Part shown: positions 1 through 64,000 of the stretch, in pieces
Layout of the letters: each line of letters begins with the position of its first letter
How positions within the stretch are numbered: position 1 is the stretch's first letter
Assembly: GCA_028753945.1 (NCBI GenBank)
Contig: JAPNXP010000008.1
Span: 1,364,001-1,428,000, forward strand
From: Hexactinellida sp. DTS-2022
Taxonomy: Eukaryota > Porifera > Hexactinellida
Length of the DNA: 64,000 bases
Reading direction: 5' to 3'
Program-made: the position numbers and the translations under genes
Notes under the pieces: generated by a model
The model's input: the letters and a program-made list of their open reading frames with translations, nothing else
Told to the model about the DNA's origin: nothing
The model's database searches: none

Positions 1-299
1 CGGGATTGGCACCCCAATAATGGCACAAACCCAGGCTAAATTGAACATTTGTGATTTGCCAAAAGGTGTAGACTTTATTTCTCTATCCGTACATGTAAAT
101 TTTATCAAGCTCAATATTAATTAATTCATGTTATGAGCGATAATTAGTTTAAATAGGTGTTAAAATTATTTGATAAAAAATCGTAACCCCAGGTGCAAAT
201 TAGACGGTCACTCCCCATTACATGCCAAGTTTCAACCCTCAATGTATACAGGTGTGGCCAGGGCACCTGCTACGGAGTAATAAATAAAATAAAAATATA

Positions 300-560
300 G
301 GCAGTAAGATCAGTACTGGGCCACTATACTATAGTATAGTCGGCACAGTAATAATAATAATAATGGCAGTGATTTCAATACTGGTCCACTATACTATAGT
401 ATAGTTGGCACAGTAATAATCATAATAATTAAGGCTCTAATATTAGAACTGGGCCACTATACTATAGTATAGTCGGCACAGTAATAATAATAACCAAGCT
501 CCAAGGCACTAAGATTAGAACTGGGCCACTATACTATACTATAGTCGGCGCAGTAATAAT
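300..560. repeat. Four tandem copies of a unit with an 18-bp palindrome
   Basis: Four roughly 65-75 bp units each contain GGCCACTATACTATAGTATA followed by GTCGGCACAGTAATAATAAT or a close variant. The core ACTATACTATAGTATAGT is a perfect palindrome in the first three units and altered in the fourth. The same unit occurs in reverse orientation at about 8150-8360. It is a subrepeat array of the surrounding element, with no coding potential. Confidence 0.7.
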
Positions 561-1050
561 TATATTGATTCAACTTGTGAGATCGAGTAGGCTTCTATTT
601 CTAATTGAAAATTAAGATTATATATTCCATAACAACGACAAATTTTGTGATTATATTTCCTTCTGCAAGAGTACTCTTAACAATATTAATATACTGTCGT
701 AATTAATTATATAGATAGAAACAAACTTCCAATTTATCAATTGATCCTTATGCCACGTAACACCTCTACAAATGGGTCTTGACACCTTGAGGTGATAATG
801 ACATCGTCAAAAAATGTGTTTTCACAATTTTATGAATTATATAATTAGAATGAGTTGGTTGGTGTTGGGTGATCACCCAACTCACAAATAAAAGTCCTGA
901 ATCATCACCTATTTATTCTACTGAAACTTGAATCTCTCTGAAATGAAGTGAACTAATTGGAAACTTCACCACTCTAAGGGTCGTTGCCTTCTGAAACACC
1001 TTTCTGAAATAATTTAACACCTTCATAGTGATGATGACCGAAAAAATCCA

Positions 1051-1157
1051 AAATTGCAGTTGTGCAGACAGAATGTTCCTTTGGAGGCACTATCAATTTA
1101 CCAACCACTAAATATAGTGCCTCCAAAGGAACATGTGTCGGCACAGCTGCAATTTGT
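1051..1157. mobile_element. Fold-back MITE, 107 bp
   Basis: Two arms of about 42 bp (starting AAATTGCAGTTGTGCAGACA, and its complement ending GGCACAGCTGCAATTT) surround a short loop, so the unit folds on itself almost entirely. A related copy lies at 9345-9435, and a decayed one at about 3740-3815. Confidence 0.6.
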
Positions 1158-1581
1158 ATTTTATTTTTATGAAATGACTGCCTTGATTTTTTAATCGTAT
1201 CCTCTCCACATAACAGAGTGTTATTAACTATGAGCCCAAATTGTCAGGATAGGTATCTCATGGGTTACAGATGTCTACCTGGTGTCTCGATTTAGTTTTA
1301 TTATTATTTTGATACATTTCTACTCCTATTGAACATCACAAACGAACATTTAATACCTGAATATTGAATTTATATACATTCGATAGAGAATTGAATTCTA
1401 CATCTTTTCACATACGCGAAATTCAAATTGGGCTTAGATTGTTCCACAATTGAGTAACAAATTTCCATTGTTACTAACACGTCTGTTCAAATGAAAGTGT
1501 TAAATCAAAATTATCAAATCTATTGTTTCAACTCGTGATAATATACTGATTCCAACTTGTGAAATCGAGTAGGCTCTACTA

Positions 1582-1904
1582 CAGTAGTTCCCAACCTGGG
1601 GTGCATGAATCCCTTGGGGGTGCACGGCACAAGGCTCGGGGGTGTACCAGACAAGGAGTGAGTGAATATTGAGCATTTTAAAGTCAAGTATTTTTAACTA
1701 TAATCTGCAAGTACATTCTGACTACTTGACTATATTGATTGATTACTATTGTGTTCTGTGAGTAGTGAATATTCTCCTGTCTATTATTAATTACATGAAA
1801 AGTCGGGGTCAATAGAGTCCTTCAGACTTAGGTATCTCCTGGGGGTGCACAACCAAATTTTCAGGCATCAGGGCGTGACGAGTTAAAAATTTTGGGAAAT
1901 ACTG
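1582..1904. mobile_element. hAT-type MITE with 8-bp TSD CTCTACTA
   Basis: Terminal inverted repeats CAGTAGTTCCCAACCTGG and CAGTATTTCCCAAAATTT bound 323 bp. The 8-bp target duplication CTCTACTA is perfect (1574-1581 and 1905-1912). The flanks match a related sequence at about 555-640 that lacks the insertion, giving a paralogous empty site. No ORF; non-autonomous. A diverged copy in opposite orientation lies at 7541-7838. Confidence 0.9.
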
Positions 1905-2254
1905 CTCTACTAATTGAAAACTAAGATTATATATTCCATAACGTGTCAACGACACATTATGTGAGTATATTTCCTTCTGAAAGAATACTCTTGTACAATT
2001 AATATACTGACGTAAATTTTTCAGTATGTTTTAACATATAGAGATGCTTCCAATTTCTTTATAGGGGTTATCGAGTCCGCGGAATTGAAATATGGCAGCC
2101 AAATTCATTTTAAATTACTACAGCAGGACATACCTCAAACATTGATTATAAAGCATAAATAGGCGTAAATAGTTAAATTTAATAATGTGACATTTAGTGA
2201 TTACTTCATCATGCGATAATGAGTAAGAATATTGGCAATCTGGTGTGCGCATCT

Positions 2255-2446
2255 TCTATACTATTCAAACACTTGAGTGCGTGATTATCGCATGATGACG
2301 TAATCACTAAATTTATATTTGATAATTTTAGAAATATTACGCTTTTAAATCAATGCTAGAAGTATATAAACCACACACCAACCGCTTCGCGGTTGGTGTG
2401 TGTTTGTGTTCTGCCGCGAAGCAACCTAGCAAGCGAATCGCGCTAG
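2255..2446 (+). mobile_element. Short or rearranged Helitron copy, 3' end intact
   Basis: It ends in the family's two GC-rich hairpins (CCAACCGCTTCGCGGTTGG, then CTAGCAAGCGAATCGCGCTAG) and the terminal CTAG at 2443-2446, followed by T. A TCTATACTATT start lies at 2255. Bases about 2140-2250 are the same family in reverse orientation, so this copy is an inverted partial duplication. A separate inverted Helitron 5' end (GTGTTTTGATAGTATAGA) follows only about 20 bp downstream, ending at about 2481. Confidence 0.65.
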
Positions 2447-2715
2447 TAATTCTATACATCCTTGTGTTTTGATAGTATAGATGGTTAAAAATTGACTTTG
2501 AGATTGGTGTTAAATTATTTAAAAATATTAATACGTATTTATACTAATTAGCTAAATATCATCTATCTCAGAGATGATACAAGATAGAAACAAACTTCCA
2601 ATTTATCAATTGATCCTAATGCCACATAACACCTCTTCAAATCGGTCTTGAGACCTTCAGGTGATGGTGAATGACATCGTAAAAATATTTTACAATATAG
2701 TGAATTACAGTACAT

Positions 2716-2984
2716 CATGGGCGTAAACTTCGTCAAAAACACCCATGGTGCCTCGACACATTGTTCTTCTCCTAATTATGTATTTTCTGAATAACTATTT
2801 AATTTTGTGTTAATGTGTCTTAATTTTTTGTTTAGAAAAAATTATTTAGCCGCCATCTGCTAAAGTAAGTTTGTGGGGCTAATTTCGGGTGGGAAATGCT
2901 AGGGTGCCAGGCACCGTTGGCACCATGGCATCACAGCCGCTAGGGTGCCAGGCACCCGCCGCACATCCCAAGTTTACGCCCCTG
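2716..2984. mobile_element. hAT-type MITE with 8-bp TSD CAGTACAT
   Basis: Ends CATGGGCGTAAACTT and CAGGGGCGTAAACTT (inverted) enclose 269 bp. The TSD CAGTACAT is exact at 2708-2715 and 2985-2992. Inside, a GGGTGCCAGGCACC-type motif occurs twice. Non-coding. Confidence 0.88.
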
Positions 2985-3859
2985 CAGTACATAATGAATA
3001 CAGTGATATTGGATTAGTGATATATTTGATTTAGTGATAATTTTGCCGCTTTGTGTCTGTCCCCGAGCAAATCACATAGAAATTTAATGGTTATGGTGAT
3101 ATAATTTTTGGATATAGTGATGATTTGTGCAGAGATTATACAAAAATATTGGATTTTGAGCTTCCTTGTCCCCCATAATTTATATTTTACAGTATAAATT
3201 CGTTACCAGTTGATTTCATTGAGTAATTTGATTATACTTATCAGAATATAAGTATTGACAATGTAGACAGTCATTTATTAGATGTAGTGATACAGTGGAT
3301 ATAGTGATATAATAGATATAGCCTAGGGATATATTGGATATAATGATATATTGGCCAAAAATTTAATGTCCCCACCATTATCACGATCTTAGGCGCCAAC
3401 TTCCCTCTTTTTTCGATGTCCGACCCAATTATGATCCCCCCCCACAATTTCCATTTAGGAACCCCCTCTCCCAACTTTTGGTGTCCGTCCTCAAAAGTTG
3501 GCGCCTATGATCATTATATCCATTTTGTACTGTATTCTGAATGGATTGGTTGGTGTTGGGTGAAGATCCAACACTCACATGAAAAATGCTGACTCACGAG
3601 TCACCACCTATTATATTCTACCGATACTTAAATATATCAGAAATTAAGTTAGCTAAAGGAAAATTTCTACACCCTAAGGGTAGTTTCCGTCCGAAACACC
3701 TTTACAGTTACGATGACATTACAAAAAATGTAAAATTAAAGCTTTGCTGATAGCAGGTTCTTTTAGAGGCACTATAAAACGACCAGCCACCAAAATATAG
3801 TGCTGTTGCTTGTAAATTTGAGGCACGTGTAATTCTGAGTAAAACCAAGTTCCTTTTGG

Positions 3860-4010
<151 letters not shown>

Positions 4011-4546
4011 TAAATAAATATTATTTCAGGTTAGGTCTCTCTCATGCATTACAGATGTGCGTCTGTGGTCACGATTTATGATTTCATTTTTATAGATACA
4101 TTTTTATCCTGTTTAATTTCACTACAGCCTACATGAACAATTAATAGTGCCCGCATATTCAATTTATATTCATAAAATAGTGAATTAAATTCTACATCTT
4201 TCCACAGTGCACGATTTTTTAATTCGTCCTCATTTTCTTGATAATTAGGCTCAAAGTTGCCACAATTCACCCTTAACTTTCTAAAATCGTAAAATCATTA
4301 ATATTCAATTATGCAATCATTTCGTGGTTTCGATGCAGATCTACTTTTATAAATAATTGAATTATATTCAATGTTGTTACTTTGCTGATATCATAGTTAC
4401 AATAAAGAATTATATTATATATGAATACTTATAATTAATTTACATTCAATAGCTAATACTATACAAATCGATTTCTGATGTCACAGTTACAATAAAGTAT
4501 TATATTGTAAATGAATAATTCAATTTGATTCAAAAGCTGCTACTAT

Positions 4547-5413
4547 TAGGGCTTACAATCCCGGGATCCCGAATCCCGAAATCCCTGGATCCCGGTCAAT
4601 TTTACCTCCGGGATTAAATCCCGGGATTTGTTTTCTTAATCCCGATCCCGATTTCCAATCCCGGGATTTTTTCTCAATCCCGGGATTCCGAACTTAATTG
4701 CAACAGCATAAGTTTTTAGCCAAATAATGGGACAGGTTTGCTTGTATTATTTCAAAGAATGTTTCCTAGAGTCTAGACAAACAATGTAGATTAGTGATAA
4801 TTTTTATCATTATATTTTGGATTCATTGTTAAATGATAATCTTTGTGGTCATAGTTGTTAGAAATTTATAATTTAGCAAACAATACTTGAAGATTCCATT
4901 TATATTATACCCAATAGTATTATAGATTTCTATAACTAAGAAATTTTCTACAAATTCTACATTATATGTGTTTATGGCTGAAAGTACTAAATTTCAAAAT
5001 TTTGCAGCTTCAGAAATATGCAAACATTTCCTGAAACCTGTATGTGGTAAGGTGGCTCAATGTAAAGCTTGTAACAAAATATTGAAGTTCACTCAGCGAC
5101 AAGAGTTTAGATATTCTCTGCCTAATTAGAAACAATAACAAATAATCACATATCTATTTCGTTTCAGATAATTGTTAGCTAGAATCTGATTAAAGCTTGT
5201 TTTACAACTGATATTAGAAAATATAGCTCAAAATATTGACGAATTTCTAAATAATAACATTATAAAACCCCGTGGATCCAAGACTATTGGGTATTCTTTA
5301 CCTAATCCCGAAATCCCGGGATCCCGGGATTAGAAAAATGTCAATCCCTGAATCCCGGAATCTCGGGATTAGAAAAAATCCTCAATCCCGAAATCTCGGG
5401 ATTGTAAGCCCTA
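4547..5413 (+). mobile_element. hAT element with 8-bp TSD GCTACTAT and BED-finger ORF
   Basis: The 867-bp element has termini TAGGGCTTACAATCCCGGGA at both ends (inverted) and a perfect 8-bp TSD GCTACTAT (4539-4546, 5414-5421). Both subterminal regions are dense in ATCCCGGGAT-like palindromic words, probable transposase-binding arrays. It carries a short ORF for part of a BED zinc finger (4974-5129), as in hAT transposase N-termini. The catalytic part is missing, so it is an internally deleted, non-autonomous copy. Confidence 0.88.
4974..5129 (+). pseudogene. BED-type zinc finger fragment of a hAT transposase
   Basis: The 51-codon ORF starts MAESTKFQNFAASEICKHF and contains a C-x2-C knuckle (QCKACNKIL) like the first half of a BED finger. 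The histidine half is absent. It sits inside the hAT element above, in sense with it. BED fingers bind transposon ends in hAT transposases; this relic could at most supply half a finger. Either an exon whose partners were deleted, or a plain remnant. Confidence 0.6.
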
Positions 5414-5639
5414 GCTACTATATAAATCGATTTCTAATACTTAGTTGTATTGAACTTTTCTCCTATATGAAAATTCAATTTCACTCAACAGTTATTCAGT
5501 TTCAGACGATTTCTGATATTCAATCAATAGATTTATGAAATGGAATATCAATTTATATAATTATTCGTATGTTTCTGTTTGGTGCTCGAAATGTATTAGA
5601 CTGATAGGGGGGTTTATCACGCATTTGGAAATATATACT

Positions 5640-6260
5640 ACTTAATCCATTTTGTCATTCTAATCAAACAAGTATGCTGATTTCCAATTTAGTTTACATA
5701 TTATTGACGTTTACAAATAGTTAAAACAAATTGGTTTGATCCAGAATGAACCTATTTACTATCTTAGGATTGTTATAATGGGTAAACAACTATGCTGATA
5801 TGTTCAAGGTTGGATCAAATACAAATATATTTTGTATTTGACGTATTATTAAATACACTTTCCAAGTATTTGAATTGTATTTAAATACTTATTATATATT
5901 TGTGCAAGTGTTTGTATTGTAATTAGATACTTTTGAAATGTATTTGTATTTTGTTCAAATACATTCAAGTACTTTATATTCAACAACACTAGGTAGTTGG
6001 TACAGTATTAGGAAATAATATTGAACTGTATTAGTTACTAGCAGTGTCGAATCATAGTAATATTTATTCACTTTCATTTATTCCACTATGTAGGTCAACT
6101 ACATACGTATAGGTATCCTTATCAAAAAATCTTTATTGCATTTAGAATTTGAATGTTTGAAGTAGTATTTGTAAAGTATTTAACTACTTTCGGAAAGTAT
6201 TTGTAATTTTTTATTACTTTTGTATTCATTTCCAAAGTAATTGTATTGTATTTTATCAAG
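5640..6260. other. AT-rich stretch of TATTTG/AATACA words
   Basis: Non-coding. Repeated KTATTTGTATTK words from about 5810 to 6250 suggest the subterminal repeats of an old hAT-like MITE (start near GGTTGGATCAAATACAAATA). No clear ends or TSD were seen. Confidence 0.35.
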
Positions 6261-7147
6261 GTTGAAACCGCTCGAACCGAATATCAGTATTCATGAATAC
6301 TTGCCCTACCGAATACGAATACTGATATTGGTTGAGTAACCGAATACGAATACGGATAATTTTCGGTTGCTTCAACCGAATACGAATACTGATAATATTC
6401 GGTTACCAGTGTTTTTTTAAGGCAAATTAGAGGCCAAATGGGCTTCTAATTTTTCACAATGGGCCTCTAATTTTTAACGTGTTAAGTACTGAATATCATG
6501 AAATGTAGAGTGAGGGCCACTAATGTTGGGGTGAGGGCCCTCTAAGCAAATCCTTAAAAAAAACATTGTCGGTTAAGTCAACCGAATACCAGGTAATTAT
6601 CCAGGAGCACGAGACGCTCCTTTTGGAATATTATTTAGGAAAAAATTAATTAGGAGCGCGAAAAATTGAAATCTTCCCCCGTACCGTAGCATTAAATTGT
6701 GATTTAGGCGTATTTACTAATGGCTGTATAATACACTACAAATTACGAACACTAATAATACTCGGTTCACGTCAACCGAATACAAATACAGTCAGGTCTG
6801 CTTATTATGAACAAGATTTCGTCTGCTTAATATAAAGATTTTTTATTATGAACAAACCCTGCGGTCCCAATTTAACAATTTACATAGGGTTTGTATTAAG
6901 TTGAGTTCGCTTATTATGAAGTCTCTCTATTATGAACACAATTTTTGGTCCCATGAATGTTCATAATAAAAGAACTTGACTGTACTGTTAATATTTGGTT
7001 ACGTCAACCGAATACGAATACTTATAATATTCGGTCGAGAGACCGAATATTGAATAGTGATATCAGGTTGGCAACCAAATATCAACTTTTCTGCAAATAA
7101 TATTCTGTTCAACCAAATACATATATCAGTATTCGGTTTCAACCTTG
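6257..7147. mobile_element. hAT-like MITE rich in CCGAATAC words, with nested inserts
   Basis: The ends CAAGGTTGAAACCG (6257) and CGGTTTCAACCTTG (to 7147) are inverted. Many ACCGAATACGAATACTGATA words lie between them. An insert of other repeat DNA spans about 6410-6720; part of it is shared, inverted, with 45895-45990. A complete pogo-like MITE sits at 6789-6982. No clean TSD. Confidence 0.65.
6789..6982. mobile_element. Pogo/Tigger-like MITE, 194 bp, TA target
   Basis: Inverted ends CAGTCAGGTCTGCTTATTAT and CAGTCAAGTTCTTTTATTAT are flanked by TA on both sides. It has the same length (194 bp) and sequence family as the copy at 34497-34690, which lies in the opposite orientation. CAGTC... 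ends with TA duplication are typical of IS630-Tc1/mariner, pogo branch. Confidence 0.85.
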
Positions 7148-7335
7148 ATTTAAATACATTTTGATATGTGCCACGTACCTCAAGTTAACGGCAGCCTGCG
7201 TCCTTACTCCTCACCCTTCTACCATGGAAATGGTAGAAAGGGACGTTATAACATCCCTTTATACGTACCATTTCCATAGTTTTAACTGTTTTTACATTTT
7301 AGAAATTTATGAGTGCGAAATTCGTGTTCAGCATA

Positions 7336-7520
7336 CAGTCGACTCCGCTTAATAGAGCCACCTCGGGACCAGGTTGTTTTGACTCGATTAAGCGGAGAAA
7401 CCGATTAACCGAAAATATTGAGAGCCAAACAGTAATTCTGTCCTATAAATCCTGTGAAATTTTGGCCCAATTAAGCGGAGAAACCGATTAACCGGTGGCT
7501 CTATTAATCGGAGTTGACTG
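7336..7520. mobile_element. Pogo/Tigger-like MITE, 185 bp, TA target
   Basis: Termini CAGTCGACTCCGCTTAATAG and CAGTCAACTCCGATTAATAG (inverted) are flanked by TA at 7334-7335 and 7521-7522. AAGCGGAGAAACCGATTAAC is duplicated inside. Same family as 54319-54420 and 20699-21229. Confidence 0.88.
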
Positions 7521-7540
7521 TATTTATTTAACTCAATGTT

Positions 7541-7838
7541 TCTCAACATTTTTTAACTAGTGCACCCCTGATGCCTGAAAATTTGGTTGTGCACCCCCTG
7601 AAGTACTCTATTGATCCCGACTTTTCATGTAATTAATAATAGACAGGAGAATATTCACTGCTCACAGAACACAATAGTAATCAATCAATATAGTCAAGTA
7701 GTCTGAATGTACTTGCAGATTATAGTAAAAATACTTGACATTAAAATGCTCAATATTCACTCACTCCTTGTCTGGTGCACCCCCGAGTTTTGTCCCGTGC
7801 ACCCCAAGGGATTCATGCACCCCAGGTTGGGAACCACT
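7541..7838. mobile_element. hAT-type MITE, inverted relative of the 1582-1904 copy
   Basis: It shares about 290 bp with the 1582-1904 element in reverse complement (GGATTCATGCACCCCAGG end). Ends are slightly degraded; the flanking TTTAACT/TTTAGCT may be the remains of the TSD. Confidence 0.75.
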
Positions 7839-7921
7839 AGTTTAGCTATAATACCCCTTAAAGCTAACTTCTAGGTTGATTTAAAATGATTTTGAATTTT
7901 CAGTAATTTGTTTACCTATTT

Positions 7922-8077
7922 CAGTGTTTCATCCAGACATTTAGGCAAGGGGGGGGGCAAGGTAGAGTTTTTGGGAATGTGAGGGGGGGCGGATTCAGCT
8001 TTGATCAATGTATTTTTCAAACCCAAGTGGGGGGCAAATGCCCCCCCTCGCCCCCCTCCTAAATGAAACCCTGCTAT
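7922..8077. mobile_element. G/C-tract MITE, about 155 bp
   Basis: The ends CAGTGTTTCATCC and CAGGGTTTCATTT (inverted) enclose subterminal G-runs and C-runs. CTATTT is repeated at the junctions. The related sequence near 27295 lacks it. hAT-like by its ends, but the TSD is imperfect. Confidence 0.6.
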
Positions 8078-8855
8078 TTTGTGTAAACAAGAACAATAAA
8101 TATTCATGGTATATATTTATAAATGCGAAATACGTGTTCAGAGTACTTCTTTATACTGTGCCAACTATACTATAGTGAAGTGGCCCAGTATTGAAATGAC
8201 TGGCTTGGTATATTAAATCCGTATCTTCTCCACAAAACAGAGTTTTATTAACTAAGAACCGAAATTTTGTGGACAGGTGTCTCATGGGTTACAGATGTGC
8301 ACCTGGGGTCACGATTTACTGTCCCGACTATACTATAGTATAGTGGCCCAGTTCTAATCATCACTGCCTTTGTTATTATTTTAACCGTAAACGGTGCCCT
8401 GGGCACACCTTTATAGATTAATGGCTGAAAGTTGGCATGTAGGTGGGGAGTGACCGTCTAATTTGTACGGTACGATTTTTGATCAAGGAAATTTATCTCC
8501 TATTTAAACTAATTATGTTCATAACATGAAATAATTGATATACTGAGCTTGATAAAATTTACATATTTGGGTAGATTATTAAATTGTACACCTTTTGGCA
8601 GTTCACAAATGTTTAATTTGCCTAGGTTTGTGCCATAATTTTGTAGCCCAATCTATTTTAATAAGCACGAACTTTTCAAATACTTAATTCAGATGAATCT
8701 CGTTATTACGAACACTAGGGGAAGGTCGAAACTTGTTCGTTTTATCTGCAGTTGTCACTTGTATCGTTTGCATGTATTTTTATATACCAGAGGACTGGTT
8801 TCAATTGGGCTTCTTGAAACTCATTGTTATGCAAGAAATTTTCAATGGTTCCGCA

Positions 8856-9025
8856 CAGTGGCGGCGCTAGCGCGGTACCACTGGTGGGGCATAGGTGGGG
8901 CGCAGCCTGCCTCAGATGGGGCATAGCCTACCTCAGTTGGGGCACACTAACATTAATTTAGGCCTGTGCCCAACCTCAGGTGGGGCATGAGGTGGGGCAC
9001 AGGCCCCACCCTCCCGCCTCCCCTG
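8856..9025. mobile_element. hAT-type MITE with 8-bp TSD GTTCCGCA
   Basis: 170-bp GC-rich unit starting CAGTGGCGGCGCTAG and ending GCCTCCCCTG, with a perfect TSD GTTCCGCA (8848-8855, 9026-9033). Internal tandem TGGGGCA words account for the ORFs seen across it, which are therefore spurious. Confidence 0.88.
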
Positions 9026-9116
9026 GTTCCGCATAATTATTGTTAACTCATTGTAAAAAAAATTATATACAAAGTGCACCAGAACTAACAATGGTAATCT
9101 ATATTATTAAATTCGA

Positions 9117-9165
9117 TTGCTGTCTGTGGTCTGTGTTTGTTTATGTTTGTTTGTTTGTTTGTTCC
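9117..9165. repeat. (TGTT)n simple repeat
   Basis: Short run of TTTG/TGTT tetranucleotides, no other content. Confidence 0.8.
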
Positions 9166-9344
9166 CCCAGTACCCCCATCCTTCTAACCTGGGGGTCCAG
9201 TCCCCCCAGAATCCCAACATCGGCGCCTATGCTTGTAACAATTATATTGATTCTACTTGTGAATTCGAGCTGGCTTCTATTTAATTATAGTATTAACTGT
9301 GGATAATTTTGCCGAAACAATTAACTAATTATTATATTAAAAAA

Positions 9345-9435
9345 TCCAAATTTCCTATAGAGGCACTATATTTTGGTGGTTGATTAATTGATAGTGCCTC
9401 CAAAGGAAATGGTGTCTGCACAGCTGCAATTTTGG
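9345..9435. mobile_element. Fold-back MITE related to 1051-1157
   Basis: Inverted arms around TTCCT(A/T)TAGAGGCACTAT and ATAGTGCCTCCAAAGGAAAT, the second continuing into the CACAGCTGCAATTTTGGA terminus. Same family as 1051-1157. Confidence 0.55.
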
Positions 9436-9588
9436 ATTTTTTGATGTGTTACCCAAATTAACTAGATAAAAATCGAAAGCAAGTCCATTTATTTACCTGG
9501 GATAGGATATGAATTCCTATTTAATTTGAAGGTTGCGTGTAGTATGTAAGCTTAGTATAGGCTTTCACTCAGAGATTTAGGGTGATAC

Positions 9589-9924
9589 CAGTGATGTGCT
9601 CCGTTACCTAGTAGCGGAGTAACGGTAACGGTAACGGACATCCGTTACTTTTAACTAGTTACCGGTATCTTTAATTAGTTACTCTTACCATTACATTACA
9701 TTAACACTGTTACAGTTACTAAGTTACACATATTCATTGTAATTACTCCGTTACTTTTAATTAGTTATCGCTACATTAGGGTAACAGTAACTGTTTAAAG
9801 GTAAACGGAGTTACTGAACAAAAGTAACGGTAAGGGGAGATAAAAGTAACGGTTGCTGGAGATATAAAGTAACGGTAACGGAGTAAGGGATTAACGGAAG
9901 ATTTAGTAACGGAGCACATCAATG
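9589..9924. mobile_element. hAT-type MITE with 8-bp TSD GGTGATAC
   Basis: 336 bp. Ends CAGTGATGTGCTCCGTTAC and CATTGATGTGCTCCGTTAC (inverted), perfect TSD GGTGATAC at 9581-9588 and 9925-9932. Filled with GTAACGG(T/A)AACGG words in both orientations, candidate transposase-binding sites. Confidence 0.92.
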
Positions 9925-9932
9925 GGTGATAC

Positions 9933-11190
9933 CGAATTTATATTCTATTTGCGGTGAGAAAGTTTCGTATTCTCTACCTGATATATTGCCGTTTTCTAAA
10001 ATTTATGGATCGATGAAGCTGGTAGGTGGCCGGTCGAATGTGGCCCTTAACTTGGCTTAGATGGAACACTTTCTCAACCCCAACTCCACGCCCCTGAATC
10101 GGCAGAAATTTGCCTTCTTTGTTTAAGCCAGTAGTTCTCAACCTTGTTTGGATGGGCAAGCTTTTCAATTGACCTGAGTAATAACCAACGCTTAAAACTT
10201 TTCAAAACATTTTATCTGTTATATTGATGGTATTAAACAATAACATCTCTAATAGTTATAAACTAGAAGCTTATTGTAATGAAACTTATCAGTTATTTTG
10301 ATTCATTTTCCATGGATAAGCATATCACTCTCTCTTCATAAATTTCCCGCTTGCTTTCAATTAATTGGTCACTAGAATTTTGGTTTTGGATTAAAAAACC
10401 TTAGTGAAGAATGTTGAGAGGCATGCATGCAATTAGTATGTCAGAAAATATAGAGGAAACCTACCAAGAAAATCATCATTTTCTAATAATTTTCGCTAGG
10501 ATTTTATGCTTCAGCGACACAGTATTAGTAGTTAGTCGTTTCAATAGGCATAGACTACTAATAAAGTACTGTAGGCTGCCAGCGCGAGTCCTGAAATTTG
10601 GGTCCATTGTGTATTTATTGATATTCGTTATAATGTGGGTTGACTGTAATTGTAATTGTAATTGTAATTTTAAATTATATTTGTGCCCAAGTTACCCAAA
10701 CCTGTTCAGCAGTTGTAAATTCGCAACTTTAAGTGTCTTAGAGACTCAGGAAAGGACGTATGCCAACGCATTTTCAGGATATAATTGTCGGGGAAATTAT
10801 ATTGGTGAGCCTTATACTCCGTTTCTATCACTATGACACCCAAAATATGACTTCCTATCATGCACGGCGCCAGGTTTTTCGAACTGTGGGAGCAGAGGGA
10901 CAACCAATTTTAGCTAAATAGCTACACTGTGTAGAATCAAAGTTAATTTTCTTCGCCTTGTTGTAAGCATGTCCTACTATATTATACCGCTAGATAAGTC
11001 AAGTATTTGCTCATTTCATTTCCAGGCTAGTTTACTTTAGAATTGCTCGTAAATGCCTAAATAAACTAAACTTAGGTTTTCAAATACGCTAGAAACATCT
11101 AAATTACTTTTGAGAATGATTTCTCATCGGATTTAACCACAATGACATAATCAAACATGCATACCCATATATGGTAATTACAACTAATTA
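9933..11190. other. No gene recognised
   Basis: AT-rich, with a short (TGTAAT)n run near 10645. A degraded end of the GC-rich hAT-like family lies at about 10858-10915 (CACGGCGCCAGGTTTTTCGA, then GCAGAGGG; compare 36943 and 39471). A 141-codon open frame at 10411-10836 has no recognisable domain and low-complexity segments; I regard it as chance. Confidence 0.5.
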
Positions 11191-11206
11191 CACATGACTT
11201 TAAACC

Positions 11207-11890
11207 TGGGTTGTCAATCCAATCCAATCGAGAGAACTTATTTATTATCGATTGCTCAATTTTGTATCGATAGGATTCCCCATAGTTTTCATCGATTGAA
11301 TAATTATCGAAGGATTTTTATCAATTATCGATTTTTCTCCCTTTATTACGATTTTACGAGTAAGGCGAATAATTTTAATAATTTTGATTGTTTGGACGAA
11401 TAAGTATGAAAAATTCTAGCTAATGAGTTAATCACCTCCATAAAATTGTAAATTAAATGTTTGCTATTTGCTTATACTTTACATTCCATATCGTTTTATG
11501 TAAGTAGCCATATTGAAGCATCTATGGATGTTATTAAACGTATTATGCTGTTATTAAAATCTATAAATTCATAATATTGTTGTTCAATTACTTTTTGCCT
11601 GGTAGTGTACATAATTCTTAATCATGGAGATTGGAGATAAGATAACGAACCCTAAATTTATATTATATGATTTAAATACTTTTTACACATTCGATGGATA
11701 ATCGAAAAAATAATCGGTAGAAAATTGACAAATAATCGATAAATAATCTATAGAAAATCGATTGAAAATCAATATATCTATAATCGATAAATAATCGATT
11801 ATTAATTGGATTGGACTGTCAGATCATATCATCGGTTGGATTGTTTATCGATATCGATTGCCAAAATTTAAATCGATTGGATTATTCTCT
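11207..11890. mobile_element. Old hAT-like MITE with CCAATCCAATCGAT ends
   Basis: The left end GTCAATCCAATCCAATCGA and the right GGATTGGACTGTC/CGATTGGATT are inverted. Both subterminal regions are packed with ATCGATTATCGA words. The exact boundary is uncertain and no TSD was resolved. Confidence 0.5.
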
Positions 11891-12374
11891 CTATTCTAAT
11901 AAGTCAAGGAACAGAGTGCATCCACTACAGTACAATAGGTCAAGGTACACAATTAACTTGACACAATTAACTCGCTTGTTGGATTTAAATGCGGAAACTT
12001 GATCCTACGGTAGGTTTCACTATCTTCTTTTTCAAGTTATTAAAATAAATATTGGAAAGATAGTGTTCACGATTTCTCTTGATTTAATCGAGTGTTCTAG
12101 ACAAACAAACGAAGTATCCAATTAAGTTCTTGTTAGATTAAGTAATTCTTGAGCTCGAGTTTTCCAAGGAAAGTCAGAAACTCGAATTTGTCCTTCTGAA
12201 AGTTCTAACAAGCAGAATGCACATGACACATATTGATTCACATTATTAAAGTGTCAGATGAAACTTGGTCATTCTGCAAGAAACACAGACCGTCAGGACA
12301 CTTCAATCTTTCAGCTATCGACAAGGAAATATATCCGGAAATGTAAACACCTAATTGTTGGGAATCTCAATTTA

Positions 12375-12886
12375 TCTATACTATTAAAACACAAGCCTGG
12401 GTGTGTGTATATCTATATTTATACATTTGTTTGTATGTTCCGAGTTGATTGAAGAAAGTGGACGGTTTCCAAATGAGATTTTTGGCATTAGTGGTAACTT
12501 TTGGCACCCGCCAACAAGTTGAGGTTTCCACTCAAAATTTCTCACACCTCAATAAATTATGACGTCATTTTCACATTTCAGGATTCCTGAAAATTCACTT
12601 AATCGCACATAATTCGCGCCCTCTGAGAGATAAAATTTGAAAATGTTAATAGAAAATGTACATTAATGATGCGGACACGTTGGTCGCACCAGATTGCCAA
12701 TATGCTTACTCATTATCGCATGATGACGTAATCACTAAAATTTCACATTGTTAAATTTGACTATTTAGGCCTGTTTACGCTGTGTAATCAATATTAGGAG
12801 TATATAAACCACGTACCAACCGCGAAACGGTTGTTGTGTGTGGTTGTGATCTGCCGCGAAGCGACCTAGCATGCGAAGCGCGCTAG
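12375..12886 (+). mobile_element. Complete non-autonomous Helitron, 512 bp
   Basis: Starts TCTATACTATTAAAACACAA directly after A, and ends in CTAG directly before T. That is the A|TC...CTRR|T arrangement of Helitrons, rolling-circle transposons that make no TSD. Two GC-rich hairpins lie at the 3' end: CCAACCGCGAAACGGTTG (about 12818) and CTAGCATGCGAAGCGCGCTAG (12866-12886). No Rep/helicase coding. It has the same length and family as the reverse-oriented copy at 55075-55586. Confidence 0.92.
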
Positions 12887-12968
12887 TATGTAAGTAATCT
12901 GGATCATTAATGAGTAATTAATATGCGTATTCCTTGATTGATGTAATGAAATCATTCGTGGAACATAA

Positions 12969-13256
12969 TTAGCTGATGTCAATGTTTCTCTTTATGAGAG
13001 ATTTAAACTTTATTATTGACTCAGACCTGAGCACTTCTTGCAAATTAACTAAAAACCGTTCTCCACTCAGCTGCCGATACTGTGAAAACATTTGTTCCAA
13101 TGGATCACTTTCAAAACGACCACTTAGTAAGCAATCATATCCTTCATTGAGCAATTCAAGAGATAGTTCAGATATGGCATAATTCGTCTGTATTAATGCT
13201 TTGAATGTTTGTTGTGATAAACCCAACTTTTTGAGTGTTGCCATGCATCCAGCCAA
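12969..13256 (-). pseudogene. P-element (THAP9-type) transposase, C-terminal fragment
   Basis: The 95-codon frame contains the conserved C-terminal signature of P-element/THAP9 transposases: LGLSQQTFKALIQTN, then ISELSLELLNEGYDCLLSGR, then FESDPLEQMFSQYRQLSGER and a VLRSE segment. In the family this lies in the last part of the RNase H-like domain; the E of the DPLE motif is conserved. The upstream catalytic D residues, THAP finger and GTP-binding insertion are absent. The reading frame is clean over this piece, so it could be one exon of a formerly spliced gene. A more decayed relative of the middle segment is readable on the minus strand at about 14580-14670. Confidence 0.85.
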
Positions 13257-14569
13257 TTACTAAAAGAACAGAGAAATTATGTTTGCAATCATTTTAAACT
13301 CAAGCGTTTCCTTGACTTGAAGGGTTAAACTTCACTTTAGAATTGACACAAACCCACCAAACCCGAATTAAGTTTAAAAAACCCTGCAATAGTCACTTCT
13401 TCAGGAAGGTATAAACGAATACCTGCTATGCAACAGATTGCTTGTTATTTCCTTGGTGTAGTACTGAAGAATTTATTTTAATTGTTGCACGGAGGTGTGC
13501 AGATAAAATTAGGTCTCTTCATGAATAGTGTGTAGATGAGAACACCGAACAAATTCCGAATGAAAATGATTGTTGAAATATACAGAAATAAATTCAAAAG
13601 CTGGAATATCAAAAACTTTTTAGACACTAAGTTATTTCTAATGTTCTTAATGAGGTGACAAGTATCAAGTAGAAGATAAATATTCTGATGAGATAGGAAA
13701 GAGTTGGTAATCTTGTGATTTCTTGTCTTGATATTTGTAATTAGTTAAGAGTATATTATGAACTTTCACATTAGTTGTATGTTTATCAGAAACTATAGCT
13801 CTTACTCTGAACTGAGATTGTGCGAGTAATGAGAGAACTTATTAATATTTTGGTGGACAATTTCACCAGATTCTTAATCAGGAGTATTGCCGAAATGTCA
13901 AACGGGATCGATTTCTTGAGCGATACAACCATAAAACATAGAATGCTTGTGTACATAGCCAAATCTGCATTACAACTAATAAGAGCTTGTCAATCGAATT
14001 GAATTTGAGGTTGGAGATGCCTTTCATCACGTAAAATAGCTATTTCATTGCCTATACAGTTTGTATCACGTCAGAGATTCAGCGGTCCGGAAATTTCATG
14101 ACCGTATGATCAAAATATTCGATCGGTCTGGACCGGTCCAGACCAATGAACCAGTCCAGACCGTTACACGTATCTCTTATTTGGACAGTTACAGACCGCA
14201 TAGATGAGTGGCTAATTATATCCACTTGTATTTATAAGATGCTTATTACTTATGTGCTTTTAAACAATGGGAAATAACGCATAGGAGCCTGATCGTTTGT
14301 CCAATGTAGGATGAGTCCAGACCGATGAACGGTCCAGGCAGAATTAAATTATTAAGGGACCTAAGGTACATTACATTGAAATAATTTTGTTTTTGTCCAT
14401 ATCTGAAATTTGTCTACAATCTCAATGTTGAAGCCTGTGCCGATATCGATCGCTCAAATGAATTTCCGATGACTGCTATAGTAAAATATATTTGCAGAAA
14501 CTTTAGGGAGAGTCACTCTTAGAGGGTAGAGTTTCTACAGAATAACAGTATTAATAGATATCTCCATTG

Positions 14570-14675
14570 ATTCTTTACACTCCAAGGCACGCCTTGCTTG
14601 AACAATTCAATTGAAAGTAGTTTTATGTCCATATTGTACAATTCAGCTAGTGGCAATGGATTATCTGAATGCTGA
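14570..14675 (-). pseudogene. Degenerate P-transposase C-terminal segment
   Basis: The reverse strand reads DNPLPLAELYNMDIKLLSIE then LFKQGVPW, aligning with ISELSLELLNEGYDCLL of the 12969-13256 fragment. DNA similarity is also visible (GAACAATTCAATTGAAAGTAG against GAGCAATTCAAGAGATAGTTC). Short and uncertain. Confidence 0.35.
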
Positions 14676-14782
14676 AAGTGAGAAGATTGCGGTCTACAGT
14701 ATTGTACTCCTCCATATTTTTCAACTAGTAATTTTTTGTAAATCGACTCTGAAGTTCAAATAAGTGTAGGGAAATACAGATA

Positions 14783-14923
14783 CAGGGTCGGCGGAAGCGG
14801 TTAGGCCATTGCCTGACCACTTTTATCGAGTGGACAGGCCAATAGCCTGACCACTCTTACTTCACTAGTTAGGCCGATCAAGCCATGGCCTAACTTCTTG
14901 AAAACTGCTTCCGCCGACCCTGA
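14783..14923. mobile_element. hAT-like MITE with CAGGGTCGGCGGAAGC ends, 141 bp
   Basis: Perfectly matched inverted ends CAGGGTCGGCGGAAGC(G/A)GTT, with TTAGGCCA/GCCTGACCA words repeated inside. The flanks ACAGATA and ACATAGAT look like an eroded TSD. Non-coding. Confidence 0.75.
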
Positions 14924-14939
14924 CATAGATTTCAAAATC

Positions 14940-15085
14940 GTCTAACCTTCTTGGTAACTGTTTGAGGACGAGGCTTGTGAGGTACCATGTTAATGTCAAG
15001 CAAGGAATTCACATCCTGCACATGATTGAAGAGATGTTCCAAGCTAGTATTACTACCTATCGTGTGAAATTTCTTCAGGCATTGC
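14940..15085 (-). CDS. Possible uncharacterised exon
   Basis: The reverse strand has an open stretch reading LSPEQCLKKFHTIGSNTSLE, then HLFNHVQDVNSLLDINMVPH, then KPRPQTVTKK, followed by a possible donor (AAG|GTTAGA). Its composition is protein-like and not low-complexity, but I do not recognise a family. It could be a host exon or part of the minus-strand P-element relic nearby. Confidence 0.3.
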
Positions 15086-16473
15086 TCAGGTGAAAGTGTG
15101 TATTCACATGTAAGTGACTTGCATGTTAAGTTAAGGTTGGTAGTTTTCTTCTACCTCTACCTGAATTCATAACGAACTCAGCTAATTACAAAATTATTCC
15201 TTGGATATGCTCACCAATTTGCCGAATTATTGCAAGAATCCAACGCATTTTGACATCGATCCTGTTAAAGAACTCTTAATTCTTTGTAATTATTCTCCTA
15301 AGGGCTGTATATATTCTTCGCATGTTCTTCTATTCGCTCTTCAATTAAGCTACACATCACATGCTGCATATAAATTCTTCTCCTCAGTATTAATATCTTG
15401 TAATTAACAGTAACAATCTTATGAACACAATGACACAATGTTATCGACTACTATGAAACTATCTACTTTAATCTATTTTATGAAAGTAGATGAATGTAAT
15501 TTATTGCTGATGATGATACTAGGCTGATGAAGGATGATGGTAAAGTCCAAAAGTAAACAACATACGTACATACTACTTTATCATTACGTATTTAGTTCTA
15601 ACTCTTCCCTGTCAACAATTAGTTCTCTCTTTTTCCTAGGTAAATTAGTTTTCTCTAATTCTAGTTCTCTCTTAAAATTAATGATTATACTGTCACTATA
15701 TTAATGACTTATTTCTTACTAAACACTTTCAAACTTTAATCTAGTTCTCTAATTCTGGTGACTAATATGTATATTGCATGTTTGGAGAGATCTATTGACA
15801 ATTAATCGCAAACCATCAAAAATTGATCAATTTAAAATCTTTAATTCAATGAATTTATATTAATGTCAAACCATTGATAAAGTCGATGAATTATTACGCT
15901 CACGGTGTAAGTTTTATTCTCATATGTTGCTGATTTATAAATATTTTTCAGAAAATAGGTATGAGACAGTCTCAGCCCGCGCGGCAGGGCTTTACATAAA
16001 TCATTGATTTTGATTTTAAATCAAAATCATTCAAAATTATGCTTTGTAAAAATCAATCAAAATCAAATCATTCAAAAAATGAGATCGAAAAAATCAATCA
16101 TCAAATCATTTTGATTCAACACAAAATCAACAATAATCAAAATCAAATCATTTCCAAATTCTGAAGCTATAATTAGTTTTTTACTCCCGGACCCGAGTCC
16201 CGACGATGTTCTTTAGCCGATTACTAATGTATACATAATAATAAATTTATAATATTGTGATCTAAGAATCTTAACAAAGTTTATAATAAACTAAGAACTA
16301 AATCAAGATGCAAGATTAGACTACAACTGAAAGTTCGAAATGCGTGTTTTCAGCATGCGATGTTTTAGGGTTACCATTAGTTCAAGCTGGACTCATGCTA
16401 GATCTATGATCTCTGCATATCTTGCCAGCAATGCTGAAAAGACGTTCTAGTTCAGCTGTAGAAGAAGGTGGAA

Positions 16474-18530
16474 CTAAATATATTTTGGAGAGATGATTAA
16501 GAAGTGGCATTTGTTTTCTCGAATCTTCCACCAATCAGTAGGATCTACATCAATCCGATTCTTTGCCAAGCTAGCTTCAGCTTTATAAATCGATAATTCA
16601 ATTTCGATCAATTGATTATTATTCAAATTATGAATCGATTCATTCGAAACTTCAGGTATCAATTTGTCGAGAAGAGACTTTCGTTTCTTTTGGACTGGTG
16701 TATCCTCACTGAGAGTTTCATTATGCATTGGTTTGTTAATAAATTCAGCAAAAATTTCAAGCGCTTTCTTGAATTTAGGTTCAAAGTTTGGATCCTCAAC
16801 TTTTTCTTGAGCAAAACGTGGATCCAAACAAGTTGCTAAATCAGGGGCGTAGGAACCTATTACCGATTGGTCCGGCGGGTTTCTCCACTTCGTGCTTGGA
16901 CATGAAACATATAAAAATGAATTTCGATGCATGATATGCACTTAAGTATAAATATTTATGCGCCCTTACTACTATTAGCCTGGTGAAATGAAGATAATTA
17001 TTCCACTGTTAATTAATTAAATGCAAATTTTAGAAATACGTAGTAATCAGCACAAATATAATATTACAAAAATATGGAGATTAATCATGATTATATTATC
17101 AAAATGAATTTAAATTCTATCCGACTAAACATTATAGCTTTTGTAAAAATTCATCATGAAATTATTGGTCCGGCTTGCGCCGGGCCTGGCGGGCCTACTC
17201 CTACGCCCCTGTAAATGATAGAAAATATCGCTCTCTACTCTTGTAAAACGATCTGTGAGTATTCTATCGATAACTGTAGCTAGTGTTAAACCACCAGCTT
17301 CAGATTCATAAGCATCCTTCTGCAATTCTTTATGAACAACTTGCAATGCAGAAATCACCGACCCAGATGTGGCTATAGATTGTTCCATAGCTTCCGTAAA
17401 TAGTGCTATGGGCTCCAATATTTCTACTACCTCGCGAAGTACACCAATTTCATATTTTCTAGGAGGTTTAACTTTTAAGTAAGATATTTCTTCCAGGAAT
17501 CCTTCATCTTCTACTTTAATAATCGATTGACACATCCGATATAGGCTATTCCACCTGGTTTCATTAATAGTAGACAAACTAGTTTTTTTCTCGAGAAACA
17601 GTTCACCAACTTTAGTTGACTTCTTGGCCGAGTTAACAAATGCCCTTGTCTTAGAAATTATATTTTTCACATCACCGCGTGTACCAAATGAAGTTGCTAA
17701 AAAATCTTTAATTGCTAATTGAGCAATATGGCAAACGCAAGGGTTCCATAATGGTAGTAGACCAGAGCGCCTCAAACAATTCAGGAGAGATTGCTTGGGC
17801 ACTTGGGTCATTGAATCAACGACAGTTTCTATTACAGTATCAAAAAGGTCTGGCTCAATTTCATCAATCTCCAAATTATCACTTTGCTGTTCTAACTCAT
17901 CTTGAAAATCATCAAATAGCGAAACTTCAAGTTATTAGTGAATGCTTTGACCATGTTCGATGCAGTGTCAGTAGAGATTCTAATAATTATGTGTGTAATA
18001 TTCCAATCATTAATCAAATCCAAAGTGAATTTAGCAATATTTTCGGCTGTGTGTAACCCCTTGAAGAGTTTCATTGCAAGAAGATCAGATTTATAAACAC
18101 CTTGAGAATCCACATAATTTACAATTATTCCAAACATCGAGTACATTCTCCTACTAGTCCATCCACCCACACTCAGTGACACATCATATAAGTACTCGTT
18201 GCTTTTTATATATTTTGCTTGGAGAATAGAATTCTTGAGTTTCACTTTTCCGGGAACAGCAAAATTGGAATTTAAAGAGTGACAAATTATGACTAATGCG
18301 GGACAGTCTAAAATTGTAAGGGATAATTCTGCTGAAATAATAAAATCGCCTAACTTTTCCTCAATTATACTTAGTTCTTCTTTTGACATCTTTGAGTCGT
18401 TCGGGCTAGAATGTTTCAAGTATTTTTTAAGTGTATTTTGGGGGCATTTTGTGACTTGAGCCAATTTGAATATATTTCACCACATTCTTTGTACTTTGTA
18501 ATTTGAAAATGCCTCTTCAAATTAGTGAGT
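16474..18530 (-). pseudogene. hAT transposase pseudogene (BED finger, RNase H fold, dimerisation tail)
   Basis: Read from high to low coordinates. A BED-finger tail (LTNLKRHFQ) lies at about 18480-18530. The catalytic N-half (18464-17892) has SLSVGGWTSRRMYSMFGI (first-Asp region, here G where many members have D), then FKGLHTAENI and STDTASNMVKAF. The 17874-17212 block has CHIAQLAIKDFL and NETRWNSLYRM, the insertion-domain motifs, and ILEPI. The C-terminal block (from 16836) has LDPRF and ends with PTDWWKIRENKCHFLIISPK, the hAT dimerisation W motif. A frameshift separates the first two blocks near 17880. A 370-bp MITE separates the last two; removing it with one TSD copy restores ...FYHLATCLDPRF... 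in frame. The gene acted on the enclosing element but is now inactive. Confidence 0.9.
16842..17211. mobile_element. MITE with 5-bp TSD TAAAT inside hAT transposase ORF
   Basis: Ends CAGGGGCGTAGGAACCTATT and CAGGGGCGTAGGAGTAGGCC (inverted), 370 bp, flanked by TAAAT on both sides (16837-16841, 17212-17216). The 5-bp duplication is confirmed because removal restores the hAT reading frame. Similar CAGKGGCGTA ends and a 5-bp duplication occur at 33639-33979. A 5-bp TSD fits the hAT5 subgroup by recollection. Confidence 0.88.
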
Positions 18531-18750
18531 GCTTCTGGGATCGCCATTCCCGTCGTGAATGGGATCGCCATCCAGGTCGTGAATGCTTATGATGCCTTAG
18601 ATGGGAAGCGTATTTAGAGTGAGTATCCTCTTGATCTTGACTAATAACTTCACAATTTAGGCCTTGAGCTATATTGTCATCGCTATAAGGAATATCTGTA
18701 ATTATATCTATGTCTAATTCTATATCAAGAAAGATATTTGTTTCACTATA

Positions 18751-18924
18751 CAGTGGATGCCGGTTATAAGCACATCGTCGGGAACTGCACTTAAGGTGCT
18801 TATAACCGGCATGTTCTTATAACCGACATATATTATACAGGGTATATGGCAACCGTTTTCCAACATAGTGTGCTTAGATCCGATATGTTCTTATAACCGG
18901 TGTGCTTATATCCGACATCTACTG
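18751..18924. mobile_element. Pogo/Tigger-like MITE, 174 bp, TA target
   Basis: Ends CAGTGGATGCCGGTTATAAG and CAGTAGATGTCGGATATAAG (inverted) with TA flanks. CTTATAACCGGCAT words are repeated internally. Confidence 0.85.
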
Positions 18925-19251
18925 TATTGCGAAGTGTGTGGAGTACCATCATCCATTTAAAAATATACAATAGCTATAATAACAAATTAAATTGGTTATT
19001 ATTCTGGATTGGAAGAACATATAACATAATTATGGGGTACTTAGTATTATTTAATATATAGAGCAAAAAAATGATTTCATTTAAAAATAAATCAAATCAT
19101 CAAATTTTGACAAATCAATCAAAATCAAATCATTCAAAAAATGAGATCGAAGAAATCAATCATCAAATCATTGGATGCAACCCAAAAATCAATCAAAAAT
19201 CATTGATTTAATTTGAAAAAAATTCATTAAAATGATTTATGCAAAGCCCTG

Positions 19252-20698
19252 CATTGAGATTTATCCTCAAGTACTTTATCAGAGTAGATACGAATATTTG
19301 ATAAGATATGAAAATCGGTTGAATTCAGAACGTACCAAAAGCTGTCGGAGTCGTTATAAGTTACTCAAATTATTATATTGAAATTAAATTTGGATAACCT
19401 AGTTGGAGTTGCTAAAAAAGCAACTCCAATCAATGGTAACAAGAATAGTTATTTGTGTATTGATGTACTATTAGTAGGAAAGATTGTATTCTAATAATTT
19501 GATTCGTTTGTACAATTATGTGTATCAAAAACAATTTATTACGTATTGATGAATCAGTGTTTGATATACTCAATAGAATGGGAACTGAAAGGAGAAGGAT
19601 GAATCGTTGTACTTACCGAAAGTATAATCAATAATCCTTGATGTTATGAAATGTAGGTGGTGTAGGCGTTAATTAAAACTGTGAAGAGATCCAAATTGCA
19701 AAGATAATAATTTTGAGGAATTTACACACGATTAGTTTTAGAAGCAGCATAACGAAGAATGAGATCCTTATTACTAATCATTTAAATTTGTACTTTCTTC
19801 GGTACAAAAACGAGAATAAAATCTAGAGAATGCATTTATAGAGCTGTGCTTTGAAGAGTTCAGATTTTTCCCATACAAAAAGCCCAGGCTTACTTTCTAA
19901 AGGTCAATTTCAAAGCTTGGGGAAAACTTACCTTTCTCAGTGCCTGGATACGCATACTGAAAAACTGAACTCTACTAGACCTCAGCTCTATTTAAGCAAT
20001 TTCTAAAATATAATACTATTACTTAGTCTAAATTGATAAGAAATGCTTATATGTACAGTATGAAAAATGTGTAACTGACTTAATTAATTATTAAGCACTA
20101 ATACAGACAAGCTGCTCGTCCTCCCATATAGCAATATTAGACATACTGTCCCATTGACCGTAAAACAATATTGAGATCTTGTGGAACCCCTACTGCCGTC
20201 CGTGAACCCTAGGTGAACTTCTGAGCTAAAGTATAAAAGCCCTCACAGACGAATGGGAGTGTGCTTCTTCTGGTTACACAATTCCGTACCCAATGTAAGA
20301 TTTAAATATAATTTCAATATTCAATATTCAAATTACATTTAATCTTAATTTAATATAATTTATTTAATGTTTGAATTGTAGAGACTTCAAATAATAACCG
20401 TCTTTAATTATTAATTAAAGTAAGATTAATTATTACAAATAGAAATAGGAATCCGTGAGTATTACGTTACTATTTTGAATAATAGAATTGACATAATCAA
20501 CAATGTAAATGTTCCAAGTGTTTTCATTGCAATTGTATGGAACACATATTCACTTACAAACAACTAGATCATAATAACAGTATAGTAGTCTATTTAATAT
20601 TCTACAGTATACCATTGAGTAATTACAATATGGAGACTATTGACTGGAATATACGATTCTAGTTAATGCTAAAATGCAAATTTGGTCAAAAATGAATG
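19252..20698. other. No gene recognised
   Basis: AT-rich intergenic or intronic DNA. The only recognisable piece is a short palindrome of the GCAACTCCA family near 19403-19430 (GAGTTGCTAAAAAAGCAACTC), a relic of the pogo-like MITE seen complete at 54555-54719. Confidence 0.5.
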
Positions 20699-21229
20699 CA
20701 GTGTACTCAGCTCCGCTTAATTGGGACACCGGTTAATCGGGACAGCCACTTAATTGGGACAACGCCCCAAGAACAGAATCCTTTCATTAGAAGCTATTTC
20801 TAAATTTTCGGTTAATCGGGACAAACTGAACAAATTTGGTGCAAAATTGGTGCTCGCTCATTAGAAAATTCATATTAATCAGAACAAATTCTAATAATCT
20901 TTGTCAATACTGATGAAGGCAGGACAAAATATCGAAATATTGTCTATTTCTTATTGATTTCCGTAATATCGAAATTTACCAGAGATTATGACCTTGCGGT
21001 TCAGGGATCTATCAAACTGTCCAGAGAATATTACGGCTCATACTATGGGTTTGAGAAGAATCAAGGGTCCGCAGGCATTGAAGGAATTGTTGTAACAGGT
21101 TTAAGACCAAGATTTGTGTAAATCACAGGTAAATGACTACTTTACAAAAGTTTTTCGGTTAATGGGATCTCCGCTTAATCGGGACAAGAGGCCTGGAACT
21201 TAAGTGTCCCAATTAAGCGGAGTAGACTG
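20699..21229. mobile_element. Longer pogo/Tigger-like element, about 530 bp
   Basis: The right end reads inward CAGTCTACTCCGCTTAATTG with a TA flank. The left end is CAGTGTACTCAGCTCCGCTT with a degraded flank. AATCGGGACA and GCTTAATCGGGAC words repeat near both ends. The middle (about 20890-21130) may contain decayed transposase sequence, but I cannot name a motif. Confidence 0.65.
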
Positions 21230-22590
21230 TATTTTTATTGAAAAATTGAAATATAAAATGTACCAAGTGAGATATAAACGTAGTTAAAAGGAAATATCTC
21301 TATAATAAATTAACCAAAAACCAAGGTCAAAATTATATTGAGTTTTGCTGACTCATCGTGGTTGTTTGTTAGTCAAATACATACAAAATGAGTATTCTAA
21401 AGATATATTTCTATACTGATTTACTGTTACACAGATGCATTTTAATTTTAACAGGGGTTAAAACTCTATTTCCGAAATTCTTCAAAACTTTCGAAATTAA
21501 AAATCTCAGGTAAGCGCAAAAAGTACATCAAAGATCAACGACAAATTTTGGCAGGTTTTAGATTAATGTTGTAAGAATTAAATATGGAAATCTTAGCTTC
21601 TGAAACTGTGCGCAACTTTCAATATTTTTAGCGAATCCCATTGTCTCTTTGTGTTGCTATGAAAATGCTAAAACTAATTATTCGCTACTATTCAGTAGTA
21701 TTTCTTATTGGGAACCCAAAATGTATGGAAATTATTGTATATTTAGAACAACTGAGCACGTAAGGAACATTTCATCAATCAGAGCAGCGAACTATGAACT
21801 CATATTGGTTTTTTGATATTGAAGGCTGTTAGTTTTGCACAATTAGGAGGTTATTTAATGTGATGCACAATTGACAGCTATGTTAGAAAAAGTCATCTAG
21901 GGTTTATATGAGTTCTAATACACGTTATAATACACGTTATAATACATTCAGTAACCTTCTTCCCCTTTACATGAGTGACAAATCCTTATATCCCTTGGGA
22001 ACTGGACTTTTACGAAATATTCTCCATGTTCAAGATATTGAACAATAACTTTGGGTGAGTATTAAAAGATTGTTAACAAACCAAAAAATTTGTGTTTCAT
22101 TGATTTACAAGAAATCGCCCAGAACTAAACTTAAAAGAGTGTATACATCATTTTTGATGATGCCATTCAATTCGCAGCTATCAATAACCTATACGTATAT
22201 CAATAACACTTCACTTTTGAGTACCTGCAACCCAAATACCTATTTCCTATCAACTACAGTTTTAAGCCACTGTGAAGAAACTCTCCAAAGATGATAAAGA
22301 ACAATTGATGATTCAAGCTGCTACTCACAGAGTTTGACTGACAACGATGATACGGTTGATAAGTTCCTAGTTAATTCTTATTCTGACCTTCTTTGAAAGT
22401 GTAATTTAATTGACCTTCGGAATGGCTGGATATTACATAATTCTGAAAATAGCCCTTTATTTTTATGAAAGTTGTTATTTCATTTTCCGGGCCAATCATT
22501 GAACGATCTGTTTAAGTTTACAGTGATTAATTTATTAAAGCATTCGATAATAAAAACCTTCAATTTCACTTCCGAGTACGTAGTCTTCAA
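21230..22590. other. No gene recognised upstream of P relic
   Basis: AT-rich, with scattered short open frames lacking domains. The 5' part of the P-element below may lie here, but no THAP finger (C-x2-4-C ... C-x2-H) could be read. Confidence 0.4.
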
Positions 22591-24087
22591 TTTATTATAC
22601 TAGCCAAATTGAGAGCTACTCGATTCGCCGATAATAGAAACTGTTTCCTCTTCTTCTGAACTTTCAATTAACAATCTTCTCAACATTGCCATCCGTCAGC
22701 TAGAAAATACAATTGAACTTCTTGAATGTGATCGTTAGATTTAGACAATGATGACTGTTCAATTCCAATAGTGAATCTTTGAAAATTTAACTTCACCTTT
22801 TTATAGGACAACTTACTAATTTGACAAATTCGAAAAATAATCGATATTATAGCATTTTAACGCAGGTTTTCTCACTGAAAATTTATTGGATATTACCGGC
22901 TTGTTACCGATTTCTTCAATCATCTAATTGCTTAGTTTTACCACACGAGCGAAAATTACTTGCTATAAAGAACAAGTTAGGTATAGGTGGCGAGTATTTC
23001 CAAATACTTAAGGAAATAACATCTAAGTTTAGTCCCCGAGAACTACATGTAATCCTTCAAATAGACGAAGTCCATACCCGCAGTGATAAGAATCTAACCT
23101 ACTATAAGGTAGGTTAGATTCTGGGCTCAATTGACCTTCCAAATAACCCCCTACAACTGTATTTTCAATGATTGTTTCGAGTGAAATTGAAAGATTTTCC
23201 ACCATTGTACGTTTAATACCACTGGGGTCTTCTTCAGCTTACCTACACCCAATAGTTAGACAAACTATATTAGATATCGAGAGCTGTGGTCTATTTGTAG
23301 AAGCGATATGTATCGATAATTATCCTTTGAACGTCAAATTATAAATGTTATTGTCAGATGATGGAAAAGTATTGCATCCTAAGGTTGTATATCCATGTAA
23401 TCCTGATCGAAATCTTATATTATTTTTCCATTTTCCATATCATTATGTCATTCCGTAATAACTGGTTAAATTTTAACGATTTTGCGTAAACCTTTATGTA
23501 GCCCAAATTTTAGGACTGCACTTTTAAACAGTCTCATCCAGTCAATCCACCTTGCACCAGTTAAAAATATCTTTACCTATTGCTAACATTTCTTTGAATT
23601 CTGCCAAATTCAGAAAGTTAAATTATCCTTCAATCAATTACGCAGCATTTGACGATCTCCGTGTTTTTGTATTAAGTCGACAAATTTTCCATAATTAAGA
23701 GAGACCCAAAATTCATGTAAAATTGGCTCTAAAGGTTGTTTATGAATCTACAGCTGCGGGGCTTTCAAGTTTCAATCTTGAGAATAAAACAAGTGAAAAC
23801 CGTCATAATGTCTAATTCAAAAACCTGATAAATCGAATTTGATACTTTTTCAATGTCAACTGTCGTTTCAATAACCCATTACTAGCACCGCTCCATCTTA
23901 ACGACCAAAGATTGTCTTTCTTGGATAATGTTTTACAATGGCTAGATTTTGGAGTGGTATTCATACATCCAGTGGGAAGCTTACACCGCAAATATTTACA
24001 AGTTTTAGACACACCTGTGTTGCTCTCCCTCTCTTAGTTCGGAGTTGGCCGTAGAATGTGGTTTAAATATTTGTTGACATCTCGGGT

Positions 24088-24662
24088 CATGGCCTACTTA
24101 ATATACGGCTATATATGTCGCCAAGAAGGCCATAAAACAAAGAGGCCAGTTTCTAATTTTCAAAATGGAGAATTGATCTATATTCGAATAATTAGCAATG
24201 ATAGAGCTGAAAAGTGTATTATAACTATATAGGAATATGGTATCCAGGTATACATAGCACCCTCCAGAATTGTGATATATCATCATCTGATGACGTTATG
24301 GTAATTTTGGTTGCGAATTGTCTTGTTTTTCTAGCATACTTTTAACATAGTTAAACGCGTTATAAATGTTCCAATTTTGAACATTTATATCGCGTTTAAC
24401 TATGTTAAAAGTATGCTAAAAAAACAAGATAATTCGCAACCAAAATTACCATAACGTCATCAGATGATGACATATCACAATTCTGGAGTGTGCTATGTAT
24501 ACCTGGATACCATATTCCTATATAGTTATAATACACTTTTCAGCTCTATCATTGCTAATTATTCGAATACAGATCAATTCTCCATTTTGAAAATTAGAAA
24601 CTGGCCTCTTTGTTTTACGGCCTTCTCGGCGACATATATAGCCGTATATTAAGTAGGCCATG
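24088..24662. mobile_element. Near-perfect palindromic MITE with 7-bp TSD CTCGGGT
   Basis: Two arms of about 285 bp (CATGGCCTACTTAATATACG inward from each end) surround a tiny loop, with very few mismatches. CTCGGGT flanks both sides (24081-24087, 24663-24669). The 34009-34987 element has the same ends and also a 7-bp duplication. CATG starts and 7-8 bp TSDs are known for P elements, and this copy sits inside a P-transposase relic, so a P-derived MITE is likely (inference). The two mirror ORFs across the arms are by-products of the palindrome. Confidence 0.85.
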
Positions 24663-24777
24663 CTCGGGTACAAAATTATCCATTAGAACACCACTTTGGA
24701 CTATGTCGTCAAATATCTGGCTCCAACTATAATATATCTTACTCTTAATTTTATAGAGTGAGAGAGAGTTCTTTATA

Positions 24778-24963
24778 CAGTCGAAACCGGTTTATTCTAA
24801 CACCGGTTTTTTCTAACTAATCGGTTTTTTCTAACTAACTATTTATTCTAAACGTGTAAGAAATTACAATTTTGTGTTATTTTAAATCGGTTTATTCTAA
24901 CTATCGGATTTTTCTTACTTTATTTCCGGTAAAGAATTGGTTAGAAAAAACCGGTTTCGACTG
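24778..24963. mobile_element. Pogo/Tigger-like MITE, 186 bp, TA target
   Basis: Ends CAGTCGAAACCGGTTTATTC and CAGTCGAAACCGGTTTTTTC (inverted) with TA flanks. TTTATTCTAAC/TTTTTTCTAAC words are repeated inside. Confidence 0.88.
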
Positions 24964-25640
24964 TATTAAACAACAAAGTGATACCATTTCTCTTAAGGAA
25001 TATTTACAAACTTTCATAGGGGATGATAATGTCGATATAATGCAATTAGATATTAATTTTGAATATTTACTAATGAAATATCCAATATTGATAGCTTTTT
25101 ATTTGATAATTCACAAATAGAATGCTTAAATTATTTGCTGGGTATGCAGTAGTTTCTTATATTAAACTATTTCCACATTTTTCAGACTGTCAGAACTTTT
25201 TAACTTCCTACAAAGATATAGAAGTTGACGACACTGGAATTTCATTGATCGATTTGATCTACAGAAGTTCCCTTAAATATCCATCAGAGAGTGTTTTTGA
25301 ATTTGTTTTGATTATTTATGAAATATTTCTTAAGTTTGATGATAGTTCGTTCACATTTAAGTAGATTATTTTATTATGAGGGTTCCTATCGCCGAAAGTT
25401 ATATCAATTAGCAATTCTCGATGTCGAAAAGAACCGTAATGAAATTTGGAGTGGGTGGTCTGATTATATGAATTCGAATTCGGAAATTCAAAGAAATATA
25501 TTTACAACTGCGGCGAATTGTATTTTATCAAAGAAAGTGTTAAATTTAAATGATATGGTTGTTGGCCGCGATAATGTCCAGAAATTCATGTTCCTAGTTT
25601 CTCTAACTTTTAGGTATCCAGTTCAAGTACCATCTTGATA

Positions 25641-27845
25641 GTACTACTCTTTCACTTAACTACCAACACTTTGAGATGGAATTGTTATGATGACACTTAG
25701 CTCAGCTTATTACTCTACTCTTGAAGACTTCGTTCTTGTTCTTTTAGTATATTTTTTATTTTGATGCATACTTGTGTTTGTTTTGACATTATGAATAATG
25801 AAATATATTCTTCCAAAGTCATTCTATATTTTATAATGGGTGGTGAATTGATATAACTCTTAGTTAACTTAAATTACTAGCATATTTGCATGTAATGTAA
25901 TTATTAAATAAATCGTTAGCTATACTAGTTCATCCATGGTCCAAGTCCATTTAACCGCGGCATTGCCTTAGACTATTGAATACTATGGGTGAGGATTTGT
26001 ATTTAGTGTATTTAAAGTTAAGTAATATCAACAGTTTTAGCTTCGGATGCTTAAGGATAATTATGAGGTTATGATTTTGCCAAATCTTGCTTGAACTCAA
26101 ATTAATATAAAAATTGTAGTACGTATAGTAGTATACACGTATTTACTTTTAAAGTAACTTCAACTCGTGTAGTATAGTATTTGCACCAGTGTACTCTCTT
26201 TAATCTATTTTTAATAAATTAATTTATTAATGATGCTCATTCATTTCATCTGTTTGTTTCCACATACTTATGTTCTGTTATTATGGAAGCCTTGTTATAT
26301 TTAATAATTCTAAATTCTACTATTATTTGACGGACGAAATGATTTTCAAATCATGAATAACAAGAATATATTTTTTCCGTAATTCCCTTCAAAAGTTTCC
26401 TACTTAACTTATATTTGAATTCTCAATTAATCACTGTTATTAGTGTAATTTTCAAGCAATCTATATAACTCGAGCCCTTCGATCTCGGTCGCTTCGAGAC
26501 GGATAACTCATCCGCTCGCGGTCTCTTTTTTTTCAATAGACGACAAATATTTACATTCAAAATTTGAAAAAATTAATACGTAATCTGTATACTTGTTTGC
26601 CTCATCTGACATTTGGAAGTTAGTCTACTTTCATTTTGAATTCTTATAGATTTGTTTGCTCTTTTTGTGAATAACAAAACAACAAAAATTGTTTTAGAAT
26701 TGTTGTAATATGATGATCTCATTACACATAACTCTTGATCTAGAATATTCCTCAGCACAATAAATTGGATTTTTAGGTTATCATCTATGTCAATAATGTC
26801 GAGTCATTCTGAGGTGATCGAAAAATGCTCTATTTCCACTTGTTTGCCCACTGTAGGGTTCGCTTCCTTTTAATTCTTGTATTGGAGTTCATTGGATTAA
26901 TGCAGAATAATTAAAGGAATTTGTTTGACTAATTAATAAAATGATAATTTACACTTATTGAATCAAATATTATTTCAGTTAAGAGTTGGCAGTTTGCACT
27001 AGAGAGAAACAAACTTACAATAAGTCAGTTGCTCCTTGCACGAAAAATTAGTTCTGTTCCTAAGCATTTTTTGTTTCAAATTATAATATACGTACCCTTC
27101 GGTCTCGGTCGCTTTGCGTCGATCGATGCTAAACACCTCAATTTAACTGCCGCTATGTGGCCTTACTCCTCACTAAACAATTGATGATCGACTTAGTAAA
27201 ACATCCCTTCCTACCATTTCCATACTTTTAACTTGTTTACCTATAATACTAGTTGAAAGCTTACTTCTAGGTTGATTTTGAAATTTCATTAATTTGTTTG
27301 AATATTTGTGTAAACAACAACAATAAATATTCATTTTAGAATATTTATTGTTCTAGTATGAATATTTATTTCTGCAAAACCTTATTGGTATTTTTTGCTT
27401 GATTCAGATCTATCTGCTATATACCCAGTAATTGAAAAGATTCTTCTGCAAATGAACCTATATTTACTGGAACACTAGACATTAAATTTAATTAAAAAAT
27501 TAAGGATTCAAAATTATAATTATAAATATAAATTATTTTAGAAATTTATTAGCAATTTTTTTGGCCGATTGTGATAGGTTTTAAATTGCCATAATAAATC
27601 TTTAAAACAATTATCGTAGATTCAATGCGGTTAAAATCTGGTAATGTAATTTCAGAATTTTTATATAATTTTGCAATTTAATACGACTATTATCCATAAA
27701 TCATATTTAGGCCCAAGTTTATTTGGGGTGACACTTAATAATCAAAGTGGACCTCCTTTTCAGGTGTCGATTGAAAGCCGTCGCTATGAAGCTACTTACT
27801 GTTATGGTTTATTTAGTTCTTACTTTATTTTTATCGTTTGATTAG
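25641..27845. other. Intron or intergenic DNA upstream of the PSMB4 exon, no gene
   Basis: AT-rich. Two short GC-rich motifs, CCCTTCGATCTCGGTCGCTT (about 26476) and CCCTTCGGTCTCGGTCGCTT (about 27099), look like ends of one repeat family. 27130-27370 is the repeat also found at 7165-8110. The preceding PSMB4 exons were searched for by eye and not found. Confidence 0.5.
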
Positions 27846-28105
27846 GAAAATATACTATTGTGTCAGCTTCTGGTGATTTGGCAGATTTCCAGTATATTTC
27901 CGATCGCTTGGATGAAAAGGTACGACAATGTCAATTGATTGATGATTTTATTAACATGGACCCTAGGGAAATATTTTCTTGGTTGAATAGAATCCTTTAT
28001 TATCGAAGATGCCAATTAAATCCTTTATGGTTGTCTATTATGGTTGCTGGATGGAGTTTTGATGACAATTTAAATGGAAAGCCTTTCCTCGCCTTTATTG
28101 ATATG
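27846..28105 (+). CDS. PSMB4: PSMB4 (20S proteasome subunit beta-4), internal exon
   Basis: After an acceptor (TTTGATTAG) the frame reads KYTIVSASGDLADFQYISDR, then ...INMDPREIFSWLNRILYYRR, CQLNPLWLSIMVAGW and PFLAFIDM. These match landmarks of beta-4: SGDYADFQYL, PLWN, GG(Y/W), FLGYVDM. PSMB4 (beta-7 in yeast numbering) is a non-catalytic subunit of the beta ring of the 20S core, acting in the cytosol and nucleus. The frame ends ...GATATG|GTAAAT, a donor in phase 0, and continues in frame to 48945. The first codon is split by the upstream intron. The sequence is diverged from vertebrate PSMB4 but free of stops, so it is probably functional. The N-terminal exons (propeptide and first strands) must lie upstream of the window or were missed. 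Confidence 0.9.
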
Positions 28106-28894
28106 GTAAATGTTTATTCTTATACAGTGTAAAAATTTATACTTGAAATTTACAAAAAAATATTTATATTTATCAGAATTTGTTTATGTAAATAGGAGCC
28201 ATTGGCACAAAATTGTCAAATCCTGGAAGTAGATATTAGGTATGAGATAGCGCATGAATTATATAGCGTACATATGGGAAATCGCATTAATATAATCCAT
28301 TGAAATAATTAGATCATTTCTATGACTTCAGGTGTGGAATCCTGACGTAAATGCACATTTTTTAAAGTGCTAAAATCAACCGAATTGCTCATAACTCACA
28401 TTCCTTATGAGATAATACGTTAAATTTAATGCATTATGTATATTAATAGTGCCGACATATCTTTCACTCAATTCGCGAATATGTTTATTCAAAATCATAT
28501 CATTGCGTCTTAGCGATGATGCAATTTTTTTGAAAATTCACTTAATCGCACATAATTAACATCCCCACTTCTAACTCTACATGTGTCCAATAGTGTTGCG
28601 ATCTGATACTGATATTAAACTTTAGCTGGGGCCGTATTCACTAAGAAGTTAAGTTCGAACTTAAGTCGTATTCACTAAGATTTTAGTTCGTACTTAAGTT
28701 CGAACTTAAGTACGAACTTTAAGCAAGCTAGGGAGGTTGCTTAAGTAATTTTGTATTCGACTAAATTAAGAATTTCTTCGGATTCGTAATAATAATATTA
28801 TACTTTTATGCTGCTCTCTAATTTGGTAAGCATAATTCAAGTGACTTCGTTATATTTCTGCACACTATCTAGTCTAGCTAGTAACAAAATTTAT

Positions 28895-29634
28895 GATTTT
28901 TCTAACAGCTTCTGACGTTTCAGCCTGTAATACTCCCTCTGCTCTTCAATTAGCTGAGTTGTGCTGCGAATACAGCCATCTGTTGTAACAGCACTTCCTG
29001 CTGTAAAGGGAGTAAGTCCGCTACCTTCATTTCCGGCTGCTGCTGGGACTCAGTTGGACGTTGATAATCTGCTGGATCACGTCTTCGCTTCCTACTTTTC
29101 TTCCCATTACGGTTAACGTTTACGTTGGGTTCGTCTAGAGCATACAAAATTGACGTATCGTCTACAGGACCTAGCTGAGGAATCTGTTCGCTGCTCGCTG
29201 CTGTTGCTGGTGATACGAAATTATCGACAGCACCTGAGATTCCGATAAAAGCTGGGTGGTCTCAAACATCTCTCTAATTCTATCAGAATTAGTTATACTC
29301 CTATCTGCAGCAGAAATTAACACGTCTTCATCTTCGACAATTCCAGCGGAGTTTGAGCCCCCTCGGTTATTCTAGATTCCCTAAAGCTAGCATCAACCTA
29401 TGACTTGGCAGCTTACTTCAGATTATTCCATTTATTTCTTAAGTCTTCTACCCCTCTATTATTTCCATATACAGCGTTTACTTTGCCTGTAATGCTTTTC
29501 CCTAGTTCCTTCTTCTTCTTATTGAAGTCAGCGCAGTTTCCTGAACCTCTCAATAAGTCGCCAGCAGATTCAATTTCACCAATGATCGTGCACTCTTCTT
29601 CCTTAGGACAATTTATCTTCCTGGATTTTTCCAT
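28895..29634 (-). pseudogene. Harbinger Myb/SANT-like accessory protein
   Basis: The N-terminal 73 codons (29634-29413) read MEKSRKINCPKEEECTIIGE ... GKVNAVYGNNRGVEDLRNKW, a Myb/SANT-like (Myb_DNA-bind_5 type) trihelix domain ending in the usual KWNNLK. After a gap (stop or intron) a basic stretch KKSRKRRRDPADYQRP lies at about 29100 (possible nuclear localisation signal). Then a frame shift leads to EEQREYYRLKRQKLLEKS, the typical coiled C-terminus. In Harbinger elements this protein helps the transposase enter the nucleus and bind the ends. Stops and a shifted last exon make it probably defunct. Confidence 0.75.
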
Positions 29635-29777
29635 TCCGTTTAGAATTGGTTTTGTTCAACAGCAATTTATACAAATGGGAGAAAGAACATTGATCTAATT
29701 CCCCCATGCAAATTAATAATCTTGAATGAAATTATATGCATTTGTTATTTTGGCATCAAAGCTACTTTGTATATGTA

Positions 29778-29925
29778 CAGTCTGTTCTCTCTAATTGTCC
29801 ACTTCTCTAATAGTCCACTTTTCTAATAGTCCACTTACTTCCTTATCCAAATCAACTATTTATATATCTGTAATAGTCCACTTTGGGCCATTTTCCACTG
29901 GTGGACAATTAGAGAGAACAGTGTG
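29778..29925. mobile_element. Pogo-like MITE, 148 bp
   Basis: Ends CAGTCTGTTCTCTCTAATTG and CACACTGTTCTCTCTAATTG (inverted), TA flanks. CTAATAGTCCACTT is tandemly repeated inside. Nested in the Harbinger element. Confidence 0.8.
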
Positions 29926-30030
29926 TATAGAGAACTTAACTGTTTCATGTATATAGAACTTAACTGTTTCATGTATAGAGAACTTAACTGTTTCATGTAT
30001 AGAGAACTTAACTGTTTAATGTATAGACAG
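29924..30030. repeat. Four tandem copies of a 23-25 bp unit
   Basis: ATAGAGAACTTAACTGTTTC followed by ATGT(AT) is repeated four times, the last with a T-to-A change. It borders the MITE above within the Harbinger element. Confidence 0.85.
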
Positions 30031-30194
30031 ACTTAAGTACGTAGACACTCCTCTAAATGTTCTTAGGAAGCACTTGTCTACATACCAGTAGTATATTTCT
30101 TTTTTGAATTAATTATATATACTTCAACTAATTATCTTCATTTAAATATATAAATTCAATCAAAATTATGAATAGCAAATTGGTCACTGTAATG

Positions 30195-30325
30195 CTTAGT
30201 AGCCCAGTCTCCCAATTCTTCAATAACAATAGGTTCATCCATAAGTTGATCAATAGGTCAATCGTCCAGCATTGGTTGCTTCCAAACTATAGCCATATTA
30301 TGTAGCCCTTCTTTAATAAATAAGA
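30195..30325 (-). pseudogene. Harbinger transposase, C-terminal scrap
   Basis: The reverse strand reads GLHNMAIVWKQPMLDD, a stop, then MDEPIVIEELGDWATKH. LHN(I/M)A near the C-terminus is a Harbinger DDE transposase hallmark. Only this last part remains. Confidence 0.55.
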
Positions 30326-30744
30326 GATTCACAAAACATTGTAGGCAACAAATATTTATGTAAATATTGGGTATATTTAACTATATTATTATTTGAGGCC
30401 GATCCCAAACTCCAAGAGAATAGAAATTGAGTGAAATAAATTTAAAAGTAAAAAGTTCATACTTAAGTTCAAACTTAACTAAGTTTGAACTTAAGACTTA
30501 AGTTCGAACTTAAGACTTAAGTTCAAACTTAGTGCTTAACTTCTTAGTGAATACGGCCCCTGAAATCCAACTGAAATAGATTTACCTGTTTTTCTAAAGT
30601 CTAACTGTAACTGTAACTGAATTATATCAACTTTAATTCCAGTTTGCAGCGCTATTGTCCAATTAATTTTTGACTAAACAATATTTACATTTTCATTGTG
30701 AAATTAATATTGGTCAGTAATGTTTCTTATTTTAGACTAATTAA

Positions 30745-30975
30745 TAGCGCGCTTCGCTTGCTAGGTCGCTTCGCAACAGAACACAACCACACACCAACCG
30801 CGAAGCGGTTGGTGTGTGGTTTATACACTTCTAACATTATTATATAGCGTAAATAGACCTAAATGGTGAAAATTTAACAATGTGAAATTTTGTTGATTTC
30901 GTCATCATGCAACAGTGAGTATGCATAGTGGCAATCTGATGTGACCCACGTGTTCGCATCAATTAATGTCCATAT
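30745..30975 (-). mobile_element. 5'-truncated Helitron copy
   Basis: Reverse orientation. The 3' end (GCGCGCTTCGCTTGCTAGG, then CCAACCGCGAAGCGGTTGG) is present with its CTAG mutated. Homology stops near 30975, just before the forward copy at 31008. Confidence 0.8.
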
Positions 30976-31007
30976 TCTATTAAATTTTCAACAAATAAAT
31001 ACGTATA

Positions 31008-31487
31008 TCTATACTTTTAAAACACAAACCTGTATATGTGTGTGTATATATTTGTTTGTATGTTCCGAGTTGATTGAAGAAACTGGACGGTTTCCAAATG
31101 TGATTTTTGGCATATGGGGGTAACTTTTTGCACCCGCCAACAAGTTGAGGTTTCCACTCAAAATTTGTCACATTTCGAGAACCCTGAAAATTCACTTAAT
31201 AGCACATAATTCACGCCCTTTTAGAGATAAAAATCTGTAAATTTAATGGAACATGTACATTGTACATTAATGATGCAGACATGCTGGTCACACCAGATCG
31301 CCAATATGCTAACTCATTATCGCATGATGACGTAATCATTAAAATTTTATATTGTTAAATTTGACTATTTATGCCTATTTACGCTTCATAATCTATATTA
31401 GGAGTTATAGACTACACACCAACCGCGAAAAGGTTGGTATGTGGTTGTGTTCTGCCGCGAAGCGACCTAGCAAGCGAAGCGCGCTAG
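31008..31487 (+). mobile_element. Complete non-autonomous Helitron, 480 bp
   Basis: A|TCTATACTTTTAAAACACAA at the start and GCGCGCTAG|T at the end, with both 3' hairpins (CCAACCGCGAAAAGGTTGG; CTAGCAAGCGAAGCGCGCTAG). Same family as 12375-12886. Short open frames inside are not coding. Confidence 0.9.
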
Positions 31488-31514
31488 TATATAGTATATA
31501 TATATTATGTCGTT

Positions 31515-32045
31515 TTTCAAATAGTCGATTTTACAAAATCAACATCCAAAATGTCGATTTTGTCAAATCAACATACAAACTTAAGTTTAATTTGTAAAAT
31601 AGTTGATTTTATAAAATCGACATTTTAATTAGTTGATTTTGTAAAATCGACATTTCACAATGTCGATTTTACAAAATCAACTAATTAGAAATGTCGATTT
31701 TACAAAATCAACTAATACAAATGATGATTTTATAAAATCGAGATATTTTATTCGTTGATTTTGCAAATCACCCTGGAATATTTTTTCATTCTAGTTAAAA
31801 TTTTTAATTTTGGTTAAAATTTTCTTCATACAAGTCGGTATATACTTGGATGAAGCGAATTCTGAACAAAACGCAATAAAATCTAGGCCAACCGAGTAAT
31901 ATAGCCCAAGTCGAACACTTGTTTAGTTCCGTTGATTCATGTTGATTTTGTAATATCGACATGTTGATTTTGTAAAATCAACATTTGACAAAATCGACAT
32001 GACATATACACACATATATACAGGTTTGTGTTTTAATAGTATAGA
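31515..32045. repeat. Array of quasi-palindromic GTCGATTTTACAAAATCAAC units ending in an inverted Helitron 5' end
   Basis: About ten units of RTCGATTTTRYAAAATCRAC in both orientations occupy 31515-31760 and 31935-32000. The block ends in TTTGTGTTTTAATAGTATAG plus A|T at 32045, which is the Helitron 5' terminus in reverse. It may be a second, minus-oriented Helitron derivative whose 3' end is lost or shared with the neighbour, carrying an expanded internal palindrome. Confidence 0.6.
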
Positions 32046-32160
32046 TATATATATTATGTGATCCACTAGCAATTGTATTTATATTTTAACTTCATGCTTT
32101 ATTTCTCTACTATGCATAGAAATGAACTACCACTGACAGTGTGAACCATGGGATAATAGA

Positions 32161-32682
32161 CAGGCGCGGCGCCAGAGGGGGGCAAGGAGGGCAGGATTTT
32201 AGTGTATTCTCAAGTTAAAATAATATGTGATTTATTCACCAATAATAATTCCTAACTCATTCACCTGGACACATTTCTAGAGGCTCGAATGTCTGAAACT
32301 TCAGCTCGCTCGTTACGCTCGCTCAATTTTCATCAAAAAACATAAATGTTATCGTAAATCTTGTATAGTAGCATCGCAGCACCACAAAAGTAGCAAATAA
32401 AAATTTATAACACTATTTATATGATAATTCTCTTCAAAAATAACATTATTTGTAATACAATGCATATCTAGTAACGGGAAATTAAGCTAATATAATTCTA
32501 AAAAAATCACTGGATTTTCGATATAGTCCAAATATGATATCCCTTTGATAGTTTGCAAGTATGACAAGTTCATCGTAGCTCCATTGTTTTCAGATAAATA
32601 CTGACAGATGGAAAAGCTGCCCCCCTAAAAATTGGTTGCCCCCCTCTGCCCCCCCAATTCGAAATACCTGGTGCCGCGCATG
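32161..32682. mobile_element. GC-ended hAT-like MITE, TSD (A/G)TAATAGA
   Basis: Ends CAGGCGCGGCGCCAGAGGGG and CATGCGCGGCACCAGGTATT (inverted), 522 bp. 8-bp duplication ATAATAGA/GTAATAGA. Belongs to the family also seen at 35685-38785 and 39467-46876 (shared GCTCGCTCG tracts and TTTTTCGAACTGG-like motifs). Confidence 0.85.
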
Positions 32683-33638
32683 GTAATAGATCAAATTTTG
32701 ACATAGCCAAATGTTAAATAAATGCATACATTCGATTCTACAATATTGAAAGTCTAGAAAAATGCTATTATAATTTGCATAGCTAAATTATCATGCTTAC
32801 ACTAAGTCTCAAAGTTATGCATAAAATTTGAAAATTTAATATATCAAAAAACCACAAATATCCATTGTTAGCGTACGTTGCTCTATCTAATTATGTTTGA
32901 TTTGATTCTATGGTAATTCAAAACCTATATGTGTATTATGATACATTCTTTGATAGATTTTAACTAGTTTTCCCACCGAACTAACGGTGTATTTATTTTT
33001 TATGATATTTTCGGGCAATGTGGCAAATATTTCAACCGCCCGATTTTGTGATATAAATAATTGCGAGCTGATAAGTTTGAGTTTATATATTCTCTAGATA
33101 TATAGGTTTAGATTATATTAATTTACGCCCACCCAAAGGCCGCCTAAATATATTTTCGAGATAAAATAAATAGTTGGTCAAATATCGGACTTTTTTAAAT
33201 TTTCGCCATTTTGAACATTAAGCTTAATTGACTAATTCCCTTATATCTAAAGATTCTGTATGTACAGGTGGAAAAACGAAGTTTTGTATCTGGGGTCTAG
33301 TACTGTAGCAATTAGATAATTTTTCTTATTAATATCTCACCCTTTATTACAAAGCGTGAGTTAATAGAGTTCCGTAATCAGGGGCGGCGCGGCGCCCCTC
33401 ATGCACGGGTGTCTCAGAAAACCATATTGCCAAGAAAAACTAGGTCCTCGAGATTTTTGTAGTTTCTAATTTAGAATTTTGTGTAGATTCCGAATTTGTT
33501 ATTTAAAAAATATTTTTCACACAAATTTCAGAGATATTCTTTTTTTTTACAAGACATTTTTTTTTTAATTAAAATTTTATAATTGGACTGAGCTCAGTCC
33601 ACCGGGTAGGGGCGCCTTTTAGGTGCACCGACCTATTG

Positions 33639-33979
33639 CAGTGGCGTATACAGGATTATCGTGAGGGGGGTGTTCTAGAGCGAGCGATGGTAAGGGGAGG
33701 TCTTGGGGTCTAGCCCCCAGAATTTTTTTGAATCTTAGACGCTCAAACATTGATGTACAGCTATTCTTGTCAGATAGTAGGAGGAGTGTAATATTGTTCA
33801 GTTGTACCAAAGATGTTTAGATGTTTATGTTTAGATAACATGATAACTTTGTTGCATAATTTTATTAATACTATTCAAGAAAATCGAACTATAAATAACA
33901 ACATATCCCCTTTGGAAACCATTTATGAGGGGGGCGTTTGAACACCCAATACCCCCCCCCCCCCCTGGATACGCCACTG
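33639..33979. mobile_element. MITE with 5-bp TSD TATTG
   Basis: Ends CAGTGGCGTATACAGG and CAGTGGCGTATCCAGG (inverted), 341 bp, TATTG on both sides. Long G and C tracts lie next to the ends. Same type as 16842-17211. Confidence 0.83.
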
Positions 33980-34008
33980 TATTGGAGGCGCCTTTTGGGG
34001 GCGCCACC

Positions 34009-34987
34009 CATGGCCTACTTAATATACGGCTAGATATGTCACCGAGAAGGCCATAAAACGAGAAGGACCAGTTTCTAATTTTCATTTTAGGCTAAACTAT
34101 GCCTCCTATTCTTGTTATTTGGGTTGTACATGGGGTAATCAACCATTGCGAGTCCATTAGAACCACTTTTGAGAATCTCAGATTTGTGGTTAAGCTATTT
34201 AGGCGCCATTTAATGATGACACCACAAATATACAAAAATATAAAATTCGAGTCTAAAGAACTGCGAGAAAAAGAAAATAATTTGCTAATATACTTAGAAT
34301 ACATTTTCCGAATATATAATGAGAGTGAATAATTATAAACCAGCAATTATATACGTTTTATGTACGAAAATATTAAGTTGTAATTCGGATAATCTTGTAT
34401 TTTAGCATGCTTTATAATTTTAATTTTTTTTTAGAATGTCGACATTTTGTGATTTAGTAGCCTTTGGGGTATTTTAAATATATCCCTATATTAGTACAGT
34501 CAGGTTCTTTTATTATGAACATTCAAGGGACCAAAAATTGTGTTCATAATAGAGAGAATTCATAATAAGCGTACTCAACTTAATACAAACCCTATGTAAA
34601 TTGTTAAATTGGGACCGTAGGGTTTGTTCATAATAAAAAATCTTCATACTAAGCAGAAGAAATATTGTCCATAATAAGCAGACCTGACTGTATTCCTATT
34701 ATAAAATTATTAGAAAGTAGGAAGAAACTGAAATTTATGATATTTGAAATTTTTTCATCTTAACATAAATTATTACCGTCATCATTAAATTGCGCCTAAA
34801 CAGCTTAATCACAAATCTGAGATTCTCAAAAGTGGTTCTAATGAACTCGCAATGGTTGATTACCCCATATACAACCCAAATAACAACAATAGGAGGCATA
34901 GTTTATCCTAAGTGAAAATTATAAACTGGCCTTCTCGTTTTATGGCCTTCTCGGTGACATATCTAGCCGTATATGAAGTAGGCCATG
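34009..34987. mobile_element. CATGGCC palindromic element, 7-bp TSD (CGCCACC/CGCAACC)
   Basis: Arms of about 190 bp starting CATGGCCTACTTAATATACG and CATGGCCTACTTCATATACG (inverted) match the 24088-24662 family at the tips. The flanks differ at one of seven positions. Probably a P-element-derived MITE (inference). A 194-bp pogo-like MITE is inserted in the middle. Confidence 0.8.
34497..34690. mobile_element. Pogo/Tigger-like MITE, 194 bp, TA target
   Basis: Reverse-oriented sister of 6789-6982, with ends CAGTCAGGTTCTTTTATTAT and CAGTCAGGTCTGCTTATTAT and TA flanks. Confidence 0.88.
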
Positions 34988-35129
34988 CGCAACCCTAAAA
35001 TTCGGACTACACCCAATTTGTTGAATGGCCGCGCCGCCCCTGTCCGTAATTCACTTTTCATTGTTTTGACTCCTTCGTCGTTTTGTTTTCCCTAAGGTAT
35101 CGTAAAAGAACTTGAACTTATACAATTAC

Positions 35130-35684
35130 TTCAGAAATATAACTGAATTAGAACTAAATCGTTTGGTAACTTCCTCAATGGTTGTAATAGTCTTAATATA
35201 TTTCGGTTAGCTGCCATTGATATATTGATAATCTCGTAATACCAACATGATCATTTGCACACGTTCCAATTGCTCTCCTTTGTCCATCATACCTTCTAAC
35301 ATATTAAAAGTGCTATTCCATCGAGTAATAACATCTTGGACCTGTTTATGTTGTGGCCAACTTGTGGGAGACCAAGTTCATTTTGAATATCTTGAAGCCG
35401 ACTACACGCTAAGGGTGAACGAGTAAATGACCAACAATCTTTCTGCTGTTGCTAATAATGTCTTTCACGATTCTTTGTGAAAAGATACCATCATTAGGGG
35501 CAATTGGAAAGTATGAATCTAACAGATTTCACTATTAAAGTTGGATGATTCCGCTCCCTAACGAATGTTTGCAGCATTATCACGAATTAGGAGGTGGCAC
35601 TTAATTTCAAGAATATTCCAATCATCTTTCATTTTGTGAAAAATATCAGAGATTGCATTTCCAGTATGATTTAGATTCTAGAAC
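35130..35684 (-). pseudogene. ZBED-type hAT transposase, 3' part
   Basis: The reverse strand yields broken frames with DWNILEIKCHLLIRDNAANI (second-Asp region), ATAERLLVIYSFT, SASRYSK, and VQDVITRWNSTFNMLEGMMD, then EEVTK. Order and motifs are those of ZBED4/hAT-Ac-type transposases. It continues the 5' part at 38786-39370; a 3.1 kb element splits the two. Several frameshifts and stops: inactive. Confidence 0.85.
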
Positions 35685-35700
35685 CATGCGCGGCGCCATG

Positions 35701-36949
35701 CACAGTGGGCTATTATGGTGCATTAGCAAAAATTACCACATTAAACGTATTGCAATTTGAATGCATTTTTGCTAACAGAATATATTCGTTATACTAGATT
35801 TCAAATTTGAACTTGATCAGCCTACTTGTTCAACTATACTCCCTATTTAGACAATACATTTTGCGGTCATTAATTAATGTTTGAAAGCTTAGTTTTAGTG
35901 ATACATTTTGATTACAAGAATATCTATATCTATGCTACCTATTGTGTTAATCTTAAATTCCTTTTGAGTATTCAAAACCTTCTGAATTCAAATAAAGCAT
36001 TCATTTTGATCTGTTTGTTACTGGTAACTAAATATTAATTATTTATTTGGGTATTTATTAATATATTAACTAGCGATTTGTGGATGTTTACGCTCACCGC
36101 ATTTGTGCATATCAACGCATATCAATCCAATTTACTAATATGTATTCCTTTGAAACGTTGTGAAACCCAAATTAAATCGACAGCCTCCGCTTCGTTGCGC
36201 AACCTGAAGAATATACTTAAATTCCATTCTAACCTTTTGGTTGCTATGACTGTAAAACCATATAAATGCAGTAATTTACACTAGATAGAAGCGATATTTA
36301 TTAGATGGATAATTAAATAATGTATTTATTAGATAAAACGCTGCTTTTATTCTGTGAATTTGGTAGATTATTTTCTGAAAATGGCTCCTAGATTATTTAT
36401 TCCCTAAACACGTCTGGACTTGGTTAGAAATTTTGAGTGGTAGTTAATTTAGATGTAAATTTATCGTTAGACAAAATTTAAAGACTCTGATAGTTAATCA
36501 ACCCCACAAACAGAGGCGTAGCTAGGCCTGCATGGAGGTGCGGCACTGGTGGATTTTGGTTGCGGCATTTCCGCACTATAGTATTGTACTAGTGGGCATT
36601 CTTGTGGGCACAAATTTTTGGGTGCGGCCTGTGCCCCAAGTGCCGCACCCTGGCTACGCCTCTGCCCACAAATTGTACACATAGATATATAGATTTGTGT
36701 TTTAATGATATTTATACATATAGGAAATTCAAATAAAAAAACATGCGTCATTTTTCCATATATGGTAAATATGATGACTCATCATATTCTGGAGACCTAA
36801 TGCAAAATAGAAAATTCGATGTAGCGAGAAGAACCTCAATATTCGACTTACTATACAGTAATAAAACATTCTATAGTCCTATCTCATAAGATTAACGCGT
36901 AATACCCTAATACTAGAAATTGGCAATAATAGCCCACTGTGGCGCCAGC
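35701..36949. mobile_element. CACAGTGGGC-ended element, 1.25 kb
   Basis: Inverted ends CACAGTGGGCTATTATGG and CACAGTGGGCTATTATTGCC. GCGCCA on both sides looks like the target repeat, with an extra TG on the left. The paralogous uninterrupted site at 39471 (GCGGCGCCAAGTTTTTCGAA) supports insertion. No recognisable ORF. A perfect-TSD MITE (36511-36664) is nested in it. Confidence 0.75.
36511..36664. mobile_element. hAT-type MITE with 8-bp TSD CCCACAAA
   Basis: 154 bp, ends CAGAGGCGTAGCTAGGCC and CAGAGGCGTAGCCAGGG (inverted), perfect TSD CCCACAAA (36503-36510, 36665-36672). A short inverted Helitron-5'-like scrap (TTTGTGTTTTAATGATAT) follows at about 36690. Confidence 0.9.
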
Positions 36950-37054
36950 TTTTTCGAACTGGGGGGCAGAGGGGGGCGACCAATTTTCCAGGGGGCAGCT
37001 TTTCCACTGTCAGAATTTATATGAAAACAATGGAGCCACGATGAACTTGTTATA

Positions 37055-38394
37055 CCAGGGACTTCTTTAATATAGGGACTGTAAACTTCGTTTTACTGTA
37101 AAATTAGCGTAGCCTAAAACAGTATTGTTACTTATTGATATCCCGTAATCCGCTAATGCTAGACACAGGAAATGTATTATTGTCGTATAGGAAGTCATAT
37201 TTTGGGAGTCCAACGGACATATTGGTTTATCGAAAATATTTGTGGAATGTAAGTTATGCGATTTTCACACCAATCCATATATGGTAATATTGTTAAAATC
37301 TCGAGATTACTTAACTATATACATATGAAATGTATCATTTTCGTACAGGAAATCATATTTTGGGAGTCCAACGGTCATATTGGTTTATCGAAAATATTTG
37401 TGGAATGTAAGTTCTGCGATTCTCACACCTTTCCATATATGATAATATTGTTAAAATCTCGAGATTAGTTAGTTTTATACATATTAAATTTATTATTGGC
37501 GAATGGGAAATGGGAATTCATATTTAGGGACTCAGTAGATCACATTGATTTACCTAAGGCGTTCCCCTTAGCCTATATTATTATTTTGGCACTCTCCACA
37601 GGAGGATTGCCCCGACCCTGTTTTGTAGTTTAACTAATTCTTACCTATCAGATATCAGGAATGATGTTGTTTATTAAAAAACAACAAGGCTGGATTCGGT
37701 TAACCGGTTAACCGTTGCTGACATCGGTTAACGGTTAGAGATTTTATTAACCAGTTAGCCTGTATGTTGAATAACAGCAGAGTTATTGGCAAATTAATGT
37801 ATAAAGTATTAAAAATTTTTGAATTTTATCAGAATATGTAGTCCTAAATCCATTTCTCATCACCTCTTAATAAATTTTATTGGACAACATTGATTTAAGT
37901 ATAGATTTGAAAGAAACTTCTCAAGATTTCTTAATAAACAACATAATGACAGATATCTGATAGGTAAGAATTAGCAAAACTACAAAACAGGGTCGGGGCA
38001 ATCCTCCTGTGGAGAGTGCCAAAATAATAATATAGGCTAAGGGGAACGCCTTAGGTAAATCAATGTGATCTACTGAGTCCCTAAATATGAATTCCCATTT
38101 CCCATTCGCCAATAATAAATTCAATATGTATAAAACTAACTAATCTCGAGATTTTAACAATATTACCATATATGGAAAGGTGTGAGAATCGCATAACTTA
38201 CATTCCACAAATATTTTCGATAAACCAATATGACCGTCGGACTCCCAAAATCTGATTTCCTGTACGAAAATGATACATTTCCTGTGTCTAGCATTAGCGG
38301 ATTACGGGATATCAATAAGTAACAATACTGTTTTAGGCCTATGCTAATTTACCGTAAAACGAGTTTACAGTCCCTATATTAAAGAAGTCCCTGG
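37055..38394. mobile_element. Fold-back element, 1.34 kb, 5-bp TSD TTATA
   Basis: Long inverted arms (about 37055-37675 and 37925-38394) begin CCAGGGACTTCTTTAATATA from each end. The left arm holds an internal tandem duplication of a segment with GGAGTCCAACGG. The TSD TTATA is confirmed by the paralogous uninterrupted site near 39585-39610. The central 250 bp include AACCGGTTAACCG. The mirror ORFs across the arms are not genes. Confidence 0.85.
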
Positions 38395-38785
38395 TTATAC
38401 ATACAAACTATACAGGGATATAGGTACTTCATTGAAAATCCAGGTATTTTTTGGAATTAGTTTTGCTTATATAAAGTTATATTCCCGTTAATAAATACGC
38501 ATTGTATTACATATAATGTTATTCAATGGAATGGAATAATTATCACAAATATTGTTAATAATTTCTTTTGCTACTTTCTGGGTGCGGCGATGCTACTTTT
38601 CGACATATTCGGTAGTAATATGTGTGTTGTGATGAAAATCTAGCGAGCTAAAGATTTTTGAAATTCGACACTCTAGAAATGTGCCCAGGGAAATGAGTAA
38701 ATTTCCAGGGAATTCTTGGCATGAGTCCAGAGATTTGAGAATTTTATCTAGGGGGGCGGCTGCCGCCCCTCTAGCGTCGCGCATG

Positions 38786-39370
38786 TTTAGAACAACATCC
38801 TTTCTCAGGTGCGATGCATCAATGAAGTGTCCACTTAAACTAATGTAGGAATGATTTGAATGTGAATCACTCCAAGTATCTGAAGTAAATGAAATTTGGA
38901 GTTTTTCATAAATTTTCGCAATTTCTTTTTCTTGAAAGTACTTTCTGCTTGGAATTTCATATTTGGGAGAAATATTGTTAAGTAATCTTGTGATTCCGAT
39001 ATCCTCAACTATAGAAATAAGTTGGTATCAATTGCTGCCATCTCTCCTATTTTTAGTGAATTTCCATTGCTCTAGGGTCATTAATTGTCCATTTCTGTCG
39101 TTCTAATGTCTGGTACAGGTTTTCTTGTATTGTTATTTTTGGAGGAGAAATTCGAGAATGTGTTATAGCAGAACTAGTTGATTGAAAAATATTGGGAGTT
39201 TTGATACTATGATCTTCCTGTATTGTTCCTTTATTATTTTTTTGTAAATTTCTGGACGTAATGGTTTATGTGGTTCCACAGTGACGTGACGTGCTATATG
39301 TTTTCGGATTTTACCACGTGATATATTGGCATCACATTAATTACAGAGTCACTCTGTCAGAGTGCTCTCG
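38786..39370 (-). pseudogene. ZBED-type hAT transposase, 5' part
   Basis: The reverse strand starts with a BED finger (CN-stop-CDANISRGKIRKHIARH, C-x2-C ... H-x3-H). It continues through frames with VEDIGFRRLLNYFSPNYEIP, SRKYFQEKEIAKIYEKL and ISFTSDTWSDSHSNHSYISL then SGHFIDASHL. SFTSDTWS is the first-Asp region of hAT transposases. It is split from its 3' half by the 35685-38785 insertion. Stops in the BED region and frame changes show decay. Confidence 0.87.
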
Positions 39371-40638
39371 AGGAATCGTTCTTAGACATTGAGAATATGT
39401 TATTGAAAAGATCATATATATTGAAAGTGAATGCGTAGGAATGCATGTACATACGTAGTCTGTATCCATGCGCGGCGCCAAGTTTTTCGAACTGGGTGGC
39501 AGAGGGGGCTAACCAATTTTTCAGGGGGCAGCTTTTCCACCCGTGTGAATTTATCTAAACACTATGGACTGGAGCTACGATAAATTTGTCATACTTACAA
39601 ACTATCCAAAGATATCCGGATTTCATCCAATATCCAAGGGATTTTTTGAAAATATATTTGCTAATATTTCCGTTAATAAATAAGCATTTTATGTACAAAT
39701 AATATTATTCTTGAAGAAATAATTATCACAAATACTTCAAGAGGACTTATAGATGTCCATTTCCAGGTATTTAGCAATGAAAATCCTGGGAATCCCCGTC
39801 AACCTTAAGAAAAATAACTTGGAATTATCAAAGAAACTGAAAAAACTGGTTAGATACGGTTCATCCAAACGGTAAAATATCGGAGTTCGCATGTAAACAG
39901 TAAATGGTGTAAACGGTAATTATAAGCGTATACAAGCCACTCCCAATTTATACCTGCCAACACCAGGGGATTTACCCATGGTCCACCCGTCAGATGCGTA
40001 TTTACTCCACTGGACTCACAAACTCAGTATATCACTTCTGACAGTGACTAAGATCTGTATTTAGTATTAAAAAGTATTTCAATTACCGCTATTATTGTTA
40101 TTTTCACCATTTGGGACCAAACCATTTTATGAGTTTTCGAGAATATCACATGTTCATGTTGTCACAATTTATTTGTTAAAGTCGGTTGATAATCGTGTTA
40201 GGGCTGTTGCATGATATTTTGAGACGCGTGAGATTCTGAGACATTGTATTAGCAAACCATGGATGTGCTATTATAAATTATACAGTGATATTTTGAGACA
40301 CTATAAAAGGAATTTTTGGCTTATTTTTACTTTTTATTATGAATTTAATTCAAGAATGAGACGCGTGAGATTTTGAGACTTTCTATTAGCATACCATGGA
40401 TGTGCTATTAGAATTTATACAGTGATATTTTGAGACACTACTATAAAAGTAATTTTTGGCTTATTTACTTTTTATTATGAATTTAAGAAACTATGATTTT
40501 GAGATCATAATATATAGATAAACCCTATACTATTATCAAATTAATTAACTATATAAGAAATTTAATATATACATTAACTTAATTAATTGTCTTATTCATT
40601 TACCACAAACAAACAATCAAATCCTTACTTATTTTGAA

Positions 40639-40785
40639 ATGAATCCAAATGAATATGACGAAATCATTCACTTTATTCGCGAAGAAAAATATTCTGAAGC
40701 ATCTCAAGCTTCACGTCAGACAAAATGGAGTTACAAAAGAAGATTGTCTTCCTATTTTATTGGAGATACCAACAGACTTTTCAAG
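40639..40785 (+). pseudogene. Ginger integrase, first coding exon
   Basis: ATG-initiated 49-codon exon, MNPNEYDEIIHFIREEKYSE then ASQASRQTKWSYKRRLSSYF, ending FK|GTAATA. The start lies about 80 bp inside the left inverted arm. This N-terminal segment precedes the zinc-binding domain, as in many Ginger/GIN-like integrases. Intact frame; spliced to 40857. Confidence 0.75.
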
Positions 40786-40856
40786 GTAATATTGGCTTCC
40801 TTATTCCCCTAGACCATTTTTAAATATCCCATGGTTTAATTGAATTCTCCCTTTAG

Positions 40857-41029
40857 AGAGTAAAAGTGGAAGGCACAGAAACAGATTTGGCAGTTCCATT
40901 GCAGTCTGAGTTGGACAGCATTTATGAGAAGTTCTATGACGAAGTCGGTCATCCCGGAATAAATACGACCCTACATTCAGTTCAGCAAAGATACACATGG
41001 GCAGGCGTTTCCCAAGACGTTAAGAATAT
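40857..41029 (+). pseudogene. Ginger integrase, H2C2 zinc-binding exon
   Basis: After CTTTAG the frame reads RVKVEGTETDLAVPLQSELD then SIYEKFYDEVGHPGINTTLH and SVQQRYTWAGVSQDVKNM, then a GTGAG donor. GHPG and the W-x-G pattern are the first half of the integrase H2C2 finger (one His visible; the C-x2-C half should be in the next exon, which was not found). The finger aids multimerisation and DNA binding in integrases. Confidence 0.87.
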
Positions 41030-41069
41030 GTGAGTTTAATTTTTCTGTATTACTTTCTTAGGTAGCACG

Positions 41070-41542
41070 CAGGGACGTTGCCAGGATTTTTCACCTAGGG
41101 GGGACACAGAAATTTCCAGGGGGGGCAAACATTATATTGGTGTTAGATCTAGCAGTTGACGTTACCAAAAACTATGCGATAAAGATGAAGCTTTCTAGTT
41201 TAATGTACTGCAAAGTATGAAAATGCTTTGGTTAGTGTAATTCGTTTCAATATACGTAAGTGTAGATTTACATTTCAGACGAGCGAGCGAAGCGAGCGAT
41301 AAAAATTTTTGAGGTGTTTAGAGTTCTTGACCAATGTACAGGGGAAAATTGGAGCCTCGTACAGGTATATGACTCAAATATATTGGAAAATGTGAACTCA
41401 TTAAATTGAATTCAATAGTATCAATGAATCAGAGAAATTAATAGTTTAATATTTTTTACCAGGGGGGGGCATTGCCCCGGGCGAGGATTCCTACCAGGGG
41501 GGGGGCATTGCCCCCTATGCCCTCCCCGTGGCGACGTCCCTG
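41070..41542. mobile_element. hAT-type MITE in Ginger, TSD (G/A)TAGCACG
   Basis: 473 bp, ends CAGGGACGTTGCCAGG and CAGGGACGTCGCCACGGGG (inverted). Flanks GTAGCACG and ATAGCACG. GCGAGCGAAGCGAGCG tract and G-runs inside. Confidence 0.87.
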
Positions 41543-41770
41543 ATAGCACGTGGTTCGGTCATGGCCGGACCACTTGCCATTTACAGTAACATTATTATAA
41601 AGGATAGTCCATCTTTTGTCCGGACCACTTCTGTATTTTATTAATACTTTATAAAAATTTCCTACCTATCTCGTTTCAGTTGAACATTCTAAACAACTGA
41701 ATTTTATTCCTGTATTACAATATACATCTCGTTTGTGTAATGAATCTGAATTAAACTACTCTCAAACAAG

Positions 41771-42146
41771 GTTGTTTGATTTAAATCAAGTGATTTTAAT
41801 CATTGATTTAAATCATGATTTGAATCAAAAATCTGATTTTAATCAAAGAAGTATGATTTAAATCAAAAAAGTCGGACTTTTTTGATTTAAATAAGATTTT
41901 TTAAGTCTATTATTTTTTGCGAAAAGAAAAGAAATACATTGATAATGAGTCAAATTACATTGATAATGAGTCATTAACAATGTAATTAATCTATTAGCCA
42001 AATAATATACGCCAGTGTGATATAGATTGCAAAAAAAAATCAATTAGAATCAAAATTCTGATTTAAATCAAAAAAATCTGATTCAAATCAAAAAAATCGA
42101 ATGTTTTTGATTTTTTGAAAAAATCACGATTTTTATCAACCCTGCA
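41771..42146. mobile_element. hAT-type MITE of GATTTAAATCA words in Ginger
   Basis: Ends CAAGGTTGTTTGATTTAAAT and CAGGGTTGATAAAAATCGTG (inverted). The flanks share TCTCAAA, offset by two bases. Filled with TGATTTAAATCA words. Together with 41070-41542 it occupies the place where the integrase catalytic core should be. Confidence 0.8.
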
Positions 42147-42318
42147 GTCTCAAATGACTTTATCTTGTAATATAATTATAAATATCATAAAATTATGATT
42201 TAAAGTCATGTTTATCCAATAATTATCCATGAAGTGGCATCTGTGTCTATGTCACGTGCTACTTGTGGGACAAGTGGCACATAGGGAAATGTGGCTGTAT
42301 CTCAGTGGAAAATAATAG

Positions 42319-43215
42319 TCGAAGCGCACAACAAGATTCTGAAACAGTTAGTATTTTGTAATATAATTTTAAGACCCATTTACGAATTATCCATATAGAA
42401 AATTGATTAAAATGGAGAGCCAGATAGGGGATCATTGGTCCAAACTGCTCAAACAAGCTGTGCTTGCAATGAACTTCTGCAAGAAAAGATCCCTCGGACA
42501 AACTCCATTCAAGGTTATGTGGGAAAGAGAGTCCCGGCATCAAGATCTCTTGTCCACCATTAACGACCTGCATCCAACGATGAGGAAGACTTTGATTTGG
42601 AAGAATCGATTTTCTCAGAACTCACAGATCCACTAGAATCGACGATATCGAAGATATAAACGACATCTTTTGCCCACCTCCTGATAATCCCCTCGAAGCA
42701 GTTAGCAACATCGATGAATCTCGAACTTCTACACAGCAATCAGCTATGGACTGCATCAATTTTGAACAACTCAAGCAGAAGATACAATATGATAAGAAAG
42801 TTAATTAATTAATTAATAAGTTATCACTAATCGGTTAGTTGTACTGATGACGATATTAAATTCATACATAACACACAGTCTATCTTGTTACTAATGTTCG
42901 ATTCATTCTTTCGATTATAATTATTTTCATAATTATTCTCTCTGTAATTAGTGAATCTCTAAAGAAGGATGATAAGATAATCTATACCAACATGCCCAAA
43001 CTAAAACACATGCCCAAAACAAAGAAGCAAACGAAACATCTCGGGCCTTACACGGTGTCGAAAGCAACATAAAGCCATGTTACAATTTCTAAAACAGAAT
43101 TAGGAACGAAGAAGGACAAAAAGATTCCAATCCATATCACAAGACCTTACTTCGAAAGATCCTCTAGTCCCAATAATACTAAGAAGAAAGCTAGCATCGG
43201 AATCAACACCTCACA
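42319..43215 (+). pseudogene. Ginger integrase: end of DDE core and GPY/F domain
   Basis: Exon 42319-42350 reads EAHNKILKQL then GTATTT; the E is the likely third catalytic residue. Exon from 42399: MESQIGDHWSKLLKQAVLAM then SLGQTPFKVMWERES, the usual end of the core. A frameshift near 42600 precedes an acidic linker, CPPPDNPLEAVSNIDESRTS and onward. A later exon at about 42990-43215 reads KKQTKHLGPYTVSKAT, a stop, SHVTISKTELGTKKDKKIPI and HITRPYFERS: the GPY/F chromatin-binding module found in Ginger1 and Ty3/gypsy integrases. The first two catalytic Asp residues are absent. Confidence 0.8.
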
Positions 43216-43292
43216 GGTAAATTCATTGTGATTGAGTTGTTATTTAAAAGATAAAATAGTGTTAATTAATTAATAGTAAATATTCCTTTTTT

Positions 43293-44218
43293 AGATGTAC
43301 CAGAATCTTTTCGGATTTTCTACGGAATCTATATTTCAACAACTTAATAACTTAAAAGTAAGGTTCCGTTTTCACCTATACTGTCTAATTCATTGAGTGT
43401 TATTTTTATTGACACCTATTGTTATTTTCGCTTTACATCTTCAATTGACGTCAATCCGAATATTTGTAACATCCAATAATAATATTCTTACAATGTTGTC
43501 ATTTGTAGGAATCCTAATGCAGAATATCGTGGGCAGACCTTCATGACTCTATGAAGAGCTGCACCACTTGTTATACAAAGCGCACAACTACACTCCCAAC
43601 ACGATGTTATTCGGTATGTGGATGGTGGAAAAGAAGAGGAAGTTGTAAGTTAACAATGATTCATACGATAACTACAAATTATCATTTTATCCATTTATTG
43701 TAGAAGAGAGATATTATGGAGATTATACTAGGATGGACAACAGATCTCTACCCCACCCAGCTATACAGATACCCAACGTGCTAGATACATACACTAAGTA
43801 CTGTATTTCGTGGTAAGTTAAAATAATCTAACAATACACTCATACAACTCAAATTCAGTTAAATTAATATACATATTTGTTCAGTCTATACGTACCTTCG
43901 AAAGTAGGCTATAACATTAGAATTATTCTTTTATTAATTAAATTGTAAACAAATTAATATTTAGGGAATGCAGTATCTAAACACAATGCTAAGGGAATCA
44001 TTTCACGACGCAGTTCCGCTCCGTAATCCATACGACACACCGATGGACCCAAGGATCAATGTGAGACCTGAAAATTGGCAGCGAAGTAAATGTGATATAT
44101 ATATATGTTGGGGATATCATTTGAATCAGTTTGCAGACAACCATATATTAGCGTTGAGAAGTTACTTAGCGGTTTTGAACCTGGGAAACGGAACATATCG
44201 AAGGAGATGGTAATTGTC
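43293..44218 (+). pseudogene. Downstream Ginger exons of unknown domain
   Basis: Several AG...GT-bounded open pieces: YQNLFGFSTESIFQQLNNLK (about 43295-43361); a piece at about 43530-43645 with YEELHHLLYKAHNYTPNTML; a piece ending CISW|GTAAGT at about 43710-43812 with RYYGDYTRMDNRSLPHPAIQ; and 43967-44213, starting GMQYLNTMLRESFHDAVPLR with NVRPENWQRSKCD. They look like consecutive exons of one protein between GPY/F and the OTU-like part. One in-frame stop in the second piece. I do not recognise the domain. Confidence 0.55.
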
Positions 44219-44339
44219 TATTTCAATGCATATCCAAATTAGTTACTGGGAGTGAAACCAACCACCTACAAGCTACAGCTTCGTTCTATCATTATCGTCA
44301 GTGAAGGAACAAGGAAACTAGGATGGTATTTTAAAACCA

Positions 44340-44627
44340 AACAAATTACACCGTGTGAATACCTTACCAATTACCACACAATTACTTATGAATCGTGAAT
44401 CCGTTTGGGGAACAGATGTGGAAATTTATGCTGCTTCTGCTATTCTTGATGCCGATGTCTACGTTGCCAATAACTTCTAGTCTTCTACAGAACGAAAGAC
44501 TCAGTAATTCGCGAGGTGCGTTGGAGTTTGCACAGAGCTACAGATAACCCTACAGCCATCCTTTATATCCAAAACTACTTCGATCACTATCTACCTGTCG
44601 TATCAATGCTGAACACGAATTACTAGA
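44340..44627 (+). pseudogene. OTU-like cysteine protease domain, C-terminal half
   Basis: The frame reads RVNTLPITTQLLMNRESVWG then TDVEIYAASAILDADVYVAN. After a frame change comes FYRTKDSVIREVRWSLHRAT, then AILYIQNYFDHYLPVVSML. (V)WGTDVEI-A-A-LL--D-YV and the final -HY-PVV are OTU hallmarks; the terminal His is the expected catalytic one. The half with the catalytic Cys (DGNCxF) was not found. OTU proteases cleave ubiquitin, and OTU domains occur in some transposon proteins, including, as I recall, Ginger relatives. Frameshift: inactive. Confidence 0.75.
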
Positions 44628-44689
44628 CTTATGGATTATTTCCAAAATAAATTTCTTCGCCAAAAAGAGAATTTCATTATATCGATTTA

Positions 44690-44785
44690 TTTGACTATAG
44701 TATAGTCAAATATAAGGATGTCCGGACCATTGAACTTCGTTATAAGCCGATTTTTAGCCGACTTGGAGTTCACTGTAATACTGGT
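44690..44785. repeat. Fragment of pogo-like MITE
   Basis: Right end CAGTGAACTCCAAGTCGGCT (inverted, TA flank) and a left portion near a TGACTATAGTATAGTCA palindrome. Incomplete. Confidence 0.4.
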
Positions 44786-45478
44786 TAATTTCATAGTTTT
44801 GAGTAATTTAGTGTAACTTAACCTATTTTCCTTTGAGAGTTTTTTTTGTACACCTGGGAACCACATTATCAGGGCGCATCAATGCGATGCTCATTTTGTT
44901 ATGTCGTTACACACATACGAACGAAGGGTAATTTAATCAAAAATGGGGGACGATTGAATGGCTATAGATGTGCGGTTTCCACTGTATGGCGGCTGTCTGG
45001 GTAAAAGGAGGAGGCCCCAAATAATAATTGGTTAATACAATAAAAACTGATTGAAAAAATAGTTTACCTTTTACTTATCTTATAAATATATGTATATCTC
45101 TTTCTAGACATTCGCCTAGTACATTTAGAAAGTTAATCGTTGTGATTATTTCTATACTCAATAGAATTGGTAGGATAGTAACCATAAGTCGTAAGAAATC
45201 AAGGATTAGATTATTGAAATTCAGGAGAAATTAAAAGGTTTAAACATTTTTAAATCGTTTTATTTCACAACAAATTTTGTATAAAATATTTGTTTATATT
45301 ATTTTGTTATATTATTTTGTTAATCGTAATAGATAAGGTAGTGTTTGCTATTGGCGTAAATGACACTGTATTAGAATTTCGTATGTTGGTGATACAAAGA
45401 TAATAACTACTGTATAAGTAATAGCTAACAAATTTAACTAATTTAAATGTTACTACTTTATTTGCTCTGGTTTCATTT

Positions 45479-45580
45479 TGGGAAGTGGGAAGGGGAGAGG
45501 AGGAGATGAGGTGGAGTGGAGAAGGGAGATTTTGACATTAAGGAGGATGCTACTGGGGAGGAGGAGGGGGTGCTATTGGG
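45479..45580. repeat. Purine-rich (G/A) tract
   Basis: Almost pure purine on the + strand (GGGAAGTGGGAAGGGGAGAG and onward to GGAGGAGGAGGGGG). It lies in the 3' non-coding part of the Ginger-like element; function unknown. The open frame across it is low-complexity. Confidence 0.7.
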
Positions 45581-46884
45581 GGTTTTTATAATATTTTCTG
45601 TATTTAAATTCTTAGTTTATGTATTTATTAGTGTGTTTTATTTAATTAATTTAGTATATTTATTCTGTTTGTTTGTAAAACGTAGTAGTTTTTGTATTAA
45701 AATAAAGTTGTGTCCCTGTAATTGTTAGTATTATAACCATATGCTGAATTGGGAAATTATTAGATTAGGAAAAACTAGTCAAATTAGATATACATTGGAA
45801 ACAGTGTATTATACGGACATTTGTAAATAATACGCTCCTAATCTTGGTCTGATCCAATTTTCATACGCTTAAATCACAAATTAATGTTACGGTATAGGAG
45901 AAGTTTCCAATTTTTCGCGCTCCTAATTAATTTTTCCTAAAATCATCTCCAAAAGGAGCGTCTCGCGATCCTGGATAATTTCCTGATTGGAAATTGGGTT
46001 ACTGGGATAACTTGCTATAATTATCAGTAATTAAGATAATTAAAAAAGGATAAATATTGCAGATAGAATACAAAATATAGTGAGACGTTCAAAACAGGTA
46101 ATCAAGCCAGAAATTGTTATATACCAGTGTCTCGAAACAATATATAGCTATCACATCTATGTCTCTATGGTTTATCTATACTATCGTCTCAAAATTGTAA
46201 GAATCTTAAATTCATAATAAAAAGTTATATTAATAAGTAGAAAATTACTTTTATAGTAGTGTCTCAAAATCTCACGCGTCTCAAAATATCACTGTATAAT
46301 TTGTAATAGCACATCCATGGTTTGCTAATACAATGTCTCAAAATCTCACGCGTCTCAAAATTATATTATTCTGAAATTCATAATAAAAGTAAAATAAGCC
46401 AAAATTTCCTTTTATAGCGTCTCAAAATATCACTGTATAATTTGTAATAGCACATCCATGGTGTATAGAGTGTATCTCATAGGCGTCTCAAAATCTCACG
46501 CGTCTCAAAATATCATCCAACAGGGCTTATATTTGAAAAGGATGTTTACTTTGGGCAGTGGTAAAAAAAATTTCTATGCAACTTTATTGGGGGGGGGGGG
46601 ATACTATTCCAGACATACGGTAACAATATGTATGTTGTCGATGAAATCCGAGCGAGCGCAGTGTGCGTAAAATTTTTAGAGATTCGAAGCTCTAGAAATG
46701 TGTACTGGGGAATGAGTCAAATTCCAAGGAATTCTTCGCATGAGTCCAGGGATTTTCTTGGGCTAAGTTGTCAGATTTGATTGATTTTACATGAGAATAT
46801 CCTAAATCCTGACCCTCCTGTGGGGGTCAGCATTTTAACTAGGGGGTGGGCTGCCCTCCCTCTGGCGCCGCGCCTGACTGTATC

Positions 46885-47671
46885 CATTTTGGAATCACAT
46901 AAATTCTTTTAGAAGCCTACAAATTAATTATGAAAGAGCAGAACTTGTTCTTGATATGGTATTATTATGGTATCATTTGTTAAATAAATATTTAGCCGGA
47001 TATTCGGATAATTGAGCACCGGATATCCGGTACCAACCTGAGTAGAGAATCTTTAATCCGGTACAGCTCTAATTTACATTACTGTTTAGTATTATACTAT
47101 AATTAAACTATTTAAATGTAAGTTGACATTGAAATTTGTGTTAAATTATTAATAATGTATTAATTATTTATCACTAATTTATATCATTTTATAATAACTT
47201 ATATCACCTTGAAGTGACGATGACATCGCCAAAAAATTAGTTCTGTGAAATAAATTTGTTTTTGTGAAAACTTGTACTTTCTACATTAAAACTTTTACTA
47301 TACTACTTAAACTTTTAGACTTTAATTTACAAAATATCGTACTAACTTTATCAACAGTTGGTTTTTTATTACTAGATTACTCTTCTTACTTGTAGACCAC
47401 TCCTCTTTGCACTCCTATTCATTCTCCACGCGTAATCTCTTCTTAACTTAAAACACTTTATGAGCCAGTGGGGTACAAGCAAATTTAAACGCCGCTATCC
47501 TATCGTCTATGTTATTATAAACTGTTCTGAGTAAATCAGCAGCTCGTATCCCGGTCTCTGAATTAAATAGCTGTGTTTAGCAATTCTGAACCAATTCTGA
47601 ACAATCGCATTACTGTCTGTTGCATTCTCTGACGAATGAACTGTACATAAAATTATCACACTCCACAACAG
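46885..47671. other. No gene; scattered old repeat scraps
   Basis: AT-rich intronic DNA with ATATCCGGTACC-type hAT end remnants near 46995-47060 and a short match to the 780 bp repeat (ACCTTGAAGTGACGATGACA) at about 47208. Confidence 0.45.
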
Positions 47672-47679
47672 TAACAATG

Positions 47680-47907
47680 CAGGCCTTCATCTAGCCCGAG
47701 TACGCGCACCCTAGGTGATGTTGATTTTACAATTGCGCACCCTAATTTACGAAAAACAGTACATTTACAAAAAAAGACCAAAATTAGTATTACGTAAAAA
47801 CAATCTGGATGCGCAGTGCACACCCAAATTAATTCCAATTTCACGCACCCTTCCAGCATTTTTTCTTAAAATTACGCGGTCGCACTGCGCACCCAGATGA
47901 AGGCCTG
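47680..47907. mobile_element. hAT-type MITE with 8-bp TSD TAACAATG
   Basis: 228 bp, ends CAGGCCTTCATCTAGCC and CAGGCCTTCATCTGGGTGCG (inverted), perfect TSD TAACAATG. GCGCACCCT words repeat inside. A diverged relative is at 62806-63018. Confidence 0.92.
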
Positions 47908-48094
47908 TAACAATGGCATATAATACGTGAGAAGAAATTCAACTATCTGGGGATAGTAAGATGTAATAGGTTCTAGGATCCATGGGCATAGAATTTATCT
48001 TAAAATCGAAAAATTAGGGGGGGCGAGATAAGATGTTTCTAGTGACGATTTTCCATTAATTCCTATCTACAAAGCTGAGATACCTAATGTTTAT

Positions 48095-48185
48095 GCAGTA
48101 CAAACTCGATTATATGAACTCGTTGGGAACGGTTAAAAATGCTCGGATAATATTCAATCCGGATAATCGAGGTTCTTTATACATA
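48095..48185. repeat. Short pogo-like MITE or fragment
   Basis: GCAGTACAAACTCGATTATA and GTATAAAGAACCTCGATTAT (inverted) face each other over about 90 bp. Flanks not clean. Confidence 0.4.
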
Positions 48186-48385
48186 GCGGAATAGCAACTA
48201 GGACAAGGATGCATGTTCAGATGATTGAGATTGCACACTGTATATATTATAAATATTATATTATTTGTTTATCTGTGTATAAATTTTCTAAAATAATGGA
48301 AGAAATATGAGTTTATTAATATCATACTCAATAGTATTTGAGACATATGTAAATTATTTTTTCTGTAATGTCGGTCCAAACTAGT

Positions 48386-48716
48386 TTACCCTCTCAGAGT
48401 AGTTGATTCTACAAATTTCTCGATGAGTGGATCAACATCTAGGGTATGTGCCAGATCCTTATGAACGGCCAGCACGGAGCAATGATTCAACTTTTCCTGA
48501 GTTTGGGAATTTCTCAAGGTATGAATACTCCGTAAAAACGCTAAAATTTCTATCGGCCTCACAGGTTGTCGCAGGAAGACAGACATATACGACACAAAGC
48601 ATGTACTTATTAGAGATAACTATCATGATAAATTTAAGTGTATCCTCAACTAGTTTCCTCTCCCTACAACGGACAAAATCGATGCCCCCAATTTCTCCGT
48701 TATTCGGTGACTCCAC
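48386..48716 (-). pseudogene. hAT transposase dimerisation-domain fragment
   Basis: Two overlapping minus frames join by a frameshift. The upstream one reads VCLPATTCEADRNFSVF; the other reads FLRSIHTLRNSQTQEKLNHC then SVLAVHKDLAHTLDVDPLIE. (L)PVTTCEAERSFS-LRRIKTYLR-S--QERLN-L-L--I is the hAT C-terminal dimerisation signature. It is a solitary relic near the end of the PSMB4 intron; no ends were seen. Confidence 0.87.
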
Positions 48717-48944
48717 TGTATTCAGAATAGAACGTAAAACTATATATATATTTGATCATCTTTACCCGATTAATCACCAGGTATATGATGTGAATTGTTA
48801 CCTAGTCACATAATTTATTTTAATTAAATCTAGTCTATTGATTTTGTACTCTGACTGTATTTATTTTGCAACTACGAGGCCAATTAAAACCATATTTAAA
48901 TCTTAACTTGTGTAATCGACTATTATTTTGCAATTCTTATTCAG

Positions 48945-49229
48945 GTTGGAACATCTTATGAAGATACAATTGTTACAACTGGATTGGGAAATTTTCTTAT
49001 TAAACCTTTATTGAGGAAAGCCATTGAACGTACTGATACTATTACTATTAATGAAAAAGAAGGCCATGAGATTTTATCTGAATGTATGAAAGTACTATTC
49101 TATCGAGATGGACGTGCATACCCCAGATATATTTCAGCTAAAATATCCAATGATGGAATTAGATTTAGTGAACCTGTTGAAGAGATTGGAAATTGGTCTA
49201 TTGCTGAATATGTCTGTGGATATGATTAA
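48945..49229 (+). CDS. PSMB4: PSMB4 terminal exon
   Basis: It begins right after TTATTCAG and reads VGTSYEDTIVTTGLGNFLIK, PLLRKAIERTDTI, ILSECMKVLFYRDGRAYPRY, then ...IGNWSIAEYVCGYD, stop. PSMB4 proteins end similarly: a TGYG/TGLG segment, QPLLRE, CM-VLYYRDARS, W-IA----GFE/D. The phase-0 junction with the 27846-28105 exon gives ...FIDM|VGTSYED, matching the family's YVDMLGVAYEAPS. No stops or frameshifts. The 3' UTR begins at 49230; no canonical AATAAA was noticed close by. Confidence 0.92.
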   Translation, partial: VGTSYEDTIVTTGLGNFLIKPLLRKAIERTDTITINEKEGHEILSECMKVLFYRDGRAYPRYISAKISNDGIRFSEPVEEIGNWSIAEYVCGYD

Positions 49230-49558
49230 TATATTTGAATTATTTGCTTTCCATATTTAGGAATTAGGATATAATATATTTATGTAGATTGATACATTAC
49301 TTTTACTCTACCAATTGTATATTTTCTTGGAGGACAATGGAATGGCAGACAACGGCTGGGATTTATAAATGAGCATTATATGCAGGCTTGTCAAAAGGTC
49401 AGGTCATGACCTGACCTGACCTAGTCTATCAAAGGGTCAACTCGGTTGGATCTAATATTTCAGATATATCAACGCCACTTTTCCCACAAAGCGCGTTAAA
49501 CGCGCTTTAATTTCAGAATGGGGTATATTTTCCACCACACAGTGGGCAAATCAGCGGC

Positions 49559-49605
49559 CATGAGAAGCCTCGCGTACCCCCTAGGGGTACGCGAGGCTTC
49601 TCATG
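49559..49605. repeat. Perfect 47-bp inverted repeat at duplication edge
   Basis: CATGAGAAGCCTCGCGTACC and its complement meet at CTAG. In the 63.5 kb copy only the right arm exists, so the left arm was created here. Confidence 0.9.
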
Positions 49606-50022
49606 GGGGTACGCCAGCTCTCTTTGAGACGAGTCGGTAAAGTATGTACGTATATGTAAAAATTAGATGTTGGGGACTTGGGGGTACGCGTAAAGTTAAA
49701 AAATAGCCAGGGGGTACGCTGAGAAAAAAGTTTGAAGACCACTGAGTTAAAGGACAGGAAGATTTCGGGATACCAAATAAAATCGCGAATTATGTGATGA
49801 CAGAAGAAGAAATGAACATGTAAGTTTCACGTATAACTAGTATAACTTAATTAATTAAGAGTAGAAGCCAACTAGAGAATGAGTTGATGAGCGAATTTAC
49901 CAGTAACTCGGCTGTACACTAATATCACGTAGTCCAAATATTTAAGATAGAATGATACCTAAACTTGGTGTTATTATAGTATGATTGAGCAAGTCAACGA
50001 GTTAAACAAATAAAACAATGTT
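49573..50022. repeat. Segmental duplication of 63548-64000
   Basis: Essentially identical to the last 450 bp of the window by eye: one substitution (GGGTACGCG against GGGTACACG) and one C difference. It includes the right half of a MITE (see 63528-63722), its AGTTAAAG flank, and a short open stretch VKGQEDFGIPNKIANYVMTE followed by GTAAGT. Confidence 0.95.
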
Positions 50023-51280
50023 CCCGATCTTGTGTCACTGCACAGTGGGCAAATCAGCGGTCATAGCTCAAATTTTGAGGTCTGTGTTTATGCTCAATTT
50101 CTTAAATATGTGTTGCTAGGATAGTCAAGGACCATAGAAATATAATTTATTTTATCAAATTCCATCTGGAAGTCAAGATGTTATAATTTGAATTACGATC
50201 ATAAACTATGGTTTCCAAGATAAAACTCGAGTTTTCAAATAGTATCAAGTTTCAAGTGCTAAATTTATAACATAAAATAAGCTTTCTAGAGCATTTGAAG
50301 CATACTAGTATCAGTTTTTCTTCTAGTTTCCAGATATGTGTCTATACTTAGTACATCTCTTATGGTTTCCGAATTCAGTATCATTTATTTTATTTCGTTT
50401 TCGATGATCCTTTTTGTATATTTTGTGCCCGACCTTATATGGTAAGATATGGTCAATTATTTCACCTATGCTATCTTAAACTACAGAAAATTCTCTTTAA
50501 GATGTAACCAGTCACTAATTGACATCATTTGACCCAAAAATGTTACATACATTATTAAACTGTCCATCGGACTAAAATTTCAAAAAATTGAGTTGTTTAT
50601 TAAATATTCAAATACTTGTGGTTAAGTATAAAATGTAAAATATGTAATATCTAATGTGTTTATTGAACTTTATTCGTTAAATCAATGTAAAATGAATAAT
50701 GTAATTAGTATTGGTGCATTTATTGTTCTAGAAACACGCATCGATATTACCAGTGAAGTATCCGAACAGATAGTATCTTAATTTCAAATCCCAAAACAGA
50801 ATAATTAATATTTTCTGAATTCTGTTGTAATTATTAATTTGTTGTTTCTCACATAGGACATGATTTTAATCAGTTATAAAGCGGAAAATAACATGTAAGA
50901 TGCTCATTTGTATTCTACATATCGACATATACTACTAGTATGAATAGTCCAACTAGATCGATGATAATTATCAAAATATTTTCGGAATTAGATTTATCTC
51001 ATTTTTGCTAAGTCATCACAACTTAAAAAATAGAAGCCATACCAAATTTTGTTTGGTCCCAATCAATTTGTTATAGGTGATAACCCATAGGTAACTAATA
51101 CCTTTTATACCTCTATCTTGCACCTAAATACCTATGACCGCTGATGTACCTGTTTTTGCCCACTGTGCACCATGACCTGACCTGACCTGAACGTGAATAT
51201 TGTATATAAAACCTGATCAGACCTGACCGACAATGCGGGACCTTTTGACAAGCCTGTATATATGATAGTTGGTCCTGCTT

Positions 51281-51567
51281 CTACCTTATTATAGGAAATT
51301 TAGTCTCCATGAAATTAACGCGAATTGGTTCAATTCGCGTTAATTTCCTATAATAAGGTATACCCCCGAGTATATAATGTCCTAGTCTAATTATACTCAT
51401 GGGTATATTATGTCATAGCCTAATTATACTCCCGGATATATTATGTCCTAGTCTAATGACCTTATTATAGGAAATTAACGCGCCATGAAATTAATACGAC
51501 GGAAATTAACGCGAATTGGAGCAATTCGCGTTAATGTCATGGCGCATTAATTTCCTATAAAAAGGTA
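51281..51567. repeat. Nested inverted repeats around ACCTTATTATAGGAAATTAA
   Basis: Two hairpins (about 51287-51361 and 51461-51567) with the stem GAATT...AATTCGCGTTAATTTCCTAT, separated by three copies of a 39-bp unit containing TATATTATGTCCTAGTCTAA. Probably two MITE copies around a tandem repeat, or one element. Confidence 0.65.
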
Positions 51568-52040
51568 AGTAAATAATTCCTTTAACGGAAATAATATTGA
51601 TCTGAACTTTTGACCAGGTATTTTACCTATCAAATAGGATCAAGTCGTTTGGATTTCATTATTCTGATTACTGATTAAGAACTAGATCAATTCCCAGAAT
51701 TAGACTAGGAATTCTTTCAATTCCATTACATGTTTAAAATTGAATTGGAGTTCAAGGAGTTCTTACTATGTGTATGAAAACATAAATTCGAATAAAGAAA
51801 GAACCTTCCAGCAATATTGTGCAAAATTCAAGTTGTTCTGTTAAACAAAAAAATAACCCATAAAATTCATTTAATATGAAGATAAAGTAAATTAATATAA
51901 ATATGTTATAAATATAAATATTTAAGACAAGGAAATTGTCAAAGAAGTAATGCGAACACATCAATTTGGGTTAATGATAATTATTAAATTATTATATTTT
52001 TATATATATAATTGAAGAAAAGTAATAAGATAACCATTTT

Positions 52041-52359
52041 TCATACAACTGAAAATTTATGAAAAGGATTTTGTAGTTTTGAGGGATCTTTAATATTATG
52101 TACTTCCTGTGGCCTAATAAGATACTTTTCAGAATTAGTTGATCTTTGTGTAGGACCGGGTACGGATAACAAATAAGGACCTGGATATTGAACATTTTTT
52201 TGAAAATAGTTCGAATGAGTATTAAATGACTGGATATTAGTTGCTGCTTGAATATTAAAATTGTGACCAGAAGAAAGCAAATTATCCAAGCAGGTTCTTT
52301 TCTGTGAAACTTGTGGATGTATATATGATCCATCAATTTGTTGAATAGTATCCACACGC
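52041..52359 (-). CDS. Candidate host exon, last exon of an unidentified gene
   Basis: On the minus strand a good acceptor (TATTTTTATCTCTAG) is followed by an open frame: RVDTIQQIDGSYIHPQVSQK then RTCLDNLLSSGHNFNIQAAT ... PTQRSTNSEKYLIRPQEVHN ... HKFSVV, stop at 52041. It is rich in Q, N, S and H, suggesting a disordered C-terminal tail. There is no resemblance to transposon proteins and no terminal repeats around it. A longer overlapping frame (51992-52357) is I/L/Y-rich and likely a shadow. The gene would converge on PSMB4. Family not recognised. Confidence 0.45.
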
Positions 52360-53126
52360 CTAGAGATAAAAATAATGGGGAAATTTTACATATACTAGTA
52401 GAACTTAGTTAGTGCGAACGAACACCAGGAGATCGTAAAATTCGTTAGCCTTATTCGGAGAGAAAATTACTTTTTATTCAGGGCCAGGGGTTTAAGTTTT
52501 TTCCGAAATTTGATTCCATTCATAATTAGTAGTGCGCTTTTTGACTGAAATACTTATCCCTGGAAGAAATTGCAATAATTGTATCGGACAGTTTTCCCTG
52601 CCCTGTTTACCATATTCCCCTACTGCCGGGTTCTGGTTATTGATTTTCAAACTCATGACTAAACCTGACTATCACCTTGTGTTGAAAATATAGTTAGTTC
52701 TGGTATAAACCGGATACAACCATGTGTGTAACGTCTAGAAGCGTAGTTATATCCAAGTTACACAATATATCGAATCTACCCTTTGTTATATGCATAGTTG
52801 GTTCTGGTTCTAACCGGAACTAACTTGGTTATAACCAGAACTAACTACATATTTCAGTATTTAGATTCAGTTTTAACCATGGTCACTAGGATAAAATTAT
52901 TGAAATAACCGGGTATACACACCTGGTTACATCCTGGTTAATAACAGAAACTAATTATAGTCCTACAAGGGGCGATGAAAGAGTTTAAACACCAAGGTTA
53001 TGAAAATTCTTCAACCAGAACCTAGCCCTACTCCAAATATATATTTTGTATTCTATTCTTCAATTGCTGCGTTATCACCATTATATGGCTATAGAATAAC
53101 CAAGATAATCAAGATTTACATACTAA
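52360..53126. other. No gene; GGTTATAACCAGAACTAAC palindromes
   Basis: At 52675-52945 ACCGGAACTAACTTGG and CCAGAACTAACTA words occur in both orientations, perhaps an old MITE. No ends defined. Confidence 0.4.
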
Positions 53127-53230
53127 CTAGCGCGCTACGCTTGCTCCGTCGCTTCGCGAATCGTGGCACCCGCACAATAACCGCTTCGCGGTTGTTGTGT
53201 GTTGCACTCGGCACATCGTGCCTCGCGAAG
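53127..53230 (-). mobile_element. Variant Helitron 3' end
   Basis: A|CTAGCGCGCTACGCTTGCTC, then ATAACCGCTTCGCGGTTGTT: the 3' CTAG and both hairpins of a diverged subfamily in reverse orientation. The 5' end was not found downstream, so probably truncated. Confidence 0.65.
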
Positions 53231-53397
53231 AAGAATCTTGAATTAATCAGAATACAAATTTTGTATTATCATGAAGTCATATTTTGACAATGAATAAGCA
53301 TATTTGTGTTTTTTGGAGGATATATATTGGTACGTGACCTACGTTATGATAAGGGGCCATAAGGCCTATTCAGTATTATCAAAATATTGACCATGGC

Positions 53398-53809
53398 CTA
53401 ATTATATTGTTCAATGTATTAAAACTTTATGACATTGCTCTTTTGAATTCAGATTCGTATTCTACGCATTCGAATTACCCATTGTAGATGCTTTCAAATT
53501 GATTAAATATTAATTCGGTTGAAAATTATCATCAAATGGCAACATGTGCCACCTGTTCCCATCTCTCCCATAGTGGCAATTTGGGAAAAGTGGTGCAAAG
53601 TGGCACAGGATGATAATTTTTAACCAAATCAAAAAGGGATTGAATTGAAAGATTCTACAATTGATAATTCGAATGCGCAGAATACGTATTTGTAATCGAA
53701 ATAGCAATATCTCATGTAATTTGAAACACTATCTTCCATTGTTAAACCTACTAAAGTACTATTTTCAATGGGAAATGTTGGGTGGTCGAATACTTTTGTC
53801 CGGGTAGTG
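53398..53809. mobile_element. Truncated Tc1/mariner-like MITE
   Basis: Same sequence as 53814-54293 but lacking the left inverted end. It retains the right end ...TACTTTTGTCCGGGTAGTG, then TATA shared with the next copy. Confidence 0.75.
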
Positions 53810-53813
53810 TATA

Positions 53814-54293
53814 CAGTACCCGGACAAAAGTATTCGACCACCCAAAGTTTTCCCATTGAAAATAGTACTATAGTATGCCTAATAATATTGTTTAATGTAT
53901 TAAAACTTTATGACATATTGTTATTTTTAATTCAGATTCGTATTCTACGCAATCGAATTACCCATTGTAGATGCTTCCAATTGATTACATATTAATTCTG
54001 TTGAAAATTATCATCAAATGACAACATGTGCCACCAGTTCCCATCTCTCCAATAGTGGCAATTTTGGAAAAGTGGTGCATAGTGGCATAGGAAGATAATT
54101 TTTAACCAAATCAAAAAGGAATTGAATTGAAAGCTCCTACAATTGTTAATTCGAATGTGCAGAATACAAATATGTAATCGAAGTAGCAATATCTCATGTA
54201 ATTTTAAAACACCATCTTCCATTGTTAACCCCACTATAGTACTATTTTCAATGGGAAAATGTTGGGTGGTCGAATACTTTTGTCCGGGTAGTG
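53814..54293. mobile_element. Tc1/mariner-like MITE, 480 bp, TA target
   Basis: Ends CAGTACCCGGACAAAAGTAT and CACTACCCGGACAAAAGTAT (inverted), TA flanks. CAGT--C-GGACAAAAGTATT-type ends are common in Tc1/mariner. It sits head-to-tail right after a truncated sister copy. Frames inside are not coding. Confidence 0.85.
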
Positions 54294-54318
54294 TATATGC
54301 TAATTGATAAGCAAAGTA

Positions 54319-54420
54319 CAGTCGACTCCGCTTAATTGGGTCACATCGGGACCAGGTCATTTTGACCCTATTAAGCGGAGAAACCGATTAACCGGTGTCC
54401 CGATTAAGCGGAGTCTACTG
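54319..54420. mobile_element. Pogo/Tigger-like MITE, 102 bp, TA target
   Basis: Ends CAGTCGACTCCGCTTAATTG and CAGTAGACTCCGCTTAATCG (inverted), TA flanks. Shortest member of the 7336-7520 family. Confidence 0.9.
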
Positions 54421-54554
54421 TATATAGTAATATTTTGCTTACATTAATTATAGGGTGTTCACTAATCGGAGGTTTCTCTGAATCTAGTTTATTTACTAGT
54501 CCTGCAGACACTGGTAAATACAAACATCAGGGAGGTTCGGAGAAATGTCAACTA

Positions 54555-54719
54555 CAATGGAGTTTGCTTATTAGCAACTTCCATATTAGCAATATTGCTT
54601 TATTAGCAATCGCTTTTTGGAGATTCCAAGCGTGATAGTTTAATTCCCCTATTGGAACTTCGCCTATTAGCAACCAGATTTAGTGGCAAACACGGGTTGC
54701 TATTAAGCTCACTCCACTG
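54555..54719. mobile_element. Pogo-like MITE, GCAACTCC family, TA target
   Basis: Ends CAATGGAGTTTGCTTATTAG and CAGTGGAGTGAGCTTAATAG (inverted), TA flanks. TATTAGCAAC words inside. Decayed relatives lie at about 19403, 55021-55070, 58050-58140 and 58560-58640. Confidence 0.8.
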
Positions 54720-55074
54720 TATTTAGAGAATACGAAGTTGGACTGGAGTTGAGATTATTTATTCAATTAATTAACCAACAAATTAGATCCAGCCAAGTGT
54801 TACACTAGCAGGGTTGGATTTTGTCCGGTCCAAATCCAGTTTTGGATCAGACAGAGGACAAACCCCGCTTAAACTAAAACCGGACGAAACCACAATGTAA
54901 CCTTGATGTAGCGTGGAAGACTATAACTGCTGTTGTATTGCAATCAAAATAACACGTGCTTAAAGTTTATTAATTAAATAAACATTCATATGGGTTATGG
55001 ATTAATTAAATTAAGTGACGTAGTTGCTTTATTAGCAACTCACCTATTAGTAACATTTCTCTATTATTAACCTA

Positions 55075-55586
55075 CTAGCGAGCTTCGCTTGCTAGATCGC
55101 TTCGCGGCAGAACACAACCACACACCAACAGCTTTGCGGTTGGTTTGTGGTTTACATACTTCTAACATTAATTATAAAACGTAAATAGGCCTAAATAGTC
55201 AATTTTAAAAATGGGAAATTTTAGTGATTACGTCATCATGCGATAATGAGTAAGCATATTGGAAATCTGGTGTGACCAACGTGTCCGCATTATTAATGTA
55301 CATGTTCTATTAAATTTTAATAATTTGATCTCTTAGAAGGCGCGAATTATGTGAGATTATGTGAATTTTTCAGGGTTCTCGAAATGTGACAATGACGTCA
55401 TAACTTGCCGAGGTGTGAGAAATTTTGAGTGGAAACCTCAATTTGTTGGCGGGTGCCAAAAGTTACCCCTATATGCCAAAAATCACATTTGGAAACCGTC
55501 CACTTTCTTCAAACAACTCGTAACATACAAACAAATATATAAATATAGATATACACACACCCAGGCTTGTGTTTTAATAGTATAGA
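55075..55586 (-). mobile_element. Complete non-autonomous Helitron, 512 bp
   Basis: Reverse orientation: A|CTAGCGAGCTTCGCTTGC at the 3' end and TTGTGTTTTAATAGTATAGA|T at the 5' end. Same length as 12375-12886, high similarity throughout. Inserted into a GCAACTC-family repeat. Confidence 0.93.
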
Positions 55587-55589
55587 TTT

Positions 55590-56757
55590 ACAGGTCCTGT
55601 TCAAGTAGTCCAGCAATATGATGCAGGAAATGGTCGAATTGTGCATTTTCGAGATAAAAGTACCAAATTTTGCACAATTGTAGTATTATAGGTTCTGATC
55701 AACTTCAGCTATGGCACATAGCAGAATTTTTGGAAGAACAATTTTTTCAGGGGACAGAAATTGGTGCCCAATCGAAATCGCCGCAGTATAAATACAGGAT
55801 AGCATATTCAAATGCTTTCTTAACAACTTTATATTGTCAAATTCGTGCTCAGCACTTAATTTCCAGCATTTTGATAGGTATATTGACTATATTGGGTGAT
55901 AATATATTTTGGTTTTCCATAGCAACGTTAAGAATATGATAACATTCCGATCTCCCAATTTGGAGTAACCATATTGAGTGAACCCTTGTTTTTCTCGGGT
56001 AAGCGTACTGAGTGCGAATATACTATTAGAAACACTCCAAAGATTAATTGTCAAGCCAAAAGTATGCATTTATCATATTCCTGCTCAAAGCCAAGATTCA
56101 TCCAAGATCAAAAGTAGTTGTTGCTTGAAGGAGCACTTCTGTACTTTGATCACAGAAAAAGCCGCAAGAACATGACTTTGTACTTGTACTACTTCTAGGC
56201 ACAGTGGCTTAAGCCTAAAATTATAGGAATTTTTTGAGTTCCTATTTGCATTAGTAAATGATTTCAAATCAATCTTGAATGTTTCAGTAATGCTCTGTAA
56301 AAATTGTAGGTCAATCGAACGCCTAGAGGCTGTACAAAAATATTATCAAAGTCAAGCAAATCAAATATTTCATTTTGTGGTTTTGAAGAATTCAAAATAG
56401 CTGATATTTTGATGTCTATAATTACTATTCAAGGCGATTTATATAGCTAAATTTAGTCTTCCTTATACAATAAAAGTATGCTGAATCTGAATTTGAGACT
56501 ACTTGTGAGTGAGTGAATTATTTTTGAAAGAGTCTTTATTTGAAGTTACAAAGTGCAAAAAAGGTAAATGATTTCACACAGAAAATTTCAAAGTGAACGA
56601 TGAACAAAAAGTCAGAGAAAGTCAATACCATATTAATACATAGTCATAATGAAGGTCTCTAGTATTGTCTTAGAAAATATTAGCCCTCGAAACATTGCGC
56701 AACATCAAAAATATATCCACATTCCATTCTCTGTTTTTATATCCCTGGAATTCCATT
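55590..56757. other. No gene recognised
   Basis: Short open frames with no family resemblance. No repeat ends seen. Confidence 0.4.
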
Positions 56758-56758
56758 T

Positions 56759-57845
56759 ACTCGTCTTATTGTTATGCAATTTAATATACACTGAATTCAT
56801 TGCATATCAACCACTTTAGTGTGTTTCTATTTGAAACCATATAACATTCTTATAAACCTCAGTGGAAAATCTTCAGTGGAAGGAAGTGCAATGGTGGTCA
56901 GGATCCACAAAAAGGTATGACGAACATACTGAGCGTAATCTACTTTTACACCGATTGGAGCTATAGGACTTGGGTAGGGTTGAATGATTGAGCGCAGTAC
57001 TATGCAATTTCTATGCTCAGCTAATTTATGGTATGCAGGGAGTTTGAAATCGCTGGATAACAAATATTTACGAAACCGTGTGTACTTCCTCTTTCCTATT
57101 TCGAGTAAATCTAGAAGGAATAAAGACTTGTTAAGATCAAGCTCCTTCCTCGGAACATTCCCGAATTGACCGCGACCGTGGAAATTGTCATACTCATTGG
57201 ATTTTGAAACTTTTCGAGTTTCGATAGAATCTTCCTCATTTATTAGGAGCTGTAATGGAAGGGAAGCTATGTTTACCTCTGATGTATTTTCTATTTCCGA
57301 AAGTAATTTAATAGAATCTAAGACGCTTGACAAGCGTGATCGCATCTTCTTCAAGGAAATGTCACTTACATTCTTCTGTATAGAGGAACGATCAATTTCA
57401 AGATCATCCAGAAGGGCAATGCGGGTCTTCTTCTGTTTAGGTAGCAAGGAGAGTTGCGAGTTCCACCACTCTCCCTCACAACTATCCAGACTTTTCTTTG
57501 CTCTTTTGAAAGTGTCACGGATTCTGCGTAGCATTGCATGCAAATAATCTCTTCTTTCTATGTCTAGATCAAGACAATCCTCCAAGTGAGAGAGTGTTTG
57601 ATGACAGTTATAATAATTGTCCTTCAGCAGTCTTGCTAAATCAAGCCGGGACTTGGGAAGTGTTGGACATTCAGCCATTGATTGATTATGAAAAAGAAAC
57701 TTCAATATCTAAATGTAAATGTACTAAATTAATATATTCAATATGTATATCTAACAATGTTATATGGTTTTAAATAGAAACACACTAAAGTGGTTGATAT
57801 GCAATGAATTCAGTGGATATTAAATTGCATAACAATAAGACGAGT
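56759..57845 (-). mobile_element. 1.09 kb unit with 91-bp inverted arms enclosing one intact ORF
   Basis: The left arm (56759-56849) and right arm (57755-57845), both ACTCGTCTTATTGTTATGCA inward, differ at only about two positions. They enclose a single 292-codon minus-strand ORF whose last codons and stop fall inside the left arm. No TSD was detected (TTCCATTT against ATATAGTG). This is either a small transposable element with its own gene, or a gene caught in an inverted duplication. Confidence 0.65.
56827..57705 (-). CDS. Intact 292-aa protein of unknown function
   Basis: Longest ORF in the window and free of damage. The likely start may be the second Met (MAECPTLPKSRLDLARLLKD). Residues about 30-90 are helical and charged (LSHLEDCLDLDIERRDYLHA, MLRRIRDTFKRAKKSLDSCE). 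The middle has KKMRSRLSSVLDSIKLLSEI. The C-terminus has SSDFKLPAYHKLAEHRNC and VRHTFLWILTTIAL. K/R and L rich; no signal peptide or membrane segment is evident. The C-terminal LP-Y-K--- pattern faintly recalls uncharacterised proteins associated with animal transposons, but I cannot name the family. Codon use looks coding and no shadow of a better frame exists. Confidence 0.7.
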   Translation of the reverse strand: MKFLFHNQSMAECPTLPKSRLDLARLLKDNYYNCHQTLSHLEDCLDLDIERRDYLHAMLRRIRDTFKRAKKSLDSCEGEWWNSQLSLLPKQKKTRIALLDDLEIDRSSIQKNVSDISLKKMRSRLSSVLDSIKLLSEIENTSEVNIASLPLQLLINEEDSIETRKVSKSNEYDNFHGRGQFGNVPRKELDLNKSLFLLDLLEIGKRKYTRFRKYLLSSDFKLPAYHKLAEHRNCIVLRSIIQPYPSPIAPIGVKVDYAQYVRHTFLWILTTIALPSTEDFPLRFIRMLYGFK

Positions 57846-59780
57846 ATATAGTGGGGTCAAAAATTAAGGTTCCGTGACCAACCTCTGGCTAGTTAAGTTT
57901 TATGCCTGAATCTGATACTTTAGGATATAACTCGCGATTTAAGCTCCCATGCCGCTCTGGAAAGTTTGGGCAAACTTTCCAAAAATGCACAATCTTGCAC
58001 CATATTGCTGGACTAAAGAGCATGGGGAATTCTATAAAGTCAAGTTCCGCTATTAACAACTCGCTTAACTCGCTTCGTTTATTAGTAACCTATTTCCTGG
58101 TTCCCCTAAAAGCAAATTAAAGTTGCTAACAGACAAATTAAGCAACTCAAAGGTTTAATAAACGAATAACAATTATATTACTAGCAAAAGATTTATTATA
58201 CTTAGGTTGCTATAAATTAGAACGTACACACACACACGCATTGTGTTGACATATTTAGGGTATCATGTGACTTGATATTATATGCTAGTCGGACTCAATA
58301 AGTACTATATGCTTTCATATTTTCAACACTTTAAAGTATTTTTATACTATTATTTAGATTATATTTTCAAATGTTTTACTATCAAAAGTGGAGTCTCTGT
58401 TATATACCTTTCCCGGACCATTGCGTCCCATTCACCATCTTCCAGAAAACTGTATGCGCTTATGAAACCATTATCTGACCCACAAATATCGTGAGAGGGT
58501 GATATTGTGTATTTTTATTATAACTACGTAAATCGTGTTATACTATTTTTAAACAATATCCCCTTATTAGAAACTTCTCCCATTAGCAACTATTTTTGAA
58601 ACAAAACCCGAGTTGCTAATAAAGCAACTCCACTCTACTAAGCTTGTTCTATTATTAAATATAATCGACCCGCCTAACGGACAGTGAACCCTGAATTTGC
58701 TTAATCGGATATCCGCTGTTAATATTGGTTAACAGCGACGGAATTTATTTACCAGGTAACATATCTGATAAATATTAGTAGTGTTTTTGCGTAATTCTTG
58801 TATAAGAGATTAATTAAAAGAATTTAGGCAGAATAATAAATTAATAAATCAATTTACACAACATTGTTATCCAAGATACGTAAAGAACGAAATGTATCAC
58901 TTACACTACTTATGCTTCCGTAATACGTTATACAGTCCAGTCATTTGCTTAGCCCCAATGTCAGGCCCCCCCAAGGATTCCGGAATTTCCCTTATGCAGA
59001 TCTACTTCAATCATACTTCAATATAACAGTTATGTATTTGAGAATTATTTGTATTCTAATACATATAGCTATTTGTTTGTCAGTTATCAATTTAATCAAA
59101 TTGTATTATTGCTTCTTATGTATCCTTGCTTGCTTTTGAAACTAATTGAGTGAAACATAAAGAGAGTTTATGTTTCTGGTTATGCAAAACGAGTAGAAAG
59201 AATTACAATTATATTAACCATCTACATTTTGTCTAATAGTGATGTCAAAAATTCTGGAAATGTAATTTCCGAACCCAAATTTATCCAGATGCGTGCACTC
59301 CTTAAAATTTTCTAAACCAATTTGAACTAGTTGGGCCAGGGCCCCGGCACATAGTTTTAAACTGGGGCCCCCGAAACCTTAGCTACGCTACTGTGTTCAG
59401 TCTTAGCCAGTAGTAAGTATAACTAAGTCTAATATAACGAAATTGCTTTTTTCCCCAGCGCACTAAATGCATTAGTGAGTATCCGCTTATAACGAATATC
59501 CGGATATAACGAAGGAAATTACAGCTCCCAAGCACTTCAGTATAACGAGAGTTGCCTGTATAATGGAAACGATTATATTTATTGTGTAGCGAGAAATCGA
59601 ATGACATTCGTTGCTACTGAACAGTTAATCAACTCCACACTTGCGGCCACCTACACGTATATGTATATAGCGGTCACCAAAAAACTGTCACGTCCGATTC
59701 CACATCCAATAGCATTCATGTTTCTCTGCAAATTATAAACTCTGTAATTATAAAAGGAACCAATGGTATTCGGCATTTAA
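57846..59780. other. No gene; MITE scraps
   Basis: Degraded GCAACTC-family pieces (58050-58140, 58560-58640), a GGATATCCGCTGTTAA hAT-like scrap (about 58710), a CAGTAGCGTAGCTAAGG end (inverted, to about 59395) and a pogo-like piece (59395-59560). A short ACAC run lies near 58230. Confidence 0.45.
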
Positions 59781-59956
59781 TAGTACTTAAAAACTAAAAC
59801 TACGTAATACCAATATGAAACTAAGAGAACTAAGAAGACTAAGATGCGATTTCGAGAACTAGAACTATGTTGGGTGCAGCTACCACAACTGACAACTGTC
59901 CTTACATCGCTGGTAGCTGTAGCCCAAAAAGAAGAAGTGGAGGAGGAGGAGGAGAG

Positions 59957-60695
59957 AGTGATCATTGACAGTGGAACAAAGAAGAGAATGTAAAGCAAAA
60001 ATGCACACGAAAGGGATGGAGATAATCAAGCGTACTAATGACCATCTCCACCCACCTGACGAGCAGGCGGTGATTTTCCAGGAGACCAAGATAGGAATCA
60101 AGAGGAAAGCACGGGACAGTCAGGATAGTTCACACCACATAGTGTGGGAGAGTCTCCTGACGGTATCTGAGGGCACGGCTGCTAAGCTACCCAAGCTGGA
60201 CAGTCTGATAGCTGGCAGCCCCGGTGCAGCCTGCCGAGTCTGGAGGAGCTGAGGAGTTCGTCCTCTACGACTTGGGACCGGAGACGCAGAGGATCCTAAT
60301 CTTCGGAACACAGCGAAACCTGGAGGCTGCGACTGGCGGACTACTGGATGGCTGACGGAACCCTTAAGACGGCTTCCTCCCTCTTCGCTCAGGTGTATGT
60401 GGTGCATGCACTCCGTGGAGGGCCTCATCTTACGAAAGATGGTCACGTGCTGCTGAGTTTGTTCGTGATGCTTCCCAACAAAACGGAGGCTACCTACAGG
60501 AGGATGTGGGATCAGATTCGCCAACTCTGTCCCCTCGCCCATCCGAGGAAGATGCTCTTGGACTTTGAGAAGGCTGCGATAAACAGCTCTGAGGCGGTGT
60601 GGCCGAAAACACTGATCAAGTGCTGCTTCTTCCACCTCACACAGAACGTATGGCGCAAGGTGCAGGCTGTTGGCTTGCAGGCTGCCAATAGCTAG
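59957..60695 (+). pseudogene. FLYWCH/MULE transposase, 5' and central part
   Basis: GC-rich relative to its surroundings. The first frame has ECKAKMHTKGMEIIKRTNDH with HLHPPD: the second half of a FLYWCH finger (C ... H-x-H). Then SLLTVSEGTAAKLPKLDS. A second frame gives AEEFVLYDLGPETQRILIFG. The third (60348-60695) reads DYWMADGTLKTASSLFAQVY, VVHALRGG, LPNKTEATYRRMWDQI, LLDFEKAAINSSEAVWP, then IKCCFFHLTQNVWRKVQAVG, the MULE transposase core with D (ADGT) and D (LDFE) and the C--H motif. Two frameshifts inactivate it, and the 3' end runs into an inverted copy. Confidence 0.9.
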
Positions 60696-60804
60696 GACGA
60701 GGCGCTGGCTATGCGCATCTGACACCTCCAAGCTCTCGCGTTTGCCCCGCTCCTGGCTGTGCCCGGCCTGTTTGCAAACAGGCCGTGCGCGCCGCTGCAG
60801 CTGC

Positions 60805-61241
60805 AGCGGCGCGAGTCGCAGAGGACGAACTCCTCAGCTCCTCCAGACTCGGCAGGCTGCACCGTGGCTGCTAGCTCGGGTAGATTAGCAGCCGTGCCCT
60901 CAGATACCGTCAGGAGACTCTCCCCCACTATGTGGTGTGAGTTATCCAGATGTCCTCTTGATGCCTATCTTGGTCTCCTGGCAAATCACCGCCTGCAAGT
61001 CAGGTGGGTGGAGATGGTCATTAGTGCGCTTGATTATCTCCATCCCTTTCGTGTGCATTCTTGCTTTACATTCTCTTCCCTGTTCCACTGACAATGAATC
61101 AGCTCTCCTACTTTCCTCTGCTTTCCGTAAAATATCCTCCTCTCTCCTACCTGACCAGCCTGAACGGCTGGTCGGGAGGTTCCGCCATTCTATTTTGGTT
61201 TTATTAATTAAAGTCGAATCGCGAATGTTAGATATCCTCAT
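60805..61241 (-). pseudogene. Inverted second copy of the FLYWCH/MULE 5' region
   Basis: The reverse complement of about 59957-60265 recurs here: GRECKARMHTKGMEIIKRTN, HLHPPDLQAVICQETKIGIK, then GESLLTVSEGTAANLPE and GGAEEFVLCDS. It extends further upstream (NLPTSRSGWSGRREEDILRK) than the left copy. The two copies converge around a CTGCAGCTGCAG palindrome near 60796, so this locus is a broken tail-to-tail pair. Confidence 0.87.
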
Positions 61242-61582
61242 TGATATATAAAAAATACATAAGTAAATCTATTTCAGAATGATAATTAAATTTACAACCT
61301 GGCAACACACATGGCATGTTTACAAGAAATCCATGTCACAACACCCACTAAAAAATTATAGCTAGTTTTTACAAAAGACAGGAAATTCACACCAATTACC
61401 AGTTGGAGACTCAAATTCAACGTTGGCAAACAAAAGAAATGAAATTTTGAATGTATTATTAAGTAGTAATCACATAATATGTATATTTAACTGATAACAT
61501 TTTCTCTATGGAAATTTTGTATCAACATATTTATAATTTGTTTTGACTGAAATTCTCAAAAAGGAGAAGTGAAATTGCTGAT

Positions 61583-61882
61583 TTGTACGTGCATCTGCCA
61601 TTTGTACATGGGAAATTAACACCACAAACTTTCACAAACATTCGACATATATGTGAGGCACTACCAATGCTTGATAAACGACTTACTGAGCACTGTGGAA
61701 AACAGTATCTTCTATCAAAAAGAATCCAAATATATGCGTTAGAACACCTCTTTAGTATGTATAGGCAAATGTCTGGGTCTCTTAATCAGGTATCAAGTGT
61801 ACTTAGACTTCAGCTTTCTAACATTTTAGAGGTGTTTGCTATTAAATTCAAAATTACTTCAGACGAAAAGCCAGTTATCTGA
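61583..61882 (+). pseudogene. P-element (THAP9-type) transposase, C-terminal fragment
   Basis: The 99-codon frame has GKLTPQTFTNIRHICEALPM, LDKRLTEHCGKQYLLSKRIQ and ALEHLFSMYRQMSGS, then LQLSNILEVFAIK. This is the P-transposase C-terminal signature, with D/A-x-LE-x-x-F-x-x-YRQMSG conserved. It differs from the 12969-13256 copy and so belongs to another lineage. Catalytic N-half absent. Confidence 0.85.
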
Positions 61883-62805
61883 AATAACATATTAGCCAAT
61901 TTAGTGACAACAATGATGTTGAAAAACAACTTGAATTGGAAATAGAACTCTAGATATAAATAAATTTGCTCGCATAGAAATAGATGTTGGTTAAATTGAT
62001 TATATCGTATATAGAGCAGGCTAAGCAGCATTGTCTTATTTTTAAAAATCGGATGGTTGTCAATATTGTCAAGAATGCTTAACGATAGATGAACACCTTT
62101 ATGTTAATAATGATATAGGTTCGCAATATAAGTTGATACATTTATGGACCCTCTCGAAATCATCATCATAAACTGAGATTATAGTGTTTTTGAACAGTAT
62201 GCAATAAATACTAGGTCACTGAAATTTAAACTAAATCGGACCTATACTTTTGATGTACAGCAATTTGAATATCCAGTACGTAATTTTTTCACAATGGGAG
62301 GTCTATTTTAAACGAATTTCAAAAATATCGTGGTATATATTTGTTACAGGCCTAAAATTATGGATTATTATATTTACTTAACATCACAAATTTGACTAAT
62401 GTCTTGTTTAATTAAATTAGACTGCTGAACAACCTGAGATAATTATAGAAATACATTTGAAGTATAATTGGTTCTTGACAACATTTGAAGCTTTACAAAG
62501 TAAGTGATTGTGGTTAGACGGAAGATACTAGTGATTATAGTACACAATAATAAGAAATAAATACTATAATTAATTGAATGGTATTTTAACTGTTCATATT
62601 ATATAGCCCTCGTAAAATTATAAAACTGGAATGCTATACAAATAGAACTAATGAATCTAGGTACAACTTGTAGTATGTGGTTGTTAATTGGTCTCCACTT
62701 CATTCGGAAGATCTTAACAAGTAGGTTGGATGATATTTTAATAACATTCAAAATTATTTGTGAAATGTAAGCTGCGGAAGTTTACTTATAGTATTCACAT
62801 GCATC
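61883..62805. other. No gene recognised
   Basis: AT-rich, no repeat ends or coding signal seen. Confidence 0.4.
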
Positions 62806-63018
62806 CAGGCTTTCATCCAGGAAAAATTTACAGCGCTCTTAGATTTAGTTTGAGCTCATTCATTTTTCATTTTGTACGCCTAGATTAGTCATCTTGTATT
62901 AAGTCTATGGGAGCATCTCTCAATATTGTAGCCCTATATTGATTTTTGTACGCCTAGATAAAAATCCTGCCAAATTACGCTCCTTTAGGCGCACCCAGCA
63001 CGCCTGGATAACACCCTG
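62806..63018. mobile_element. hAT-type MITE with 8-bp TSD CATGCATC
   Basis: 213 bp, ends CAGGCTTTCATCCAGG and CAGGGTGTTATCCAGGCGTG (inverted), perfect TSD CATGCATC. GTACGCCTAGAT words repeat. Related to 47680-47907. Confidence 0.9.
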
Positions 63019-63527
63019 CATGCATCAACTTGTTTACTATCATAAAATAAACAGAACTGCTAATGAAACAACAACAAAACTTTATACAAAAGAGGTATGC
63101 AAACGATTAGAGTGAATATATGGTACGAGCAAAGGAATCCAGACATGAATTTAACTATGGAATTTAAGTTTTTTTTGAACATATTTTTGCAATGTAAAAA
63201 AGCAAGTAATGTTTGTCAGATGTTGAATTAATTCAGCGCCAGACAATAAAGAACTTTTTCAGTGTTCAGTAACTTTAAACACTCGGACTTCAAAGAAGGC
63301 TGAGCTGAAAAAATAATTCATGGCAAGCCCAGACATCCTGAGGGGGGGGAGGGAATAACGTGTTAAGCGAGAGAGTAAGAAGGGTTTAGGCTCACTAATG
63401 AGGAAAGCCAATGATCCTTGTTGGTTAACCTATGTCCCCCAAATCACAGCATTAGATCAACACAAGTCCTCACTCAACTCTGGAAAATAGAACTCCGAAT
63501 AGAGTATTGGTCGAGATCCAGTTAAAG

Positions 63528-63722
63528 CAGTGGTCTTCAAACTGGGGTACGCGTACCCCTAGGGGTACACGAGGCTTCTCATGGGGGTACGCCAGCTCTC
63601 TTTGAGACGAGTCGGTAAAGTATGTACGTATATGTAAAAATTAGATGTTGGGGACTTGGGGGTACGCGTAAAGTTAAAAAATAGCCAGGGGGTACGCTGA
63701 GAAAAAAGTTTGAAGACCACTG
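63528..63722. mobile_element. hAT-type MITE with 8-bp TSD AGTTAAAG
   Basis: 195 bp, ends CAGTGGTCTTCAAACTGGGG and CAGTGGTCTTCAAACTTTTT (inverted), perfect TSD AGTTAAAG (63520-63527, 63723-63730). Without it the flank reads ...GRDPVKGQEDFGIPNKIA... followed at 63799 by GTAAGT, perhaps an exon. The right portion is duplicated at 49573-50022. Confidence 0.92.
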
Positions 63723-64000
63723 AGTTAAAGGACAGGAAGATTTCGGGATACCAAATAAAATCGCGAATTATGTGATGACAGAAGAAGAAATGAACATGTA
63801 AGTTTCACGTATAACTAGTATAACTTAATTAATTAAGAGTAGAAGCCAACTAGAGAATGAGTTGATGAGCGAATTTACCAGTAACTCGGCTGTACACTAA
63901 TATCACGTAGTCCAAATATTTAAGATAGAATGATACCTAAACTTGGTGTTATTATAGTATGATTGAGCAAGTCAACGAGTTAAACAAATAAAACAATGTT

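Follow-up and report, generated by a model that had tools for sequence, protein, structure and literature searches.

Ginger1 elements that carry OTU or Ulp1 domains were published in 2010 by Bao, Kapitonov and Jurka (PMC2836005). As set out in the portion of that paper available to us, Ginger1 elements occur in animal hosts, are 2.6–7 kb in size, and have TGTNR ends, terminal inverted repeats (TIRs) of ~40–270 bp and 4-bp target site duplications (TSDs). The duplicated sequence is CCGG (75%) or CCGT/ACGG (24%) and is termed highly specific, at most four introns are given in Table 1 of the paper, and a YPYY motif precedes the zinc finger. A 2023 paper on IS481EU also gives 4 bp for the Ginger1 TSD, in the part accessible to us (PMC10045372), and a 2026 paper describes a crustacean gene derived from Ginger1, a word search of its available text finding neither TSD nor OTU (PMC12863088). 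Given that Ginger1 elements with an OTU domain were published in 2010, the fusion of integrase and OTU is not new, and the element described here is, on the evidence of that text, of a kind already known (PMC2836005).

We analysed a window of 64,000 nucleotides, the whole stretch of DNA under study, whose positions are used throughout. We judge, at a probability of roughly 93% and from sequence, that it holds a copy of a Ginger1-like cut-and-paste DNA transposon that encodes integrase and OTU domains in one protein, the window copy itself being internally deleted and non-autonomous. The copy occupies positions 40205–46522, its termini being TGTTG at 40205 and CAACA finishing at 46522, and it is flanked by GGGC on both sides (left TSD, 40201–40204; right TSD, 46523–46526), so that the ends and duplication read in the first-pass annotation stand. 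Repeat analysis of the window places the left TIR at 40205–40489 (forward strand), in which an 84-bp unit recurs at a distance of 137 bp, and the right TIR at 46204–46522 (reverse strand). The arms are composed of internally repeated units, and the seven main arm pairs (I1–I7) of this copy are 88–98% complementary. Arms of about 350 bp had been proposed; inverted arms are indeed present, but that length is slightly high, the left arm measuring ~285 bp and the right ~320 bp. The GC content of the window is 30–40% in 4-kb steps.

The genome searched was an assembly of 112.4 Mb in 18 contigs. A 24-base end pattern returned 175 matches with up to one mismatch, against none for the reversed control. 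The ends agree genome-wide: 128 are exact, and GNNC lies directly before 119 of these (8 are expected under equal bases), the other nine lacking a preceding GNNC. We read 29 copies, namely the window copy, 20 regions and eight copies chosen for having both exact ends and an OTU match. Both ends were present in 18 of the 29; the other 11, all among the 20 regions, were without a right end in the stretch fetched, and loose right-end matches in two copies (L026 and L029) were rejected. The 4-bp duplication seen in the window recurs at other loci, being perfect in 15 of the 18 two-ended copies and GNNC in every one of them: GGGC, GGCC, GGTC (three times), GATC and GACC in the set formed by the window and the 20 regions, and GAAC, GTAC, GACC, GGCC, GTAC, GGCC, GGCC and GGCC in the chosen eight. 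The remaining three copies differ at one base (L022, GTAC/TTAC; L038, GTCC/GTGC; L040, GAAC/GAAA). Among inward-facing pairs of GNNC ends within 20 kb, taken from the 100 of 119 places listed, TSDs match in 27 of 28. The rule extends to family B, which starts TGTTGTGTGG and for which left ends were considered, two left flanks being GACC and GATC. The most similar copies are up to 99.5% identical, and this near-identity points to recent movement.

One related copy, L048, carries an uninterrupted gene of ten exons and nine GT–AG introns that encodes 798 amino acids; its splice sites were set by eye from GT/AG and the reading frame, and alternatives exist around intron 5. The order of domains in the protein is H2C2 zinc finger, D-58-D-35-E catalytic core, GPY (present as LGPYTV), linker and a full C-terminal OTU domain. 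All three domains looked for in the joined exons of an intact copy were matched by Pfam: H2C2 at 3.9e-17, rve at 8.1e-10 and OTU at 6.1e-10, the last covering profile positions 2–128 of 128. Exon 1 contains YP and further aromatic residues, as read without a reference alignment to the YPYY of Ginger1.

The first-pass annotation had grouped the OTU part with the exons at 43.3–44.2 kb of the window, in the same protein or in a second one encoded by the element, and the open ten-exon gene of L048 supports the former. We regard it as very unlikely that the OTU exons are not a domain of the transposase but form a gene of their own, or belong to a host gene that was taken up beside the integrase. 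The abundance of OTU sequences in the genome (440 first-look candidates, 150 of them scored) and the linker exons, to which Pfam gave no convincing match, would suit such an arrangement; against it stand the single open frame over ten exons in L048, the OTU sequence found in 17 of the 18 two-ended copies, the close spacing of integrase and OTU matches on one strand in divergent families (C4:2704792 and 2702270; C12:602019 and 598601) and the published Ginger1 plan, which is the same. Retention of the OTU exons, on which the first reading depended, has exceptions in L021, where they are absent, and in L035, where 59% is found. Comparison of family A, to which the window copy belongs, with family B (the two are ~63% identical in OTU and ~88% in the integrase exon) gives identities at codon positions 1, 2 and 3 of 92, 96 and 68% for exon 3, 83, 81 and 60% for exon 5, and 76, 80 and 59% for exon 10. 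On this pattern, selection acted at the protein level on integrase, linker and OTU alike.

The C-terminal domain of the transposase is a predicted OTU cysteine protease with its catalytic residues present. Its GDGNC and HY motifs, which we take to hold the catalytic Cys, His and Asp, are invariant in all six aligned OTU sequences (three from family A, two from family B, plus the outside protein P0033). Among sequences of solved structures, OTUD1 alone matched at E up to 0.01 (0.0023). An AlphaFold2 model of OTU, made from the alignment of six sequences, was mediocre (mean pLDDT 62), and Foldseek's top matches were OTU domains with probability near 1 and E-values of at least 0.0019, none reaching E 0.001. 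A tblastn search of OTU against phage records found nothing.

The window copy preserves much of this gene, on the forward strand, in damaged form. Exon 1 (40639–40785), with the start Met and the region before the zinc finger, is 94% identical to exon 1 of L041, and exon 2 (40857–41024) holds the first half of the H2C2 zinc finger (Pfam PF17921, 5.6e-9), as had been recognized from the sequence. Two nested insertions follow: the first (41070–41542), with ends CAGGGACGT...ACGTCCCTG and flanks (G/A)TAGCACG, is common to L021, and the second (41767–42147), with flanks TCTCAAA, is absent there. At the deletion site (42316–42400), where L023 is ~630 bp longer, exons 3 and 4 are gone (0% coverage) and with them all three catalytic residues. 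Exon 5 (42400–42799) contributes linker sequence and the last part of the integrase core, and has two frame changes; the end of a DDE core had been reported here, and the part after the E is indeed present, but the catalytic D, D and E are missing with exons 3 and 4. Exon 6 (42965–43216) carries the GPY/F motif, again as first read. Exon 7 (43295–43357; 21 amino acids) shows 95% identity, and exons 8 (43511–43644) and 9 (43704–43794) are frameshifted. Exon 10 (43966–44645) encodes the OTU domain, broken by frame changes and stops, with GDGNC at 44200 and HY at 44582. It had been described as an OTU-like C-terminal half; the OTU assignment holds, but the exon is nearly complete, at 94% coverage. 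The Pfam score of this OTU fragment (0.041) is below the cut-off, compared with 6.1e-10 for the protein of the intact copy. The final residues of exon 10 are lost, along with a conserved block that lies behind the OTU of relatives.

The window copy and L021 have nested insertion 1 and the loss of the catalytic exons in common but differ in their TSDs (GGGC and GGCC, respectively); these defects appear to be common by descent. On the simplest reading, the catalytic deletion would be older than the insertion of either copy, both having moved without an enzyme of their own. The window copy is a worn, internally deleted, non-autonomous element that, since it has the deletion and nested insertion in common with L021 at another site, was probably mobilized in trans.

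It is barely credible that this is a decayed gypsy LTR retrotransposon whose terminal repeats and integrase have been misread as a DNA transposon: a gypsy-like integrase (H2C2, rve and GPY), TG...CA ends and a reverse transcriptase (RT) domain in 24 of the 32 outside integrase homologues, at 20–31% identity, recall such an element, but the terminal repeats are inverted rather than direct, nine introns interrupt the gene, which also encodes an OTU domain, the RT-bearing proteins match the integrase part of the copies only, and none of the 18 two-ended copies gave an RT match, so that the LTR/RT linkage flagged at the outset as contrary evidence was not found. Matches of the 32 homologues to the 18 copies are confined to roughly the first 3 kb, the stretch of exons 1–6; they are mirrored in L040, whose gene is oriented in reverse with respect to the end used. 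The two best transposase matches are from Oopsacas minuta, a glass sponge, as are all five named matches of another frame in the window; further named transposase matches come from a demosponge, a shrimp and a fish, at 26–29% identity. One Oopsacas minuta protein, P0001 (LOD99_1838; 29 member sequences), is 38% identical over residues 1–527 of our protein, that is, the integrase and part of the linker; it has no Pfam OTU match, and the alignment with the 798-residue protein leaves out its last 180 residues.

We consider the most interesting part of these elements to be the block behind the OTU stop, which the window copy does not have. In family A it comprises the 182 bp directly after the stop codon, and the 175 of these that can be aligned with family B are 96% identical. 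In these two families and four more places, representing at least three families, a nearly invariant core of ~135–140 bp lies between flanks that can hardly be aligned; at the four further places OTU is 41–56% identical to that of family A, and the OTU proteins of block-bearing families are only 41–63% identical. Over the core and right edge, identity between A and B is 96.8% (149/154), compared with 59–68% at third positions of exons. A 22-base piece of the block occurs at 184 places in the genome (up to two mismatches; control, 0). Among the matches listed, an OTU match adjoins 63 of its 81 exact places and an integrase match lies near two of the remaining 18; the other 16 are unassigned, only part of the OTU and integrase candidates having been scored (150 of 843 and 150 of 985), and some block places may lie outside Ginger elements. 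At least one block place, C4:1864364, has no adjacent OTU match among those listed.

Rfam gave no match to the block at E up to 1, a tRNA search found none, and the folding energy of one sequence is not unusual (z-score −1.05). The six block sequences translated, which represent five families (C4 and C11 are alike), all have one frame free of stops; a coding function was set aside because changes fall at all codon positions and a start codon is missing there in family B. The block of an old copy, L028, has decayed about as much as the rest (91.7% identity in the block and 94.3% elsewhere), which speaks against a mutation cold spot and against gene conversion that takes in all copies. At somewhat less than even odds, the block may be a cis-acting element needed for mobility (protein or RNA binding, 3′ processing or escape from silencing) or a module exchanged between families; it may also be a captured piece of the host. 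Being invariant, it offers a definite starting point in the search for further requirements of these elements.

As a Ginger1-like transposon, the element could move as follows. The spliced transposase would bind the inverted ends, excise the element and insert it at GNNC sites with a stagger of 4 bp, while the OTU domain might remove ubiquitin attached to the transposase, or to repair or chromatin factors of the host, and so protect the transposition complex. The window copy, having kept its ends, would have been moved by enzyme from intact copies. The protein-level selection to which OTU and integrase were jointly subject supports the view, already in print, that transposition involves the handling of ubiquitin, an OTU role of similar kind having been proposed in the accessible text of PMC2836005.

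The homologue search with the transposase returned no protein named Ginger1, the word Ginger is absent from the available text of two glass sponge genome papers (PMC10282587 and PMC10280926), and in the literature on Ginger1 and Porifera, as far as accessible, the two words co-occur only once. Ginger2/TDD elements likewise combine an integrase-like transposase with TIRs, but have 4–5-bp TSDs and are described as distinct; IS3EU/GingerRoot elements have the same combination with 6-bp TSDs and mostly TA..TA ends, both groups being compared by description only, from partial texts (PMC2836005 and PMC10045372). The Ginger1 descriptions available to us agree with the element described here in a single transposase with H2C2, DDE core, GPY/F and C-terminal OTU, in TGTNR-type ends (TGTTG here), long TIRs, 4-bp TSDs and a size of 2.6–7 kb. 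Domain plan, ends and TSD length thus support the Ginger-like reading of the first-pass annotation, whereas the TSD motif departs from that published for Ginger1, being GNNC (119 of 128 ends) rather than CCGG or CCGT/ACGG. The gene has nine introns compared with at most four in published Ginger1, the TIRs (~285–320 bp) reach slightly beyond the 40–270 bp of Ginger1, and a glass sponge host of an OTU element is absent from the four Ginger1 species of PMC2836005, in the part available. These comparisons extend integrase–OTU transposons to a probable glass sponge and show that such elements can have GNNC as their target in place of CCGG. Relative to the Ginger1 descriptions accessible to us, it is the GNNC target, the number of introns and the probable glass sponge host that set this lineage apart.

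Sequence comparison revealed that approximately 140 bp lying 3' of the OTU stop codon are near-invariant between families whose OTU domains share 41–63% identity. This block, located at 4079–4260 of L048 (the copy with an uninterrupted ten-exon gene), at 4819–4993 of L049 and also at four further genomic places (L051–L054), is not obviously coding, and an Rfam search with it gave no match.

OTU domains are abundant in the host genome, with 440 first-look candidates. Among the 150 of these that were scored, several open frames of ~1260 aa received equal scores, which suggests that other OTU-bearing repeats are present.

The Ginger copy carries two nested insertions. The first (41070–41542), perhaps a short hAT-like element, has the ends CAGGGACGT and a near-identical 8-bp flank; around positions 46649 and 46852, just beyond the Ginger copy, lie short pieces that resemble it. 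The second (41767–42147) contains many ATTTAAATCA repeats between TCTCAAA flanks.

Elsewhere in the window, a 293-aa open frame (56830–57708, minus strand) has 31 relatives, five of them named and all five from Oopsacas minuta; of these five, one bears the label P-element transposase and another the label V(D)J recombination-activating protein. A 131-aa frame (60300–60695, plus strand) resembles a MULE-type transposase fragment.

The O. minuta protein P0001 matches the Ginger transposase across the integrase and into the first part of the linker, but its C-terminus (residues 547–726) is unlike that of the latter; it contains NTCSIDN and may be another protease.
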